Source of the DNA: Cyanobium sp. Tous-M-B4 | GTDB lineage: Bacteria; Cyanobacteriota; Cyanobacteriia; PCC-6307; Cyanobiaceae | DNA: 64,000 nt | Direction of reading: 5' to 3' | Assembly: GCF_024345395.1 (NCBI RefSeq) | Contig: NZ_JAGQBA010000005.1 | Coordinates: 62,001 to 126,000, forward strand | Part shown: positions 1 through 64,000 of the stretch, one piece after another | How positions within the stretch are numbered: position 1 is the stretch's first letter | Layout of the letters: every line of letters starts with the position of its first letter | Program-made: the position numbers and the translations under genes | Notes under the pieces: model-generated | What the model was told of the DNA's origin: nothing | What the model saw: the letters and a program-made list of their open reading frames with translations, nothing else | Database searches by the model: none

Positions 1-228
1 GTGCTGCTGCGCCAGGGCCAGGGCGTACGCACGGGCCAACTAATCGGCCATGTGGGCATGAGCGGCCGCACTACTGGTCCACACCTGCATTGGGGCATGC
101 GCCATGGCGGCCGCTGGCTAGACCCGGCCCAGATCCTACGAGCTATGGCAGCCGGCAGGCGCCAGCAACCTGGGCGGGCAGCTGCCCCGAAAGCGCCGCC
201 GGCAACTAGGGTTGCCGTAATCCGTTAA
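1..228 (+). CDS. M23 family metallopeptidase, C-terminal fragment
   Basis: This is the last 75 residues of a LytM/M23 zinc endopeptidase that cleaves peptidoglycan cross-links in the periplasm. The [16 protein letters not shown] stretch holds the HxH-type metal motif (HLHW) and the Gly-rich loop that close the M23 fold, followed by the usual DP-x-x-x-L tail and a basic, Ala/Pro-rich C-terminus. The frame is open to base 1, so the gene begins before the window; the GTG at base 1 is almost certainly internal. Family assignment is good. The specific role (cell separation versus murein turnover) cannot be told from this piece. Confidence 0.85.
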
Positions 229-256
229 CCGCCAAGTTGATTGGCCTGCAGCAGCC

Positions 257-2143
257 GTGACGCTGACGCCCCTCGCCTCTGCGGCTCAGTCCGCTACCGC
301 CACTAATTCTGGTGATGACTCTGCTGCTGAAGCTTTTGCTCCTCAGCGAGTAAACGGCGGCTACGCCCTGATGGACGCCCTGCATCGCCATGGAGTGCGC
401 CACATCTTTGGCTATCCCGGCGGCGCGATCCTGCCCATCTACGACGAACTGCACAAGGCAGAGTCTCGTGGCTGGTTGAAGCATATCCTGGTGCGCCATG
501 AGCAGGGCGGCACCCATGCGGCCGATGCCTACGCTCGAGCTACAGGCAAAGTTGGCGTCTGCTTTGGAACTTCGGGGCCCGGCGCCACCAACCTGGTCAC
601 CGGCATCGCCACCGCCCAGATGGACTCGGTGCCGATGGTGGTAATCACCGGGCAGGTGCCCCGGGCCTCGATCGGCACCGACGCCTTCCAAGAAACCGAC
701 ATCTTCGGCATAACCCTGCCGATCGTGAAGCACTCCTGGGTGGTGCGCGATCCCCGCGATATCGGCAGGATCGTGGCTGAAGCCTTTTTGATTGCTGCCA
801 GTGGTAGGCCCGGTCCGGTGCTGATCGACGTGCCCAAGGATGTGGGCCTGGAGGAATTCGACTACACGTCGGTAGCTCCGGGCTCGGCGATCCCAGCTGG
901 ATTCAAGTTGCCACCCAGTCCCGACCCTGAAGCCGTTGCCGCGGCCCTGGCCTTGATCCGCCAAGCCCGTCGCCCCTTGCTCTACGTCGGTGGCGGAGCC
1001 ATCAGCAGCGGGGCCCATGGCGCCGTGAAACAGCTGGCCGAACGCTTCCGCCTGCCGGTCACCACCACTTTGATGGGTAAGGGAGCCTTCGATGAGAAGC
1101 ACCCCCAATCGGTCGGCATGCTCGGCATGCACGGCACCGCCTATGCCAATTTCGCAGTCACAGAGTGCGATCTGCTGATTGCCACCGGTGCCCGATTCGA
1201 CGACCGGGTCACAGGCCGGCTGGATGGCTTTGCGCCCCGGGCCCAGGTGATCCATATCGATATCGACGCGGCGGAGATGGGCAAAACCCGCCTCCCCGAT
1301 GTGGCCTTGGTGGCCGATGTCCAGGCCGCGCTAGCAGCCCTTCTGGCTGCCTCAGCCCAGGACAGCTCAGAGGGGCGCACCGAGGCCTGGTTGCAGCGCA
1401 TCGACAGCTGGAAGCAGAACTACCCCTTGGTGGTGCCCGATCCGGAGGGAGACATCGCCCCCCAGGAAGTGGTTGTCGCCCTGAGGGAGTTGGCACCAGA
1501 TGCCTTCTACACCACAGATGTGGGCCAACACCAGATGTGGGCCGCCCAGTTTCTACACAATGGCCCCAGGCGCTGGATCAGCTCGGCGGGCCTTGGCACG
1601 ATGGGGTTCGGCATGCCCGCAGCCATGGGCGTGCAGACCGCCTTCCCGGATGAGCAGGTGATCTGTGTCGCCGGCGACGCCAGCATCCTGATGAACATTC
1701 AGGAACTGGGCACTCTCAGCCAATACAACCTGCCGGTGAAGGTTGTGGTGATCAACAACGGTTGGCAGGGCATGGTGCGCCAGTGGCAGGAGAGCTTCTA
1801 CGGAGAGCGCTACTCGGCCTCGGAAATGACCAATGGCATGCCGAATTTCGCGGCCTTAGCGGAATCCTTTGGCGTTCGTGGCGTACGCATCGACGAACGG
1901 GCCACCCTGCGCCAGCAACTGCAGGAGGCCCTTGACCATCCCGGGCCTGTCTTCATCGATGTCAAGGTGCGCCGCAACGAGAACTGCTTTCCGATGGTGC
2001 CCCCGGGTGCCAGCAATGCCCAGATGGTTGGGCTGCCATCCCATCCGGAGCTGGCTATCGACACGAGCCGCCATTGCCACTCCTGCGGCAGCACCACCGA
2101 AAGTGCCCACCTGTTCTGCCCCAGCTGCGGAGCCAAGCTTTGA
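257..2143 (+). CDS. ilvB: Acetolactate synthase, large (catalytic) subunit
   Basis: Thiamine-diphosphate enzyme that condenses two pyruvates (or pyruvate with 2-oxobutyrate), the first common step of branched-chain amino acid synthesis. The 628-residue protein has the three ALS domains: an N-terminal TPP-pyrimidine domain with the catalytic Glu in RHEQGG (about residue 82), a central FAD-type domain, and a C-terminal TPP-pyrophosphate domain with the GDAS...NN Mg-binding motif (about 472-500). GTG at 257 gives a family-like N-terminus before the [10 protein letters not shown] start of the first domain. Oddity: the last ~24 residues (from about 605) contain CxxC-x(n)-CPSCG, a small zinc-ribbon-like tail appended after the catalytic fold. 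The regulatory subunit gene is not in the window. The stop overlaps the next start (TTGA). Confidence 0.97.
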
Positions 2144-2529
2144 GATGGCTCGCCGCATTGCTGGTTGTTTTACTGGTGTGGCCTGGAGCCGCCTTGGCAG
2201 CTGAGGTGCTGCAGGTGCGGGGGGCAACCCTGCTGCAGCTAGGCGACCAAAACCGTAGCTACACGGTGCAGCTGGCCTGTGTTGAGGTAGCTGAAGCTCA
2301 GCAGGCTGAGGCATTGGCCTGGCTTCGCCAAGCCGTTCCTCGCCACACCCGCGTCAATTTGCGGCCGATGGGCCAGAAGCAGGGTGTGCTGTTGGCAAGG
2401 GTTCAGCCGCTTGCTCCCGTGCGTGGCAGCACAAACCAAGCAGCAGATCTGGGCAGCGGTTTAATCGCAGCTGGTCTTGCCCAAGCCGACTCCCATAGCA
2501 ACGCCGACTGTGCCAACGTCGCAACCTGA
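2140..2529 (+). CDS. Secreted SNase-like protein, probably catalytically dead
   Basis: 129-residue exported protein. I chose the TTG at 2140, which overlaps the ilvB stop (TTGA). It gives a clean signal peptide (RW, then a Leu/Val-rich core ending AALAAE), whereas upstream starts would run through ilvB. The mature part resembles a staphylococcal-nuclease OB fold: beta strand with [10 protein letters not shown], helix, then [17 protein letters not shown] and a terminal LIAAGLA. Against the usual V-R-L-x-x-I-D-x-P-E and G-R-x-L-A motifs, the catalytic arginines appear replaced (Q in the first, no R in the second). The family call is by pattern recognition and the loss of activity is inference. 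Confidence 0.6.
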
Positions 2530-2549
2530 ATGCGGCCACTTATCTGCCC

Positions 2550-2756
2550 ATGAGTCTGAATCGCACCGCCAAGGGCATCGTGCTGGTGCCCTCCCTGCTG
2601 CTGGGAGGTGCCTTCCTAGCGGCTGGGGTATGGAGTGAGGGCCCAGCGGCGAGCAATAAAACCCTGGCCATTAGCTTGGGCGGATTGCTGATGGCGGCTG
2701 GGCTCCTGGCCCAACTTCTACCGGAGAGCAAGCCAGAGTCTTCCGACTCCGACTGA
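2550..2756 (+). CDS. Small two-helix membrane protein
   Basis: 68-residue protein with two hydrophobic segments (about residues 9-27 and 39-58) and an acidic C-terminal tail (PESKPESSDSD). It looks like a typical small conserved cyanobacterial inner- or thylakoid-membrane protein, similar in shape to DUF3188 proteins, though I cannot confirm the family. It starts 20 nt after the secreted SNase-like gene, so the two may be cotranscribed with ilvB. No function is suggested by the sequence. Confidence 0.6.
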   Translation: MSLNRTAKGIVLVPSLLLGGAFLAAGVWSEGPAASNKTLAISLGGLLMAAGLLAQLLPESKPESSDSD

Positions 2757-2779
2757 TCTCCAGTCAAAGGGAAAATTAT

Positions 2780-3220
2780 TTACTTCTTGGGCTGGGCCTT
2801 GGTGGCCTGGGCTGTGTATTGGGCTATCACTTCGTCCACAAATTTTTTGTCGGCGGCGGTGATCTTGGCGTAACAGCCCTGCTTAACCCGGCCCACAATC
2901 TGCACAATGCTGCCATTGACAATCTGGGAAGCCTCAAGCTTGCCGCTGCCAGCTATCTGACCGCCATGGGCAGTGGTCACCACGTAGGTGATCGCCTTGG
3001 CATTGGAGATAACGGCGTTCTGCACCGCCAATTTTTGCTCCACTGCCAGCTCACATACGTTGACGGCGGCGGCGAGAGCCAGATCGTTCATGGTCTCAAT
3101 GCTGACTGGCTTGGCCGCAGCGGCGGCAGCCCCAGGCGACTGGGCGAAGGCAGGAGCTCCCAGCAGAGCGGTGGTACTTAGGGCGGAAGCCGTGATCCAG
3201 GCGAGAGAAAAGCGAGACAC
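2780..3220 (-). CDS. Exported hypothetical protein
   Basis: 146-residue protein with a signal peptide (SRFSLAWITASAL...GAPAFAQ). The open frame extends further upstream, but GTG at 3220 directly precedes the signal sequence and leaves room for the divergent ppsA promoter, so I use it. The mature protein has an Ala-rich linker, then a compact region with two cysteines (VCELAVEQ and KQGCYAKI) that could form a disulfide, and ends in a Lys/Ala-rich tail. It resembles a small conserved family of marine picocyanobacteria. The function is unknown and I would not assign one. Confidence 0.65.
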   Translation of the reverse strand: MSRFSLAWITASALSTTALLGAPAFAQSPGAAAAAAKPVSIETMNDLALAAAVNVCELAVEQKLAVQNAVISNAKAITYVVTTAHGGQIAGSGKLEASQIVNGSIVQIVGRVKQGCYAKITAADKKFVDEVIAQYTAQATKAQPKK

Positions 3221-3368
3221 AGAAACTTGCGAGCAACGAAAAAGCTTCAACCCACTGTGCCACCCATTTCGAACCAGCGGCAGGGGATGTGGGGCCTGCA
3301 TCGCTGGCTCAACAGTTAAGACAACGCTCCAAGAAGGCGCCAGAGTCAGGGGTGGCTGCCAACTACCC

Positions 3369-5789
3369 ATGCCAATTACCCATGCCAACCGCCGCGAACT
3401 GCTCGTAGTGCCGTTCGCGGCTGTTGGCATCGGAGCGATCGCCGCGGTGGGCGGCAAAAACGCCTCCCTCGGCGAAATGATCCGCGAGCTCGCGGGCCAG
3501 GGGGTGCGGGTGCCTGGAGGCTTCGCCACCACAGCCGCCGCCTACCGCCACATGCTCTGCAGTAACGACCTTCGAACTCCGCTGCAGGCCCTACTCCAAA
3601 ACCTGGATGCTGATGATCTCGGTGCCCTGCAGGCCGCCGGCAAAGCCGCCCGCAACCTGCTGCTGAACGCCAACTTGCCAGCCGACCTAAGCGAAGCGAT
3701 CCTGGCCGCCTATCGAGAGCTGGCAACACCAGATGGCGTTTTGCCAGCTGTGGCAGTGCGCTCCAGCGCCACCGCCGAAGACCTGCCCGATGCCAGCTTC
3801 GCTGGCCAGCAGGAGACCTTCCTCAACATCCAGGGCGAGGCAGCCCTGCTGCAGGCCTGCCGGCGTTGTTACGCATCGCTGTTCACCGATCGGGCGATCT
3901 CCTACCGCCAGCTCAATGGTTTTGACCACCTGGAGGTGGCCCTTTCGATCGGTGTGCAGCGCATGGTGCGCTCCGACCTGGCCTGCGCTGGGGTGATGTT
4001 CAGCATCGACACCGAAACCGGCTTCCGCGATGCGGTGCTGCTCACCGCCGCCTATGGCCTCGGTGAAAACGTGGTGCAGGGGGCCGTTAACCCCGATGAG
4101 GTGCTGATTTTTAAGCCAACGCTTGAGCAGGGGTTTGCGCCAATCCTCAGCAAGCGACTGGGCAGCAAGGCGATCCGGATGGTGTACGGGGAAGCGGGGC
4201 TCACCGTGACAAACGAGCCCGTGCCGGAAGCCGAGTGCAACCGCTTCGCCCTCAGCGATGACGAGTGCCTAACCCTGGCCCGCTGGGCCTGCCAAATCGA
4301 GCGTCACTACAGCGCTAAGCGTGGTGCTCCCACGCCGATGGACATCGAGTGGGCCAAAGATGGTCTCACAGGCGAGCTGTTCATCCTCCAAGCCCGTCCT
4401 GAAACCGTGCAGTCGCGGCAGCAGCAGGCGGTGCTGCGCAGCTGGCACCTGGAGCCCCATCAAGCGGAAACCCTGGTGAGCGGCCGCGCCATCGGTGCCT
4501 CGGTGAGCAGCGGCGTAGCCCGGGTGATTAAAGATCCCGGCGAAATCAGCCGTTTTGAGGCTGGTGACCTACTGATCACCGAACGGACCGACCCCGACTG
4601 GGAGCCGATCCTCAAACGAGCCAGCGGCGTGGTGACCGACCAGGGCGGCCGCACCTGCCATGCGGCGATCATTGCCCGCGAGATGGCCATTACGGCCATC
4701 GTTGGCACCGGTGATGGCACCCAGCGCATCCAGGACGGCGACGCCATCACGATCAGCTGCTGCGAAGGCGATGTGGGCCGGGTGTACCGGGGCAACCTGC
4801 CGTTCAGCGTCACGGAGCAGGCCATTGGCCATCTGCCCGTCACCCGCACCCAGATCTTGATAAGTGTGGGCAATCCGGAGGAGGCCTTCAACCTCGCGGC
4901 CATTCCCTGCGACGGGGTGGGCCTAGCCAGGCTGGAATTCATCATCGCTAATCACATCAAGGTGCACCCGCTGGCCCTGCTCCAGCCTGAGCTGGTTGCT
5001 GACGCCCAGCAGCGGCAGCAGATAGCCCGGTTAACGGCCGGCCACACCAGCCCCGCCGAGTACTACGTGGATCTGCTCGCCCAGGGCATGGCCCGCATTG
5101 CAGCGGCTTTCTATCCCAGGCCGGTGATCCTGCGCTTTTCCGACTTCAAGAGCAATGAATACGCGCGCCTGCTGGGGGGAGCTGCGTTTGAACCCAACGA
5201 GGAGAACCCGATGCTCGGCTGGCGGGGCGCCTCCCGCTACTACGCCCCCGCCTTCCGCGCTGCTTTCGCCCTCGAATGCCAGGCCCTTAAACGGGTGCGC
5301 GACGGCATGGGACTCACCAATGTGATCCCGATGGTGCCCTTCTGCCGCACCGCCGAGGAAGGGGATCGGGTATTGGCAGAAATGGCCAGCTCCGGCCTGG
5401 TGCGGGGTGAAAACGGTCTGGAGGTGTATGTGATGTGCGAGCTACCCAGCAACGTGATCGCGGCAGAGGCGTTTGCCGAGCGCTTCGATGGCTTCTCGAT
5501 CGGCTCCAACGACCTCACCCAGCTCACCCTGGGGCTCGATCGCGATTCAGCCTTGGTGGCTGAGTTGTTTGACGAACGCCATCCGGCTGTGAAGGCCATG
5601 ATTCGCCTGGCAATCCAAAGCGCCAAACGCTGCGGCCGCAAGATCGGCATCTGCGGCCAAGCCCCCAGCGACTACCCCGATTTCGCTCGCTTCCTGGTGG
5701 AGGAGGGCATTGATTCGATCAGCCTCAACCCCGACGCCGTGATCGCCACCCGCCTGGAGGTGGCCAGGATCGAGGCCAGCTTGGGCTGA
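3369..5789 (+). CDS. ppsA: Phosphoenolpyruvate synthase
   Basis: Converts pyruvate + ATP + water to PEP + AMP + Pi, the gluconeogenic direction. The frame is open from 2988, but the ATG at 3369 (PITHANRREL) gives an 806-residue protein of normal family length. Domains in order: N-terminal ATP-grasp (VGGKNASLGEM near the start, then VRSSATAEDLPDASFAGQQ), the central phosphohistidine swivel with GGRTCHAAI (His about residue 430), and a C-terminal PEP/pyruvate TIM barrel with YVMCELPSN and the catalytic-cysteine loop CGQAPSDYP (about 761). All key residues are present. It is divergent from the exported protein upstream, and the 148-bp gap between them must hold both promoters. Confidence 0.95.
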   Translation: MPITHANRRELLVVPFAAVGIGAIAAVGGKNASLGEMIRELAGQGVRVPGGFATTAAAYRHMLCSNDLRTPLQALLQNLDADDLGALQAAGKAARNLLLNANLPADLSEAILAAYRELATPDGVLPAVAVRSSATAEDLPDASFAGQQETFLNIQGEAALLQACRRCYASLFTDRAISYRQLNGFDHLEVALSIGVQRMVRSDLACAGVMFSIDTETGFRDAVLLTAAYGLGENVVQGAVNPDEVLIFKPTLEQGFAPILSKRLGSKAIRMVYGEAGLTVTNEPVPEAECNRFALSDDECLTLARWACQIERHYSAKRGAPTPMDIEWAKDGLTGELFILQARPETVQSRQQQAVLRSWHLEPHQAETLVSGRAIGASVSSGVARVIKDPGEISRFEAGDLLITERTDPDWEPILKRASGVVTDQGGRTCHAAIIAREMAITAIVGTGDGTQRIQDGDAITISCCEGDVGRVYRGNLPFSVTEQAIGHLPVTRTQILISVGNPEEAFNLAAIPCDGVGLARLEFIIANHIKVHPLALLQPELVADAQQRQQIARLTAGHTSPAEYYVDLLAQGMARIAAAFYPRPVILRFSDFKSNEYARLLGGAAFEPNEENPMLGWRGASRYYAPAFRAAFALECQALKRVRDGMGLTNVIPMVPFCRTAEEGDRVLAEMASSGLVRGENGLEVYVMCELPSNVIAAEAFAERFDGFSIGSNDLTQLTLGLDRDSALVAELFDERHPAVKAMIRLAIQSAKRCGRKIGICGQAPSDYPDFARFLVEEGIDSISLNPDAVIATRLEVARIEASLG

Positions 5790-5806
5790 GCCGCCAACCG
5801 CATCTC

Positions 5807-6919
5807 TCAGCCGATCCGCCGCAGCGACGGTCCCTGGCTGGGTTGAATCTGGGCGGGGAGCTGCTGGCTGCTGATCGACTCCAGGGTGGTCATGTTGTAG
5901 CTGGTGTAGGTCGTACGTCCCGCGCCATCACCCTGGGGCCAGAAGGCATCGATCACGGTGAGGGTCTGCACCGGAGCCGTGCTGTCCTGCAGCCGGCGGC
6001 GCGGACCGCTGCCCAGGGCGCCGAGGTTGAGCAGGTCCAGTTGACCCACCCGGCCTGGGAAGAAGGCGTGATGGTGGCCGCTGATGTAGGCATGGGCCCC
6101 GGTGCGCTCCAGCAGCTGGCGCAGGGTCTCGCTCTGCTGCAACACCTCGCCAGGCCGGTCCCGGCCCTGGCCTACGGCCAGCAGCGGCAGATGGCCAAGC
6201 ACGAGGCGCAACCGGGCTGATTGGGCCTCGGGGCTGCGCAGCTGGCGCTCGGCCCAGGCCACCTGTTCGGCGGGCAGGGCGGCCGAGGAGGCATCCCACA
6301 CCAGTAGGAAAAGGTCGTGCTGGCGCACGCTGTAAGCGAAGGGAAAGCGGCTGGCATCAACAAACTTGAGCCCCAAGGCGTTCTGCTGGCCGCGCCAATA
6401 GCGCTCCGCTTCCTGGCGATCGAGCTCAAATATGTACTGGCCCGCAGAGCGCGCCGAGGAGGCGTCGTGGTTGCCCATGGTGATCGCCACCGGCAGCCCG
6501 GCCCGCTCCAGAGGTGCCAGCAGTTGGCGGTGGAAGGAGGCCCACATGGCACTCAGATGCACGCGGCTGAGCCCCTGCTTCTGCCCGGCCACCATGTCGC
6601 CGCCGCAGAGCACCAGATCGGGTTTCCAGCTGGGAATTAGCTCGACAGCTCGCAGCACCTCCGGCAGATAGCTGGTGGAGCCGTAGCTGCTGTTGAGATC
6701 GCTGATCGCGACCAGGCGCAGGTCGCCCCGGGGCGGCAGCAGCGGTTTGGCACCTCCCCTAGGGGCGGCAGCGGCATCAGGGCGCAGGCCTGATGCCGCT
6801 AAGGCGGCCACTCCCAAGCCAGCCAAGCTGAGGAAGCCACGTCGGGAGAGGTAGGCACCAGGCCAGATGACCATCGGCCAGGTCACCATCTTCGCTGTGC
6901 TGCGCTGGAACATGCCCAT
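5807..6919 (-). CDS. Tat-exported calcineurin-like metallophosphoesterase
   Basis: 370-residue protein with a twin-arginine signal (SRRGFLSLAGLG, Arg pair at 26-27) preceded by an unusually long, partly hydrophobic N-terminus. The dinuclear-metal motifs of the calcineurin superfamily appear in order: SDLN (Asp about 74), GGDMV (106-110), GNHD (149-152), GHLPLL and SGHHH. It is therefore a folded, metal-loaded phosphoesterase sent across the membrane. The substrate is unknown; secreted members include purple-acid-type phosphatases and phosphodiesterases. It is convergent with ppsA, whose stop is 17 nt away. An internal Met nearer the RR motif (residue 11 or 16) is a possible alternative start. 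Confidence 0.85.
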   Translation of the reverse strand: MGMFQRSTAKMVTWPMVIWPGAYLSRRGFLSLAGLGVAALAASGLRPDAAAAPRGGAKPLLPPRGDLRLVAISDLNSSYGSTSYLPEVLRAVELIPSWKPDLVLCGGDMVAGQKQGLSRVHLSAMWASFHRQLLAPLERAGLPVAITMGNHDASSARSAGQYIFELDRQEAERYWRGQQNALGLKFVDASRFPFAYSVRQHDLFLLVWDASSAALPAEQVAWAERQLRSPEAQSARLRLVLGHLPLLAVGQGRDRPGEVLQQSETLRQLLERTGAHAYISGHHHAFFPGRVGQLDLLNLGALGSGPRRRLQDSTAPVQTLTVIDAFWPQGDGAGRTTYTSYNMTTLESISSQQLPAQIQPSQGPSLRRIG

Positions 6920-7163
6920 GGTTTAGCGCCCCGCTCAGACCGACAAGCGCCAGAGCAAGGTGCCGTGGGCCGTAGCTCGCAGCACACAAAGGGCCGCCAG
7001 GGCCATGCAAAGGGGGCAGTGGGTAATCGACAAAGAATCGATGCCGCATCGGCTTCCAGCCTGGCAGCCCAATCCAATTTCAGGCGTAGTGGAGCCAAGA
7101 CTGCTGAAATAACGCCATGAATCAGCGCCCGGCTCCCGTCCAGGCGCCCCCCTGGAGTCGGTA

Positions 7164-8867
7164 GTGCTGCGCCTGAGCGAATTGAAGCTGCCCCTCGACC
7201 ACAGCGAGGCCGACCTGGCGGCGGCAGTGCTGAGGCGCCTGCGGCTCGCCCCCGATCAACTACTTGGGTTGCGGCTGGTTAAACGCAGCGTTGATGCCCG
7301 CAAGAGCGCGGCGATCACCCTCGTTTACAGCCTTGATCTGGATTTGGACCTTGATGCCAGGGCCGAGGCCCGGCTCCTGAAGCGCTTTGCCGGCGACCCC
7401 CACCTGCGGCCCAGCCCCGACACGACCTATCACCCCGTCGTAAGCGGAGCCAACGCAGGCAAGATGCGACCAGTGGTGGTGGGAGCTGGTCCCTGCGGCT
7501 ATTTCGCGGCCCTGCTGCTGGCCCAAATGGGGTTTCGTCCCCTATTGCTGGAGCGGGGCAAGGCGGTCAAGCAGCGCAGCGCCGACACCTTCGGCTTTTG
7601 GAAGGGGAGCGCTGACTTCAATCCCGAATCCAATGCCCAATTTGGCGAGGGTGGCGCTGGCACCTTCTCCGACGGCAAGCTTTACAGCCAGGTGAGCGAA
7701 GCCAAGCCCTACGTGCGCAAGGTGCTTGAAGAGCTAGTTGCCGCAGGCGCTAACCCTGACATCCTCACCCTGCACCACCCCCACATCGGCACCTACAAAC
7801 TGGCCACGGTGGTGCGGGGGTTGCGGCAACGAATCGAGACCCTAGGGGGCGAGGTGCGCTTCCAGTGCCGGGTAGACGGCCTGGAGCTGAATCCCGTGGA
7901 CCGCTCCATTCAGGCTCTGCAGCTCGATAGCGGCGAACGAATTGCCGCCACCCAGGTGGTGCTGGCCCTTGGCCACAGCGCCCGGGACAGCTTTGAGATG
8001 TTGAAAACCGCCGGCGTGGCGATGCAGCCCAAGCCTTTCGCAGTTGGTCTCCGCATCGAACACCCCCAGAGCTTGATTGACAGGGCCCGCTGGGGGCCGG
8101 CCGCCGGCCACCCCCGCCTGGGCCCAGCTGAATACAAGCTGGTGCATCACTGCCGTGAGACAGCCAACTTGGGCCGCAGTGTCTACAGCTTTTGCATGTG
8201 CCCGGGGGGATTGGTTGTGGGGGCTACCTCGGAGCCAGGTCGAGTAGTCACCAATGGCATGAGCCAGCACACCCGCAACGAACGCAATGCCAACAGCGGC
8301 ATCGTGGTGGGTATCGAGCTAGCCGATCTGACGCCCTACGGCGAAAGCGCCGACGATCCCCTCGCCGGCGTTGCTTTTCAGCGCCATTGGGAGGGTCGCG
8401 CTTTCGTTACAGGCGGCTCTAACTACCAAGCACCTGCCCAGCTGGTTGGCGATTTCCTTGCCAACCGCCCAAGTCAAGACAGAGGCGGAGTGATTCCTTC
8501 ATACCAACCAGGGGTTTGCTACGGGAATTTGGCTGGCTGCCTACCGGAGTTTGTGCTGACAGCTATCCGAGAGGCCCTGCCCGCCTTCGAGCGCCGCATT
8601 CCCGGTTTCCTAATGGGCGATGCCCTGCTCACCGGTGTAGAGACCCGCACCTCGTCGCCTGTGCGGCTGCCCAGAGACGAAATAACCCTGGAGTCTGGAA
8701 ACACCCCAGGGTTATACCCAGCCGGCGAAGGAGCTGGTTATGCCGGCGGAATCCTCTCGGCAGCAATTGATGGCATCAAAGTTGCCGAACAGGTAGCCCT
8801 GTCGATCACTCTTCCTCGTCCTCAGCACCCAGTGGTACCAAGCGAATCTGTTTGCGGCCCAACTTGA
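7164..8867 (+). CDS. FAD-dependent dehydrogenase of the COG2509 type
   Basis: 567-residue flavoprotein. The first ~95 residues form the small alpha/beta domain (SELKLPLDH...LRLVKRSVDARK) characteristic of uncharacterised COG2509 dehydrogenases. Then come the Rossmann FAD motif VVGAGPCGYFAA (about 106-117), FGEGGAGTFSDGKLYSQ, and a C-terminal GLYPAGEGAGYAGGILSA flavin-closing motif. GTG at 7164 begins the conserved N-terminal domain. The physiological substrate is not known. The 3' end runs 62 bp into the convergent abrB gene, so the two transcripts are antisense at their ends. Confidence 0.88.
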   Translation: MLRLSELKLPLDHSEADLAAAVLRRLRLAPDQLLGLRLVKRSVDARKSAAITLVYSLDLDLDLDARAEARLLKRFAGDPHLRPSPDTTYHPVVSGANAGKMRPVVVGAGPCGYFAALLLAQMGFRPLLLERGKAVKQRSADTFGFWKGSADFNPESNAQFGEGGAGTFSDGKLYSQVSEAKPYVRKVLEELVAAGANPDILTLHHPHIGTYKLATVVRGLRQRIETLGGEVRFQCRVDGLELNPVDRSIQALQLDSGERIAATQVVLALGHSARDSFEMLKTAGVAMQPKPFAVGLRIEHPQSLIDRARWGPAAGHPRLGPAEYKLVHHCRETANLGRSVYSFCMCPGGLVVGATSEPGRVVTNGMSQHTRNERNANSGIVVGIELADLTPYGESADDPLAGVAFQRHWEGRAFVTGGSNYQAPAQLVGDFLANRPSQDRGGVIPSYQPGVCYGNLAGCLPEFVLTAIREALPAFERRIPGFLMGDALLTGVETRTSSPVRLPRDEITLESGNTPGLYPAGEGAGYAGGILSAAIDGIKVAEQVALSITLPRPQHPVVPSESVCGPT

Positions 8868-9168
8868 TTTCGAACTCATCGCCAGGCTTGAGGTCAAGCA
8901 TGCCCGTATAAGCCTTGCCGACCATCAAGTTGCCGTTGAACTGCACCTTGGTGTTGAAGCTGAGTTTGCGGCCGCCCTTCCCTGTTTTGGCTGCACCGCC
9001 AAAATCGACTCCCTTGGCATTCAAGAGAGCCTCGTAGAAGGCTGTGAAGTTCAGCCGTTCTGAACCGTCTTTTTTGTGGGAGACATAGCCGCAAGCGCGA
9101 ACCAAGTCAGACTTGCTCACATCCCCGAGTTCTTTGACCTTGGCGAGAAGGTCGGCACCAGTGAGCAT
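8806..9168 (-). CDS. Cyanobacterial AbrB-like transcriptional regulator
   Basis: 120-residue cyAbrB protein. The N-terminal half (LTGADLLAKVKEL...SDLVRACGYVS) is the helical domain specific to cyanobacteria, and the C-terminal half (NTKVQFNGNLMVGKAYTGML...GDEFEIKLGRKQIRL) is the swapped-hairpin AbrB DNA-binding domain, reversed in order relative to Bacillus AbrB. In other cyanobacteria cyAbrBs adjust carbon/nitrogen balance and inorganic-carbon uptake genes; that role is knowledge from homologs, not visible here. It ends in an acidic DEEE tail and overlaps the convergent FAD dehydrogenase by 62 bp. Confidence 0.92.
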   Translation of the reverse strand: MLTGADLLAKVKELGDVSKSDLVRACGYVSHKKDGSERLNFTAFYEALLNAKGVDFGGAAKTGKGGRKLSFNTKVQFNGNLMVGKAYTGMLDLKPGDEFEIKLGRKQIRLVPLGAEDEEE

Positions 9169-9272
9169 CGATGATAATTATGCAACTACTGCATTATTGC
9201 GCAGAAACAGGCCCGACTGCAAGCAAAGCGGCTTGAATTGAATGCGAATCCAGCTCGAAATAGCGCCAAGAT

Positions 9273-10088
9273 TCAAGCCTGAGAAACAATGCCGCCCCAC
9301 TGCACCGCCTTCACCTGATCGCGACGCCAGGAGTGAAAAAGCAGTGGTTCGCTGGCTGTGCAAAGAGGGCAGCGGCCAATTTGCGCCGTGGGCACCCCAA
9401 GTAGCTCCAGTTGGAGCTGGGCTGCAAGACGAATATCAAGGCGATCTTTCATAGGATCTTCATCGGCCTGCAGAGCGCCGCACTGACGCAACTGCTCAAG
9501 CAAAACAGGCAGCAAAGACGCTTCAGGGGCGGCGGCTAGAGACGCCGCAACCTGTTCAGACACCAGCCGCTGCACTTGGTAGGAGCCACCACCGATCGCT
9601 GGTCCTAGGGCCACCAGCAGCTCGGCCGGCCGGCTGCCTCCATCCACCAGCTGCTGCACGGCGCGCTCGAGGATGCCACCAGCCACACCGCGCCAACCAG
9701 CGTGGCAAGCCGCCACCCGGCCAGTAGCGGGATCAGCAATCAGCACCGGGGTGCAGTCAGCGCCACAAGCCCAGAGGCTTTGGCCGCCGGCATCACTAAC
9801 GAGACCATCGGCCTCTGGAAAGGGATCGGCGCTGGCCTGACTGGCTGGCAAAACCACGGCGCTGTGCACCTGGCGCAGACGGTGCACACTCACCCCAGCG
9901 CTCACATAAGCCGCCAGCACCTCAGGCCCCCGTCCCTGCCACTGGCGTGTAAAAAAACCGTGCTCAAACGACTGGAGCAGGTCGCACTGGAGGTAGTAGC
10001 CGCCATAGGTACCTATCCAGGTCCAACCGGGCAAGGAATTGAAGTCCCGGTCGGGACGATCAAAGGGGGGATCAACCGCTTCGGCCAT
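9273..10088 (-). CDS. pgeF: Peptidoglycan editing factor PgeF (laccase-domain protein)
   Basis: 271-residue DUF152/YfiH family protein; in E. coli PgeF removes wrongly incorporated amino acids from murein precursors. Conserved metal-site motifs are in place: HGFFTRQ near residue 40, RLRQVHS, WACGADCTPVLIAD, and ACHAGWRGVAGGI, followed by LGPAIGGGSYQV. The start at 10088 follows the stop of the upstream gene on the same strand by 9 nt, so it is likely the third gene of a leftward S1-protein/Tab2/pgeF operon. Family assignment is secure; the editing role is by homology. Confidence 0.9.
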   Translation of the reverse strand: MAEAVDPPFDRPDRDFNSLPGWTWIGTYGGYYLQCDLLQSFEHGFFTRQWQGRGPEVLAAYVSAGVSVHRLRQVHSAVVLPASQASADPFPEADGLVSDAGGQSLWACGADCTPVLIADPATGRVAACHAGWRGVAGGILERAVQQLVDGGSRPAELLVALGPAIGGGSYQVQRLVSEQVAASLAAAPEASLLPVLLEQLRQCGALQADEDPMKDRLDIRLAAQLQLELLGVPTAQIGRCPLCTASEPLLFHSWRRDQVKAVQWGGIVSQA

Positions 10089-10097
10089 CGTTGGGCA

Positions 10098-10982
10098 TCA
10101 AGCGTCGGGAAGATCGCGCAGCAACCAGAAGCCCTCAAAGCGCTGGTCCTGCTCGCTGGCCTGAACGGCGAGAAACTGAAGCCCACCGGCCTGCTCTCGG
10201 GCGGCAGCAAAAGCTGCAGTGGCCACCTCTGCCTCCTCAGCCGGCAAGTTGGTAAGCAGCCAGCGGTCCTCAAGGCCAGCCTCAAGCACTAGCTGCAGGC
10301 CACTGATCTCAAGCCGCACGGGTTCGAGCCCAGCCAGCCAGCCGGCCAGGGCCAGGGCCCTGGTGGAGCTGAATAGGCGAATACCCGGCACCGGCAGCTC
10401 GGCAGACACCCCCTCTGGCAGGGGTACGAGGCCCGCAAAGCCAAGCTCCCACTCCGATGCAGCGGCTAGGACACCCAAGGGCAAGGTGGCCCAGGCCCAA
10501 CTGTCGCCCCGCGCCGCTTCCGGCAAGGGCACCGCAATCGATCGCAAAGCCTTGGGGGGCGGGGCTAACGGGCCGGCCATGTAGCCGGGCTCCTGGGGAT
10601 ACACCAGGCGCTCCCGCTCCTGCAGCCAGCTCACTAGGGCGTAGGTACGGCGGCTGGGTACCAGCTCCAACCCCAGCCCCTCCGCCGCCCGCTGCACCAT
10701 GGTGCGCATCGAGGCACGCCAGCAGCGCAGCCGCCTCGGCGGTCCAAAACCTTGGGAGGCGGCAGCAGCCAACGCTGCCTCCAGAGCCTCCCTCAGCCAG
10801 ATCGAATTAACGCTGGTGGCTGGGCAGGCCTGGGCCCAGCGGAAGGATTCGCTCGCTACATCCCCTGGTCCGGGCACCTCAGGGGTGGAACAGATCAGCA
10901 GCTCCCAGCGCTTTTTGCCATCTTCTTCAAGGATGGGACGCGAGTAGTAGTCGAGCTCCCAATCTGGAGCGGCCTGCTTCAT
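10098..10982 (-). CDS. Tab2/Atab2-family RNA-binding protein
   Basis: 294-residue homolog of chloroplast Tab2, a factor for translation of photosystem I psaB mRNA, and of cyanobacterial DUF1092 proteins. Recognisable features are WELDYYSRPI close to the N-terminus, RCWRASMRTMVQRA, the SRRTYAL-W-L-ERE-VYP segment, and the C-terminal WLLTNLP...AFWLLRDLP. It overlaps the S1-domain protein gene by 4 nt (ATGA), implying translational coupling between two RNA-binding translation factors. It is presumed to be cytoplasmic. A role in photosystem translation in this organism is inference. Confidence 0.9.
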   Translation of the reverse strand: MKQAAPDWELDYYSRPILEEDGKKRWELLICSTPEVPGPGDVASESFRWAQACPATSVNSIWLREALEAALAAAASQGFGPPRRLRCWRASMRTMVQRAAEGLGLELVPSRRTYALVSWLQERERLVYPQEPGYMAGPLAPPPKALRSIAVPLPEAARGDSWAWATLPLGVLAAASEWELGFAGLVPLPEGVSAELPVPGIRLFSSTRALALAGWLAGLEPVRLEISGLQLVLEAGLEDRWLLTNLPAEEAEVATAAFAAAREQAGGLQFLAVQASEQDQRFEGFWLLRDLPDA

Positions 10983-12262
10983 CCGGCCCCTTGTTCTTGC
11001 TGGCGCAGCACCGAGCGGGCCCGGTTGGCCCGCTCTGGAGCCTCAGCCATCACCTTGTCGCGATCGATCAGCAGTTCACCGGGCTGGCCTTCGAGAAGAG
11101 CGGTATTAAGAGCGATTCGGCCTCGGCCCGGATCCAGCTCGGTGATCAGGGCCTTGACCCTGTCTCCCTGGCCAAAAACCTCACGCAGGTCCCGCAGCTG
11201 ACCACCACTAATTGCCGATTGGTGCAACAAACCGCTCACACCGCCTAGATCGACAAACAAGCCATAGGGCTTAATTGCCACCACCTGGCCTTCGACCAGC
11301 TGACCCACCTCCAGGTTTTGGAACAGGGCTGCAGTGGCAGCTTTCTTCTCGGATAACACCAGCTTGCGGGTCTCTGGATTGACCTCTAGGAAAGCGGCCC
11401 CAAGGGTCTTACCCACCAAAGCCTCATGGTTTTCACCCTCCTGCAGCTGGGAGCGGGGGATGAAGCCGCGCAATCCCTCAAGTTCACAAGTGACACCACC
11501 TCGATTGAAGCCGTTCACTTTGACCTGCACCACCTTTCCTTCCTTCTCCAGGAGCCTCACCTTCTCCCAGCTCTGGCGCAGGGCCAAGGCACGGGCGCTG
11601 ATGGTCACCATGCCATCGGCGTTTTGCTCGCCGGTGACGAGCACATCCACCTCCAGCCCCTTGGGAAAGGTCTCCTTGAGGTTGGTGATCACCCCCAGGC
11701 CGCACTCTTTCTTGGGCATAAAACCCGGCGCCTTGCCACCGATGTCCACGTAAACGCCATCGCTTTCGACACCTATCACGGAGCCGCGCACCACCTCTCC
11801 AGTGGTGCCATGGGGCTCATGGTCGTCAAGAGCAGCCAGAAAGGCTTCTTCGTCAAAGTCGAAATCGTCGACGCTCCGCGCGGCGGGCTTGGTGCTGGGC
11901 TCTCCGGCAACAGCAGCCTTGGGAGCACGCTTCTGACCCGGGTCAGGGCCCAGCAGATCGGCCATGGTGAGGCCCTCCATGGCCCCCAGGTCAAACAACT
12001 CGTCGTCGTTTCGGGCGGGAGCGGCGGCAGGTGAAGCAACCCGGTTAAGGGGAGCGAGCTGAGAGGGAGCCTGGGGAGCTGAGGCAAGGGCAGGCTCAGT
12101 CGCAGCCGGCGGCGGGGCGGGCTCGTCCTTGCGGATCATCAAGACCTGGGGCGGCTTACGCAGGGGCGCCAACGGCTGGGGGCGTGCAGGGACTGGGCGC
12201 GCAGGACCAGGGGGCACGGGCCGGGATGAGGATGAGGGCGGTTGACTGCCGGTACCGGCCAT
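10979..12262 (-). CDS. S1-domain RNA-binding protein (ribosomal S1-like)
   Basis: 427 residues from ATG 12262 (the frame is open to 12289). The N-terminal ~140 residues are Pro/Ala-rich and probably disordered. Three S1 OB-folds follow: GEVVRGSVIGVESDGVYVDIGGKAPGF, GKVVQVKVNGFNRGGV, and GQLVEGQVVAIKPYGLFVDLGG, each with the usual strand and Gly pattern. Cyanobacteria carry more than one S1 paralog; the long N-terminal extension fits the second type (Nbp1-like) better than the main ribosomal S1, but I cannot settle this. It lies directly upstream of tab2 with an ATGA overlap. It is divergent from the creatininase gene with about 50 bp between starts. Confidence 0.85.
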   Translation of the reverse strand: MAGTGSQPPSSSSRPVPPGPARPVPARPQPLAPLRKPPQVLMIRKDEPAPPPAATEPALASAPQAPSQLAPLNRVASPAAAPARNDDELFDLGAMEGLTMADLLGPDPGQKRAPKAAVAGEPSTKPAARSVDDFDFDEEAFLAALDDHEPHGTTGEVVRGSVIGVESDGVYVDIGGKAPGFMPKKECGLGVITNLKETFPKGLEVDVLVTGEQNADGMVTISARALALRQSWEKVRLLEKEGKVVQVKVNGFNRGGVTCELEGLRGFIPRSQLQEGENHEALVGKTLGAAFLEVNPETRKLVLSEKKAATAALFQNLEVGQLVEGQVVAIKPYGLFVDLGGVSGLLHQSAISGGQLRDLREVFGQGDRVKALITELDPGRGRIALNTALLEGQPGELLIDRDKVMAEAPERANRARSVLRQQEQGAG

Positions 12263-12311
12263 CTCCACTAAGGGCTGAGAGCCCCACACTGTAGTGATTA
12301 GTCCTCAAAAA

Positions 12312-13115
12312 ATGCCCCAGCAGCGCCACCTTGAGCAGCTGGCCTGGCCGCAGGTTCAGGAGCTTGCAGCCCAGCCAGGAAGCACGGTTGTCTGGCCCTG
12401 GGGCGCGGTCGAGCAACACGGCCCCCAACTGCCGCTCGGAACGGATGGCCTGTTTGCCGAACGAGTGCTGGACGCAGTTTTGGCAGCGCTGGAGCCAAGC
12501 CTGCCGATCCTGCGGCTGCCGCTGCAGAGCATCGGCTTCTCCCCAGAGCACCGTGGTTTCAGTGGCACCATCAGCCTCCCCCCCCAGGTCCTGATCGAGC
12601 AACTGGTGGCTGTGGGCCACGAACTGGCTGGCACAGGTTTTCAGCGCCTGGTGTTGTTTAACGGACACGGTGGCCAAATATCCCTGCTCCAGACCGCTGC
12701 GCGCCAGCTGCGGGCGGAGCGGCCCGAGCTAGCCGTGCTGCCCTGCTTTTTATGGAGTGGTCCCGAGGGGATCGCCGAGCTCATCCCCGAACCGGAGCGC
12801 TCCGACGGGCTGCACGCGGGCTTGGCGGAAACCAGCCTGATGCTGCACCTCGCCCCCCAGCTGGTGGGCGAACAGCGCCCCAGCGATGGCAAGCGAGGCG
12901 AGGTCATCCCATCGGGCTGGAGCCTGGAAGGGGCCGCCCCGCTTGCCTGGCTCAGCCAGGAACTCAGCCTCACCGGAGTGGTTGGCGACGCCCGCGGCGC
13001 TTCTGCAGCCCTGGGAGCGCAACTTTTTGACCGGTTGGTCGCAGGTTGGCAGCACCGCTTCGAAACCCTGCTGGCCAGCTCCTGGCCAGGCCAAGGGACG
13101 GTCAGGGTTCGGTAG
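12312..13115 (+). CDS. Creatininase (creatinine amidohydrolase) family protein
   Basis: 267 residues from ATG 12312 (a GTG at 12294 is also possible). The family's metal-binding pattern is clear: [18 protein letters not shown] near residue 35-50, [23 protein letters not shown], and [15 protein letters not shown]. These are the Glu, His, Asp and Glu ligands of a dinuclear amidohydrolase. The family includes creatininase and enzymes of cofactor pathways (for example MftE and FAPy deformylases), so the substrate here is not known. It sits immediately before the alkane genes, on the same strand and 44 nt from ado. Confidence 0.88.
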
Positions 13116-13159
13116 GGGGTGGTTACAGTCAGCTGATCAGATCCAACAGCGTGGCTGCC

Positions 13160-13879
13160 ATGGCAACTCTTGCTCCTATCAATGTCACTGAGGCGTTCCC
13201 ATCCGACCAACTGCCCGACTTCAGCACAGATACCTACAAGGACGCCTACAGCCGGATCAACGCGATCGTGATTGAAGGCGAGCAGGAAGCTCACGACAAT
13301 TACATCTCTATCGGTGGGCTGCTCCCCGACCAAGCTGAGGAGCTGACCAAATTGGCCCGCATGGAGCTCAAGCACATGAAGGGCTTCACAGCTTGCGCCA
13401 ACAACCTCGGCGTCACTGCTGACATGCCGTTTGCTAAGGAGTTCTTTTCTCCTCTGCACAACAATTTTCAGAAGGCTTTAGCTGAAGGCAAGGTCACAAC
13501 CTGTCTTTTGATTCAGGCTATTTTGATTGAGGCCTTTGCCATTTCGGCGTATCACATCTATATCCCTGTAGCCGATCCATTTGCGCGTAAGATCACCGAA
13601 GGGGTTGTCAAAGATGAGTACACACACCTGAATTACGGTCAGGAATGGCTGAAAGCCAACCTTGAAACCGTGCGGGGGGAGCTGGAGCAGGCAAACCGTG
13701 AGAATCTTCCCTTGGTGCGCAAAATGCTTGAGCAGGTTGCCGGCGACGCGGCTGTTCTTCAAATGGACCAGGAGGATTTGATGGCCGATTTCCTCACTTC
13801 CTACCAAGAGGCACTGCTCGAAGTTGGCTTCACTTCCAGGGAGATCGCCAAAATGGCTGCTGCTGCACTGATCGGCTGA
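13160..13879 (+). CDS. ado: Aldehyde-deformylating oxygenase (alkane synthase)
   Basis: 239-residue ferritin-like di-iron enzyme that converts fatty aldehydes to alkanes plus formate. The iron ligands sit in the expected order: [10 protein letters not shown] (Glu), [12 protein letters not shown] (Glu and His), [11 protein letters not shown] (Glu), and [11 protein letters not shown] (Glu and His). ATG at 13160 matches the usual start; the frame is open further upstream into the creatininase gene, which I ignore. Aar follows 62 nt downstream, the standard pairing: Aar makes the aldehyde and Ado removes the carbonyl carbon. Confidence 0.97.
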
Positions 13880-13941
13880 AGCCCTCCTGCCAGGCGTGTC
13901 GTGGCAAGATGTAGCGTCCGCGACATTCTCTGGGGTTGCCC

Positions 13942-14994
13942 ATGTTCGGCCTGATCGGTCACTCCACAAGCTTCGAGGCTGCTCGTGAAAAGGCGCGCAC
14001 TCTTGGCTTTGAGGAGTTTGCCGAAGGTGACCTCGACGTCTGGTGTAGTGCCCCCCCCCAGCTGGTGGAGCATCTTCAGGTCACCAGCGCCACAGGCAAG
14101 ACCATAGAAGGGGCATACATCGACTCCTGCTTTGTGCCAGAAATGCTGAGTCGGTTTAAAACCGCTCGCCGCAAGGTGCTCAGCGCCATGGAGCTGGCTC
14201 AAAAAAATGGTATCGATATCACCGCTTTGGGCGGATTTACCTCGATTATTTTCGAAAATTTCAACCTGCTCAAGGAGCAGCAAATCCGCTCCACCACCTT
14301 GGAATGGGAGCGATTCACTACCGGAAACACCCATACCGCCTGGGTGATTTGTCGCCAAGTCGAAACCAATGCCCCCAAGCTCGGTATCGATCTGAGCCAA
14401 GCCCGGGTCGCAGTTATCGGGGCTACCGGCGATATCGGCAGCGCTGTATGCCGCTGGCTGAGCCAGCGCACTGGAGTTAAGGAGCTTTTACTGGTAGCTC
14501 GCCAGCCCCAACCCTTGCTGGACTTACAGCAGGAGCTTGGTGGCGGCCGGATCCTCAAGCTGGAGGAGGCCCTGCCGGAAGCCGACGTGGTGGTTTGGGT
14601 GGCCAGTTTGCCCCAAACGCTGAGCATCGATGCTGCCAGCCTTAAGTCGCCCTGCCTGATGATCGATGGCGGCTACCCGAAAAACCTAGACACCAAGGCC
14701 AGTGGCAACGGCATCCATGTATTGAAGGGGGGCATCGTTGAGTTTTTCAGCGACATCACCTGGCAAATGATGGAAATGGCTGAAATGGACGACCCCAAAC
14801 GTCAGATGTTTGCCTGTTTCGCCGAGGCCATCCTGCTGGAGTTCGAAGGGATCCACACCAACTTCAGCTGGGGGCGCAACAACATCAGCCTCGACAAGAT
14901 GGATCTGATCGGTGCCGCTTCCCTGCGCCATGGCTTCCAAGCCCTGGGGCTGTCCGCCCAGATCGATCCCACCCCGGCCCTGACTACTGCCTGA
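13942..14994 (+). CDS. aar: Long-chain acyl-ACP reductase
   Basis: 350-residue NADPH-dependent enzyme that reduces fatty acyl-ACP to fatty aldehyde for Ado. ATG 13942 gives the conserved [10 protein letters not shown] start; a TTG two codons upstream is less likely. The Rossmann motif [15 protein letters not shown] is at about residues 155-170, and the catalytic cysteine is in FACFAEA (Cys292, equivalent to Cys294 of the S. elongatus enzyme). The following accA, coding for the malonyl-CoA supply step, places fatty acid synthesis and alkane formation in one rightward cluster. Confidence 0.96.
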
Positions 14995-15024
14995 ATACCT
15001 TTCGTCCCCTTGCCCATCCCCGCC

Positions 15025-16014
15025 ATGGCCCGCCGCGCCTTGCTGGAGTTCGAAAAACCACTAGTTGAGCTCGAAGAGCAGATCGAGCAGATTCGCCAGT
15101 TGGCTCGCGACTCGGAGGTGGATGTGAGTCAGCAGCTGCTGCAGCTCGAGACCCTGGCCACCAGACGTCGCAAAGACATCTTCGATGCCCTGACGCCCTC
15201 CCAGAAGATCCAGGTGGCCCGCCACCCCCAGCGGCCCAGCACCCTGGATTACATCCAGGTGATTACTGATGAGTGGCTGGAGCTTCATGGTGACCGCCGT
15301 GGCAGTGACGACCGGGCCCTAGTGGGTGGGGTTGGCAGGATCGGTGAGCAGGGTGTGGTGCTGCTGGGACACCAAAAAGGTAGGGACACTAAGGAAAATG
15401 TCGCCCGCAACTTCGGGATGGCATCCCCAGGGGGCTATCGCAAGGCGATGCGGCTGATGGAGCATGCCGATCGCTTTCGTCTGCCGATCTTGAGTTTCAT
15501 CGATACGCCGGGGGCCTACGCGGGGGTGCTGGCTGAGGAGCAGGGGCAGGGTGAAGCGATCGCCGTCAATCTGCGTGAGATGTTCCGGCTGCGGGTGCCG
15601 ATTCTTGCCACGGTGATCGGCGAAGGCGGATCTGGTGGCGCCCTGGGCATCGGCGTCGCCGACAGGCTGCTGATGTTTGAGCACAGCGTTTACACAGTGG
15701 CCAGCCCAGAAGCCTGTGCCTCGATCCTGTGGCGGGACGCAGGCAAGGCCTCCACCGCCGCCGAGGCTCTCAAGATCACAGGACCCGATCTGCTGAAGCT
15801 CGGCATCGTTGACCTGGTGTTGCCCGAGCCCTCCGGCGGCAACCACTCGGCACCTCTGCAGGCCGCTGAAACCCTTAAATCTGCCTTGCTCGAGCAACTC
15901 AGCGAACTGCAGGGCCTAAATGAATCCCAATTGGTCGAGCAGCGCTACGCCAAATTTCGCCGTATGGGAAGGGTGCTCGACAGCGAGTCCCCAATTGCCT
16001 CCCCCGGCTCTTAA
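15025..16014 (+). CDS. accA: Acetyl-CoA carboxylase carboxyltransferase, alpha subunit
   Basis: 329 residues. With AccD it transfers the carboxyl group from biotin-carrier protein to acetyl-CoA, the committed step of fatty acid synthesis. Hallmarks: [18 protein letters not shown] at the N-terminus, the [13 protein letters not shown] segment, and the crotonase-fold oxyanion region [19 protein letters not shown] followed by [19 protein letters not shown] at 15025 is chosen over TTG at 15010 because it begins at the conserved [10 protein letters not shown]. It lies 30 nt after aar on the same strand. Confidence 0.97.
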
Positions 16015-16052
16015 GGTTTACTTCAGATCCCGTTACCTCCCAAGGCCTGCCT

Positions 16053-16775
16053 TTGCCTGATTCAGCACCTGTTGCTCTGATCACCGGCGCCTCCCGAGGC
16101 ATAGGTGCCGCAGCAGCCCACAAATTTGCCTCTGCTGGCTACGACTTACTCCTGCTGGCCAGGAGCACTGCCGACCTCGATTCGCTCACAACGGCTCTAA
16201 AGCCCACTGGCAGGAGAATCGAATCCATTGGCATCGATCTGGCCGAGCCAGCCACTATTGCTCCCGGACTGGAAGATCTCTGCAGCCGTGGGCTCACCCC
16301 TGCTGTTGTAATTAACAATGCCGGCGTTGCTTATACGGGCTCCCTGGCAGAGATGCCCCTGGAGCAATGGCAACGATTGATGCAGCTGAATCTCAGTGCT
16401 GTATTTCAGGTGTGCCAGTCGCTGCTGCCTAGACTCAGGCAAGCTGGCGGCGGACAGATCATCAATGTGAACAGCCATGCAGCCCACCAAGCCTTCCCCA
16501 ACTGGGGCGCTTACTGCGTTAGCAAGGCCGCTCTCCTCTCCCTCAGCCGATGCCTTGCCGTCGAAGAACGCCCCTTTGGCATACGGGTAAGCACCCTCAC
16601 CCTAGGTGCGGTGAATACGCCACTCTGGGAGAGCGAAAACGTCCACAGCACGTTCGATCGCCGTGCCATGCTTGACGTTGAAAGGGCATCTGAAGCCCTG
16701 CTGTACTTGGCCCAACAGCCAGCCACCTCAGTGGTGGAAGATCTCACCCTCATGCCGGCCGCCGGCGCGCTTTGA
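16053..16775 (+). CDS. SDR-family oxidoreductase
   Basis: 240-residue classical short-chain dehydrogenase/reductase. It has the TGASRGIG cofactor loop near residue 11, the NNAGV motif, a catalytic Ser (NVNSHAA) and YCVSK (Tyr-Lys), so all catalytic residues are present. It most resembles FabG/short-chain alcohol dehydrogenases; its place after ado-aar-accA suggests a lipid or aldehyde substrate, which is inference. The only suitable start is a TTG at 16053 right at the conserved N-terminus. The stop overlaps the region just before folE. Confidence 0.9.
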   Translation: MPDSAPVALITGASRGIGAAAAHKFASAGYDLLLLARSTADLDSLTTALKPTGRRIESIGIDLAEPATIAPGLEDLCSRGLTPAVVINNAGVAYTGSLAEMPLEQWQRLMQLNLSAVFQVCQSLLPRLRQAGGGQIINVNSHAAHQAFPNWGAYCVSKAALLSLSRCLAVEERPFGIRVSTLTLGAVNTPLWESENVHSTFDRRAMLDVERASEALLYLAQQPATSVVEDLTLMPAAGAL

Positions 16776-16783
16776 GCCCCCCT

Positions 16784-17527
16784 ATGACTTCCACCCTGCC
16801 GTCCAGCATTCCTTCGCGCACCGTTACACCTGATTCAGCTCCCCTGCCCATAAGTCTGCGAATCCGGGAGCGTCTTGACGCGGCAGGAGTTGCGTACCTC
16901 GCAAACGACAACATCGCTGACCACCTTCGCGATGGTGAGCTCGAGCAATTGGAGATTGAGGTGGCGGGCAAAGTTCGCGAATTACTACGTAGTCTCGTCA
17001 TTGATATAGACAAAGATCACAACACCGAGGAGACAGCTGAGCGTGTCGCTCGGATGTACCTGCACGAAGTTTTCAAGGGGCGCTATCACGAGCAACCTAA
17101 GATTGCCAGCTTTCCAAATGTCAAAAAGTTGGATGAAATTTATACCGTTGGTCCGATTACCGTTCGTTCAGCCTGTTCACACCACTTAGTGCCCATTCTG
17201 GGCAATTGTTGGATTGGTATCAAGCCAGGTGATCGGGTAATTGGCCTATCCAAGTTCTCTAGAGTTGCCGACTGGGTATTTTCAAGGCCTCATATACAAG
17301 AGGAGGCTGTAATGATCTTGGCCGATGAGATCGAGCGTCTCTGTGAGCCCCAAGGTCTGGCGATTTTGGTAAAAGCCCAGCACTACTGCATGAAGTGGCG
17401 TGGTGTGAAGGAGCCCCAAACCAGCATGGTCAATTCTGTGGTGCGGGGCGATTTCCGTCTTGATCCAAGCCTCAAGGCCGAATTCTTCGAGCTGGTTAAG
17501 CAGCAGGAGTGCATGCTTTCCACCTAA
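16784..17527 (+). CDS. folE: GTP cyclohydrolase I
   Basis: 247-residue enzyme making 7,8-dihydroneopterin triphosphate from GTP, the first step of folate and pterin synthesis. The zinc site is intact: SACSHHLVPILG (Cys and His) and the second Cys in KAQHYCMKWRGVKEP. TSMVNSVVRGDFR closes the family core. The ~40 residues before the core are variable. Base composition is somewhat more AT-rich than the neighbours. A perfect 15-bp hairpin overlaps the stop codon (see terminator). Confidence 0.96.
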   Translation: MTSTLPSSIPSRTVTPDSAPLPISLRIRERLDAAGVAYLANDNIADHLRDGELEQLEIEVAGKVRELLRSLVIDIDKDHNTEETAERVARMYLHEVFKGRYHEQPKIASFPNVKKLDEIYTVGPITVRSACSHHLVPILGNCWIGIKPGDRVIGLSKFSRVADWVFSRPHIQEEAVMILADEIERLCEPQGLAILVKAQHYCMKWRGVKEPQTSMVNSVVRGDFRLDPSLKAEFFELVKQQECMLST

Positions 17528-17549
17528 AGCGAAAGCTTTAGGTGGAAAG
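17516..17549 (+). terminator. Perfect hairpin with GAAA tetraloop, folE terminator
   Basis: A 15-bp perfect stem (arms 17516-17530 and 17535-17549) closed by a GNRA-type GAAA loop. The 5' arm includes the folE stop codon TAA (17525-17527). There is no T-run on the plus strand right after it, while on the minus strand the outer arm is A/T-rich, so it may serve as a bidirectional end for folE and the convergent gene at 17573. The structure is seen directly; its action as terminator or mRNA stabiliser is inferred. Confidence 0.75.
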
Positions 17550-17572
17550 TCACCTTGCCTCTAAAACCAACC

Positions 17573-18118
17573 TCAGGGTTTGCTGCCAACTGGTCCAATA
17601 GCCGGCGAAGCCTGCCGGCTAGAGCCACTACCTTGGGCTGGCACCGCTACCACCACCATTACCTGGGCCGAAACGTCTTGAAGTTGCAAGACGTAGCTGG
17701 GCCCCGCAGCGCCTTCAATCAGCAGCCACTGGTTGGCACCCGGGCTACGCCGGTACCAGTGAAACGCCGAGGCTGGCAATGCGGCCAATAGGTCGGCTGC
17801 GGCAGTGGCCTGCAGTACTGCCCCCTGCACGGCTTCACCTTGCAGCACCAGCTGCTGTAAACCATTGATTTGCTGCTGAACAGCACTCTCCTGTTGCAGA
17901 TCCGTATTGATCTGCTGTCGCAGGGCACGGATCTGGGACTGGGGGTCGGCACTCACCCCTGGTACGCAGGAAAGCTGGCCATCCACCAGCTGGCAGCCCA
18001 CTAGGTCCTGGGCCCGAATCGGTGCCAGCAGGGCTAGTCCTAAACCCGAGCCCATGGTCACCGCCAGGGCCCAGAGGGATGGACGAAGAAGCGCAGATCT
18101 ACAAAACAAACCCATCAA
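17573..18118 (-). CDS. Exported coiled-coil hypothetical protein
   Basis: 181-residue protein with an N-terminal signal (LLRPSLWALAVTMGSGLGLALLAPIRAQD). The mature region begins with a cysteine pair (GCQLVDGQLSCVPG), continues with a Gln/Leu-rich heptad-like stretch (IRALRQQINTDLQQE...QQQINGLQQL), and has a beta-rich HWYRRSP...WLLIEG segment. It overlaps trpF by 4 nt (ATGA), so the two are coupled. I recognise no named domain; a periplasmic structural role is possible but unsupported. Confidence 0.7.
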   Translation of the reverse strand: MMGLFCRSALLRPSLWALAVTMGSGLGLALLAPIRAQDLVGCQLVDGQLSCVPGVSADPQSQIRALRQQINTDLQQESAVQQQINGLQQLVLQGEAVQGAVLQATAAADLLAALPASAFHWYRRSPGANQWLLIEGAAGPSYVLQLQDVSAQVMVVVAVPAQGSGSSRQASPAIGPVGSKP

Positions 18119-18807
18119 GAAGGGGCAAGACCCACCGATCTTGACTGGGAAGGCCCAGCTAGGCCAGCAACCCGTACCGCAGCCACTAGTGCTGCAACCT
18201 GATCGAGATCCTTATTGCCTGGGCTTCGCTCCACGCCGCTGGAGGCATCGAGGCCTGTGGGGCACAGCTGGGTCAGTAGTTCCGGCACTCGGTCGGCCCG
18301 AATGCCCCCTGCCAGCCACCAGGGAAGAACTGGCGTAAATCCCTGCAGCCACTCAATCGGGATGCGATGGCCCGTGCCTCCTAGCTGGTCGGGCACCCAG
18401 GCATCGAGAAGCAGGGCATCCACCACCAGGGCGTAGTCAACGGCCCGCTGCAGATCATCCGGCCTGCGAATCCTCAGGGCTTTCCAGATCTCACAGCCCA
18501 GGCGGGAGCGCAGCTGGTCGCAGAGCTGGGGTGTTTCCGAGCCGTGCAACTGCACCACAGCATGACCATGTCCTAGCTCTAATTGGGGCCACTGCTGCTC
18601 GAGCGGATCGGCCACCACCAGCACACCGCGGCAGCAAGGCGCAGCTGCCCGCATCGCCGCAAAAAGCGCCTGCCGGCGTTCAGCCTCAAGGAAGCGAGGC
18701 GAGCCTGGCACCCCGATCACGCCGATCGCATCCACCCCCAGTTGAGCCACCGCTGCGGCCTGGTCCGGATCCCGCAACCCACAGATCTTCAACAGGGGGG
18801 GCGCCAT
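18115..18807 (-). CDS. trpF: Phosphoribosylanthranilate isomerase
   Basis: 230-residue TIM-barrel enzyme, third step of tryptophan synthesis. Signature elements: LLKICGLRDPDQA (catalytic Cys), VVQLHGSE, LLDAW (catalytic Asp), LAGGIRADRV and LDASSGVERSPGNKD. Length is normal for the family. The downstream gene on the same strand starts within the trpF stop. There are no other trp genes nearby, consistent with dispersed trp genes in cyanobacteria. Confidence 0.95.
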   Translation of the reverse strand: MAPPLLKICGLRDPDQAAAVAQLGVDAIGVIGVPGSPRFLEAERRQALFAAMRAAAPCCRGVLVVADPLEQQWPQLELGHGHAVVQLHGSETPQLCDQLRSRLGCEIWKALRIRRPDDLQRAVDYALVVDALLLDAWVPDQLGGTGHRIPIEWLQGFTPVLPWWLAGGIRADRVPELLTQLCPTGLDASSGVERSPGNKDLDQVAALVAAVRVAGLAGPSQSRSVGLAPS

Positions 18808-18862
18808 GGCGAGGGCAAAGGCTTTCGCCCCTTTCTAGGATCAGACACCAAGACAGAGGGCA

Positions 18863-20125
18863 GTGGGAGAAGGCTGGCAAATTTTCAAAATTCGGGGCAT
18901 CCCCCTACGGATCCACCCCAGTTGGTTTGTGATCTTGGTGCTTGCCACCGCGGCCTTCCAACAGCACTACAGCCTCACCCTCAAGGATCCGATGAGCGGC
19001 GCGGTGCTCTGGGGCCTGGGGTTGGTTACGGCAATGTTGCTGTTCGTTTCAGTGCTCCTGCACGAATTGGGCCACTCCCTGGTGGCCCTGGCCCAGGGGG
19101 TGGAGGTGCGCAGCATCACCTTGTTCCTGCTTGGTGGCGTGGCCAGCGTGGAGCGCGAGTGCAGCACCGCCCGCGGCGCCCTGCTGGTGGCAGCTGCTGG
19201 CCCTGCCGTAAGCCTGGTGCTGGGTGTGGGCCTGCTGGCAGCCACCCATCCAGCCGCCCATCTCTCGCCCCTGCTGGGCGCCATGGTGTCGGAGCTGGGC
19301 ACCCTCAACATGGTGCTGGCCCTGTTCAACCTGCTGCCCGGCCTACCGCTGGATGGGGGCCTGATTGTGAAGGCCCTGGTGTGGCAGGCGAGCGGTAGCC
19401 AGCGGCGCGGCGTGGAGGTCGCCAACAGCTGCGGGCGCTTCCTTTCCCTGCTGGCGATTGGCATGGGCACCGTGCTGCTGCTGCGCGGAGGGGGCCTCAG
19501 CGGCGCCTGGTTGATGCTGCTGGGCTGGTTTGGACTTGGGGCCTCGCGCAATCAGCGCCAATTGCTAGCCCTGCAGCAAACCCTCAACGAATTAAAAGTA
19601 CGGGATGCGGCTGGGCGGCGATTTCGGGTGCTTGAGGCGGCAGGTCGGTTGCGGGAACTAAGCCAGATGCGTGTCTCCCAAGCCAGCGAGGTCCACCAAG
19701 GCGACTGGCTGCTGGTGTGCGATCGCGGCCGCTGGCAGGGCTTCATCGACGACAAGCCGCTGCAACAACTGCCAGTGCAGCGTTGGGATACGGACAGCAT
19801 CGGCGACCACATCCAACCGCTCTCGAGCCTGCCCTCCATCCGGGAGTCGGCACCGCTGTGGCAAGCGGTGCAGCAACTAGAAGCCAGCGGCCGCAACCGA
19901 CTGCTGGTGCTAAGCCCCGCCGGACTCCCCTGCGGCACCATCGAACGCCCCGAGCTCGGCGAGGCGGTGCTTGCCAAGTTGGGGCTGCGCCTGCCCGCGC
20001 CCATGCTCGAGGCAGCTCGTCGCCAAGGTACTTATCCACTTGGCCTGGCCCTAGCCCAGGTGGTGCGCTCCATGGTGGCCTCTGGTGAAGCAAGCGAGGA
20101 GGGGCCAGCCAACGCCAGCCAGTAA
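18863..20125 (+). CDS. Site-2 protease (M50) with CBS-like C-terminal domain
   Basis: 420-residue intramembrane zinc protease. After a short IFKIRGIPLRIHPSW start come transmembrane helices with the zinc motif HELGHS (about residue 70) and, after further helices, the second metal motif NLLPGLPLDGG (about 155). The C-terminal ~170 residues are soluble and look like a divergent CBS/regulatory domain. GTG at 18863 is used because it precedes the conserved start. Homologs cleave membrane-bound regulators or signal-peptide remnants; the substrate here is unknown. The 3' end overlaps the convergent ligase-like gene by 94 bp. Confidence 0.9.
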   Translation: MGEGWQIFKIRGIPLRIHPSWFVILVLATAAFQQHYSLTLKDPMSGAVLWGLGLVTAMLLFVSVLLHELGHSLVALAQGVEVRSITLFLLGGVASVERECSTARGALLVAAAGPAVSLVLGVGLLAATHPAAHLSPLLGAMVSELGTLNMVLALFNLLPGLPLDGGLIVKALVWQASGSQRRGVEVANSCGRFLSLLAIGMGTVLLLRGGGLSGAWLMLLGWFGLGASRNQRQLLALQQTLNELKVRDAAGRRFRVLEAAGRLRELSQMRVSQASEVHQGDWLLVCDRGRWQGFIDDKPLQQLPVQRWDTDSIGDHIQPLSSLPSIRESAPLWQAVQQLEASGRNRLLVLSPAGLPCGTIERPELGEAVLAKLGLRLPAPMLEAARRQGTYPLGLALAQVVRSMVASGEASEEGPANASQ

Positions 20126-20850
20126 CTGGCCTCGGTCGCTGCAATCAGTTCCCATTCCTCGCTGCTGAGGGGGATGGTCCTGTTGCCGGCAGCAGACGCA
20201 GGCAGCTCAGCTTGGGCCGCTTGAATCAAACGCAGCTCTAGCTCAGCACGGTCTACGGGCAGAACTGGCAATTGGGGTGGCGGCCCGCCAAACACAAGTT
20301 TCCATAAATCGGCGGGGGGCTCCAAAAGAATCGAGCCGTGCTGCAGCAGGCAGCCGCGGCGCCAGAGCTGGGCGCTGCCAACCCGCTTGACGCCGCTGGC
20401 GTGCCCTAGATCGGCGGCCGTACTGGTGGCAAAGCAGCTGCTGGGTTGTGGGCTGGCGGCCTGCCGGCCTGGCTGTAACGGCAGGCCCAACGAGGCAAAG
20501 CAATTGACCAGCCAGGCGCATGCGCGGCCGTACGTCTGCAGACGCGACAGGGGGGGGTCCGGCCACACCAGGGCGTAGGTGAGCTCTCCGGCGTGGAGCA
20601 CGGCACGGCCGCCACTGGGTCGCCGCACTAAATCGATCACCCCCGCCGCTGCCAGCGCCTGCCAATGGGGTTCTATGCAGCGCTGGTGAAACCCCAGCGA
20701 CAGGGTCGGGCGCTGCCAGGAGTAGAGCCGAAAGGCCGGTGCCCGTTGGTCCAGCAGCAGGCTGTCTATCGCCATCTGCCTGGCTCCCGGATGGCAGCTG
20801 CTGGGCAGCAGCCGCATGGCTGGTAGGGGAGATGCTGGAGAGTGATCCAT
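20032..20850 (-). CDS. Lipoate-protein ligase / octanoyltransferase family protein
   Basis: 272 residues from ATG 20850 (the open frame reaches 20961). It is a BPL/LplA/LipM-like fold protein that attaches or moves lipoyl or octanoyl groups on dehydrogenase lipoyl domains. Visible motifs: TLSLGFHQRCIEP, the family hallmark RRPSGGRAVLHAGELTYAL, and the lysine loop GVKRVGSAQLWRRGCLLQHGSILL. The lysine corresponds to that which handles the acyl-adenylate or acyl transfer. Whether it uses free lipoate or octanoyl-ACP cannot be told. The tail overlaps the site-2 protease gene, and the head is almost back-to-back with the TauE gene. Confidence 0.85.
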   Translation of the reverse strand: MDHSPASPLPAMRLLPSSCHPGARQMAIDSLLLDQRAPAFRLYSWQRPTLSLGFHQRCIEPHWQALAAAGVIDLVRRPSGGRAVLHAGELTYALVWPDPPLSRLQTYGRACAWLVNCFASLGLPLQPGRQAASPQPSSCFATSTAADLGHASGVKRVGSAQLWRRGCLLQHGSILLEPPADLWKLVFGGPPPQLPVLPVDRAELELRLIQAAQAELPASAAGNRTIPLSSEEWELIAATEASYWLALAGPSSLASPEATMERTTWARARPSG

Positions 20851-20867
20851 TGCGCCAGGTTGCCCGG

Positions 20868-21635
20868 ATGTTGTGGAGCCTGTTGCCCTATCTGCCCCTT
20901 GGCCTGCTGGCGGGTCTGCTGTCAGGCGTACTGGGCATTGGCGGTGGTCTGGTGTTTTCACCCCTATTGCTGCTAGCCGGACTTGATCCGCACAAGGCCC
21001 TGGCCACCAGCACCCTGGCGATCGTGCCCACCACCCTGGGTGGCACCTGGGCCCACCTGCGCAACCGCAGCCTTCCCTGGCGCGGGGGCTTGGCGATTGT
21101 GCTGGGGGCAGGCCTCGGTGCCGGCCTGTTCAGCCAGGTTGGGCTGGTGCTGCATGGCTGGATGTTGCTCGCAATGCAGGCGTTGATGTACGGAGGGCTG
21201 GCCTTGAGCTTTCGCCCCCCGTCTTCGCAGGCTGCCATCGATACCCCCAGCTTGAAGCTGGCGGGTTTGGCAGCCACGGGCATGGTCGCAGGCATGGCCA
21301 CCGGCTTGCTCGGTCTCGGCGGAGGCCTGGTGATGGTTCCCCTGATGGTGCAGCTGATGCAGGTGCCAATTCACCTGGCAATCCGCTTCAGCACCCTGGC
21401 GGTGCTCACCTCGGCCTCAGTCGCCTCAACCACCTTCCTGCTGGATGGGCGAGCACTGCTGCCGATCGGGATGCTCCTAGGAGGCACAGCAGCTGTTGCC
21501 GCACACTGGTCGGCCGCCAGACTGGATCGGGTCAGCGATGGTCAGCTGACCTGGCTGCTGCGGGCCTTAACTCTCATATTTGCGCTCGACAGCGGTCGCA
21601 GGGCCCTGGCGCTACTGCTGAGCCGCCCCGGCTGA
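20868..21635 (+). CDS. Sulfite exporter TauE/SafE family permease
   Basis: 255-residue polytopic membrane protein with the two-fold repeated TauE signature: LAGLLSGVLGIGGGLVFSPLLLLAG in the first half and MATGLLGLGGGLVMVPLMVQ in the second, each followed by an A-(T/I)RxST-like segment (LATSTLAIVP, AIRFSTLAVLT). About eight helices are predicted by eye. Such permeases move small organic or inorganic sulfur anions; the substrate is unknown. I prefer ATG 20868. ATG 20832 would overlap the divergent ligase-like gene. Confidence 0.88.
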   Translation: MLWSLLPYLPLGLLAGLLSGVLGIGGGLVFSPLLLLAGLDPHKALATSTLAIVPTTLGGTWAHLRNRSLPWRGGLAIVLGAGLGAGLFSQVGLVLHGWMLLAMQALMYGGLALSFRPPSSQAAIDTPSLKLAGLAATGMVAGMATGLLGLGGGLVMVPLMVQLMQVPIHLAIRFSTLAVLTSASVASTTFLLDGRALLPIGMLLGGTAAVAAHWSAARLDRVSDGQLTWLLRALTLIFALDSGRRALALLLSRPG

Positions 21636-22097
21636 AAGTGGCGCCCAGAAGCCTCCGTCTAGCTCGTAGCCAAGCACCGCAGCCATTTGGGTTAAGCCCT
21701 GACGGCAACTCAAGCCGTGCAGTCGCGCCCAGGCGTCAAGGCTGAAAAGCCTGTGGGTGATCCAAAGTTCCAGGGACTCGGGGGCAAAACGGATGCCCTC
21801 CGTGCGGCTGAATTGGTGGGGCAGCACCATAGCCACGTGGCGGGTGAGTTGGCCGCCGCCACGCTCGAGCAACAGGGGCAGCCAAGGAGCTTCCGCATCG
21901 GCCCGTAGGGACCAAAGCCGCAACTCGGCAATTTCCGAAAGCTCCCGGGGGTCGTCGTCTGCACGGGGCCAATTGAAGTGAAGCTCCAGGGAACCAGCCT
22001 GCTGGACAAGGGCCTCAGGGCTAAGGCTGAACCAGGGCTGGAGAGCTGCAAGATCCAACTGGCGGATCTGACTCTCGGAAATCTCCACAGGGGCCAT
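21612..22097 (-). CDS. CRR6 family NDH-1 assembly factor
   Basis: 161 residues from ATG 22097. Matches the CHLORORESPIRATORY REDUCTION 6 / DUF1817 family, which matures the NdhI subunit of the photosynthetic NDH-1 complex. Conserved segments are DDPRELSEIAELRLWSLRADAEAPWLPLLL (start and end only quoted loosely here), VLPHQFSRTEGI, and the terminal MAAVLGYELDGGFW. The gene ends 24 bp inside the convergent TauE gene. It fits functionally with the NDH-1 CO2-uptake genes further along in the window, though it is not adjacent to them. Confidence 0.88.
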   Translation of the reverse strand: MAPVEISESQIRQLDLAALQPWFSLSPEALVQQAGSLELHFNWPRADDDPRELSEIAELRLWSLRADAEAPWLPLLLERGGGQLTRHVAMVLPHQFSRTEGIRFAPESLELWITHRLFSLDAWARLHGLSCRQGLTQMAAVLGYELDGGFWAPLSAGAAQQ

Positions 22098-22186
22098 CAA
22101 GAGCTGTGACAGCAGGGCGGGACAACCTGGACCGTAGCCACCTAAGGGCAAAGAATGGGGCGAATCCAGTTGCTTACTGCCCTCCC

Positions 22187-22291
22187 ATGGTTTCCACTCT
22201 CAGCCAGGCCGAAGTGCTGATTGCCTTGGTGGTTGCTGCCCATGCGGGCGTGCTGGCCGTTCGCCTCTGCTTCAGCCTCTACAAAGCCTGA
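22187..22291 (+). CDS. psaM: Photosystem I subunit XII
   Basis: 34-residue single-helix thylakoid protein, STLSQAEVLIALVVAAHAG then VLAVRLCFSLYKA. The pattern x-Q-(V/I)-x-x-ALV-A...AVLAxRL-x-x-x-LYK is that of PsaM, which helps PSI trimer formation. ATG at 22187 begins the protein; longer upstream starts in this frame would add an unrelated N-terminus. It lies about 90 bp from CRR6 (divergent) and precedes a conserved hypothetical and por, a photosynthesis-gene neighbourhood. Confidence 0.88.
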   Translation: MVSTLSQAEVLIALVVAAHAGVLAVRLCFSLYKA

Positions 22292-22393
22292 GAAGCTGGC
22301 CTTTGGTCCTTCCAAGCCTTACCCCTTGGCAAGTCGGGCCTGGCCAGCTAAAAGCGTCTAGGCCCCAGCGGGGTTTGATCCCTCGTTGCTCCC

Positions 22394-22858
22394 ATGCCGC
22401 CTCTCGTCCCATCCAGTTATCAGGCCAGGCAAAATCTGCCCTTGCGGCGACAGGGAAAGCCGCTTTCTGGCGCGCATTCCAAGCCGGACTCGCTCCCCAA
22501 GCCTGCCTCTCAGCTCGATCCCCAGATAGTTTCTGGCGGCGAAGCAGCCGCACTGCAAGCCCTCTCAAGTGAGCGGCAGGAATTGCTCTGCAGCGTGATC
22601 GGCCTGGCTCTCAAGGTTGGCCTTGTTGTGGTCGCTGGTGTCAGCCTGGTGCGCCTTGCCTCTGCCTATCAGGAGCGGATGGAGCGCCAGGGTGAGCTTT
22701 CGGCGGTGCTCGACCTTGAACGGGCCAAACTCTCTAAAGCACGTGAACGCTTTGACCATCTCTTCATGGTGGAAGGGGAGCAGCGGCTGATCCGCGAGCA
22801 AAACCAGTGGATTGCCCCCAATCGCCTGCGGGTGGTTTGGCAGCAGGCCAACCCGTAG
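22394..22858 (+). CDS. Single-pass membrane hypothetical protein
   Basis: 154-residue protein: a basic, Pro/Ser-rich N-terminal ~55 residues, one transmembrane helix (VIGLALKVGLVVVAGVSLV, about 66-85), then a charged coiled-coil-like C-terminal part (YQERMERQGELSAVLDLERAKLSKA...) ending in WIAPNRLRVVW. It lies between psaM and por, 24 nt before por. No domain is recognised. The position suggests a thylakoid or chlorophyll-related role, which is only contextual. Confidence 0.7.
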   Translation: MPPLVPSSYQARQNLPLRRQGKPLSGAHSKPDSLPKPASQLDPQIVSGGEAAALQALSSERQELLCSVIGLALKVGLVVVAGVSLVRLASAYQERMERQGELSAVLDLERAKLSKARERFDHLFMVEGEQRLIREQNQWIAPNRLRVVWQQANP

Positions 22859-24333
<1,475 letters not shown>

Positions 24334-24461
24334 GGACGTCCCTTGAACGTTGGCCGGACGGTACCGGCTCAGCCGCGATGGGCAAGGGGCAGGGGGCTTC
24401 AGGGTTAAGATCCAGCCGCAGCAAAGCCGATAAGAGGGCTAGCTGTTCGAAGGATTTTCCC

Positions 24462-25274
24462 TTGCCATCCCGCCTTCCCTCCCGAGACGAACTGGCGCTG
24501 CGCCGGCGTCGGGAGATGGCGCTTGGCTCAAGCACTAGTAGCGGCACCCAGATCACTGGCACCCGGGTGGGCAGCGACAGCTCGGGCGCCAGTTGTGTGA
24601 TTACCACCGACAGCGAGGGCTCCCGGCTGGCACGCCAATCCAGCCATGTGCAGTCGATTGAGCTGCGCACATACGTATTTCTTGATTCGCTGCAGCCCCA
24701 GCTAGCTGCCTACATGGGCACGGTTAGCCAGGGCTTCCTGCCCATTCCCGGTGACGCCTGCTTGTGGCTGGAGGTATCGCCCGGCATGGCTGTGCACCGG
24801 GTTACCGACATAGCCCTCAAGGCCAGCACCGTGCGGCTTGGCCAGATGATCGTGGAGCGGGCCTTCGGCTCCTTGGCGCTCTACCACCGCGACCAGAGCA
24901 ACGTTCTCCACTCCGGCGACGTGGTGCTCGAGGCCATCGGCAGCCGGGTGGAGCTCCGCAGCCGTTGCGAGGTCAGCTGGACCGAGATCATCCGGGCGAT
25001 CACCCCTGACCACGCCGTGCTGATCAACCGTCAGAACCGGCGCGGGTCGATGATTCAAGCTGGGATGAGCATGTTTATCCTGGAAACTGAGCCCGCCGGT
25101 TACGTGCTGATCGCAGCCAATGAGGCAGAAAAATCCTCCAACATCACTGTGGTGGACGTGAAAGCCGTGGGTGCCTTCGGCCGTTTAACCCTGGCGGGGC
25201 GGGAGGGTGATGTGGAGGAGGCCGCCGCCGCCGCGATGCGGGCGATCAGTCACATCAACAACAAGGCCAGTTGA
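24462..25274 (+). CDS. csoS1D: Carboxysome shell protein CsoS1D (tandem BMC trimer)
   Basis: 270-residue double-BMC-domain shell protein; Prochlorococcus CsoS1D forms stacked trimers with a gated central pore. The tandem BMC region runs from about residue 60 ([24 protein letters not shown]) to the C-terminus ([19 protein letters not shown]). The start matters: the TTG at 24462 has an AAGGA box (24450-24454) seven bases upstream, while ATG 24516 has GGGAG touching it. The TTG start adds residues 6-22 ([17 protein letters not shown]), which resemble the Rubisco-binding N-repeat of CsoS2. Residues 28-51 ([10 protein letters not shown]...ASCVITTDS) resemble a CsoS2 M-repeat. It is separated from sbtA by the opposite-strand rdgB. 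Confidence 0.93.
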
Positions 25275-25290
25275 GCCAGGGGCTTGATCT

Positions 25291-25335
25291 GGCAATTGAG
25301 CTACTGGCAGTTGAGCTACAGGCAGTTGAGCATTA
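25291..25335 (+). repeat. 15-bp tandem repeat, about 2.7 copies
   Basis: Three units of GGCARTTGAGCTACW at 25291-25305, 25306-25320 and 25321-25335; the third diverges after GGCAGTTGAGC. The repeat sits between the convergent csoS1D and rdgB stops, and its last unit overlaps a small TGAGCA/TGCTCA hairpin at the rdgB stop. It may have a termination role or be simple slippage. Confidence 0.7.
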
Positions 25336-25914
25336 GTTGCTCAGCTCCAGCAGATGGAGCAACTTCGGGGCAAGAGCCCGTGCTGCCTTGCCGCGGCTGC
25401 CGAGCTTGGCCTTGAGGTGGGGGCCCATCAGGGCGTAGGAGCAGCCTGCCTCGCGCACGTAAAAAAGGCTGTCGTAACCAGGGCCATGACCCTGGGGAGC
25501 GCGCAATATCTGGCCGCGGCAGATCCCCTCAGCCTCGGCCCTGGTGGTGCCGGATGGATCGGCCAGGGCCATGGCGCTGCGGAAGCTGGCTCCGCGATAA
25601 AGGCTGTCACCCAGTTCTTTCAACAGACGGTGAATCCGCTCGTGGTCGGTGGGGGCGTAGCGAGCCGAAAAAATACCCGGAGCTCCATCCAGTGCATCCA
25701 CCTCGATGCCTGAGTCGTCGGCGAGGGCCCAGTGGCCGGTGATGCGGGCAACAGCCTCGGCTTTGAGACGGGCATTAGCGAGGTAGGTCGCTCCGGTTTC
25801 TTCAATATCGAGACCGGGCGGCTGCGGCAGGACATCCAGCTCAACCAGCTCAAGCATCGCGCCGATTTCGGCCACCTTGTGGGGGTTGCCACTGGCGACG
25901 ACCAGGATCGGCAT
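25333..25914 (-). CDS. rdgB: Non-canonical purine NTP pyrophosphatase (RdgB/HAM1)
   Basis: 193-residue ITPase family enzyme that hydrolyses dITP and XTP to keep deaminated purines out of DNA. Motifs: LVVASGNPHKVAEI at the N-terminus, ATYLANARLKAEA, ALADDSGIEVDALDGAPGIFSARYAP, and GHGPGYDSLFY. These are the substrate-binding and metal sites. The gene lies inside the CCM cluster on the opposite strand; it has no known carboxysome role. Confidence 0.95.
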   Translation of the reverse strand: MPILVVASGNPHKVAEIGAMLELVELDVLPQPPGLDIEETGATYLANARLKAEAVARITGHWALADDSGIEVDALDGAPGIFSARYAPTDHERIHRLLKELGDSLYRGASFRSAMALADPSGTTRAEAEGICRGQILRAPQGHGPGYDSLFYVREAGCSYALMGPHLKAKLGSRGKAARALAPKLLHLLELSN

Positions 25915-26067
25915 TCAGCAGGAATCGTGGGAAGTCATTGTCCCCCAATGAGGTGTCGATGTCGGGTCCAGCTTGCAAACACCGGACTCCTGGCTGTCAT
26001 TTCCTGCAGCAGACCTACGGTTGATAGATGCCTTGGCCCCCGCGTGATTGGGTTCCAGGGGTAACGG

Positions 26068-27063
26068 ATGGACCCAAGCCTGATTCTGCAGAACCTGGTC
26101 AGCCCACCGGTGCTGTTTTTTTTCCTTGGCGTGACCGCCGTACTGGTGGGATCGGATCTGGAAATCCCAGCCCCAATCCCAAAGCTGTTCTCCCTCTATT
26201 TGTTGCTTGCCATCGGATTCAAAGGTGGCTTGGAGCTGCAGCACAGCGGCCTCGGTGGCCAGGTGCTGCCCACAATCGCCGCCGCCATGGCGATGTCGCT
26301 ATTGGTGCCGCTCTACAGCTACCTGGTGCTTAAAACCAGGCTGGATGGCTTTAACGCCGCCGCCATTGCCGCCACCTACGGATCGATCAGCGCGGTGACC
26401 TTCATCACCGCCGAGAGCTTTCTGGAAACCCAGAACCTGTCCTTCGATGGCTTCATGGTGGCTGCCCTGGCCCTGATGGAATCGCCGGCCATCATTGTGG
26501 GCCTGCTGCTGGTCAAATTGGCAGCCCCTAGCCAGCAAGGTGCGGGGCCGAAAATGGGCTGGAGCTCGGTGCTGCGGGAGTCATTTTTAAATAGCTCGGT
26601 ATTTCTACTGGTAGGCAGTCTGGCGATTGGCTTATTGGTTGCAGCATTCAGCCCAGCCAGCATCGACAAAATGCTGCCATTCACCGACAAACTTTTCTAT
26701 GGCGCCCTCAGTTTCTTCCTGTTGGACATGGGGATCGTTGCGGCCCAGCGGATCCGAGATTTACGACAAGCGGGAGCCTTTCTGATCGGCTTTTCGGTGC
26801 TGATGCCACTTTTCAATGCCCTAGTAGGCACCCTGATCGCTCGAGGCTTGGGCCTTGGACCTGGTAATGCCCTGTTGTTTGTGGTGCTGTGCGCTAGCGC
26901 CTCCTACATCGCGGTACCAGCAGCCATGCGAATGACAGTGCCTCAGGCTAATCCCAGTTTGTATATATCGACAGCCCTGGGAGTCACCTTTCCCTTCAAC
27001 ATCATTGTTGGCATTCCCCTATACATGGCCATGATTAACGCCCTGCTTCCCGCTGCCGGATAA
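26068..27063 (+). CDS. sbtA: Sodium-dependent bicarbonate transporter SbtA
   Basis: 331-residue inner-membrane Na+/HCO3- symporter. About ten helices are visible, in two inverted halves: NLVSPPVLFFFLGVTAVLVGSDLEIPAP...LFSLYLLLAIGFKGG in the first and FLLDMGIVAAQRI...FVVLCASASYIAVPAAMR in the second. The YGSISAVTF and CASASYIAVPAAMRM segments are the substrate-site helix breaks of the family. sbtB follows 4 nt after the stop, giving the usual transporter/regulator pair feeding bicarbonate to the carboxysome encoded just downstream. Confidence 0.95.
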   Translation: MDPSLILQNLVSPPVLFFFLGVTAVLVGSDLEIPAPIPKLFSLYLLLAIGFKGGLELQHSGLGGQVLPTIAAAMAMSLLVPLYSYLVLKTRLDGFNAAAIAATYGSISAVTFITAESFLETQNLSFDGFMVAALALMESPAIIVGLLLVKLAAPSQQGAGPKMGWSSVLRESFLNSSVFLLVGSLAIGLLVAAFSPASIDKMLPFTDKLFYGALSFFLLDMGIVAAQRIRDLRQAGAFLIGFSVLMPLFNALVGTLIARGLGLGPGNALLFVVLCASASYIAVPAAMRMTVPQANPSLYISTALGVTFPFNIIVGIPLYMAMINALLPAAG

Positions 27064-27067
27064 ATCA

Positions 27068-27349
27068 ATGAAACGCCTCGAACTGATCCTCAGCGAGCGG
27101 GAGTTGGACGCGGTGATCCAGGCAATGGAAACCGTGGGTGTGCCCGGTTATTCCGTCGTCAGGCACGTCACCGGCAAGGGTCCGCATGGCTCGGTGTCCG
27201 AGGGCATGGAGTTCAGCGGTCTAGGCGCCAATGCCCATGTGATCGTGTTCTGCGAAGCGGATTTGCTGAATGCACTACGTGCAGCACTTCGCCCCCTTTT
27301 GACTTACTACGGCGGAGTGGCGTACGTCACAGACGCCGAGGCCCTCTAG
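27068..27349 (+). CDS. sbtB: SbtB, PII-like regulator of SbtA
   Basis: 93-residue PII-fold protein (KRLELILSERELDAVIQAMETVGVPGYSVVRHVTGKGPHG). In homologs trimers bind cAMP, AMP, ADP or ATP and control SbtA transport. The T-loop region HVTGKGPHGSVSEGMEFSGLGANAHV is short. The protein stops right after YVTDAEAL, so the C-terminal Cys-containing R-loop (CGPxGC) found in SbtB of some beta-cyanobacteria is absent. It lies 4 nt after sbtA with an AT-type start and is surely cotranscribed. Confidence 0.93.
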   Translation: MKRLELILSERELDAVIQAMETVGVPGYSVVRHVTGKGPHGSVSEGMEFSGLGANAHVIVFCEADLLNALRAALRPLLTYYGGVAYVTDAEAL

Positions 27350-27365
27350 TTGCTGGGCAAGCAAA

Positions 27366-27377
27366 TTTTGATCAAAA
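27366..27377. promoter_or_regulatory. 12-bp perfect palindrome upstream of csoS1
   Basis: TTTTGATCAAAA reads identically on both strands and stands out in a GC-rich genome. It lies 16 bp after the sbtB stop and 203 bp before csoS1. A dimeric regulator site (for example LysR or AbrB type) is possible. No protein is implicated by the sequence itself. Confidence 0.4.
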
Positions 27378-27400
27378 CGGGAGTAACGGGGCCGAAATCA

Positions 27401-27423
27401 CTTGCCAGCACTACAACGGCAAG
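27401..27423 (+). terminator. Inverted repeat after sbtB, possible weak terminator or operator
   Basis: CTTGCC and GGCAAG arms (27401-27406, 27418-27423) with an 11-nt loop, followed by a GTTTTG stretch 12-17 nt later (27435-27440). It could attenuate sbtAB transcription before the Rubisco operon or be a regulator site. A loose -10-like TTATCT at 27462 with TTGTGA at 27438 lies just downstream, a candidate csoS1 promoter with poor spacing (18 bp). Confidence 0.35.
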
Positions 27424-27579
27424 CATTGCCTAACGTTTTGTGATGCACTGATCAGCCTGCCTTATCTAAAGACGACGCAACAGTGATGGTCGGTTCCGGC
27501 CAAATGGCTTGACGGGGGGTTTGGCTGCCGACCATGGTTGCGAGCGAACATTCAACCCCACCTCCACCAGGAGCAGGTA

Positions 27580-27891
27580 ATGGCAACTGAATCCATGGGC
27601 ATCGCCCTCGGCATGATCGAAACTCGGGGGCTGGTGCCCGCGATCGAGGCGGCTGACGCCATGACCAAGGCCGCCGAAGTGCGCCTTATCGGTCGTGAGT
27701 TCGTCGGTGGCGGCTACGTCACCGTGATGGTCCGCGGTGAAACCGGCGCCGTCAACGCAGCTGTGCGCGCCGGGGCCGATGCCTGCGAGCGCGTGGGCGA
27801 CGGCCTTGTGGCCGCGCACATCATTGCTCGCCCCCACCGCGAAGTGGAGCCTGCCCTGGGCAACGGCAACTACGCCGGTCAGAAGGACTGA
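27580..27891 (+). CDS. csoS1: Major carboxysome shell hexamer protein CsoS1
   Basis: 103-residue single BMC-domain protein that tiles the facets of the alpha-carboxysome shell. GIALGMIETRGLVPAIEAA opens the BMC fold, FVGGGYVTVMVRG is the central strand pair, and RVGDGLVAAHIIARPH forms the C-terminal edge with the pore loop. ATG 27580 has AGGAG with a 6-nt spacer. It is the first gene of the operon csoS1-cbbLS-csoS2-csoSCA-csoS4AB-csoS1E. The BMC domain differs from that of CsoS1E at only a few residues. Confidence 0.97.
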   Translation: MATESMGIALGMIETRGLVPAIEAADAMTKAAEVRLIGREFVGGGYVTVMVRGETGAVNAAVRAGADACERVGDGLVAAHIIARPHREVEPALGNGNYAGQKD

Positions 27892-27955
27892 GTTGACCAA
27901 CGTCTGAGGCGTTAACCAACCCATTTCCCTTACCGACCCAACCGGAGAATCATTC

Positions 27956-29365
27956 ATGGCTAAGAAGTACGAATCCGGGGTTAAGGAGTACCGCGACACG
28001 TATTGGACTCCTGATTACATCCCCCTCGACACCGATCTGCTGGCCTGCTTCAAATGCACCGGCCAGGAAGGCGTCCCCCGCGAAGAAGTTGCCGCTGCTG
28101 TGGCCGCTGAATCCTCAACCGGCACCTGGTCCGCCGTGTGGTCCGAGCTCCTCACCGACCTCGACTTCTACAAAGGCCGTTGCTACCGCATCGAAGACGT
28201 TCCTGGCGACAAGGAAGCCTTCTATGCCTTCATTGCCTATCCCCTCGACCTGTTCGAAGAAGGCTCCATCACCAACGTGCTGACCTCCTTGGTCGGCAAC
28301 GTGTTCGGCTTCAAGGCCCTGCGCCACCTGCGTCTGGAAGACATCCGCTTCCCGATGGCGTTCATCAAGACCTGCATGGGTCCCCCGAACGGCATCGTGG
28401 TTGAGCGCGACCGTATGAACAAGTACGGCCGTCCTCTCCTGGGCTGCACCATCAAGCCGAAGCTCGGCCTGAGCGGTAAGAACTATGGCCGGGTTGTCTA
28501 TGAGTGCCTACGCGGCGGTCTGGACTTCACCAAGGACGACGAAAACATCAACTCCCAACCTTTCCAGCGTTGGCAGAACCGTTTCGAGTTCGTTGCTGAA
28601 GCAACCAATTTGGCGCAACAGGAAACCGGCGAGAAGAAGGGGCATTACCTCAACTGCACCGCTGCAACTCCTGAAGAGATGTATGAGCGCGCCGAGTTCG
28701 CTAAAGAACTGGGCCAGCCCATCATCATGCACGACTACATCACGGGAGGCTTCACCGCTAACACCGGTCTTGCCAAGTGGTGCCGTAAGAACGGCATGCT
28801 GCTGCACATTCACCGTGCAATGCACGCTGTGATTGACCGCCATCCCAAGCACGGTATCCACTTCCGAGTGCTGGCCAAGTGCCTGCGTCTCTCCGGTGGT
28901 GACCAGCTGCACACCGGCACGGTGGTCGGCAAGCTGGAGGGCGACCGCCAGTCGACCCTCGGCTATATCGACCAACTGCGTGAATCCTTCGTCCCCGAAG
29001 ATCGCAGCCGCGGCAACTTCTTCGACCAAGACTGGGGCTCCATGGGCGGCGTGTTCGCCGTGGCTTCCGGCGGTATCCACTGCTGGCACATGCCCGCACT
29101 GGTTGCAATTTTTGGCGACGACTCGGTGCTGCAGTTCGGTGGTGGTACCCACGGTCACCCCTGGGGTTCGGCTGCTGGTGCTGCTGCTAACCGCGTAGCT
29201 CTCGAAGCCTGCGTCAAAGCCCGTAACGCCGGTCGTGAAATCGAGCGCGAAGGCCGCGACATCCTTCTGGAAGCAGCGAAGCACAGCCCTGAGCTGGCTA
29301 TCGCCCTGGAGACCTGGAAGGAAATCAAGTTCGAGTTCGACACCGTCGACAAGCTCGACACCTGA
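27956..29365 (+). CDS. cbbL: Ribulose-1,5-bisphosphate carboxylase large chain, form IA
   Basis: 469-residue Rubisco catalytic subunit. Catalytic Lys of the KPKLGLS motif, the [17 protein letters not shown] segment containing the carbamylated Lys with the Asp and Glu metal ligands, loop-6 type GKLEGDR, and the HIHRAMHAV and GGTHGHPWG motifs are all present. The sequence type and the carboxysome operon identify form IA. A GGAGAA box precedes the ATG. Fixes CO2 inside the carboxysome. A 153-bp spacer with two hairpins separates it from cbbS. Confidence 0.99.
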
Positions 29366-29382
29366 AATCGCCAGTCTGAGAT

Positions 29383-29414
29383 GGTGAGTGGGGCAGGCAA
29401 CTTGCCTACTCACC
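29383..29414 (+). promoter_or_regulatory. Bulged hairpin after the cbbL stop
   Basis: Outer arms GGTGAGT (29383-29389) and ACTCACC (29408-29414), inner arms AGGCAA (29395-29400) and TTGCCT (29402-29407), with a 5-nt bulge on the 5' side. It begins 17 nt after the cbbL stop. Likely an mRNA 3'-end or processing structure rather than a terminator, because cbbS follows and no T-run is present. Confidence 0.55.
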
Positions 29415-29437
29415 TCCCAGAACGGAATATTCAGATC

Positions 29438-29458
29438 TAGAGATTAAATTAATCTCTA
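29438..29458 (+). promoter_or_regulatory. AT-rich perfect hairpin before cbbS
   Basis: Ten-base arms TAGAGATTAA (29438-29447) and TTAATCTCTA (29449-29458) with a single central A. It is 60 nt upstream of the cbbS start. Possible RNase E cleavage or stability element setting the cbbL:cbbS message ratio, or a regulator operator. Function inferred. Confidence 0.5.
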
Positions 29459-29518
29459 CGAACGAGATTAAGAGCCTTTCATACAAGGTTCAAACATTCC
29501 ATCCACACAAGGATCCCC

Positions 29519-29860
29519 ATGCCTTTCAAGAGCACCGTGGGTGACTACCAAACAGTCGCCACCCTGGAGACATTCGGCTTCCTGCCGCCGATGACCCAGG
29601 ACGAGATCTACGACCAAATCGCTTATATCATTGCCCAGGGTTGGAGCCCGCTCGTTGAGCATGTCCATCCCAGCAACTCCATGGTTACCTACTGGTCCTA
29701 TTGGAAGCTGCCCTTCTTTGGCGAGAAGGATCTGGGTGTGATCGTGAACGAGCTTGAGTCTTGTCACCGCGCCTACCCCGACCACCACGTTCGCTTGGTG
29801 GGCTACGACGCTTATACCCAAAGCCAGGGTTCCTGCTTCGTGGTTTTCGAAGGACGCTGA
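29519..29860 (+). CDS. cbbS: Ribulose-1,5-bisphosphate carboxylase small chain
   Basis: 113-residue small subunit that caps the L8 core to give L8S8. Family marks: FKSTVGDYQTVATLETFGFLPPM, the beta-strand pair YWKLPFFGEKD, and the C-terminal HHVRLVGYDAYTQSQGSCFVVF. An AAGGA box precedes the ATG. Length is normal for form IA without the extra loop of green-plant forms. The 117-bp gap to csoS2 shows no clear structure. Confidence 0.98.
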   Translation: MPFKSTVGDYQTVATLETFGFLPPMTQDEIYDQIAYIIAQGWSPLVEHVHPSNSMVTYWSYWKLPFFGEKDLGVIVNELESCHRAYPDHHVRLVGYDAYTQSQGSCFVVFEGR

Positions 29861-29977
29861 TCCCAGCCCTTCCGGGGCTCGAGCCATTGGCCTGGGCCCC
29901 AACCCCTTTCCCCTGCTGGCTAGTTCGCGCTGCGGACTGGTCGGCACCTTTTCAGATATTCCATTCGACGGGCGGAC

Positions 29978-32356
29978 ATGGCCAGCACATCCAGCCGGGA
30001 AGCAGCTTTGGAGCGCCGCAGGGCTCTCACCAACGGCGGCAAAAAAGCCGCCATCCGGTTCACCTCCGGTGCGAGCCGTGTGCGCTCGGTTGAAGACGCT
30101 CGCCCCACCCGCACAGCCGCAGCGCAGGAGTCCTCAGCATCGGTGGCCAAGGCGGCTCCAGTTGCTGCCCCGGCTGTGAACGCTCGGGCTGCTGCCTCTC
30201 ACCGCAGCCTTGCTGCACCTACCGGCTCCAGCCGGACCACCCAGGCCCGTCCAATCGCAAATCCCAGTAGAGATTTGGTGCTTGCCCGACGGGAAGCCCT
30301 TTCCAAGCGCGGCAAACGTGCCGACACCTCCAGCGACCGCACTCGCACGGACCTGGCAAAAATTGCACCCATAGTCCAGGCACCTGCAGCGGAAGCCAAG
30401 TGCAAGTGCCAGGGCGAGAATGCTGCTGCACCGGCCCTTATGAGCCTCAGTAACCGCACTAGTCAAACAAGCGCAAGTAGTGGCGATCGCCGTGCCACAG
30501 CCAAGCGCCTCTCTCAACTGGATCCCAGCAGGGCCCTTGTGCTTGCCCGGAGAGAAGCTCTCTCGAAGCGTGGCAAGTCAGCTAACGCGCCCAAGAGCAC
30601 AACAGCCGCTTCGGTATCCCGCCAGGGCAATCCTGATATGAGCGCCCGCGAACTTTCCCAGAAGGTGCGTGAACTGCGGGCCAAGGTTGGCAGTGCTGGT
30701 TCCAGCAGAGCCGGCGGCACCCGCCCCTCCGGCCCAAACCGCCACGGCGCCAAACAGGCAGCCGCCGCAGAAGCGCCCTGGAAGGTAGGCGTTAGCGAAA
30801 CCAGCTCTGGTCAGGTGGTTACTGGAACCCAGGCAAATCGCTCAGAGAAAACCACTGGTAACGAAGCAGCTACCTGCCGCGCCATTACGGGCACCGAATA
30901 TCTCGGCGCCGAGGTGTTCCAGGCCTTCTGCCAGAGCGGTCCAGTGACAAGTCAACCTGCCAAGGTGCGAGTTAGCGCCACTACCCATGGCAACCGGGTC
31001 ACTGGTAATGAGGTCGGTCGCTCTGAAAAGGTGACTGGCGATGAGCCCGGTACCTGCAAGAACGTCACCGGAACCGAATACGTTTCCGCCAATCAGTCAG
31101 CAGCCTTCTGCGGCACCTCCAGCCCGAGCCCTAGCCCCCGCAAGGTTGGGCGCAGCCAGACCCAGGGAGGCCAGGCTGTATCCGGTGTGATGGTTGGTCG
31201 CTCAAGCCTTGTCACTGGTGACGAACCCGGCTCGGGTAAACAACTCACCGGCTCCCAGTACATATCCGATCAAGGCCAGGTGACCGGACGAGCTCCTACC
31301 AAGGTTGCAAGCTTGCATACCCTTCGGGGCACTGGCATCACCGGCACCCATGTGGGCCGCAGCGAGCATGTCACCGGTGATGAGCCCGGTAGCTGCCGCC
31401 TGGTAACTGGTGATGAATACGTCGGCAGCCAGCAATACGCCGATTTCTGCGGCAGCAAGCCCGAGCCGGAGGCGGCCAAGGTGGGCTTCAGCGTCACCAA
31501 TCGGGCCCAGATCGTCAGCGGTACCCACACTGGCCGCTCCTCCAATGTCACCGGTGATGAGCCCGGCACCTGCAAGGTCGTAACCGGCACGCCCTACGCC
31601 GGCCTTGAGCAGGCAGGGGACTTTTGCAACAGCAAGTCCGTCGCCGAAATGCGTCAGCGCACTCCGGTGCGGGGCTCTAACCGCATGAGTGGCATACAGC
31701 CAGGCATTGGTGGTGTTCTCACCGGTGCCGGCCGCGGGGCCTGCGAAGCCGTCACCGGTACTCCCTATATAGGTGGGGATCAACTCGCCAAGGTTTGCGG
31801 TGCCGCCGCAGCCCAAGACTCCGACTTCCCCCAACCCCTGGCGGGCAGCCAGCCCTGGCAGCAATTCAGCATTCAATCCCCGGCTCGCTCAGCCCAGCTG
31901 GGGCGAGAACCAGCAGGGGCCGTAACCGGCACCAGCTACGAGCAGGGCAGCAGGATTACCGGCCCTTTTGACTTGGCCGGTGACATGGTCACCGGCACCG
32001 AGCAATTCCGCTTCGATCGTCGCGGCAGTAGCCACATCGCCCGCGGGTCCATTGAGGTTCCTGTGAGCGTTGACGAGGATGCCCGTCCAACCTCCAGGGT
32101 TACCGGCGAAGGCATCTCTGCTGGCTTGAAGATCACTGGTGATGACTGGGATCGGGGTGATCGGGTCACCGGCACGGAAGGAGTTTCAGCCCGGCGCCGC
32201 AACCCCACTCGGCCAGGCTCTAAGACCTCGATGCCCGCAGCTCTCCAGCCGAAGCGCAACGAGGAGCGTCCCGAGCCAGTCAGCCGTGTCACCGGTTCCA
32301 GCGGCAACACCACGGCCGGTTCTCTGATCACGGTTTCCGGCGGCGCCCGCGGTTGA
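29978..32356 (+). CDS. csoS2: Carboxysome scaffold protein CsoS2
   Basis: 792-residue, largely disordered, highly basic scaffold that links Rubisco to the shell. N-terminal part: four Rubisco-binding N-repeats of the type SRxLVLARREALSKRGK (about residues 3-23, 95-114, 181-200, 220-240). Middle part: six M-repeats of about 50-60 residues from ~266 to ~610, each with KVxxSxTxxGxxVTGTxVGRS...VTGDEPGxC...VTGTxY and usually a terminal FC. C-terminal part: shorter VTG/ITG repeats ending in the shell-anchoring peptide ITVSGGARG. M3 lacks the usual FC ending and M6 is degenerate. The ORF is continuous; I see no clear programmed-frameshift signal in the middle region. Confidence 0.97.
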   Translation: MASTSSREAALERRRALTNGGKKAAIRFTSGASRVRSVEDARPTRTAAAQESSASVAKAAPVAAPAVNARAAASHRSLAAPTGSSRTTQARPIANPSRDLVLARREALSKRGKRADTSSDRTRTDLAKIAPIVQAPAAEAKCKCQGENAAAPALMSLSNRTSQTSASSGDRRATAKRLSQLDPSRALVLARREALSKRGKSANAPKSTTAASVSRQGNPDMSARELSQKVRELRAKVGSAGSSRAGGTRPSGPNRHGAKQAAAAEAPWKVGVSETSSGQVVTGTQANRSEKTTGNEAATCRAITGTEYLGAEVFQAFCQSGPVTSQPAKVRVSATTHGNRVTGNEVGRSEKVTGDEPGTCKNVTGTEYVSANQSAAFCGTSSPSPSPRKVGRSQTQGGQAVSGVMVGRSSLVTGDEPGSGKQLTGSQYISDQGQVTGRAPTKVASLHTLRGTGITGTHVGRSEHVTGDEPGSCRLVTGDEYVGSQQYADFCGSKPEPEAAKVGFSVTNRAQIVSGTHTGRSSNVTGDEPGTCKVVTGTPYAGLEQAGDFCNSKSVAEMRQRTPVRGSNRMSGIQPGIGGVLTGAGRGACEAVTGTPYIGGDQLAKVCGAAAAQDSDFPQPLAGSQPWQQFSIQSPARSAQLGREPAGAVTGTSYEQGSRITGPFDLAGDMVTGTEQFRFDRRGSSHIARGSIEVPVSVDEDARPTSRVTGEGISAGLKITGDDWDRGDRVTGTEGVSARRRNPTRPGSKTSMPAALQPKRNEERPEPVSRVTGSSGNTTAGSLITVSGGARG

Positions 32357-32363
32357 TCTCCTG

Positions 32364-33869
32364 ATGCCCCGACGCCCTCTCGCCACTGCCTATCGCCCGC
32401 TGGCTCCTACGGCTCCCCGCCGTCGGCCCGGCACAGCTGCCGCGAGCGAGCTAGTGGCGACTGGCTTGCATCCGCTTAGCGATGGCCAGCTCAATGGGGT
32501 CCTGAGGGCCTACGAAGATCAGGTCAAAGGGGCATTTGATCGCATTGTGCCCTTGCTCAAGCGCCTTTCAGCCCTGCAGCACGAGGCTGATTTCATTGAG
32601 CAGGCCCAGCGGCTGGCCAGGGCAGAACTGGGCTTTGAGTTGCCGCTGCCCATCCTCGAGAAGGCCTGGGTAAGCCAGCTCGACATGCGCACTTTGTTCG
32701 CCTGGTGTGTATTTGAAACCTACGAACAAACTAGCGACGCCTTCTTTCAACACGACCCCTTGGGAGGCAAGCCCGGTAGTCCAGCAGCCGAAGCCTTCAA
32801 TGAGTTTCTACTGTCCTGTGGATTCCACCTACTAGACGCAACCCCTTGCGCTGACGGGCGTCTAGCCCACGCCATGGCCTATGCCCTGAGAATTCCATTC
32901 AGTTCGGTGCGTCGGCGCTCCCATGCTGGTGCCCTATTTGACGTCGAAAACACGGTCAACCGCTGGGTCAAAACTGAACATCGCCGCTACCGGGAAGGTC
33001 AGCCCAATTCGGCGCACGATGACACCCGTTACCTCAAGGTGGTGCTATACCACTTCAGCTCAAAAGATCCACTGCATGAGGGCTGTGCTGCCCACGGCAG
33101 CGATGACGCCTTGGCCGCCTCCTGTGGCCTAGCCCGGCTCAAGGATTTCCAGCAGGCCGTTGAAAACAGCTTCTGCTGTGGTGCCTCAGTAGATCTGTTG
33201 CTACTCGGCATCGACACCGACACCGACACGATTCGTGTGCATGTGCCGGGCATTGATGGCAGCACCAACCTGGAGAGCTGGTTGGATGCAAAAGCGGCCT
33301 ATGAGGCCACCCGCCATCTCAATGCGGTTGAGGGCCGGGCCCGCATTCAATCGCTGGTGGAGCAGGCAGCGGCCAGCAGTCCCGACCCGGGCATGGTGAA
33401 GCTGATAGCCCGCCTGATCGAGAACAACATCTCCCAGATTGACTATGTGCGTCAGTACCACCGGGGCAGCTACGGCGATGCTGGCCATGCGGAGCGCTTT
33501 ATCGGTGTGGGCATAGGCTTCAAGGAGATCCATCTGCGCAACCTCACTTACTTCGCCTATATGGACACGGTGGAGGAGGGAGCACCCGATTTAGATGTAG
33601 GCATCAAGATTTTCAAGGGTTTGAACGTTTCTCGGGGCCTGCCTGTGCCAGTGGTGGTGCGCTTTGACTACAACGGCAAGGTGCCTGGGGCGAGGCAGCG
33701 AGCCATCCGCAATTGCCAGCGGGTGCAAGCAGCCATGGAAAACCGCTATCCCGAGCTATTTGAACAGGGTCTGTTGCATGCCCTGCTCACCGTGCGGGAC
33801 CAAGACCGTCACACCCCAGCTGAAGCTGTAGGTTCCACCATCACATTCGCGAGCGGAGGAGGGCACTGA
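32364..33869 (+). CDS. csoSCA: Carboxysomal carbonic anhydrase CsoSCA
   Basis: 501-residue beta-type carbonic anhydrase that turns HCO3- to CO2 inside the shell. The basic, Pro-rich N-terminus (RRPLATAYRPLAPTAPRRR) fits the disordered Rubisco-binding tail of homologs. The zinc site is the C-A-D-G-R motif (Cys162, Asp164, Arg166) with His244 and Cys254 in HGSDDALAASC. The C-terminal half is the pseudo-symmetric, inactive repeat. It starts 7 nt after csoS2, within the same operon, and abuts csoS4A. Confidence 0.96.
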   Translation: MPRRPLATAYRPLAPTAPRRRPGTAAASELVATGLHPLSDGQLNGVLRAYEDQVKGAFDRIVPLLKRLSALQHEADFIEQAQRLARAELGFELPLPILEKAWVSQLDMRTLFAWCVFETYEQTSDAFFQHDPLGGKPGSPAAEAFNEFLLSCGFHLLDATPCADGRLAHAMAYALRIPFSSVRRRSHAGALFDVENTVNRWVKTEHRRYREGQPNSAHDDTRYLKVVLYHFSSKDPLHEGCAAHGSDDALAASCGLARLKDFQQAVENSFCCGASVDLLLLGIDTDTDTIRVHVPGIDGSTNLESWLDAKAAYEATRHLNAVEGRARIQSLVEQAAASSPDPGMVKLIARLIENNISQIDYVRQYHRGSYGDAGHAERFIGVGIGFKEIHLRNLTYFAYMDTVEEGAPDLDVGIKIFKGLNVSRGLPVPVVVRFDYNGKVPGARQRAIRNCQRVQAAMENRYPELFEQGLLHALLTVRDQDRHTPAEAVGSTITFASGGGH

Positions 33870-33870
33870 C

Positions 33871-34152
33871 ATGTTGATTTGCAAGGTGGTAAAACCACTG
33901 GTGTCCACTAATCGCATCCCAGATTTTGAGCACAAGCACCTGCAGGTGGTGCTCGATGGCAGCACTCAGAAAGTGGCAGTTGATGCCGTGGGCTGCGTGC
34001 CAGGCGACTGGGTGATCTGCGTCGGCAGCTCAGCTGCGCGCGAGGCCGCTGGCAGCAAGTCGTACCCGAGCGATCTAACGATCGTGGGAATCATTGACCA
34101 CTGGGATCCTGATGCTGGCAAGGCGCAAGTTCCGCCAGGAGGTGCTAGCTAA
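33871..34152 (+). CDS. csoS4A: Carboxysome vertex protein CsoS4A
   Basis: 93-residue CcmL/EutN-family pentamer that caps vertices of the icosahedral shell. LICKVVKPLVSTNRIPDFEHKHLQVVLDG at the N-terminus, VDAVGCVPGDWVICVGSSAAREAAG in the middle, and DLTIVGIIDHWDPD near the end are family standard. It starts one base after the csoSCA stop and overlaps csoS4B by one base (TAATG). Confidence 0.96.
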   Translation: MLICKVVKPLVSTNRIPDFEHKHLQVVLDGSTQKVAVDAVGCVPGDWVICVGSSAAREAAGSKSYPSDLTIVGIIDHWDPDAGKAQVPPGGAS

Positions 34153-34403
34153 TGGAAATCATGCAGGTCACCGGCTCTCTGGTTTGCAGCCAGCGGGTTG
34201 CTGGATTAGATCACTCCAATCTGCGCGTGTTGCGCACCGCCAAGGGCAAGCTGAGCGTTGCGGTCGACCCAGTCGGTGCATCCCCAGGTAACTGGGTATT
34301 CACCGCCAGTGGCTCTGCGGCCCGTTTTGCTTGCGGTAATCCCGAGGTGCAGACCGATCTCACGATCGGCGGAATCATTGATTTCTGGGAGCCCGATGGC
34401 TAG
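34152..34403 (+). CDS. csoS4B: Carboxysome vertex protein CsoS4B
   Basis: 83-residue second CcmL/EutN pentamer. EIMQVTGSLVCSQRVAGLDHSNLRVLR, VDPVGASPGNWVFTASGSAARFA and DLTIGGIIDFWEPDG match the family and parallel CsoS4A. The shared TAATG junction couples its translation to csoS4A. Vertex pentamers are needed in low copy; two paralogs are normal for alpha-carboxysomes. Confidence 0.95.
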   Translation: MEIMQVTGSLVCSQRVAGLDHSNLRVLRTAKGKLSVAVDPVGASPGNWVFTASGSAARFACGNPEVQTDLTIGGIIDFWEPDG

Positions 34404-34466
34404 GCGGCCCGGGTAGCTAGCTGCCCGAGCGACCTGTCATCACTCCAGCCCCCATACTCCTGAGCC

Positions 34467-35096
34467 ATGGCCACCCCCACCCCTAAATCCACCACCAGCG
34501 GACCTGTTGCTGCCAAATCCGCACCCGCGGTAGCGGCAGCTAGCTCCACACCGGTGGCTGCAGAGGCGGCGGCCATTTCGACCCCACCTGCAGCGGCCCC
34601 CAAGGCCCTGCCGGCGGCGGCAGCCCAGCCCCCTGCGGCGAAAGCCGTAGCCAAGCCAGCTGCTTCGACAGCGCGCCGTGCTTCCAGCACGACTCGCCGC
34701 TCTAGCGCCAGCTCAACCGGCCCCCGTACCGGTGCCGGCAAGGGCGCCGGCACCACCCCCCCAACCACTCCTTCGCGCAGCAACGCCATGGCTCCTTCCA
34801 TTCAGGGCATCGCCCTCGGCATGATCGAAACCCGTGGCCTGGTGCCGGCGATCGAAGCCGCAGACGCCATGACCAAGGCCGCTGAAGTGACCCTGATCGC
34901 CCGTGAGTTCGTTGGCGGCGGCTACGTCACCGTGATGGTGCGTGGCGAAACAGGTGCTGTGAATGCAGCAGTGCGTGCCGGCGCTGATGCCTGTGAGCGC
35001 GTCGGTGACGGCCTGGTTGCTGCCCACATCATCGCCCGTCCCCACAGCGAAGTTGAGCCTGCCCTTATCGCGACTGCTGCCACCCGTCGCCTCTGA
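34467..35096 (+). CDS. csoS1E: Shell BMC protein with long N-terminal extension (CsoS1E type)
   Basis: 209 residues. The C-terminal ~100 residues are a BMC domain nearly identical to CsoS1 from this window (differences at about three positions: T for R, A for G, S for R). The N-terminal ~105 residues are low-complexity Ala/Pro/Ser/Thr with scattered arginines (TARRASSTTRRSSASSTG), so disordered and basic. Although the proteins are nearly the same, the DNA of the two BMC domains differs at many synonymous sites, so this is an old duplication under selection. It is expected to insert in the shell with its tail projecting. The stop overlaps the next start (TGATG). Confidence 0.9.
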   Translation: MATPTPKSTTSGPVAAKSAPAVAAASSTPVAAEAAAISTPPAAAPKALPAAAAQPPAAKAVAKPAASTARRASSTTRRSSASSTGPRTGAGKGAGTTPPTTPSRSNAMAPSIQGIALGMIETRGLVPAIEAADAMTKAAEVTLIAREFVGGGYVTVMVRGETGAVNAAVRAGADACERVGDGLVAAHIIARPHSEVEPALIATAATRRL

Positions 35097-35569
35097 TGGC
35101 CATGGGCGCCGTTCATCCGCGCGTCCTGGGTTACCTCGGCCGCGCCCTGAGCTTGGAATTTTCCGCAGTTCAGCAGTACATGACCCAGGCCTCCCTAGTG
35201 GAGCTCTGGGGAGATGTTGATTCGGCTACCCGGTTTCGACGCGAAACGGTGGAAGAAATGCAGCATGCTGAACGCCTCGTGCAGCGCATGCTTGCTCTGG
35301 GGGTGGCTCCTGCCGCATCCCAGTTGAGGCCCGTTGCCCATGCCGCCGATCTAGTCGGATTGCTCCGGCTCAATTTGGCCCTCGAAAACGACCTGATCCA
35401 TCACTACGCCGAGGCAGTTCGCTTTTGCGTTTTGGTGGGTGATGGCGCTAACGAAGCCCTGTTCAGGAGTCTCTGGAAAGAAGAACAGCACCACGGCGAA
35501 GACCTGGGGGCCTGGCTGCGCAGCCTTGGCTCCAGCCCCAACCCCTTGATGGACCGGGCCACCTTCTGA
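35096..35569 (+). CDS. Ferritin-like protein of the carboxysome cluster
   Basis: 157-residue bacterioferritin-like four-helix protein. Candidate iron ligands: Glu in LSLEFSAVQQY, Glu/His in ETVEEMQHAERL, Glu in LALENDLIHHYAE, and Glu/His in WKEEQHHGEDL. A ferritin-like gene commonly follows alpha-carboxysome operons in proteobacteria as well, so it belongs to the set although its job is unproved. The start overlaps the csoS1E stop by one base, showing cotranslation with a shell protein. Confidence 0.85.
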   Translation: MAMGAVHPRVLGYLGRALSLEFSAVQQYMTQASLVELWGDVDSATRFRRETVEEMQHAERLVQRMLALGVAPAASQLRPVAHAADLVGLLRLNLALENDLIHHYAEAVRFCVLVGDGANEALFRSLWKEEQHHGEDLGAWLRSLGSSPNPLMDRATF

Positions 35570-35591
35570 GCCGACTAACGCCCATCCCCCC

Positions 35592-37451
35592 TTGTTCGCC
35601 CCACCCCTGCCACTTTCGATCCAGCTGGCCTGGTTGATCCCCCTCTATGGGTTCAGCGGCATGGTTTTGTCCCTGCCGTGGGCTGCTGGCTGGATCAAGC
35701 GTCACGGTCCTCGCCCTGCGGCCTATCTCAACCTGATCGTCACGCTGCTGGCGGTGGTGCATGGCACCTTGATCCTGCAGCAGGTATGGCTGCTCGGTCC
35801 TCAGCACATCGAGATCCCTTGGTTTCAGGCTGCCGATCTCGACCTGCGCATTGGCTTCGACTTATCCCTGACCAATCTGGCCGCCCTTGAGCTGGTGACC
35901 GGACTGAGCTTGGTGGGTCAGGTATTTGCCCTGGGCTACCTGGATAAGGAGTGGGCCCTGGCCAGGTTTTATGCCTTGGTGGGCTTCTTTGAAGGCGCCC
36001 TTGCCGGAGTTGTACTGAGCAGCAATCTGTTCATGAGCTATTTCCTGTTGGAAATGCTCACTCTTTCCACCTATCTGCTGGTGGGGTTCTGGTACGCCCA
36101 ACCACTGGTCGTTACGGCGGCCAGAGACGCCTTTTTGACCAAGCGGGTTGGCGATGTATTACTGCTGATGGGCGTAGTCGCTCTCTCAGCCTGGGCTGGC
36201 TCGATGGAATTCGACGACCTTTATGTGTGGGCAGCTGAATCCCATGCCAGTGGTTCGCTGACCCCGCTTGCGGGCACCCTGCTCGGGCTGGGCCTGATTG
36301 CTGGACCCATGGGTAAGTGCGCCCAGTTCCCGATGCACCTCTGGCTTGATGAGGCCATGGAGGGTCCAAACCCAGCCTCAATTCTGCGCAACTCCGTAGT
36401 CGTTACCGCTGGAGCCCTTGTGCTGCTCAAGGTGATGCCGCTGCTGCGGTTTTCACCGCTGGCGGTTGATGTGTTGCTGGTGGTGGGCACAATCAGCGCC
36501 TTGGCTGGCGCCTTGGTGGCGATCGCCCAAGTGGATATCAAGCGGGCCTTCTCCTACTCCACAACCTCCTATCTGGGCCTGGTATTCATTGCAATCGCCC
36601 TGCAACAGCCGGCTATTGCCCTGTTGCTGTTGTTTGCCCATGGCCTCGCCAAGGCCCTGCTGTTCATGAGTGTGGGCAGCGTTATTGCCACCACCAACTG
36701 CCAGGACCTCACCGAGCTGGGTGGCCTGGGCTCCCGCATGCCTGCCACCACTACCGCCTACCTAGTGGGGGGAGCGGGCCTGGTGGGTTTGCTGCCCCTT
36801 GGCTGCTTCTGGTGCTTCGGCCTGCTGGTGGAGGCGCTAGGCCGCACTGCACCATTTTTTGCTGCTGTTGTGCTGATCACCAATGCCCTAACAGCCTTCA
36901 ACCTCACCCGGGTATTCCGGCAGGTGTTTATGGGAGCGCCCCTGCCAAAAACCAAGCGGGCCCCTGAGGTCAACTGGCTGATGGCCCTACCAATGGTGAG
37001 TCTGACCGTGCTGGTAGCCCTCCTGCCAGCCTTGATGGCACGGATAGATTCGGTGCCGGGCCTTGCCTCCTTCCCCCTGCCCCTCGCCACTGCTGTGGTG
37101 GCAAGCGGCGTGGCAGGAGTAATAGGCGGCTGCCTGGCGCCCCTGCACAAGTTCTGGTCCCGATCGATGTTCCAGCCCCTGCGGTTGCTCCAGGATCTGC
37201 TGGCCTACGACTTTTACACCGAGCGCATCTACAGGGTGACGATTGTGGCGGCGGTGGCTGGCCTGGCACGATTTAGCAACTGGATCGACCAGGCCCTGGT
37301 AAGTGGCTTTGTTAATGGCATCGGCAGGCTTTCCCTGGCGAGCGCCGAAGGGCTGAAGCTCTCGGTGAGCGGCCAGCTGCAGACCTACGTCCTAACGGTC
37401 CTATTGGCGATTGTGCTGCTGCTCACCTCGCTGCAGTGGTTGCACGGATGA
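35592..37451 (+). CDS. ndhF4: NDH-1 subunit 5 of the CO2-uptake complex (NdhF4 type)
   Basis: 619-residue antiporter-like membrane subunit with about 15-16 helices. Pump motifs: FLLEMLTLSTYLLVGFW (Glu), DAFLTKRVGDVLLLMG (Lys), the GPMGKCAQFPMHLWLDEAMEGPNPAS segment and FAHGLAKALLFMSVGS. It precedes ndhD4 and chpX, which form the low-affinity or constitutive CO2-hydrating NDH-1 complex (CupB/NDH-1MS'). TTG at 35592 is the only start that keeps the first helix; the next Met (in FSGMVLS) would truncate it. F4 versus F3 is by gene order rather than detailed phylogeny. Confidence 0.9.
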   Translation: MFAPPLPLSIQLAWLIPLYGFSGMVLSLPWAAGWIKRHGPRPAAYLNLIVTLLAVVHGTLILQQVWLLGPQHIEIPWFQAADLDLRIGFDLSLTNLAALELVTGLSLVGQVFALGYLDKEWALARFYALVGFFEGALAGVVLSSNLFMSYFLLEMLTLSTYLLVGFWYAQPLVVTAARDAFLTKRVGDVLLLMGVVALSAWAGSMEFDDLYVWAAESHASGSLTPLAGTLLGLGLIAGPMGKCAQFPMHLWLDEAMEGPNPASILRNSVVVTAGALVLLKVMPLLRFSPLAVDVLLVVGTISALAGALVAIAQVDIKRAFSYSTTSYLGLVFIAIALQQPAIALLLLFAHGLAKALLFMSVGSVIATTNCQDLTELGGLGSRMPATTTAYLVGGAGLVGLLPLGCFWCFGLLVEALGRTAPFFAAVVLITNALTAFNLTRVFRQVFMGAPLPKTKRAPEVNWLMALPMVSLTVLVALLPALMARIDSVPGLASFPLPLATAVVASGVAGVIGGCLAPLHKFWSRSMFQPLRLLQDLLAYDFYTERIYRVTIVAAVAGLARFSNWIDQALVSGFVNGIGRLSLASAEGLKLSVSGQLQTYVLTVLLAIVLLLTSLQWLHG

Positions 37452-37461
37452 GGAGCGCCTG

Positions 37462-39003
37462 ATGCTGAGCCTGCTGCTACTTATTCCTCTGCTGGGTGCT
37501 CTTGCCTTGGCCCTATGGCCCGGCAACCCCTCGCCCGGACGTATGCGCACCGTGGCCCTGGTGGTGTTGGGCCTGCAATTGATTTGGAGCCTGCTGGTGC
37601 TGCTCCGCTTCGACACAGGCCTCAGTGGCATGCAGCTGCAGGAGTCATTTGTCTGGGTAGGCAGCATCGGCCTCGACTACCGGCTCGGGGTCGATGGCTT
37701 GTCAATGCCGCTGGTGCTGATCAATTGTGCCCTCACCTTGGTTTCAGCGATCTGCACCCGGGACATCAACCAGCGGCCCCGCATCTACTTCGCCCTGTTG
37801 CTGGTTATCAGTGGAGCGGTCAACGGTGCGTTCTTAGCCGAAAACCTGCTGCTGTTTTTCCTGTTCTATGAGCTGGAGCTGATCCCGCTCTGGTTTCTGA
37901 TCAGCATCTGGGGTGGCGCCAACCGGGCCTACGCGGCCACAAAGTTTCTGATTTTTACAGCGGTGTCGGGGATGCTGATTCTCGGCGCCTTCCTAGGCCT
38001 GGCCCTATTAACCGGCAGTGTGGATTTCAGCCTCACCCCTGTCACCAGTGAAAGGCTGGCGATGGGAGGACAGCTGGTGCTGCTCGGCGCACTGCTGGTG
38101 GGATTCGGCATCAAGGTGCCCCTATTCCCCTTCCACAACTGGCTGCCCGATGCCCACACCCAGGCATCTACTCCAGTGTCAGTGCTGCTGGCAGGGGTGC
38201 TGCTCAAGCTGGGTACCTACGGTTTGCTGCGCTTCTGCATGGGTCTTTTCCCGGAGGCCTGGGCCCTGCTGGCGCCAGGATTGGCCATCTGGGCAGCCGT
38301 TTCTGTGCTGTTTGGCTCCCTGGCAGCGATCGCCCAGCAGGACATGAAGCGGATGGTTGCCTATAGCTCCGTGGGTCACATGGGCTACATCCTGCTAGCT
38401 GCTGCGGCTGCCACACCGGTAGCCCTGCTCGGGGCGGTCTTCCAGATGGTTAGCCACGGCCTGATTTCAGCCCTGCTATTTCTGCTGGTGGGCATTGTGT
38501 ATCGCAAGACGGGCACCCGGGATCTTTCGGTGCTGCATGGTCTGCTCAACCCTGAACGGGGTCTGCCTTTCACAGGCACGCTGATGATTTTGGGGGTGAT
38601 GGCCAGTGCCGGTATGCCTGGCATGGCCGGCTTCATTTCGGAGTTCATGGTGTTCCGCGGCAGCATCACAGCCTTCCCCCTGGCGACCTTGCTTTCAATG
38701 GTTGGTTCGGGCCTTACGGCGGTTTATTTTCTATTGCTGGTTAATCGCGCCTTCTTTGGCCGCCTGGCAGTGACGCCTACCACCGACTCGGTGGCCGACG
38801 GTCGCCTCGATGTGCGCTTGGCCGCCGTGGCGCCCCGCGAAACCATCCCGGCAATGGGTCTGGCCTTTGCCGTAGTGGCCATCGGGCTGCTGCCCTCGGG
38901 CCTCGGCAAGTTGAGTGAGGCTGCCTCCACCTCCATGGCCCAACTGCCAGCTCTGGTGGCGGCAATGCAACTAGCTGCCCTGCATCCGTGGGGGGTGGGC
39001 TGA
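37462..39003 (+). CDS. ndhD4: NDH-1 subunit 4 of the CO2-uptake complex (NdhD4 type)
   Basis: 513-residue membrane subunit with ~14 helices. Characteristic: FFLFYELELIPLWFLISIWGG (the coupling Glu), the VPLFPFHNWLPDAHTQAST motif, and QDMKRMVAYSSVGHMGY (Lys). ATG 37462 has GAGGAG upstream. It begins 11 nt after ndhF4, and its stop overlaps the chpX start (TGATG). With NdhF4 it forms the distal proton-pumping arm to which ChpX binds. Confidence 0.93.
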   Translation: MLSLLLLIPLLGALALALWPGNPSPGRMRTVALVVLGLQLIWSLLVLLRFDTGLSGMQLQESFVWVGSIGLDYRLGVDGLSMPLVLINCALTLVSAICTRDINQRPRIYFALLLVISGAVNGAFLAENLLLFFLFYELELIPLWFLISIWGGANRAYAATKFLIFTAVSGMLILGAFLGLALLTGSVDFSLTPVTSERLAMGGQLVLLGALLVGFGIKVPLFPFHNWLPDAHTQASTPVSVLLAGVLLKLGTYGLLRFCMGLFPEAWALLAPGLAIWAAVSVLFGSLAAIAQQDMKRMVAYSSVGHMGYILLAAAAATPVALLGAVFQMVSHGLISALLFLLVGIVYRKTGTRDLSVLHGLLNPERGLPFTGTLMILGVMASAGMPGMAGFISEFMVFRGSITAFPLATLLSMVGSGLTAVYFLLLVNRAFFGRLAVTPTTDSVADGRLDVRLAAVAPRETIPAMGLAFAVVAIGLLPSGLGKLSEAASTSMAQLPALVAAMQLAALHPWGVG

Positions 39004-40142
39004 TGCCAATCATCTCGGCCGAACTTGTCCACGCTGGGGGTAGGCCTGCTGCCCTAGAACTCGAACAGCAGCTACTCAGCGGCCACACCCTGCTCAGCGA
39101 ATCCGCAGACCACCTAATCGAGGTGGTGGATGTGCTCAAGAGCTACGGAGAGGTGCTGGATGCTTACAGCATCAACCTGATCTTCCAAGCCGAGCAGCAG
39201 TTCCTGCTGCCTTTTCCACTGTTCAAATACCTTGACGGTGACAAAAATCCGGCCAAGATTTGGCGCCACCTAATCCACGACCGGATCAACTTCGAATACG
39301 CCGAATACTGCATGAAGGCCATGCTCTGGCATGGCACCGGCGGACTTGATGCCTATCTGGATTCCGATGCGTTTGCGGCTAACTGCGCAGCGATCATTCG
39401 CCGCAAGACCCGACTTGATCCCTTGCTGGCCTTGCTTAATCCCCTGTTCAAGGGCTTCCTGCCCGAGCTGATTCGTAGCGCGGCCACTACCCACGCCCTT
39501 GGTCAGTTTTGGAGGGTCATGAGCGATCTTTTCATCGATCTGGCCGTGGCTGAGGCAGATGGCAGGGTGGGGTCTATTGAAGCTGTAGTCGAATTCATCA
39601 AGGACGGACTTGTCGCCGCCGCTGCTAACCCGATCACCTACGGAGTGGAGGTTGACGGCGAACACTTCTGGGTGCTGCCTCCGGAGGCCGGTCTCACCTT
39701 CCTGGTGGATGTGGCAGTGCCCTACGTGGAGGCTGTATTTCTGCGGGGCATGCCGTTTCTGGGCACGGTTAGCTTCAATGCCCAGGCCCAGCAGATCTCA
39801 CCGGATCAGGCGCAGTTTGCCTATGGCGCCCTATTTGCCGACCCCCTACCGAGCATGGGCGCCGGCATTCCACCCAGCCTGCTGATGCAAGACATGTTCC
39901 GGCATCTGCCGGAGCGGTTGCACCAGTGGTATCGCGAGCGCACTCGGGGGGAGGGAGATGTGCGGGTGAAAATCTGCATGAGCTTCCAGAAGTCGATGTT
40001 TTGTGTCACCAATGCGGCGATACGTGGCACCTTCCCCCAGCCGCTCAACAGCAGCGAACCAGCAGCCCAGGCAGCAAATCGCGCCTATGCCGCCGCCTGG
40101 GCTGCCCGGCTGGCCACTGCCCGTACAGATTGCCTGGACTGA
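39003..40142 (+). CDS. chpX: CO2 hydration protein ChpX (CupB)
   Basis: 379-residue peripheral protein that couples NDH-1 electron flow to conversion of CO2 to HCO3-. It matches the ChpX/ChpY (CupB/CupA) family: HAGGRPAALELEQQL start, KSYGEVLDAYSINLIFQAEQQFLLPFPLFKYLDG, KIWRHLIHDRINFEYAEYCMK with conserved Trp and His, and the C-terminal SFQKSMFCVTNAA. CupA and CupB both carry the family zinc-binding residues; I place it as the CupB type from its D4/F4 partners. It is translationally coupled to ndhD4. Confidence 0.93.
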   Translation: MPIISAELVHAGGRPAALELEQQLLSGHTLLSESADHLIEVVDVLKSYGEVLDAYSINLIFQAEQQFLLPFPLFKYLDGDKNPAKIWRHLIHDRINFEYAEYCMKAMLWHGTGGLDAYLDSDAFAANCAAIIRRKTRLDPLLALLNPLFKGFLPELIRSAATTHALGQFWRVMSDLFIDLAVAEADGRVGSIEAVVEFIKDGLVAAAANPITYGVEVDGEHFWVLPPEAGLTFLVDVAVPYVEAVFLRGMPFLGTVSFNAQAQQISPDQAQFAYGALFADPLPSMGAGIPPSLLMQDMFRHLPERLHQWYRERTRGEGDVRVKICMSFQKSMFCVTNAAIRGTFPQPLNSSEPAAQAANRAYAAAWAARLATARTDCLD

Positions 40143-40205
40143 GCTTGCCTTGACTGATCCTGCCTTGGCTAAGCCGCCCAAAATGACCTGTTCTAGCTTC
40201 AAGTA

Positions 40206-40463
40206 ATGGACCAACCCTGGACCCCGCGCCCCAAACCCGAGCAGGCCGAAAGGCTTGAGCGGCGTGTTGAATTCAGCGACTACGCCACCACCAGAGACTT
40301 TCTGGAGCGGCTCAATGCCCTCTGCGAGGCTGAGCAACGCTTCCCCGATATCAGCTTCGGGCGTACCTACGTGAACCTGACGCTGCGTGCCGAAACCGAA
40401 GACGGCCCAATCGAAGCAGCGGACTGGGCCTTCACAGCAGCCATTGATGCTCTGGTCTGTTGA
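40206..40463 (+). CDS. Alpha-carboxysome Rubisco assembly factor (acRAF, PCD-like)
   Basis: 85-residue protein with the pterin-4a-carbinolamine dehydratase fold ([46 protein letters not shown]). In acRAF proteins this fold has lost PCD catalysis and instead chaperones form IA Rubisco assembly. The family's catalytic histidines, found in true PCDs as HHPD/H-x-x-x, are missing here (RFPDISFG instead), which supports acRAF over an enzyme. It overlaps cbbX by 4 nt (TTGA). Confidence 0.9.
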
Positions 40464-41386
40464 CACTCCCAGCCCCGGGCAACGACACGGTGATTGATCT
40501 TCAGGCGGCCTATGAAGGAGCCGGCATTCAGGCGATGCTCGATCAACTCGACCTGGAGCTGATCGGCCTACGGCCGGTGAAGGCGCGCATCCGAGAAATC
40601 GCTGCCTTACTGGTGGTCGACAGGGCCAGGCAGCAGGTGGGGCTAGAGACCAAGCCGCCAAGCCTGCACATGTCATTTACGGGGCGACCGGGCACGGGCA
40701 AAACCACAGTTGCCGCCAGGATGAGCAAAATCCTGCACGGCCTCGGCTACGTGCGTAAAGGCCATGTGGTGACCGCTACGCGCGACGATCTGGTGGGGCA
40801 ATACATCGGCCACACCGCGCCAAAAACTCGGGAGATGCTCAAGAAGGCAATGGGCGGTGTGCTGTTCATCGATGAGGCTTATTACCTCTATCGACCAGAA
40901 AATGAAAGGGATTACGGCGCCGAAGCCATCGAAATCTTGCTGCAGGTGATGGAGAGCAATCGCGACGACTTGGTAGTAATTTTTGCGGGCTATAAGGAGC
41001 GAATGGATATTTTTTATCAATCTAATCCAGGGCTCTCGTCCCGGGTGGCAAACCATATTGATTTTCCTGACTACAGCGCCGAGGAACTGCTTGCTATTGC
41101 CCAATTGGTGCTAGCTGCCGAGAACTACCGCTTCAGCGAGGAGGCCACTGCAGCCTTCGCCGACTACATCCACCGGCGTATGCAGCTGCCCTTCTTCGCC
41201 AATGCTCGCTCGATCCGTAACGCCATCGATAGAGCCCGGATGCGCCAGGCCAACCGCCTATTCAGCCGCCTCGGCAGCCCCCTAACCAAACTCGATCTGA
41301 TGACGATCGAGGCTGAAGACATCACGGCCAGCCGTGTATTTGACGGTGAAGTAGAGGGACTAGACCCATCTCGTCCCCTCACCTAA
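40460..41386 (+). CDS. cbbX: CbbX, AAA+ Rubisco activase
   Basis: 308-residue hexameric ATPase that removes inhibitory sugar phosphates from Rubisco. Walker [12 protein letters not shown] (about residue 73-83), Walker [14 protein letters not shown], sensor and arginine-finger region [12 protein letters not shown]...NPGLSSRV. It starts with TTG at 40460 overlapping the acRAF stop; the downstream frame is continuous. Its partner gene cbbQ/cbbO is not seen. Completes a cargo set: Rubisco, assembly chaperone, activase. Confidence 0.95.
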
Positions 41387-41410
41387 ACTTGAGTCTGATT
41401 TGATCGCCCC

Positions 41411-41881
41411 ATGTCCCTGACACGCCGTACCGCAGCCGGATTCGCCCTGGGAGTTGCCCTTTGGGGCGGCAGCGCCGTCGCTGCCCCCACCTGCACCTTT
41501 CTGCAACCGATTGGGGGAAATGGCAGCTCACCGATCGTGTCCAAGTCGGTCGGACGGGGCAAATTGATCGGTAAGACCAACTGGAACACCGATTTCTTCA
41601 TCACCCAGCCGTACACCAGCTTCAAGTTTTTCTTCACGGCTAACTCCTCAGATGCCCAAGCCCAATACCCAGTGGAGGGCAATATGAAGTTCAGCGATGG
41701 CTCAAGTCTGCAGATGTTCAATACTCTGATGAATCCGCCGATGGGCACAGGCAAAATGTTTGGCCCCTTTGCAAGCGTGCCCGGCAAGCAGGCAACCCAA
41801 ATGAATTTCAAGGTAGGGGCAAGCAATGATCCCGCTGCCCTGGGATTCAGTTATAGGATTTCAGTGCAGGGTTGCCGCTGA
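41411..41881 (+). CDS. Exported hypothetical protein
   Basis: 156-residue protein with a signal peptide (RRTAAGFALGVALWGGSAVAAP). The mature part is beta-rich with two cysteines, one near each end (TCTFLQ and VQGCR). It has a basic centre (VSKSVGRGKLIGKTNWNTDFFI) and several FFF/Phe-rich stretches. It looks like a small secreted beta-sandwich. No family is recognised. It starts 24 nt after cbbX, so it might share its transcript, but nothing links the functions. Confidence 0.65.
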   Translation: MSLTRRTAAGFALGVALWGGSAVAAPTCTFLQPIGGNGSSPIVSKSVGRGKLIGKTNWNTDFFITQPYTSFKFFFTANSSDAQAQYPVEGNMKFSDGSSLQMFNTLMNPPMGTGKMFGPFASVPGKQATQMNFKVGASNDPAALGFSYRISVQGCR

Positions 41882-41904
41882 ATTCAATGTAATTAAGCAA
41901 GTGT

Positions 41905-43296
41905 TTAACGACGCTTGCGGGAATCAATCTGCAGCAGGTCTCGCACCTGCTGCACCTGGCGCGAAAGGACCGGATCACTATTGAGTTTGCGGTCTATTTG
42001 CTCAACGGCATACATAACCGTGGAGTGGTCCTTGCCACCAAAAGCTTCACCGATGCGCGGCAGGCTCAAATTGGTGCTCTGGCGCATCAAATACATCCCC
42101 ACCTGGCGGGCCTGGCTGACTGCTCGCTTGCGGCTAGCGCTGCGCATTTCTTCGACGCCTACACCGAACACCTCGGCGACCTTCTCGATTACCTGGACCG
42201 GCTTTACCTCCACATCGCTACCACCGGGATCGAGCATGGGGGCCACCGATTCCACCGTCATCGGCAGGCCTGTGATCGAGGCGAAGGCCACCGCCCGGGT
42301 GAGAGCCCCCTCGAGCTCACGGATGTTGGAGGTGAAACGGCCAGCGATGAACTGGATCAGGTCACGGGGCAGCACCATCTGTTCCTGCTCTGCCTTCTTG
42401 TGCAGGATCGCCATGCGGGTTTCCAGATCCGGAACCTGGATGTCGGCAATGAGGCCCATCGAGAAGCGGGAAATCAGCCGCTCCTGCAGCCGGGGGATCT
42501 GGCTGGGGGGGCGATCGGAGGCAATCACGATTTGGCGGCCCGCCTCGTGCAGGGCGTTGAAGGTGTGGAAAAACTCCTCCTGGGTGTATTCCTTGCCCTC
42601 AATGAACTGTATGTCGTCCACCAGGATCAGATCGGCGGCGCGGTAGCGGTCGCGGAAGGCCTGCATGCCGTCCTTGCGGATCGCCTGGATCAGGTCGTTG
42701 GTGAAGGTTTCGGTGCTCACATAAAACACCCGCGCATCGGGGTTGATCTCCAGCCGGTAGTGGCCGATCGCCTGCATCAAGTGGGTTTTGCCTAGCCCCA
42801 CGCCACCGCACAGGAACAGGGGGTTGAACTCCCGGCCCGGTGCTTCGGCTACCGCCAGGGCCGCAGCGTGGGCCATGCGGCTGTTGGGTCCCACTACGAA
42901 GCGGTTGAACACGTAGCGGGGGTTGAGGCCCGGCGCCAATTTGCGGGGGGTCTCGCCCGTAGCCCGTGGCGCGGCATCACGTTTGTCGACAGCCACGGGG
43001 GCCACGGCCGCCACCGCAGCACTGGCGGACGCCGCAATGACGTCATCACCGCTGGCTGCGGAAACCCGAACCTGAACCGGCCTGCCGGCGATCTCACTGG
43101 CAACCGCCTCGATCGTGCCGAGGTAGTTCTTGCGCAGCCAGCCACAGGCAAAGCTGTTGGGGGCCTCAAGCTGCAGCTGGCCGGCCTCAAATCCTTGACA
43201 GCGAGCCGGTCGTATCCAGGTCTCAAAGGTTGGCTTGCTGAGGTTGGCCTGCAGGGCCTGCTGAACCTGGTGCCACAGCTCCTCTCCCTGCTGCAC
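41905..43296 (-). CDS. dnaA: Chromosomal replication initiator DnaA
   Basis: 463-residue AAA+ initiator. Domain I at the N-terminus ([21 protein letters not shown]), variable linker II (rich in Ala), domain III with Walker [18 protein letters not shown], Walker [14 protein letters not shown] and sensor II, and domain IV with the DnaA-box recognition signature [10 protein letters not shown]...[16 protein letters not shown]. It is divergent from htrA; the 61-bp intergenic gap contains no obvious DnaA-box cluster, so the chromosomal origin is likely elsewhere, as is common in cyanobacteria. Confidence 0.98.
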
Positions 43297-43357
43297 CGAA
43301 TTCCGCCGTCTCGAAGGAGTCGAATCTACGCATGGTTGCGCAGCAGGGCCGTCTTTA

Positions 43358-44518
43358 ATGAAACGGATTCAGACCTGGCCCAGTTCCATCCCCATGCTCC
43401 GCCTCCCCCCCTGCCGTCGAGCTGCGCTGATCGCCCCTGCAGCGCTGCTGCTGGTGGGCTGCAGCCAAGGGCTGCCTGGGCTTCCTGGCCGCCAGAGCAC
43501 CCAGATACCGATCAGTGATGCGCCCCCAACGCCGCCGCTGCAGCAGGGCAACACCCTGATCGTTGATGCGGTTGCCAAGGTGGGGCCAGCCGTTGTGCGA
43601 ATCGACACAGTCAAGCGGGTGGTGAACCCCCTGGGCGGCCTGTTCGGCCGCGGGCCCACGATTCAGCAGCAGCAGGGCCAGGGCTCGGGCTTCATTACTC
43701 GTTCTGACGGGGTGTTGCTCACCAATGCCCACGTGGTGGAAGGAGCCAGTGAAGTGACCGTGACCCTGCCCGATGGCCGCACCTTCACCGGCAAGGTGCT
43801 CGGTAGCGATCCGCTAACCGATGTGGCGGTGGTGAAGGTGGTGGCCTCCAAGCTGCCGGTGGCTCCACTGGGCGATTCCGCCAAAGTGCGCCCGGGCGAA
43901 TGGGCCATCGCCATTGGCAATCCGCTGGGCCTCGATAACACCGTCACAGCTGGAATCATCAGCGCCATTCAGCGCACCAATGCGGTGGGTGAGGGCCAGC
44001 GCGTGCCCTACATCCAGACCGACGCCGCCGTGAATCCCGGCAACAGTGGCGGCCCCCTAATCAATGATCGGGGTCAGGTGATCGGCATCAATACAGCGAT
44101 CCGTCAGGCCCCAGGCGCCGGCCTGAGTTTTGCGATCCCAATCAACGTTGCTCGCCAGATCGCCGCCCAGATCCTCGAGAAGGGCTCCGTCAGCCACCCA
44201 TACATCGGCGTACGCCTGCAGGCCCTAACGCCCCAGTTGGTTAGAGAGATCAACGCCAGCACCGATGAATGCCGGCTTCCCGAGGTGAATGGGGTGGTGG
44301 TGGTGGAGGTGATGCCCGGCAGCCCAGCCGCCGAGGGTGGCCTCAAGCCCTGCGACCTGATCGACCAGGTGGGAGGCAAGGCCGTAAAGAACCCCTCCGA
44401 GGTGCAGCTGGCAGTGGACCAGGGCCGGGTGGGTCAGCCTCTGGCCGTATCCCTGCGGCGCGGCGACGGGCGGCTGACCCTGCAGCTCAAGCCAGCGGAA
44501 CTGCCCCGCCAGGGGTGA
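43358..44518 (+). CDS. Deg/HtrA-type serine protease, probable lipoprotein
   Basis: 386 residues. Lipobox LLLVGCSQ with a preceding hydrophobic core makes it a membrane-anchored periplasmic protein; ATG 43394 ([11 protein letters not shown]) may be the true start. Trypsin-like triad: His in [11 protein letters not shown], Asp in [10 protein letters not shown], Ser in [12 protein letters not shown] single PDZ domain follows (about 270-386: [24 protein letters not shown]). It is a quality-control protease of the DegQ/HhoA type. The stop overlaps the next start (GTGA). Confidence 0.92.
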
Positions 44519-45132
44519 GCGCTACCTGCAGCCGCCAGCTGATCGTGATGGCCCGCTGGCCGGCTCCGGGGCGTTGCAAGCGACGCTTGGCCCGAGAGCT
44601 TGGTGCAGCCAGGGCCGCCCAAATCCAGGCGCGGCTAACAGTGCACACCCTAGCGGCGGCTAGGGAAGCCCGCCAGGTTCACGGCCTTGAACTGGTGCTT
44701 GCCGTTGAGGGCTTGGGTAGCCGCGCCGCCAGGCGTTGGGGCCAGGCGCAGGGGGCGGATAGAACCGTGCTGCAGGGGCGAGGGGCTCTGGGATTGCGTA
44801 TGCAGCGCCAGTTTCAGCGCGCCGCCAGGGAAGGGGCCAGCCAGGTGGTGCTGATAGGCAGCGACCTGCCCCAGCTCGAAGCCAGCGACCTGTCAGCCGC
44901 CTTTACATCCCTTGGGCACCGCCATGGGGTGTTGGGCCCGGCCCAAGATGGGGGCTACTGGCTGATTGGCTTGCGGCGTCCCGACCCGGAGCTGCTCGCC
45001 GGCATCGCCTGGGGGAGCGCGCAGGTGCTTGAGCAAACCCTGGCGGCAATGGCGCGGCGGGGCCTGGAGCCGGAACTGCTAACCCGCCGCGGGGACCTCG
45101 ACTGGGCCAGGGACTTGCTGCCATGGCGCTGA
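44515..45132 (+). CDS. TIGR04282-type glycosyltransferase
   Basis: 205-residue GT-A fold protein resembling the family linked to arsenosugar biosynthesis clusters. IVMARWPAPGRCKRRLARELG is the nucleotide-sugar binding start, then LQGRGALGLRMQRQF, VVLIGSDLPQLEASDL (DxD-like), and GPAQDGGYWLIGL. GTG at 44515 overlaps the protease stop by 4 nt; ATG 44548 would start at MARWPAPG. The partner gene (TIGR04283) overlaps it by 10 bp. The actual acceptor is not known and no arsM is in the window. Confidence 0.88.
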   Translation: MSATCSRQLIVMARWPAPGRCKRRLARELGAARAAQIQARLTVHTLAAAREARQVHGLELVLAVEGLGSRAARRWGQAQGADRTVLQGRGALGLRMQRQFQRAAREGASQVVLIGSDLPQLEASDLSAAFTSLGHRHGVLGPAQDGGYWLIGLRRPDPELLAGIAWGSAQVLEQTLAAMARRGLEPELLTRRGDLDWARDLLPWR

Positions 45133-45851
45133 TCACCCCAACCACCATTACCCCAACACTCTCCGTGGTGATTGCGGCCCGCAATGAGGCGCTGCGGCTG
45201 CCACTTTTGCTTGCCGATCTGGCGGCGGGGTGGGAATTGCTGAAGGAGATTGTGGTGGTGGATGGCAGCAGCGCCGATGCCAGCGCCCGGGTGGCGGCCC
45301 TAGCTGGTGCCCAGGTGCTGGCCAGCCCCCCCGGCCGGGGGAGGCAGTTTGGTCTGGGAGTTGAAAGCAGCGGCGGCTCCTGGCTTCTGCTGCTGCATGC
45401 CGATGCCCGCCTTCCAGAGCGCTGGCAGCAGGCCGTGGCACGGGCCATCGACCTCAATGGGCCAAAACAAATCGATGCGGCCTGGTATTTCGACCTGAAG
45501 ATCGCTGGTACTGGCCCTGGCCTGCGGCTGGTGGAGGTGGGTGTAGCACTACGCAGCCGCTGGCGGCAGCTGCCCTATGGAGACCAGGGCCTGCTGCTGC
45601 CCCGATCGCTGCTGCAGCGGGCAGGGGGCCTGCAGCCCTTACCCCTGATGGAAGACCTGGAGCTGGCGCTGCGGCTGCGGCGCCACTGCCGGCTACGGCC
45701 GCTGGGTGCCCAGCTGAGGGTTGACGGTCGCCGCTGGCAGCAGCTGGGCGTATGGCAGACGGCACTTAGCAACGCCCAGCTGCGGCGGGCCTGGCGGCGG
45801 GGCGGCAGTGCCGAGGAGCTGGCTAGTCGCTACTACGAAGGGGGGTCATAG
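45123..45851 (+). CDS. TIGR04283-type family 2 glycosyltransferase
   Basis: 242-residue GT2 enzyme: LSVVIAARNEALRLPLLLADL, EIVVVDGSSADAS, and the donor-site LLLLHADARLPERW. It overlaps the preceding TIGR04282 gene by 10 bp, the constant pairing of the two families in arsenosugar-type clusters. The C-terminal region is basic (RRAWRRGGSAEELASRYYEGGS). Both proteins together suggest modification of a small molecule with sugars; the substrate is inferred only from family naming. Confidence 0.88.
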   Translation: MALITPTTITPTLSVVIAARNEALRLPLLLADLAAGWELLKEIVVVDGSSADASARVAALAGAQVLASPPGRGRQFGLGVESSGGSWLLLLHADARLPERWQQAVARAIDLNGPKQIDAAWYFDLKIAGTGPGLRLVEVGVALRSRWRQLPYGDQGLLLPRSLLQRAGGLQPLPLMEDLELALRLRRHCRLRPLGAQLRVDGRRWQQLGVWQTALSNAQLRRAWRRGGSAEELASRYYEGGS

Positions 45852-45860
45852 AAGCCGGCG

Positions 45861-46349
45861 CTAAGGCGAATACCAGAAGGCGCAACGGCGTTGCAGCGGC
45901 TCAAGCTCCCAGCCCTGGGCGACATAAAAGGCCACCACCTCTGGGTCGGCAAACAGGCTGACCCGATCCACTTCCATCGAGCGCAGCTGATCGAGGACGT
46001 AAACCATCAACTGCTTGCCCAGCCCAGCCCCCTGATAGAGGGGATGTACTGCCACGTCCCAGACAGTGGCCTCGACGACGCCATCGCCGGTGCAGCGGGC
46101 AAAGCCCACCAGCTTGGGCATCCGGGCGTCGTGGCGCCACAGCCCCACCCGCAGCAAGCTGTGCTGCAGGGCTTTGCGCACGCGGCGCAGTGGCCGGCGG
46201 CTCCAGCCCACGGCATCGCAGAGCCGCTCAAGCTCGAACAAATCGATTTCCCGCTCGCGGCTGAGCACCAGGCTGAGCTGGGAATTGGGCGTGGGGCAGA
46301 GCCGGTGCTGGTCCCCGTAGAGGCTGGTGAGGAGCTCGGCCGAAGCCAC
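45861..46349 (-). CDS. GNAT-family N-acetyltransferase
   Basis: About 162 residues from GTG 46349; the frame stays open to 46670, but upstream sequence is compositionally shadow-like. The acetyl-CoA loop is VAVHPLYQGAGLGKQLM with strand 4 before it (VVEATVWDVAV), and the C-terminal FYVAQGWELEPLQRR. Substrate unknown (protein or small molecule). It is divergent from the hydrolase gene with only ~8 bp between chosen starts, so at least one of the starts may be too long. Confidence 0.8.
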   Translation of the reverse strand: MASAELLTSLYGDQHRLCPTPNSQLSLVLSREREIDLFELERLCDAVGWSRRPLRRVRKALQHSLLRVGLWRHDARMPKLVGFARCTGDGVVEATVWDVAVHPLYQGAGLGKQLMVYVLDQLRSMEVDRVSLFADPEVVAFYVAQGWELEPLQRRCAFWYSP

Positions 46350-46357
46350 AGGGGCGG

Positions 46358-47194
46358 GTGCAACGCAATGGAACGATCCTGCCCGATGGTCGTTCGAGCT
46401 GCGATCGCTGCGCCAGCCTGGGGGGCCTGGATTGCCGAGCGCTGGTGCCCCAAGCCCCCTCCCCCCTGCTGGTGGCACTACACGGCTGGCTGCTGGCCGG
46501 CAGGCTGTGGACGCCCCTAGCTGCCGCCCTGGCACCACGCTGGGAGATGTGGAGTCCGGATTTACCCGGCTTCGGCCAGCGGCCCAGGCCCCGGGGGCTG
46601 CAGCCAAACCTGGCCAGCTATGGCCGCTGGCTAGCAGCAGCGGCCCAGGAGCAGGCGGGCGGCAGACCAATAGTGCTGCTGGGCCATTCGCTCGGGGGCA
46701 GCGTCGCCCTTCATGCGGCGCCCCTACTGGGCGAGCAACTGGTGGGCTTGATCCAGATCGCCGCTGGCGGTGGTGTGTATCAGCCGCGAGCCTTTGCCCA
46801 GGTGCGCCGCGGCGGCGCCCTGTTTTTGCGCTGGCGGCCTGGCTGGCTGGCGGAGCTGCCGGGCAGCGATCCGGTGCGCAGCCCCCTGCTCGCCGAGCGC
46901 CGGGCTGCCCAGGGCCTGCTGGCCTGCAGCACCGGCCGAGGGGCGGTGCGCCAGCTGCCCCAGCTCACCGCATGCCTGCAGGTGCCAAGCCTGTGGATTG
47001 CAGGCGAACGCGATCAGGTGATGGCATCTCGCTACGTGCGCCATCTGGCCGGTTACGCCCGACAGCACGAGTTCATCGAGCTGGCTGGAGCTGGCCACCT
47101 GCCGATGGGACAGATGCCGGAGCAACTGGCGGCACCGATTCAGCAGTGGCTGAGCCGGTTGTCAAGCAGCCAGTCGCCAGGGTCTGAAGATTGA
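46358..47194 (+). CDS. Alpha/beta-fold hydrolase
   Basis: 278-residue serine hydrolase: nucleophile elbow GHSLGGSVALH (Ser about residue 110), the oxyanion LHGWLLAG, and the acid/His part near WIAGERDQVMAS...GAGHLPMGQMPEQL. It resembles BioH/pimeloyl-ACP esterase-like and haloperoxidase-like enzymes. GTG 46358 is the only start upstream of the first strand. A role in biotin synthesis would be a guess without biotin genes nearby. Confidence 0.83.
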   Translation: MQRNGTILPDGRSSCDRCASLGGLDCRALVPQAPSPLLVALHGWLLAGRLWTPLAAALAPRWEMWSPDLPGFGQRPRPRGLQPNLASYGRWLAAAAQEQAGGRPIVLLGHSLGGSVALHAAPLLGEQLVGLIQIAAGGGVYQPRAFAQVRRGGALFLRWRPGWLAELPGSDPVRSPLLAERRAAQGLLACSTGRGAVRQLPQLTACLQVPSLWIAGERDQVMASRYVRHLAGYARQHEFIELAGAGHLPMGQMPEQLAAPIQQWLSRLSSSQSPGSED

Positions 47195-47195
47195 T

Positions 47196-48995
47196 TCAGA
47201 GCGCCGCCAGGCCCCGCTCCTGTAGGTCGGCCAGCTGGGCATAGACACCCCCCGCCAGGCGCAACTCGCTGTGGCTGCCCTGCTCAATCAAGTGCCCCTT
47301 GCGCAACACCAAGATGCGATCTGCTGCCTCCACAGTGGCAAGGCGGTGGGCAATCACTATGGCGGTGCGCTGTTGCAGCAGCCGCGAAAGGTCGCGCTGC
47401 AGGGTGGCCTCTGTGGAGGGATCCATAAAGGCTGTGGCCTCATCCATCACCAGCACTGAGGGATCGCGGATTGCCACCCGGGCTACCGATAAAAGCTGGC
47501 GCTCACCGGAGGAGAGGTTGCCGCCGCGCTCACGCAGCTCGGTGGCCAGCCCATCAGGCAGGCGCCGTAGCAGGGGCTCTAGGCCCAGCTCAGTGCAGAT
47601 CTGATGCAGGGCTTCGCTGCTGATCGGAGCGTCGAGGCGCAGGTTGTCAGCCACATTGCCGCTGAACAGGAAGGTGTCCTGCAGGACCACCCCAAGGCGC
47701 TGGCGCAGGGTGGGAATCGGCAATTGGCGAATGTCGATGCCATCGAGCAGGATCCGGCCGCGCTGGGGCTCATAGAGCCGGCACAACAGCCGGATCACGG
47801 TGGTTTTGCCTGAGCCGGTAGGGCCTACAAGGGCCACGTGTTCACCGGGAGCAATGCGAAAGGAAAGATCGGTGAGGATCGGGTCGTCTTCTCGATAGGC
47901 AAACGACACGTTCTCGAAGATCACTTCACCAGCACTGGACCGCTTAGTGCCGCTCTGAATGGCTGCAGCAGAGCGTTCACTAGCGGGTAGATCAGCGATC
48001 TCGATCGGTTGCTCGAGCAGCTCGCCGATGCGTTCAACTGCGGTGAGGCCCCCCTGGATCTGGGTGAAGCGCTCCGCCAGCTGGCGCAGGGGATCAAACA
48101 ACCGCTGGGAATAAAGGATGAAGGTGGTGAGGGTGCCTAGGCCCATGGCACTGCCGAGCACCATCCAGCCGCCCAGGGCAAGCACCACGGCCACGGCGCT
48201 CAGGGCCACCCATTCGATGAAGGCCGAGATGGCGCTATCAAATAGAATTGTGCCGTTGACGGCCTCGCGATAGGCGGCGGTGACCTGGGAGAAACGGGCG
48301 CTGTTGGTGGCCTCGCGGCGGAACATCTGCACCACCTCCAAGCCCTGGAGGTTTTCCTGCAGATCGGCGTTGAGCTGGCTGAGCTCCTCACGCACCCGGT
48401 AGTTGGCTTTACGGAAGCGACCCTGCAACCAAAGGATGCCAAGCACCACCGGCACCTGGCTGACCAGCAGCAACAGGCCAAGTCGCCATTCGATCGAGAT
48501 CATCGTGACAGCGATCACCAGCAAAGTGACCATGTCGGCCAGCACACCTACGGCGCCGCTGCCAAATACCTCGGCTAGGGCATCGACATCACTGGTGAGC
48601 CGGGTGAGCAGCTTGCCAACGGGGGTTCGGTCGTGGAAGCGCAGCGACAGCGCCATGGCGTGGGCAAACAGGTCGTCGCGGATGCGGGCGGTGAGCCGCT
48701 GGCCAACAGCCTGAACGTTGAAGGTTTGGATGCCCTGCAGGCCAAGACGCAGCAACACCGCACCAAGCAGCATCAGCACCAGCAGGCGCAGGGCATCTGG
48801 CACCGCCATGCCATCAAGCCAGCCCAGGGTGGGCTCGCGCCTCAGCACGGCGATCGCCTGGCCCACCAGCAGGGGCTGCACTGCAGCGGCGAAGGCCACC
48901 GGGATCAGCAGCAGCAGGGTGAGGCCCAGGCGGCGGCGGTCCCGGCCGAGGTAGGGCAGCAGGCGGGCTAGGCGTTGCCGGTCGAGGCCTGCCAT
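47196..48995 (-). CDS. ABC exporter, fused permease-ATPase (MsbA-like)
   Basis: 599-residue half-transporter, forming a dimeric exporter. Six helices in the N-terminal ~330 residues (LTLLLLIPVAFAAAVQPLL... onward) with the coupling DRTPVGKLLTRLTSDVDAL. Nucleotide-binding domain with Walker A GPTGSGKTTVIRLL, signature LSSGERQLLSVAR, Walker B VLVMDEATAFMDP and the H-loop AHRLATVEAADR. Substrate (lipid A-like lipid, peptide or drug) cannot be told. It starts where hisG stops (1-nt overlap). Confidence 0.92.
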   Translation of the reverse strand: MAGLDRQRLARLLPYLGRDRRRLGLTLLLLIPVAFAAAVQPLLVGQAIAVLRREPTLGWLDGMAVPDALRLLVLMLLGAVLLRLGLQGIQTFNVQAVGQRLTARIRDDLFAHAMALSLRFHDRTPVGKLLTRLTSDVDALAEVFGSGAVGVLADMVTLLVIAVTMISIEWRLGLLLLVSQVPVVLGILWLQGRFRKANYRVREELSQLNADLQENLQGLEVVQMFRREATNSARFSQVTAAYREAVNGTILFDSAISAFIEWVALSAVAVVLALGGWMVLGSAMGLGTLTTFILYSQRLFDPLRQLAERFTQIQGGLTAVERIGELLEQPIEIADLPASERSAAAIQSGTKRSSAGEVIFENVSFAYREDDPILTDLSFRIAPGEHVALVGPTGSGKTTVIRLLCRLYEPQRGRILLDGIDIRQLPIPTLRQRLGVVLQDTFLFSGNVADNLRLDAPISSEALHQICTELGLEPLLRRLPDGLATELRERGGNLSSGERQLLSVARVAIRDPSVLVMDEATAFMDPSTEATLQRDLSRLLQQRTAIVIAHRLATVEAADRILVLRKGHLIEQGSHSELRLAGGVYAQLADLQERGLAAL

Positions 48996-49642
48996 CAGCG
49001 ACCTCGGGGGGTGGCAACCAGAGCGATGCGGTCGACGATTCCCTGTAGGGGACCGTCGTCGAGTCGCAGGGCTAAGGGGTGGCCCACCAGCCTGGCGGTG
49101 GAGTGGAAAAGATCTTCAATGGCGATCAGGCCGTTTTCATCCAGGGTGCGACCGGTGGCCACCAGATCGACGATCGCTTCACTCATGCCGGTAATCGGTC
49201 CCAGCTCCACCGATCCAGCCAGATGGATCAACTCCACCGGTAGGTCGAGGGCATCAAAGAAGGCCTGGGCGCATCCGGTGAATTTGCTAGCAATGCGGCA
49301 GTGGGCGGGCAGCTCGGAAGCGCGGCGATAGCCACTACTTGCCTTGACCGCCACGCTCATGCGGCAACCACCGAAACCCAGATCGAGCAGCTGGGCCACC
49401 GGCAGCTGGTGTTCGCGGATCACGTCGTAGCCCACCACGCCGAGCTGGGCCTGGCCGTAGGCCACATAGACGGGCACATCAGCATTGCGCACCAGCAGGG
49501 CCCGGGCCTGACCGCAGGCGCTGGGCACCATCAATTGCCGATTGCCGGGCTCAAGTAGGCCAGCAAAATCGAGGCCAGCGGCCGCAAAGCGAGCCACCGA
49601 ATCCTTAAGCAGGGCACCTTTAGCGAGGGCGACGGTGATCAT
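48995..49642 (-). CDS. hisG: ATP phosphoribosyltransferase, short form
   Basis: 215-residue catalytic subunit, first step of histidine synthesis (ATP + PRPP). [17 protein letters not shown] at the start, then [12 protein letters not shown], and the PRPP loop [15 protein letters not shown]. It lacks the C-terminal regulatory domain, so it should work with a HisZ partner that is encoded elsewhere. ATG 49642 is chosen over the longer frame open to 49738, which would overlap the divergent gloB region. Confidence 0.95.
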
Positions 49643-49694
49643 GCCGGGGCTGCAGCGGTGATCATGGAAAGGCGCCACAAACTGGACTTTAACG

Positions 49695-50438
49695 ATGCAG
49701 CAACTCAGCGTCGGGCTGATTCCGGTACTGCGCGACAACTACATATTTCTGCTGCAACGCCTCGGCCAGGCGGTGGTGGTCGATCCTGCGGTGGCAGAGC
49801 CAGTGATCGCTGCCCTCGAGCAGCAGGGGCTGGAGCTGGTGGCAATCCTGCACACCCACCACCACAGCGACCACATCGGCGGCACCCCCGGCCTGCTGGC
49901 CCGCTGGCCCAAGGCGGCGGTGCTGGCCAGCCGCGACGACCTGCAGCGAATTCCGTTGCAAACCAAGGGGGTGGGCGATGGCGACAGCTTTGAGTTGCTG
50001 GGTGAGCCAGTGCAGGTGATCGCCGTGCCTGGGCATACCCGCGCCCACATCGCCTACTACCTGCCCGCTTCCGGGCACCTGTTCTGCGGCGACACCCTGT
50101 TTGCTGGCGGTTGCGGGCGTTTGTTTGAGGGCAGCGCCGCCGAAATGCATGCATCGCTGCAGCGGCTGGCCCAGCTACCGGCAGCCACCAAGGTGTGGTG
50201 CGCCCACGAATACACCCAAGCCAATTTGGGCTGGGCTGCCGCTGTGGTGCCAGCCAGCGATCCCTGTGCCGGTGCTATCGAGGCGCGGCTGGTGGCGGTT
50301 GCGGCGGCGCGGGCCCGGGGCGAAGCCACCATCCCTAGCAGCGTGGAGCTGGAGCGAGCCACCAATTTGTTTGTGCGAGCCAGCAGCCCGGAACAGTTGG
50401 CCGAGCTGCGGCGAAGCAAGGATCACTGGCCCAGCTAG
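49695..50438 (+). CDS. gloB: Hydroxyacylglutathione hydrolase (glyoxalase II)
   Basis: 247-residue metallo-beta-lactamase-fold thioesterase that detoxifies methylglyoxal via S-lactoylglutathione. Metal motif [11 protein letters not shown], then [26 protein letters not shown] and the His of [11 protein letters not shown], followed by the GloB-specific C-terminal helical domain ([14 protein letters not shown]). Starts 52 bp from the divergent hisG. The end overlaps the convergent ABC gene by 4 nt. Confidence 0.95.
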
Positions 50439-51613
50439 GTCGGCTGGGCAGGGGGGGCAACCTGCAAGGCCTGCTGGGATGGGAAGAGCACGCCGGGGGC
50501 TCCCGGGCGCAGGGCTAGCCGGCAGCGTTGGCCACGGCTGTATTCGGCCTCCAAAGGCAAGCGCAGCCGCAGTTTCAGATCACCGAGCTGGACTCGATAG
50601 AGCCATTCACGACCCAGGAATTCGCGACCCTGCACCCAGGCCTCGCCCTCCGCATCTGGATGGAGGGCAATCGCCTCCGGACTGACCAGCACCTCCTCGC
50701 CATCGCCTGCCGCTCCCCCTTGGGGCAGCAGGGTGGAGCCGGCAGTGGCGAGCAGGCTGCCTAGAGCTGTGATCACTTGATCACCACACCGCTGGGCCGG
50801 CAGCAGGTTGCCTTGGAGCACAAAGCGGCCCACAAAGGAGCTTGCGGGGTGCTGCACTAAGTGCCTGGGGCTGGCGCATTGGTGCAGCACCCCATCGCGC
50901 AACACCGCCACCCGATCGCAGATGGCGAGTGCTTCTTCGGGATCGTGGGTAACGATCAGGCCGCTGGCACCACAGCGCGAAAGCACGGCAGGCAGCTCGC
51001 TGCGCAGCCGCAGGCGCACCTCCACGTCGAGGTTCGAGAAGGGTTCATCGAGGAGCACCACGGAGGGGCCCGGCGCCAGGGCCCGGGCCAATGCGAGCCG
51101 TTGGCGCTGGCCGCCCGAAAGCTCGTGGGGATAGCGGCCCTCCAAGCCATTGAGCCCGAGCAGCTCCAACAACCAATTGGCCCGGCTGCTGTCCTGACCG
51201 CGCCGCAGGCCAAAACAGGCATTGCGCCAGGCGTCGAGGTGGGGGAACAGGGCGTAGTCCTGGAAAACCATGCCAACGCCGCGGCGCTCCGGTGGCAGCC
51301 AGCGGCCGGGACCGGCCACGGTGCGGCCGTCGATCAATACCGAACCGCGCTCTGGACGCTCAAAACCAGCGATTAAGCGCAGCAGGGTGGTTTTGCCGCA
51401 ACCGGAGGGTCCAAGCAAGCCCACCAATTCGCCCTGATGGAGGGCCAGATCAATACCCTGCAGCGTCCAGTCGCCTGCGGTTGCATTGGCGTAGCGGTGC
51501 CACAGGCCATGCAGCTGCACGTGTTCGCGCAACGGCAACTCGGCAGGCATCAGCTCGGCAAGGGGGCTGGCGATCGGCGCAGGACCGGCAAGGGCCATAG
51601 GCTCAGCCACCAT
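50435..51613 (-). CDS. ABC transporter ATP-binding protein (Fbp/iron-type)
   Basis: 392-residue importer ATPase. Walker A GLLGPSGCGKTTLLRLIAGF, Q-loop VFQDYALFPHLDAW, signature LSGGQRQRLALARAL, Walker B SVVLLDEPFSNLD, and an accessory TOBE-like C-terminal domain (~residues 255-392). The length and TOBE domain are those of CUT1/Fbp/Pot-like ATPases; cyanobacterial FutC/FbpC ferric-iron ATPases match well, but the permease and binding-protein genes are not adjacent, so the substrate is not certain. The N-terminal ~30 residues before the first strand are atypical. Confidence 0.88.
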   Translation of the reverse strand: MVAEPMALAGPAPIASPLAELMPAELPLREHVQLHGLWHRYANATAGDWTLQGIDLALHQGELVGLLGPSGCGKTTLLRLIAGFERPERGSVLIDGRTVAGPGRWLPPERRGVGMVFQDYALFPHLDAWRNACFGLRRGQDSSRANWLLELLGLNGLEGRYPHELSGGQRQRLALARALAPGPSVVLLDEPFSNLDVEVRLRLRSELPAVLSRCGASGLIVTHDPEEALAICDRVAVLRDGVLHQCASPRHLVQHPASSFVGRFVLQGNLLPAQRCGDQVITALGSLLATAGSTLLPQGGAAGDGEEVLVSPEAIALHPDAEGEAWVQGREFLGREWLYRVQLGDLKLRLRLPLEAEYSRGQRCRLALRPGAPGVLFPSQQALQVAPPAQPT

Positions 51614-51624
51614 CCTGACCTGGC

Positions 51625-52026
51625 ATGAGTCACCCGATGCAGCCCGAAGCCGTTATCACCGCCAGCGCCCCGGCGCCAGTAGGCCCTTACAACCAGGCGG
51701 TGAAGGCGGGAGGAGTGCTGTATTGCTCCGGTCAGATCGCCCTGGATCCCAGCACTGGCTTGATGGTGGGGGCTGGCGATGTGGAGGCCGAGACCCGCCA
51801 AGTGCTCAGCAACTTGCAGGCCGTGCTGGAAGCGGGCGGCAGCAGCCCAGGGCAGGTGCTGCGCACCACGGTCTTTCTGGCAGACCTGGGCGATTTCGCT
51901 CGGGTTAATGCGATTTATGCGGAGCTGTTTAGCGATGGGGTGTCGCCGGCTCGGGCCTGCGTCGAAGTGGCGGCTCTGCCCAAGGGGGCTCGGGTGGAAA
52001 TCGACTGCATTGCCCTAGCCGCTTAG
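51625..52026 (+). CDS. ridA: RidA-family enamine/imine deaminase
   Basis: 133-residue YjgF/YER057c protein that hydrolyses reactive 2-aminoacrylate-type enamines. PVGPYNQAVKAGGVLYCSGQIALDP, VLRTTVFLADLGDFARVN and PARACVEVAALPKGARVEIDCIAL (quoted in part) contain the Arg and Glu that define the catalytic subfamily. It begins 11 nt from the divergent ABC gene start. Confidence 0.95.
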   Translation: MSHPMQPEAVITASAPAPVGPYNQAVKAGGVLYCSGQIALDPSTGLMVGAGDVEAETRQVLSNLQAVLEAGGSSPGQVLRTTVFLADLGDFARVNAIYAELFSDGVSPARACVEVAALPKGARVEIDCIALAA

Positions 52027-52044
52027 GAACTGATTGCAAAGGAA

Positions 52045-52248
52045 TTAGCTGGGCGGATTCAAGGGGCAATCCATCAGCCTGGCGGCTTGCTCGTCTACGG
52101 CGCTGAGTCGCTCCAGGATTGAGCGCAGGTCGAGGACGGACAACTCGCCATCTCGCCCCCACTTCATCACCGAGCGACCGATATCAGTTGAGTCGCCATT
52201 GCCGGAGCTCATCGCCATGACCAGGTCCCCGCGTGTTGATTTCAACAC
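52045..52248 (-). CDS. Small hypothetical protein, probably real
   Basis: Up to 67 residues (ATG 52248, alternatives at 52218 and 52212). The body (DIGRSVMKWGRDGELSVLDLRSILERLSAVDEQAARLMDCP) is an amphipathic helix pair with normal residue usage and no other gene on the strand. It is convergent with ridA 19 nt away. No function can be given. Confidence 0.4.
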   Translation of the reverse strand: MLKSTRGDLVMAMSSGNGDSTDIGRSVMKWGRDGELSVLDLRSILERLSAVDEQAARLMDCPLNPPS

Positions 52249-52401
52249 TAGCCAGGCGCGGGGAGTAGGAATTCAAATAATTCGCCCTGCACCAGCGCCG
52301 AGCTTTGGCAAGGACTTGGGGGCTGGGGATGACGCCGGGCTGGAGCAGTGCAAAAGGTCTGCAAATGTGACGGCCAGTCTTCGGCGCGGAAGACGGCGTA
52401 C

Positions 52402-52437
52402 GGGGAGGAAACCGGGGTGGAAACAGGGGCGGAAACC
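52402..52437 (+). repeat. Three tandem 12-bp units upstream of a small membrane ORF
   Basis: Units GGGGAGGAAACC (52402-52413), GGGGTGGAAACA (52414-52425) and GGGGCGGAAACC (52426-52437), differing only at positions 5 and 12. The surrounding gap (52249-52558) has no other gene, apart from a 5-codon start-stop run at 52438. Possibly replication slippage or a tandem binding site. Confidence 0.7.
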
Positions 52438-52558
52438 ATGACCCTGGGCAACTAATACACCCGTACTATAGGCGAGTGACTGCATTGTCAACTGCCCCGG
52501 CCGGCCTTGGCCTGGCCCGCTTTGACCAGGATGATGGTCTCGCCTGTCTGCGATTGAG

Positions 52559-52705
52559 ATGAAGCTCCCAGAGGGTTGGCGGGTCTGGCTGCTGGTCATT
52601 GGGCTGAATGCCCTAGCCGGCTATCTCTGGTTTATCGATCGAGGCGTTGAGCCGCCAGCCGCTGGCGGCAACCTCCTGGACCTGATCCGATCCATCGGCC
52701 ACTGA
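52559..52705 (+). CDS. Short single-helix membrane protein
   Basis: 48-residue ORF: KLPEGWRVWLLVIGLNALAGYLWF then IDRGVEPPAAGG and a short amphipathic end. One helix of ~18 residues, flanked by charges in positive-inside order. It is real-looking by codon position composition and by the natural stop just before tRNA-Pro, but it has no homolog that I recognise. Confidence 0.45.
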   Translation: MKLPEGWRVWLLVIGLNALAGYLWFIDRGVEPPAAGGNLLDLIRSIGH

Positions 52706-52748
52706 GCCTTGCCTGATGGCGCCGACGCACCCCTAAGCTATTTTCCAA

Positions 52749-52822
52749 CGGGGCGTGGCGCAGCTTGGTAGCGCGGGTGCTTTGGGAGCACTAGGTCGCA
52801 GGTTCGAATCCTGTCGCCCCGA
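52749..52822 (+). tRNA. tRNA-Pro(UGG)
   Basis: A 74-nt cloverleaf: 7-bp acceptor stem (CGGGGCG with CGCCCCG), D arm with GCAGCTTGGTAGCGC, anticodon stem GGTGC/GCACT with loop TTTGGGA (anticodon TGG at positions 34-36), and T arm with GGTTCGAATCC. No CCA is encoded; discriminator base A at 52822. The sequence to the right has mobile-element content, so the 3' end of this tRNA is the likely attB core. Confidence 0.97.
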
Positions 52823-53002
52823 TTGACTTTTCACCGATAAGCCCCCTGCTTTGTGGGCAAGATGTGGGCAAAGCCACCAGGCGCCGCCTTCCTCAAGATT
52901 CAAGTTCTGGCAGCGGGACACAGCAAAACCAGCAGGACTGGCGGCTTGATTCCCTACAAGCCCTGCTGGACCCCTCTCAGGGCGTCACTGGCCCACTCCA
53001 AC

Positions 53003-53040
53003 AAAAGGCCCTGGACCAGTAACGGACTGAACCAGGGCTT
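53003..53040 (-). terminator. Candidate intrinsic terminator for the leftward operon
   Basis: On the minus strand, GCCCTGG and CCAGGGC arms (53008-53014 and 53032-53038) form a 7-bp stem with a 17-nt loop, followed by CTTTTG. It lies 22-60 bp past the stop of the HTH gene at 53062, the natural end of the leftward transcription unit. Confidence 0.5.
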
Positions 53041-53061
53041 TCGTGGACGTGCCTTAAGGGC

Positions 53062-53346
53062 TCAGTTTTTCTCGAGGAGATGGGGCGTGCGGGCCGTTGC
53101 TTCATTCATCGCTTCGTTACAGCGCTCTAGGTGATACAGAACTGGTGAATTGCTGCTTGGGAATTTGCGGCGCCAATGCACCCCAGCCCGGAACAAGCCG
53201 GCCTTGCGCCAGCGCCCCAGGGTTTTCTCGCTCACACCGAGAAGCGGAGCCGTCGATCGGGCATCAGCCCATTCCTGGGTATGGGCTAGTTCGACTGGCT
53301 TGGCAGGGGGCTGCGGACGGCTGTGACGAACTCTTGGAGAGACCAT
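53062..53346 (-). CDS. Small HTH (MerR/excisionase-like) DNA-binding protein
   Basis: 94 residues from ATG 53346, which has an AGGAGGGG box six nt upstream, so this start is preferred although the frame is open to 54039. The centre is a helix-turn-helix with W-R-K recognition: STAPLLGVSEKTLGRWRKAGLFRAGVHWRRKF. This matches phage helix-turn-helix proteins with a WxKxGxL-type wing (excisionase or repressor). A role in excision or regulation of the element is plausible but not shown. Last gene of the leftward operon. Confidence 0.7.
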   Translation of the reverse strand: MVSPRVRHSRPQPPAKPVELAHTQEWADARSTAPLLGVSEKTLGRWRKAGLFRAGVHWRRKFPSSNSPVLYHLERCNEAMNEATARTPHLLEKN

Positions 53347-53449
53347 TACCGGCCCCTCCTGCAACAGCGAGGATTCACATTCGACTTCTGGGCCACCAGG
53401 CCGCACTGCCCCTCGGGGGGTAGGCCGACCAGAGCAATGCTGTCTGACA

Positions 53450-54259
53450 TCACCCTTCCCCCTGCAGCAACGCCACCACCGCTGGATCCCAGACGAGCTG
53501 CTGCCGGTGCTCGCCGCGGCTGCAGCGCGGCAGGGCGATACCCCAGTCGCAGCCGACTGCGGTGAGCTGCCAGTCATCAAGGTCATTGCGCACCTGCAGG
53601 CCACAGGCCGCCAACCGGCGGTTGATATCCCTGATCGTGCGGCCCAGCCGCTCGGCCAGTTGCTCTGCATCCAGGCGTTCTTCGGCTGGCGCACGACCTT
53701 GCTGAGCGGGCCGATGAGCTGAGGCCGCAGAGTTGGTGTCGCAAAGGATCTGTTGCAGTGGGGCCAGGTGGAGGCCGGTGCTGGCCTCGATGTCCTCAAT
53801 GGCCGCGAGGAGCGCATCGGAGTAACCGACGCCGGTGAGCTCGATGATCTCCTCGGCAAGCCGCAGCACCGCCTGCACGGTCTGGGTCTTTTCCCCAGCC
53901 GAGCCTGATAAGTGGGCCCTTGATTTGACCTGGTGGTTGCGCTTGATGGCGGGCAGCAGCTCATGGGTGAGCCAGCGCCGCATCCGCCAGGCCGTCTGGC
54001 TGTCGTCCAGCAGCAGCGAGCGCAGTAGGCCGCCTTCACTGATCAGGGCCAGAGTGCAGCCCTCGCTGCCTGGCCCCTCCTGGGAATAGAGGCACTGCTC
54101 CTCCTCCCGCAGGCTGGCCAGCCCCCTGGCGATCACAAGCTGGCCAAGGGCGCCAGCTATATCAACGGCGACGAACCAGGCATCACCGTGCTCATCGGTG
54201 CTGACCCGAATGCGGTGCCCCTCGAACGGATAGGGCACCAAAGCGGTTGTGCTGCTCAT
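53450..54259 (-). CDS. Bro-N domain (phage antirepressor-like) protein
   Basis: 269 residues. N-terminal Bro-N fold: FEGHRIRVSTDEHGDAWFVAVDIAGALGQ, then ISEGGLLRSLLLDD and AWRMRRWLTHELLPAIKR, which are Bro-N segments of phage antirepressors. The C-terminal part has a winged-helix-like EQLAERLGRTIRDINRRLAACGLQ. It overlaps the membrane-protein gene by 4 nt (ATGA). Bro proteins typically control lysis/lysogeny or act on DNA; the exact target is unknown. Confidence 0.85.
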   Translation of the reverse strand: MSSTTALVPYPFEGHRIRVSTDEHGDAWFVAVDIAGALGQLVIARGLASLREEEQCLYSQEGPGSEGCTLALISEGGLLRSLLLDDSQTAWRMRRWLTHELLPAIKRNHQVKSRAHLSGSAGEKTQTVQAVLRLAEEIIELTGVGYSDALLAAIEDIEASTGLHLAPLQQILCDTNSAASAHRPAQQGRAPAEERLDAEQLAERLGRTIRDINRRLAACGLQVRNDLDDWQLTAVGCDWGIALPRCSRGEHRQQLVWDPAVVALLQGEG

Positions 54260-54531
54260 AGCTGAGAAGGCGAGAGGACAGTGGCGCCAGCTGCGCCAGT
54301 GGTGGCGAGGGGTGCTCCTGCCTGCGGTCTCCGGGGAGCTGGCACCGGGCCGGAGAGCAGCAGCAGGATCGTGCTCAGTTGCAGCGCCAGCAGCAGCCAC
54401 AGCAACCACTGCAGCTGCTGCAGCGCTCTGAGCCCCACGGTGGTGGCGCTTCTCTGGCGGGTGCGGCAGAAGGCCGGCAGCTGGGGACTCTTTCCCCTGC
54501 CGCCTAAGCGGACGTTGGTGTGCTGGCTCAT
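54256..54531 (-). CDS. Small membrane protein between SSB and Bro-N genes
   Basis: 91 residues: basic N-terminus (RLGGRGKSPQL), one hydrophobic helix (LQWLLWLLLALQLSTILLLL, ~46-65), and a Pro/Ala/Gly-rich tail. Start overlaps the ssb stop (TGATG) and its stop overlaps the Bro-N start (ATGA), so it is embedded in the operon by translation coupling. No family is recognised. Confidence 0.55.
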   Translation of the reverse strand: MSQHTNVRLGGRGKSPQLPAFCRTRQRSATTVGLRALQQLQWLLWLLLALQLSTILLLLSGPVPAPRRPQAGAPLATTGAAGATVLSPSQL

Positions 54532-55067
54532 CAGAAGGGCACCTCCTCGTCGCTGATGGGGCCGCTGGTGGTCCAGGCCGGTGCCGCCGGTGCTGGCACT
54601 CCAGCGGGTGCGCCCCATGGCGCCGCGCTCGAACTGCGGGAGCCCTCTGCAGCGGCGGTTGCCGTCTGAGACGCCGAGCCACTGACGGACTGGCCAGCGG
54701 AGAAGGCCGCTAAGTCGGCGGCTTTTTCTTGCTGCTGCGTACCGCTCCTGCCCTCACAGAACTCCAGGCGGTCGATCACCACCAGGGTCTTGCTGCGCAT
54801 CTCACCGCTGCTGCGGTCACTCCACTGCTCGAATTCGAGCCGCCCGACGATCGCTACCTTGCTGCCCTTGCGCAGGTAGTCCCCCGCCACCTGGGCGGTC
54901 TTGCCCCACGCCTTGCAGTTCACCCAGAGCGGCTCCTGGGGCTGGCCGTCGCGCGGCGGGCGGTTCACCGCCAGGGTGAACTCGCAGACGCAGCTGCCGG
55001 TCTCAAAGAAGCGCAGCTCCGGATCTCGGCCGGCATTGCCGACCAGCACGATCAGATTGATGCTCAT
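54531..55067 (-). CDS. Single-stranded DNA-binding protein of the element
   Basis: 178-residue SSB. OB fold: INLIVLVGNAGRDPELRFFETGSCVCEFTLAVN, WVNCKAWGKTAQVAGDYLRKGSKVAIVGRLEF, and the family end TSGPISDEEVPF, the acidic C-terminal tip that binds recombination proteins. The Ala/Ser-rich linker is long. It overlaps the 81-residue gene upstream by 4 nt and sits after recT-like, the standard ssDNA-annealing trio. Confidence 0.93.
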   Translation of the reverse strand: MSINLIVLVGNAGRDPELRFFETGSCVCEFTLAVNRPPRDGQPQEPLWVNCKAWGKTAQVAGDYLRKGSKVAIVGRLEFEQWSDRSSGEMRSKTLVVIDRLEFCEGRSGTQQQEKAADLAAFSAGQSVSGSASQTATAAAEGSRSSSAAPWGAPAGVPAPAAPAWTTSGPISDEEVPF

Positions 55068-55309
55068 GCTTCCATCTCGAGCGCCGAGCCGGTGCGGGCC
55101 TTGATGCGCTCCTGAACCGCCAGCAGTGACGGCAGGCCGATAAGCGGATGGGTGCGCACCAGTTCGTGCAGTGCTCCGCTCCAGGTGATGTTGTGCCTGC
55201 GGGCGAAGGCATCGACCCGCTCAAAGGTGTCGTTGTTCATGGCGATGGTCTTCTTGTGGTTGCCGATCCGCTGGCGCAGTGGCCGCGGCTTCTGGGGGGA
55301 GGTGCTCAT
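55064..55309 (-). CDS. Small hypothetical protein between recT-like and ssb
   Basis: 81 residues; N-terminal ~20 residues Pro/Arg/Lys-rich, then NNDTFERVDAFARRHNITWSGALHELVRTHPLIG, a helix-rich segment somewhat like a CopG-type or short DNA-binding motif. It overlaps both neighbours by 4 nt (ATGA twice), so it is surely expressed with them. Function unknown. Confidence 0.6.
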   Translation of the reverse strand: MSTSPQKPRPLRQRIGNHKKTIAMNNDTFERVDAFARRHNITWSGALHELVRTHPLIGLPSLLAVQERIKARTGSALEMEA

Positions 55310-56649
55310 GTCCCCGCCCCCGTGCTCTGTTGGGCGCTCTCGCTGACCTCGAGCTGCCGGCGGCGCCTGGAGATCGCGCTCCAGAGCCGCTCGGCGTTCT
55401 CGTCGTTGATCTGGCCCGCACTGAGCAGCTGGTTGACGCGTCCGTAGGCGCGCTCGAGCTCCAGCAGGGTGGCGATGTGTGGGATCTGGCTGAGGCCCAC
55501 CTCCACCGGATTCAATTCAGGCTCTTGAGCTGGGGCTGCCTCTTGAGCTGGAGCCGGGCTTGGAGCCGAGGCAGCAGCGGCCTGGCTCCTGCTTCTCCGC
55601 GGTGCTGGCTGGGTGCCTGCGGCAGGGGTCTCGCTGGCCTGCAGCGATAGGGCCTCCTGCTGCCCGCCTTGCTGCTCGCCTTGGTGCTCAGCTGGGGTGG
55701 CCGGCTCCGGCGCAGCCCCGCTGGTGTCCACAATCTCGGCGTCGATCACCTCTTGCTGTGTATCAGCGTTTCCCCCATGGGACGGCTCGATACGCCCAGT
55801 GGCGCTGTTTTGGGTTTCCGGCGGAATCATTTTGTCTTCGCGAGGGCGTAAGAGGTTGGGTACAGCGGCGGCGCGGGAGCCAGCTGCAGTACGCCGGGTG
55901 GTGGGTTTTTCCGGCGCCGTGGCGGCTGGCCCAGCGGGTTCCTCAGCGGCCTGGCTCCATGTCGCAGCGGCCTGAGGTGGCGCCTGGATTTCAGTCCCAG
56001 TAATGCTGGCCCTGCCAGCCTCTCGGACCGTGACCGCCTCGATGTCGAGCGCCTCCTCCTGGGTGATCAAGCCCAGGGCGATCTCCGGGCAATAGACGTT
56101 CGACCACCAGGCCGCGGCGCGGTAGCGCAGCATCTGGCCGGTCATCGTCTGCCACTTGCTGGTCTCGTTGCCCTGGCGGTCCTTGCGGCTCCACCAGCCC
56201 TCCTTGCGGGCCAGCTCGAGGGTGATCGTTTCCCCCTCCAGCACCTCACCGGTGGCCTTATCGGTGGCTACCGCGTAGCAACTGCTGGGCTGCTCCTTGG
56301 CGTCAAAGACAAAGCGCAGCGGCGAGAAGCGGCCGCTGGCATTCACCGTGGCGATCAGGAACTTGCTGCTCCAGGTCGGCCGCCCGTGGATCGGCGTCAT
56401 GTTCTGCATCACCACTAGCGGTGAGAGGCGCATGCGCCCGGCGATCTCCAGGGCGATCAAGCTGTTGGCCAGCCCCTGCTGCCCCTGGTACTCCTTGGGC
56501 ACAAGGCTCGAGGAGCACAGGGCTTTGGCCATGCGCTGGGCGGCGTCAAAGGCGGCGATACCGCTGAACACCTGCAGGGTGTCTGTCGCTGGGGCCAGGG
56601 CTGAGGAAGGGGATGGACCTGAACTGGTGGAGAGGGTGGAGTCGTTCAT
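55306..56649 (-). CDS. RecT-like phage single-strand annealing protein with disordered tail
   Basis: 447 residues. The N-terminal ~215 residues match RecT-family-like proteins: AQRMAKALCSSSLVPKEYQGQQGLANSLIALEIAGRMRLSPLVVMQNM, then GRPTWSSKFLIATVNASGRFSPL, LARKEGWWSRKDR and MLRYRAAAWWSNVYCPEIALGLITQEE. The C-terminal half (~220-395) is a Pro/Ala/Glu-rich disordered stretch ending with a helical segment. Downstream of a RecE-like nuclease and upstream of SSB, as in RedA/RecE systems. The RecT call is by pattern recognition, moderately sure. Confidence 0.75.
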   Translation of the reverse strand: MNDSTLSTSSGPSPSSALAPATDTLQVFSGIAAFDAAQRMAKALCSSSLVPKEYQGQQGLANSLIALEIAGRMRLSPLVVMQNMTPIHGRPTWSSKFLIATVNASGRFSPLRFVFDAKEQPSSCYAVATDKATGEVLEGETITLELARKEGWWSRKDRQGNETSKWQTMTGQMLRYRAAAWWSNVYCPEIALGLITQEEALDIEAVTVREAGRASITGTEIQAPPQAAATWSQAAEEPAGPAATAPEKPTTRRTAAGSRAAAVPNLLRPREDKMIPPETQNSATGRIEPSHGGNADTQQEVIDAEIVDTSGAAPEPATPAEHQGEQQGGQQEALSLQASETPAAGTQPAPRRSRSQAAAASAPSPAPAQEAAPAQEPELNPVEVGLSQIPHIATLLELERAYGRVNQLLSAGQINDENAERLWSAISRRRRQLEVSESAQQSTGAGT

Positions 56650-57497
56650 TAGAAGAGATCAATGGAATCCAAATCAATGCCTAAGGTTTCGGGAAGGCTG
56701 AAATCTTGAAAGACAGGACGGAATGCCTGGCGCCCGTGACTCGGCCAGCTGCCGGTGGCCTGGCATTCGGCGATCCGCCGGAAGGCCTCCTCCCGCCGCT
56801 GCAGACCTTTTTCCAGGTCTTGCCCATCAAAGATGAGCAGGCTGCAGTCGATCGGGGCGGTCAGATCGCTAGGCCACTCAAAGGCGATCACCCCGGTCTC
56901 GAGCGGCGGCTGCCCATGGCGGTCCTCATGGCCTAGGGCCAGGTGGGCTAGCTGCAAGTCATAGGCCAGGTCCTTGGCCTGCCAGTAGAACTTCCGCGGC
57001 ACGGCGCTGCGGGTCTTCTTGAGGTCAAACAGCCGGCCGTCGCTGGTGACCACATCCGGCAGGCAGCGGCAGGGCCGGCCCGCTTCGTCTTGCCAGAAGT
57101 GGGGCTGCTGGCTGAGCGACGGGTCCAGGGCCGCCAGCACCTCGCCCACCACTGGGTCGGCGTGGAGGGCATCAGCGATGCGCTGGGCCTGCTCCACCAT
57201 CTCGACGCTGACGGGTGTCAGTCCGGCTGCTTCCGCTTCTGCGCAGTTGGCGGCGCCGATCTTGGTGTTGCGGGCGATTGATCGATACGCGGCGAAGCGG
57301 TCATCAATCCGAAAGGGGGGCGTCAGCAGGGCATCGACCAGATCGCCTTTGACCATGTCCGCCGAGGGAACGAATTTTGCGGCCCCTGGCCCGAAACGAT
57401 GGCTCCAGGTCCGCATCGTGCCGGTCACTGCAGCCTTGAGCGCCGTGGGGGACCAAGCGGGATGGCAGTGATACTCCGCCAGAGAGAAATTGCTCAT
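56649..57497 (-). CDS. RecE-like PD-(D/E)XK exonuclease
   Basis: 282 residues. PD-(D/E)XK core: helical N-part with SPTALKAAVTG and VKGDLVDALLTPPFR (phage-exonuclease entry motif), catalytic region CRCLPDVVTSDGRLFDLKKTRSA (PD...D-x-K), and YDLQLAHLALGHED helix. It resembles RecE C-terminal and DUF3799-like nucleases that resect dsDNA ends to give ssDNA for the RecT partner. The stop overlaps the recT-like start by one base. Four nt into its start overlap the preceding gene. Confidence 0.8.
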   Translation of the reverse strand: MSNFSLAEYHCHPAWSPTALKAAVTGTMRTWSHRFGPGAAKFVPSADMVKGDLVDALLTPPFRIDDRFAAYRSIARNTKIGAANCAEAEAAGLTPVSVEMVEQAQRIADALHADPVVGEVLAALDPSLSQQPHFWQDEAGRPCRCLPDVVTSDGRLFDLKKTRSAVPRKFYWQAKDLAYDLQLAHLALGHEDRHGQPPLETGVIAFEWPSDLTAPIDCSLLIFDGQDLEKGLQRREEAFRRIAECQATGSWPSHGRQAFRPVFQDFSLPETLGIDLDSIDLF

Positions 57498-57874
57498 GGC
57501 GAATCCTCCAGGCCATAGCCCAGGACGATCCGCCGCGCTTCTAGCAGCGAGGGGCAGAGACCTGAATCAATCCCGCCGCCGCCGCAGTGCAGCAGCGTTG
57601 CCACGTAGCTCCCGCAAATGCTCTGCCGGAAGCTGATGGCGATGCCGTGGCCTGCCAGGGCCGCCAGTGAGTCGGCTGTGATCTCCCGCCAACGCTGCTG
57701 CCACTGGGCCAGAGCGGCGGAGAAGGAGGCCTGGATCAGGATGTAGTGCTCCAGATCGGAGCGTTGCAACCCCTTGGAAGCAGGGGGCAAGGAGAGGGAA
57801 GCCGTAAAGGCTCGTTCGCGTTGATTCACCTTTCCGCAAAGAAGGATGCCAACGCTACCCCTGCGGTTATCCAT
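57494..57874 (-). CDS. Small phage-type hypothetical protein
   Basis: 126 residues from ATG 57874 (the frame is open further upstream). Sequence DNRRGSVGILLCGKVNQRERAFTASL...DLEHYILIQASFSAALAQWQQRWREITADSLAALAGHG is mixed alpha/beta with no recognised family. It ends inside the first codons of the RecE-like gene. A GGGAACCCTTAA element sits 3 nt upstream of the start, the same as upstream of the next gene. Confidence 0.6.
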   Translation of the reverse strand: MDNRRGSVGILLCGKVNQRERAFTASLSLPPASKGLQRSDLEHYILIQASFSAALAQWQQRWREITADSLAALAGHGIAISFRQSICGSYVATLLHCGGGGIDSGLCPSLLEARRIVLGYGLEDSP

Positions 57875-57876
57875 TC

Positions 57877-57888
57877 GGGAACCCTTAA
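57877..57888. promoter_or_regulatory. Candidate operator copy 1 (GGGAACCCTTAA)
   Basis: Exact 12-mer shared with 58672-58683, with a GGG-NN-CCC dyad. Lies 3-14 bp upstream of the minus-strand start at 57874. Likely recognised by an element repressor. Confidence 0.5.
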
Positions 57889-57906
57889 GCCAGGTATTCC
57901 GGTACC

Positions 57907-57919
57907 GCATAAATGCTTT
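57907..57919 (-). promoter_or_regulatory. 13-bp motif shared with the window's right end
   Basis: AAAGCATTTATGC on the minus strand (57907-57919) is identical to 63981-63993 on the plus strand. Its core GCATTTATGC is a dyad with a 2-nt centre. Here it lies upstream of the minus-strand gene starting at 57874, next to the GGTAGC inverted repeat. Confidence 0.4.
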
Positions 57920-57922
57920 TTT

Positions 57923-57946
57923 GGTAGCGCACGCGACGGCGCTACC
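57923..57946. promoter_or_regulatory. Inverted repeat GGTAGCGC/GCGCTACC
   Basis: Perfect 8-bp arms (57923-57930, 57939-57946) with an 8-nt spacer, in the gap between the start at 57874 and the stop at 57975. T-runs flank it on both sides on the plus strand. A related GCTACC/GGTAGC pair exists at 60580-60614. Operator or weak terminator. Confidence 0.45.
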
Positions 57947-57974
57947 TGCTGCTTTTTGGCATCCTCTGCGCCTG

Positions 57975-58658
57975 TTATGCCGCCTTGCTGAGAGGCTCGC
58001 TGGGCTCCAGCTCCGGGGCCACCTCCCGCACCCAGGCATGCAAGGCCTCACGGGCGATCGGGACGAGGGCCGGGCCCAGCCGCTCCCCGGCAAACAGGGC
58101 GTTCTCGATCGCCACTACCTGCTCCATCGGCAGATCTCCCGCCTTGCGCAACACCTGCATCGCGGCGGACACCGGCCGCAGCCCGACCAGTTCCAGGGCC
58201 TGATCGAACAGGCTGCGTAGCCGCTTGGTCTCAGCCTCGGCGTCGATCTCCTCCTGGCATGGCCAGAGTTCGGCGGGACCCTCCAGCTTGCCGATGTAGC
58301 AGGCGAACCAGTCTTCTGCGCCCCAGGGGCGGCCGTCGGCATGCAGCACTGGCCTTGCCCGCTGCACCCGATCGCGCAGCAACCGGTCCTTGATCGCGCC
58401 TCGCTCCTCTTGCGCCAGGCACTCGTTGAGCACCGCCAGCTGGATGAAGGTGCTGGGCTGGGGCTGCAACACCTTGCTGTTCTCCAGGTTGCCCCACTGG
58501 CCGCCGGCGACCCGTAGCGGCCAGGGGATCAACCCTGGGCAGGCCTTGGCCCAGTCCTGGGCGGTGGTGACGGACCAGTCATTGCTCTTGCGCCAGTTCC
58601 GCAGGAACTTGCCGAACTGCACTCGGGCCGCATCCAGCTTGTCCTGCAGGCTTTGCAT
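57975..58658 (-). CDS. XRE-like N-terminal hypothetical protein
   Basis: 227 residues. The N-terminal ~65 residues (FGKFLRNWRKSNDWSVTTAQDWAKACPG...GGQWGNLENSKVLQPQPSTFIQLA) look like an XRE-type helix-turn-helix. The rest is helical (DAEAETKRLRSLFDQALELVGL...), with no enzymatic motif. As a likely DNA-binding regulator of the leftward operon it could be the element's repressor. A GGGAACCCTTAA site lies 14 bp upstream of its start. Confidence 0.6.
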   Translation of the reverse strand: MQSLQDKLDAARVQFGKFLRNWRKSNDWSVTTAQDWAKACPGLIPWPLRVAGGQWGNLENSKVLQPQPSTFIQLAVLNECLAQEERGAIKDRLLRDRVQRARPVLHADGRPWGAEDWFACYIGKLEGPAELWPCQEEIDAEAETKRLRSLFDQALELVGLRPVSAAMQVLRKAGDLPMEQVVAIENALFAGERLGPALVPIAREALHAWVREVAPELEPSEPLSKAA

Positions 58659-58671
58659 GGGGTTACCGTTT

Positions 58672-58683
58672 GGGAACCCTTAA
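58672..58683. promoter_or_regulatory. Candidate operator copy 2 (GGGAACCCTTAA)
   Basis: Exact copy of the 12-mer at 57877-57888, 14-25 bp upstream of the minus-strand start at 58658. It directly follows a -10-like TACTTT read on the minus strand (AGTATC region), so it could block RNA polymerase. Confidence 0.5.
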
Positions 58684-58811
58684 AGTATCCCGTGCTTCTT
58701 GCTAAGCACCAACCCCCAATGGTCGGCTTCGTGACAGGCTGTTACGGGCAATATGAGCTCGATCAGCGGTGACAGTTACGGGGGGGGCTGAGGCAAGCCG
58801 CACCGGCCTGA

Positions 58812-59156
58812 TTAGCTGAGCCTCAGCACCCGCGCGGCTTCTTCGACACTCGTGGCAACGCCGCTGTAGCCACCAAAGCGTTCCACCAGCTCAAGGAATG
58901 AGCGCTGCTCCTCCCGCAGCCTTCCTTTCGGGGCCTTCACCTCGATGGCGCTGAACACGGCCAAGGTTTGGCCCAGGTGCTCCGGGCCAATCAGCACCTG
59001 GCGCAGGCCGATTAGATCGCTGCTGCCTTTGCACAACCCATAGGTCACCAGCCGGCCGCGTTCATCACGCAACGCACCGACGTTGTTGCGCCACAGCCGC
59101 ACTGGACTTGAGCCCAGCTGCAGCCGAATCCGTTGCTGTAGCTCCTGCTCGCTCAC
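58812..59156 (-). CDS. VRR-NUC domain nuclease
   Basis: 114 residues from GTG 59156, which overlaps the helicase stop (GTGA). SEQELQQRIRLQLGSSPVRLWRNNVGALRDERGRLVTYGLCKGSSDLIGL is the VRR-NUC entry, then SAIEVKAPKGRLREEQRSFLELV with the catalytic E-V-K and Q. These are restriction-endonuclease-fold nucleases, found beside helicases in phage. Branched-DNA or nick cleavage is suggested by family, not proved. Confidence 0.88.
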   Translation of the reverse strand: MSEQELQQRIRLQLGSSPVRLWRNNVGALRDERGRLVTYGLCKGSSDLIGLRQVLIGPEHLGQTLAVFSAIEVKAPKGRLREEQRSFLELVERFGGYSGVATSVEEAARVLRLS

Positions 59157-60547
59157 GCCAGCAGGCTCCAATGTCCTCGCGTCTGGCGGCTGGCGATCAC
59201 ATGGCGTGCCCAGCCCTTGGGGTTCTTCATGCCGCGCTGGGTTCCTAGGGCCTCCAGCTCCGTGGCGGTTCGGGCTCGGCTCTGCTCCCGCTTCCGTTGG
59301 CGGCGCAGCTCCTGCTGGTTGATTTCCCGCAGCTCTCCTTCCACCGTGATCAGCTTCTGGCGCTCCGGCCGGAACACATGTCCGCATTCCGGGCAAACGC
59401 TGAGCGTGCTGGCCATCGCGCAGAAGCACTGCGGGCAGGTCTTCACAGGCGGGGCCTTGCTCTGCTCCCGCTTCTTGACGCCATCAAGGCTCCACTCCTG
59501 CTCATCGAGGTGGTGCCCGAGCCGCTCGATGTTGCCGACGTGATCCAAGATCACCGCGGTCTTCCCTGGCTGCGGGCGCAGGCAGCGGCCGATCATCTGC
59601 AGGTGCAGCGCCAGGCTCTGGGTGGGCCGCAGCAGCAGGCAGCCTCCCACCGAGGGCACATCAACCCCCTCACCGATCAGGCTGCAGCTGGTTAGCACCT
59701 TCAGCTCACCGGACCCCAGCTGCTCCAGCAGCTGCCTGCGCGTGCCCACATCCTGGCTGCCGTCGATGCTGGCCGCCCTGATCCCCCGCTCAGTGAAGGC
59801 CTCGGCCACCGCCTGGCCGTGGGCGATCGAGCAGCAGAAGGCAATCGCCGTACGGCCAGCCAGGTGGCGCTGGTAATGGCTGACCGCATCGCCCAGGATG
59901 CGGCTACCGCCGAGGGCACCGGCGGCCTGGCGTAGATCGAAATCGCCCATCCGGCGCCGCAGCCCCTTGGCTGAAAAGCCGATCGGTGGGGCATAGACCC
60001 GGGCCGGTGCCAGGTAGCCGTTGTCGCTCAGCCAGGCGGGAGTTGGACCGAGCACCATGCAGGAGAACCAGGCACCGAGAGGCTGGCCATCGCTGCGGCA
60101 GGGTGTCGCAGTGACGCCGAGCACCTTGGCGGTGTTGAAGTGCTCCAGTGCCTTCGCCCAGGTGGAGGCGCTCGCGTGGTGACTCTCATCAATCACCAGC
60201 AGCTGGAAGAAATCGCGCGGCAGCATCGATAAGCGCCGGGCCAGGGCCCCCACCGAGGCCACCTGCACCGGTGCCCGCAGGTTCATCGAGCGGCCGGCGG
60301 CGATCAGGCCGTGCTCCACGCCTAGGTCCGCAAGGGAGCGGGAGGCCTGCTCCAGCAACTCGGCCCGGTGCACCAGCACGGCGATGCGGTTGCCGCGCGC
60401 TGCCGCCTGCTGGGCGATGTGGCTGAACACCACCGTCTTGCCACCACCGGTGGGCAGCACAAACAGCACGGCGCGGTGCCCCTCCAGGAAGGCAAGCCGG
60501 ACCCGCTGCACGGCCTCCAATTGGTAAGGACGCAGGGCGATAGCCAC
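59153..60547 (-). CDS. SF2 (DEAD/DEAH) helicase with C-terminal zinc ribbon
   Basis: 464 residues. RPYQLEAVQRV Q-motif-like start, Walker A LPTGGGKTVVFSHIA, Walker B LLVIDESHHASA, motif III VTATPCR, motif IV/V AIDGSQ-type segment, and motif VI IGRCLRPQPGK. The C-terminal ~90 residues carry CPQCFCAMASTLSVCPECGH, a zinc ribbon, then an Arg/Glu-rich helix. Divergent from the RHH regulator with an 81-bp gap carrying inverted GGTAGC motifs. With VRR-NUC it makes a helicase-nuclease pair, as in some phage and DNA repair operons. Confidence 0.92.
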   Translation of the reverse strand: MAIALRPYQLEAVQRVRLAFLEGHRAVLFVLPTGGGKTVVFSHIAQQAAARGNRIAVLVHRAELLEQASRSLADLGVEHGLIAAGRSMNLRAPVQVASVGALARRLSMLPRDFFQLLVIDESHHASASTWAKALEHFNTAKVLGVTATPCRSDGQPLGAWFSCMVLGPTPAWLSDNGYLAPARVYAPPIGFSAKGLRRRMGDFDLRQAAGALGGSRILGDAVSHYQRHLAGRTAIAFCCSIAHGQAVAEAFTERGIRAASIDGSQDVGTRRQLLEQLGSGELKVLTSCSLIGEGVDVPSVGGCLLLRPTQSLALHLQMIGRCLRPQPGKTAVILDHVGNIERLGHHLDEQEWSLDGVKKREQSKAPPVKTCPQCFCAMASTLSVCPECGHVFRPERQKLITVEGELREINQQELRRQRKREQSRARTATELEALGTQRGMKNPKGWARHVIASRQTRGHWSLLA

Positions 60548-60579
60548 GGCACGCCGACAGCACTTAGCCAGACTTTAGG

Positions 60580-60614
60580 GCTACCTGAAACTATTGCTAG
60601 GCTTTTGCGGTAGC
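60580..60614. promoter_or_regulatory. GCTACC...GGTAGC pair between divergent genes
   Basis: Arms GCTACC (60580-60585) and GGTAGC (60609-60614), 23 bp apart, inside the 81-bp intergenic region between the leftward helicase and rightward RHH genes. The same hexamers form the dyad at 57923-57946. An RHH (CopG-like) protein encoded adjacent would be a natural ligand, by inference. Confidence 0.45.
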
Positions 60615-60628
60615 ACTCCACTGTCATC

Positions 60629-60829
60629 ATGAAGCGCGTACAGCTGCAGCTCCCTGAGCCCGTCGTCGCCTGGATCGACCGCAACGCCGACGGCATCGAA
60701 AGCCGCGCCTCCTTCGTCAGGCGCACCCTGGTGCAGGTGATGCGCGGCGACGAGCGCAGGCTGCCCCCTGCCCCCAGCGATTCCCTTTCCAGCGACTCGC
60801 TGTCCAGCTATGGGGCTTCCCTGCGCTGA
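60629..60829 (+). CDS. Ribbon-helix-helix (CopG/MetJ-type) regulator
   Basis: 66 residues: KRVQLQLPEPVVAWIDRNADGIESRASFVRRTLVQVM is the beta strand-helix-helix of RHH DNA-binding dimers. Ser/Asp-rich tail. The stop overlaps the primase start (TGATG), so it is coupled to the replication gene, as copy-number or antitoxin-like RHH regulators often are. Target sites may be the adjacent GCTACC/GGTAGC pair. Confidence 0.85.
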   Translation: MKRVQLQLPEPVVAWIDRNADGIESRASFVRRTLVQVMRGDERRLPPAPSDSLSSDSLSSYGASLR

Positions 60830-63525
60830 TGGCGAGCGATGTGCTGCTCGCAGCTGATGGCCACTGGCCCCGGCTCCTGACGGAACTGGCCGGCCTTACC
60901 CCGGAGCAGCTGCAGGACCGGCACCAGCCCTGCCCCGCCTGCGGCGGCACCGATCGCTACCGCTGGGACCGCGACGACGGCCCCGGCGGCTGGTACTGCA
61001 ACCAGTGCGGCGGTCGCGAGCGCAGCGGCGGTGGCGGCAGCGGCATGGACCTGCTGCTGCGCGTGACCGGCTGGGATTTTGCGACCGCCGCCCGCCACCT
61101 AGAGGCCCATCTCAGATTGGAACAACCAAAACCGCTGCGGGCGGCGCTACCCCCTCCTGTCGCAGCGCAGCGAGCGGAGCCCCATGTCTCCTGGGATGGC
61201 CTGCTGGCTTCTGCAGACCCCACGGCTTCTCCCTTGTCAGCAGCGGTGCCGGCATTCCACCTGGCGCTGCTCGATGAGCAGGCAGCGCCGCTGCCCACCG
61301 GCAGTCCCTACGCCTACTCCGACCACCAGCGCGTCAGCCGCGTTGATCGATCCGGCGGCAAGGTCTTCTACGCCAATCACCGCACCGACCAGGGCTGGCA
61401 GCGCGGTGCTGGGCCCGCTCCCTGGCCCATGTACCAGTGGCGGTCGCTGCTGCAGGCTCGCGGCCACTGGCTGCTTGAGCTGGAAGGGGAGAAGTGCGCT
61501 GACCTGCTGATCAGCGGTGGCTTCCTCGCTTCCACCCAACCGGGCCACGCCCACAGCAGCCCCCAGATCGCCGAGCGCTACCGCGCCCTCCGGCAGGCCG
61601 GTGTGGCCGGCATTGTCTATCTCTCTGATCACGATGAGCAGGGCCAGCGCCGCGCCCGCCAGGTGATCAAGGCCGCAGCGGAGGTGGGCCTGCCGCTGCT
61701 CCACCTGCCGGCCGGCGAGATTTGGAGTGGCCTGCCGCCGGGCGGCTCGGTTGATGACGCTCCAGGCCTGCTGGGGGAGCGCATCAGCGTGATCCTGCGG
61801 GCCGCCCGGGCCGCCCACCTGCGGATGAATCACGTCGCAGTTGACTGCACCGCCGCTCCGGTACTTCCGTGCCCCACCCCTGGTGGAACAGCGGTGCCGC
61901 GGGAAGCCCACACCCCAGGCGAACGGCCATTTCTCTGCCTCGGCTTCGATGGGGATGGTTACTACTACCAGCCCTGCTCGACAGGTCAGGTGGTGCGACT
62001 GGCCTCCTCCTCCCACGGCGGCATGAATCTCTGCCGCCTGGCGCCGATCGCCTATTGGGAGACCCTCTTCCCCTCCAAGACGGGGGTCAACTGGACCGCC
62101 GCTGCTTCTGATCTGTTTACGCAGCAGGCCGCCGTTGGGATCTTTGATCTGGACTGCCTGCGCGGTCGCGGCGCCTGGGCCGATGCAGGGCAATCGGTGC
62201 TCCACCTCGGTGATCGCCTCGTTGTCGATGGCCGCAGTCAGCCCATCACCCAACCCTTCTGCTCACGCTTTCACTACCAGCGCGGCGCGGCCATCCACGG
62301 GCCCGGCGATGCCACTCCCTTGAGCGATCAGGAAGCGTTCATGGTGCTCTCGATTGCCGAGCGGTTTCACTGGGACATCCCGGCGTCCTCCCTGCTGCTT
62401 GCAGGTTGGGTGGCCCTGGCGCCGATCTCCGGGGCGCTTAGCTGGCGCCCGCACCTCTGGCTTACAGCCGCTGCAGGCTCGGGCAAGTCGACCTTGCTGG
62501 AGCGCTTTGTCGGGGTGTTGCTGGGGGATTTCGCCCTGCCGGTGGTGGGCAACACAACCGAGGCCTTCATCCGCCAGGCCCTGCGCTCCGATGCCCTGCC
62601 GGTTGTGATCGACGAGGCCGAGAGCAACGAGAAAGCCGATCAGCAGCGCATCCAGCAGATCCTTGCCCTGGCCCGCTACGCCTCCAGCGAGACACGTGCT
62701 TCGATCGGCAAGGGCTCCGCCGCAGGGGAGGTGCAGCGGTTTCGGGTTCGCTCGATGTTCCTGCTCAGCAGCGTTTCAACCGCCCTCAGGCAGGGCGCCG
62801 ACAGACGACGCTTCTCCCAGCTCACCCTGCGGGCCCCGGATCACCTCCAGCCATCGGCAAGGCAGCGCCACTGGGAGGAGCTCGACCGTGACCTGGAGGA
62901 GCAGATCACTGCCGGCGCCGGCCGTCGCCTGATCGCCCGAACCGTGGTCCTGCTCCCGATGATCCGCCAGGCAGTGCGGGTCTTCTCCCGCGTTGCGGCG
63001 GCCCACTTCGGCTCCCAGCATCAGGGGGATCAGTACGGAACGCTGCTCGCTGGCGCCTGGGCCCTGCAGTCCAGTGAAGTCCCGACAGCTGCCCAGGCCC
63101 AGGCCCTGATCGCTGGCAGTGACTGGAGCACCTTTCAGCAGAGCATCGGTCTGCCCGATGAACGGCGCTGTCTCAATCGCATCCTGCAATTCGAACTGCG
63201 GGTGGAAACCGAGGACCGGATCCATACACGCAACGTCGGCGAGCTGGTCGAGACGGTTGTCACCCCCGGCGGTCTTGATCCCGTGAGCGCTCGCTATGCA
63301 GAGGAGATCCTCTCGCGCCATGGCATTCGCATCCACGAGGGCCACCTGCTGGTGAGCAACACCGCCGAGGCGATCGCCCGCATCCTCGACGGCACCCCGT
63401 GGGCCTCCAGCTGGAGCACGATCCTTTCCAGATTGCCGGGAGCGCAGCCCACCACGAACTCGGTGCGCTTCAAGGGGGCCGGCTCCAAGGCCAGGGCCTG
63501 CGCCATCCCCATCAATAGCCTCTGA
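60829..63525 (+). CDS. P4-type primase-helicase (zinc ribbon, TOPRIM-like, SF3/AAA+)
   Basis: 898-residue replication protein. Order: zinc ribbon HQPCPACGGTDRYRW...WYCNQCGG (about residues 32-60), of the P4-alpha primase type; a TOPRIM-like region (LLELEGEKCADLLISGGF... and VYLSDHDEQGQRRARQV, about 220-290); a linker; then an ATPase with Walker A TAAAGSGKSTLLERF (~ residue 545-560) and Walker B ALPVVIDEAES, followed by sensor-like FLLSSVSTALRQGADRRRFSQL. Thus priming and unwinding in one chain. An iteron-rich region follows at once, presumably its origin. Confidence 0.9.
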   Translation: MASDVLLAADGHWPRLLTELAGLTPEQLQDRHQPCPACGGTDRYRWDRDDGPGGWYCNQCGGRERSGGGGSGMDLLLRVTGWDFATAARHLEAHLRLEQPKPLRAALPPPVAAQRAEPHVSWDGLLASADPTASPLSAAVPAFHLALLDEQAAPLPTGSPYAYSDHQRVSRVDRSGGKVFYANHRTDQGWQRGAGPAPWPMYQWRSLLQARGHWLLELEGEKCADLLISGGFLASTQPGHAHSSPQIAERYRALRQAGVAGIVYLSDHDEQGQRRARQVIKAAAEVGLPLLHLPAGEIWSGLPPGGSVDDAPGLLGERISVILRAARAAHLRMNHVAVDCTAAPVLPCPTPGGTAVPREAHTPGERPFLCLGFDGDGYYYQPCSTGQVVRLASSSHGGMNLCRLAPIAYWETLFPSKTGVNWTAAASDLFTQQAAVGIFDLDCLRGRGAWADAGQSVLHLGDRLVVDGRSQPITQPFCSRFHYQRGAAIHGPGDATPLSDQEAFMVLSIAERFHWDIPASSLLLAGWVALAPISGALSWRPHLWLTAAAGSGKSTLLERFVGVLLGDFALPVVGNTTEAFIRQALRSDALPVVIDEAESNEKADQQRIQQILALARYASSETRASIGKGSAAGEVQRFRVRSMFLLSSVSTALRQGADRRRFSQLTLRAPDHLQPSARQRHWEELDRDLEEQITAGAGRRLIARTVVLLPMIRQAVRVFSRVAAAHFGSQHQGDQYGTLLAGAWALQSSEVPTAAQAQALIAGSDWSTFQQSIGLPDERRCLNRILQFELRVETEDRIHTRNVGELVETVVTPGGLDPVSARYAEEILSRHGIRIHEGHLLVSNTAEAIARILDGTPWASSWSTILSRLPGAQPTTNSVRFKGAGSKARACAIPINSL

Positions 63526-63611
63526 ACAGCTCGGCAGCGCAGATCCACTGCAGGGCAGCCATTCTGGCCTGAGACGAGGGCCGGTTACTTCGCGGTGACC
63601 TGAATCCAGGT

Positions 63612-63910
63612 GGAACGCGGCGTTCCGCCCCCCAAACGCCCAGATCCATTGCGCTGCAATGGGTGGAACGGTTGGAACGGGTGGAACGCTCAGCAAGGAC
63701 ATCCCCCTAGATAAATAGGCAGCTAAGCCTCGGCAAGGGATCGGCCCGATCGGTAACCCAATAGCCCCACCAATTGGTATGCAGCTTTAGGCCTCTATCT
63801 ATATCTATATCTGTATTTAGTGTTCCATTTGTTCCACCACCGTGGGAACGCTGCTCTGGCAACCGATCTGGCCGGAACGCGGGCCGTTCCAGCGCCGTTC
63901 CAGCCGTTCC
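63612..63910. repeat. GGAAC-core iteron array, putative replication origin
   Basis: Twelve GGAAC cores in 300 bp. Plus strand: 63612, 63665, 63674, 63683, 63845, 63874. Minus strand (as GTTCC): 63622, 63822, 63831, 63886, 63897, 63906. The best block is three tandem 9-mers GGTGGAACG-GTTGGAACG-GGTGGAACG at 63662-63688; a second is GCCGTTCCA/GCCGTTCCG at 63894-63911, also spaced 9 bp. An inverted pair (63612-63626) and an AT-rich tract (63794-63820) lie among them. No gene covers 63526-64000. Confidence 0.7.
63794..63820. other. AT-rich tract in the iteron region (possible unwinding element)
   Basis: A run of TCTATATCTATATCTGTATT-like sequence, notable in a GC-rich window. Located between the two iteron blocks, as a DNA-unwinding element would be. 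Confidence 0.5.
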
Positions 63911-63980
63911 GGGACCAGCCGCTACAAAGCTGACCCGCGGCCAGAGCGGTGATCAGGCCTGCGGATATGCGAGCGTGGAT

Positions 63981-63996
63981 AAAGCATTTATGCTTT
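63981..63996. promoter_or_regulatory. Dyad AAAGCATTTATGCTTT
   Basis: A 16-bp dyad with 7-bp arms and TT centre, 4 bp before the window end. Its 13-base left part is the exact reverse complement of 57907-57919. Probably an operator or promoter element for a gene beyond the window. Confidence 0.45.
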
Positions 63997-64000
63997 CGCT

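Follow-up and report, generated by a model that had tools for sequence, protein, structure and literature searches.

Putative Operator Sites before a Regulator Gene and Recombination Genes of a Cyanobacterial Prophage

Two identical 12-mers before consecutive leftward genes in the prophage region of a Synechococcus/Cyanobium-type cyanobacterium are, as judged by sequence comparison, probably the best-preserved pair of an operator set, which would be bound by the product of gene R, thereby regulating R itself and controlling gene 2 and the exonuclease and recT-like genes. The sites are conserved among sister loci and change in step with R; those of the window, meaning the whole 64-kb stretch of DNA analysed, are listed in Table 1. 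One operator would be located in the promoter and leader of R, covering the presumed start of transcription and the bases that precede the start codon; a second one would lie 44 nt before gene 2 and a third one 38 nt ahead of the recT-like gene. A small phage protein, putatively of the HTH type, R would bind those sites, probably as a dimer, to switch off its own promoter and adjust the expression of the gene-2, exonuclease and RecT recombination genes. Repression is proposed because the site at R overlies the presumed start region of this gene, taking ATAC as the -10 element. As in an autoregulated repressor, a conserved site is found both in the own promoter or leader and at another early gene. 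This kind of switch, with phage operators and a candidate autoregulator, is ordinary, and it is this example that is newly mapped. By conjecture, the downstream gene for a Bro-N antirepressor-like protein would fit a repressor/antirepressor switch.

Table 1. Genes and putative regulatory elements of the window (positions of the window; minus, leftward).
Feature	Position	Strand	Basis or remark
RecT-like annealing protein gene, 447 aa	55306..56649	minus	PHROG 561, E 3.2e-55
Third site, core TTCCCGAA	56688..56695	minus	38 nt ahead of the recT-like start, within the final exonuclease codons
Exonuclease VIII-like gene, 282 aa	56649..57497	minus	PHROG 412, E 1.2e-34; DUF3799
Gene 2, 111 aa counted from the conserved GTG, without Pfam match	57494..57829	minus	Start codons of sister loci
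Second conserved block of the gene-2 leader, GGTAGCGTTGGC	57848..57859	minus	GGTA[AG]C[GT]TTGGC
Gene-2 site, core TTCCCGAA	57874..57881	minus	T[TA]CCCGAA in 12/12 group-1 loci
12-mer copy in the gene-2 leader	57877..57888	minus	Window search
Gene R, 227 aa, weakly XRE-like putative phage regulator	57975..58658	minus	Homologues, HTH_31 in relatives, AlphaFold2 model
R operator (site B, putative), imperfect 20-bp dyad GGGTTCCC-RAAY-GGYAACCC	58660..58679	minus	Ends 1 nt before the ATG of R
Site B core TTCCCAAA	58669-58676	minus	TTCCC[AG]A in 13/13 group-1 loci
12-mer copy upstream of R	58672..58683	minus	Window search
Possible -10 hexamer of R, GATACT	58684..58689	minus	ATAC invariant in 13/13 loci; inferred
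Upstream box A position, eroded here (CTTAGCAAG)	58698..58706	minus	Weak in this prophage

Occurrence of the 12-mer

The 12-mer, GGGAACCCTTAA on the forward strand (57877-57888 and 58672-58683) and TTAAGGGTTCCC in gene orientation on the minus strand, has exactly two matches in the window, also when up to one mismatch is allowed, compared to a shuffle mean of 0.09 per window and none of 100 shuffles with at least two copies, which bears out the pair of identical words described in a sequence-only reading of this DNA. The distances given there, 3 nt before a start and 14 nt before the XRE-like gene, were slightly off, as 2 nt separate the first copy from ATG 57872-57874 and 13 nt separate the second from the ATG of R (58656-58658). 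That reading would have been refuted by many copies in host DNA or by a lack of conservation in sister elements, and neither is the case. The word is nearly absent from host DNA, the 2.74-Mb genome having one further copy on a different contig (C2), within a 938-aa ORF, and the element is conserved in the sister elements.

The closest sister loci form group 1, which comprises 13 loci (the window, L099-L109 and L115) with R proteins 78-99% identical. When the word common to the R and gene-2 leaders was evaluated within single loci, it was significant alone in three of the 12 group-1 loci tested, namely the window (p 0.005) and L099 and L109 (0/200 shuffles each). A chance repeat is scarcely credible nonetheless: nine of the 12 loci lack significance on their own, but the shuffle statistics, the conservation of the sites across sister loci, the position of the dyad pattern, always beside R orthologues, and the core of the third site in 13/13 loci, as can be seen below, all stand against it.

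The GGG-NN-CCC dyad pointed out in both copies is present in the window, although the sisters do not keep its GGG arm at the gene-2 site, where the triplet before TTCCC is GGG in four, GCG in seven and GCA in one of the 12 loci; as GGG is thus replaced in eight of them, this dyad was rejected as a functional unit. The core is TTCCCRAA in the lineage of the window and YT[CG]SCGAR more widely, and the three occurrences of TTCCCRAA in the 64 kb are the three sites. Operators at two promoters, as suggested from the first look at the sequence, are still the best reading of the repeat, while the core had to be redrawn, a third site before recT was added and the start of gene 2 proved misplaced.

The Site Upstream of R

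The 110 bases before R are largely dissimilar in the 13 group-1 loci, except for the block ATAC...GG.TTCCC.A..GG.AACC abutting the start codon. The mean pairwise identity is 0.79-0.88 in this block against 0.35-0.66 in windows upstream (11 of the 13 loci, leaving out L099 and L108, which are also left out of the gene-2 leader comparison, with 10 of 12 loci). Box A, located about 30 bp from the R core on its upstream side, reads YTCGCGAA in L102, L103 and L106, with related words in some other loci. A sigma-70 scan found no promoter.

The 19-bp dyad pattern GGGTTCCCRAAYGGYAACC, allowing up to one mismatch, was found at five places in four of 201 genomes, and each of the five adjoins an R orthologue, 2-3 nt before it. 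As the reversed control gave six matches in the same genomes, it is the position of these places, and not their count, that is informative. The pattern marks five of the eight close R orthologues (78-100% identical) in the 201-genome sample, the three missed ones having a different centre, GATG (L106-L108). The own genome has the shorter pattern TTCCCRAAYGG four times, at these two sites and at two other places, compared to 13 for its reversed control; hence, the short core by itself shows no genome-wide enrichment. Likewise, inverted repeats upstream of R family members in general were no better than chance (48 upstream regions reduced to 25; Fisher p 0.38). The core and clade-motif patterns were written after the sites had been seen, and the counts from the 201 genomes and the set of sister loci are not independent, since, by contig number and place, L101/L104, L102, L103, L106/L108, L107 and L113 coincide with matches in G195, G015, G139, G171, G033 and G188, respectively.

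The dyad at R could also be regarded as an RNA hairpin beside the start codon, controlling translation, as it offers seven consensus pairs (-8.6 kcal/mol) and ends next to this codon. This is very improbable, because none of the seven pairs has compensatory changes, two pairs are broken in one locus each, the folding is no better than that of shuffles (z -0.56) and the second arm is unconserved at the gene-2 site. Another explanation, which takes the block for a promoter or activator element of the phage and not for a repressor site, would account for the same strand and the same orientation of all three sites towards their genes, as well as for the invariant ATAC just upstream at R in 13/13 loci. 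However, the distance from core to start differs among the sites (10 nt at R, 44 at gene 2 and 38 at recT), and the word of the divergent group 2, CTCGCGAG, is perfectly palindromic, as a site for a dimer should be, making this explanation improbable. Operators bound by R are preferred over both.

Gene 2 and Its Leader

At the gene-2 site, the core is exactly TTCCCGAA in 11 of the 12 group-1 loci. Identity in this leader (10 loci) reaches 0.80-0.91 in the core and 0.82-0.86 in a second block, with 0.31-0.73 in the rest before the core. The second block, GGTAGCnTTGGC at 57848-57859 (minus strand), is a conserved feature of the gene-2 leader of group-1 loci in its own right; its pattern GGTA[AG]C[GT]TTGGC occurs a single time each in the window and in the nine other group-1 loci searched, and in none of the five group-2 loci. 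Between R and gene 2, a hairpin GGTAGCGC...GCGCTACC at 57923-57946 is terminator-like on the forward strand only.

A conserved GTG or ATG follows the gene-2 core by 43-44 nt in 12/12 loci, being the GTG at 57827-57829 in the window (44 nt), so gene 2 most likely starts at GTG 57829. The ATG at 57874 was considered as the start and rejected, occurring only in the window and in the near-identical sister L099. Regarding the other leaders, L100, L102 and L103 have an in-frame stop just before the core and no start codon until the conserved one, and L109 has a stop between the core and the conserved start; other in-frame starts after the core are seen in L106-L108, and neither a stop nor another start in L104 and L105.

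The Third Site before recT

A weight matrix made from 25 R and gene-2 sites finds, besides the two known sites, 56687-56703 on the minus strand (TTTCAGCCTTCCCGAAA, score 18.4), while column-permuted matrices give 0.04 matches per 64 kb at this score and 0.17 at 16.3 or more. All 10 group-1 loci with a readable exonuclease end have the core TTCCCGAA at the recT position. As this site lies in coding sequence, its codons were compared. Wherever two loci share one of the residues Leu-Pro-Glu, they also use the same codon for it, and the synonymous identity of the six codons here is 0.90 against a mean of 0.72, the 11th highest of 276 such stretches, which is no more than suggestive. Stronger support for the third site than this synonymous identity comes from group 2 (L110-L114), where the protein differs at this place and the DNA keeps the core as CTGCCGAG in three loci or CTCCCGAG in two. 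In the codon alignment of the exonuclease (13 loci, leaving out the near duplicates L099 and L108, L102, in which the exonuclease frame ends early, and L103, where the contig ends), the core stands at the third-site position in 13/13 loci, and no other position has it in at least two loci.

Two other matches of the matrix tell against the third site. In the wider own region, outside the window, there is one of 16.2 at 107969, and another at L100:3716 (AATTCGGGTTCGCGAAA, score 18.3), about as strong as the third site, lies near the start of the relative of the 172-aa ORF (L100:3619-3143). Core-like matches are also located in L104 (14739) and L105 (14673).

Gene R and Its Product

In Pfam, PHROGs, NCBIfam and PADLOC, no family is matched by the R protein of the window. 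The profile HTH_31 is matched by nine of the 15 members of the R alignment (best E 6.8e-5), the window protein itself not being one of them, and no HTH profile was matched at E<=0.01 by a distant R paralogue of the same genome (L004) or by two group-2 members. In the AlphaFold2 model (14 sequences; mean pLDDT 81), helices are predicted at 4-25, 33-39, 55-59 and 68-82, the N-terminal ones being compatible with an XRE domain whose helices 2 and 3 are joined by a long loop. When this model was searched with VIA-align, many lambda-type HTH rows appeared at Z about 3-5, below the reliable range of the tool, covering both halves of R and the C-terminal half more often; the best row was the ChiS DNA-binding domain (Z 5.4). 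Foldseek returned nothing at E<=1e-3. Autoregulation by an XRE-like protein, already put forward as possible in the sequence-only reading, remains the best reading, with the binding by R being inferred and the XRE label weakly supported.

The nearest named match of R comes from Synechococcus sp. HJ21-Hayes (99% identical), the others being named Synechococcus, Cyanobium or cyanobacterium. R-like matches (E<=0.001), mostly remote, are found in 152 of the 201 family genomes, where small genomes often have a single remote copy; this remote family-wide homologue is possibly a host relative of the phage regulator. Some genomes have several copies, with nine in G181 and four in the genome of the window, which raises the question of cross-talk between resident prophages. 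The paralogue at L004:4067-4816 belongs to a second region of the same genome (G000:C2:65000-84999), in which the surrounding ORFs look phage-like by eye and an inverted repeat GCTTGC-AATG-GCAAGC precedes the gene, not significant alone (p 0.23).

Divergent R Groups and Their Operator Words

In group 2, R is 46-52% identical to that of the window. The word CTCGCGAG is found at the aligned place of the gene-2 site in 5/5 loci, and the recT position has CT[CG]CCGAG. Their gene-2 leaders have CTCGCGAGAGG aligned with TTCCCGAAAGG (comparison leaving out L099, L108 and L115). In the R promoters of this group, CTCTCGCGA is found upstream, and either CTCTCGGGAA or CTCTCGCAA directly ahead of the start. 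In the five loci, R and gene 2 share a word in inverted orientation, with p values of 0.000-0.045, uncorrected for two orientations. A third clade, with R about 30-35% identical to that of the window, has the motif CTTAGCCTYTCGCTAATGGC at 14 places in 13 of the 201 genomes, all 14 just upstream of an R match, and the reversed control gave none. In three clade-3 stretches examined, relatives of the terminase and Bro-N-like genes are present and exo/recT genes are absent.

These words also bear on the identity of the binder. The sites could be operators of another protein, either a host regulator or another phage protein, such as the product of the 66-aa ORF (60629-60829) or a separate lysogeny repressor, R being merely a target. 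The weakly supported HTH of R would allow for it, and so would the constant linkage of sites and R, because of which their covariation does not single R out. Still, this is rather unlikely, as the dyad pattern occurs only beside R orthologues (5/5) and clade 3, even without exo/recT neighbours in three stretches, again has its own motif before R (14/14). The reading with R as the binder is kept. With slightly less than even confidence, it may be extended: R would found a cyanobacterial prophage-regulator family that is unnamed in the libraries searched, each clade having its own operator word at R and, in two clades, also before gene 2 and recT, so that word and protein diverge together. If true, this divergence means that immunity groups of prophages could be read from sequence, and clade-specific operator words could sort Synechococcus and Cyanobium prophages into such groups.

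The Prophage Setting

The leftward neighbours encode a VRR-NUC nuclease and a helicase, then R, gene 2, the exonuclease VIII-like and RecT-like proteins, an 81-aa ORF, SSB and the Bro-N antirepressor-like protein. A primase gene is the rightward neighbour, and terminase and portal genes come next, outside the window. The longer sister loci share many of these neighbours, although several differ in the genes upstream of R. Synechococcus phage S-H1 (MK105819) is similar in having relatives of the primase (45%), the helicase (64%) and, weakly, the exonuclease (28%); unlike the present region, no convincing R relative was found in 33,671 of its 39,158 bases (best tblastn E 0.44). The phage-type genes, the recurring neighbours and the S-H1 relatives of primase and helicase indicate that the region is a prophage or a prophage remnant.

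Its ends were not found, as the 3' end of tRNA-Pro (52749-52822) has no second exact copy of 14 or 18 nt in 60 kb, and no integrase was seen among the proteins scanned in a non-exhaustive look. The phage-like genes are interrupted by a RuvA gene, probably of the host, which is located on the forward strand (L002:5955-6674) between the terminase/portal genes and the one for a major head protein (L002:8707-9648). Just to the right of the structural genes, on the same contig and right of the window, are the BREX genes BrxL, PglX and BrxC (L002:15275-17299 and L003:94-8030), and a 97%-identical BrxL relative adjoins a clade-3 prophage in L131.

Outside cellular genomes, R relatives were found neither in the phage collection at E<=1e-3 nor in the viral contigs or phage records searched. 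In the viral contigs, the pattern TTAAGGGTTCCCNAA has one match in each of 62 stretches, the dyad pattern is present in two stretches, neither of them encoding relatives of the tested prophage proteins, and the gene-2 leader pattern has no match. A literature search at the level of abstracts, limited to the terms used, apparently gave no publication on this element.

Comparison with Known Systems

To our knowledge, lysogeny regulation in picocyanobacteria is poorly known. The operator core presumably does not resemble the cyanobacterial LexA/SOS box. Controller (C) proteins of restriction-modification systems have sites at their own promoter, and C.Esp1396I and C.AhdI, small HTH proteins of this kind, are similar to R as a putative HTH protein, being also among its weak fold matches. 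However, R is about three times longer, the fold match is weak (Z about 4) and no restriction-modification gene is present among the annotated neighbours.

Lambda CI and Cro, P22 C2 and the 434 repressor are autoregulatory XRE-type phage repressors. Compared to them, R is located within a leftward gene run and not in a divergent CI/Cro pair, and it has no matched CI-like peptidase domain, nor any Pfam match at all. Besides those differences, the resemblance lies in a small protein, putatively of the HTH type in the case of R, that is encoded in the early region of the phage and has short near-palindromic sites both at its own promoter and at another early one.
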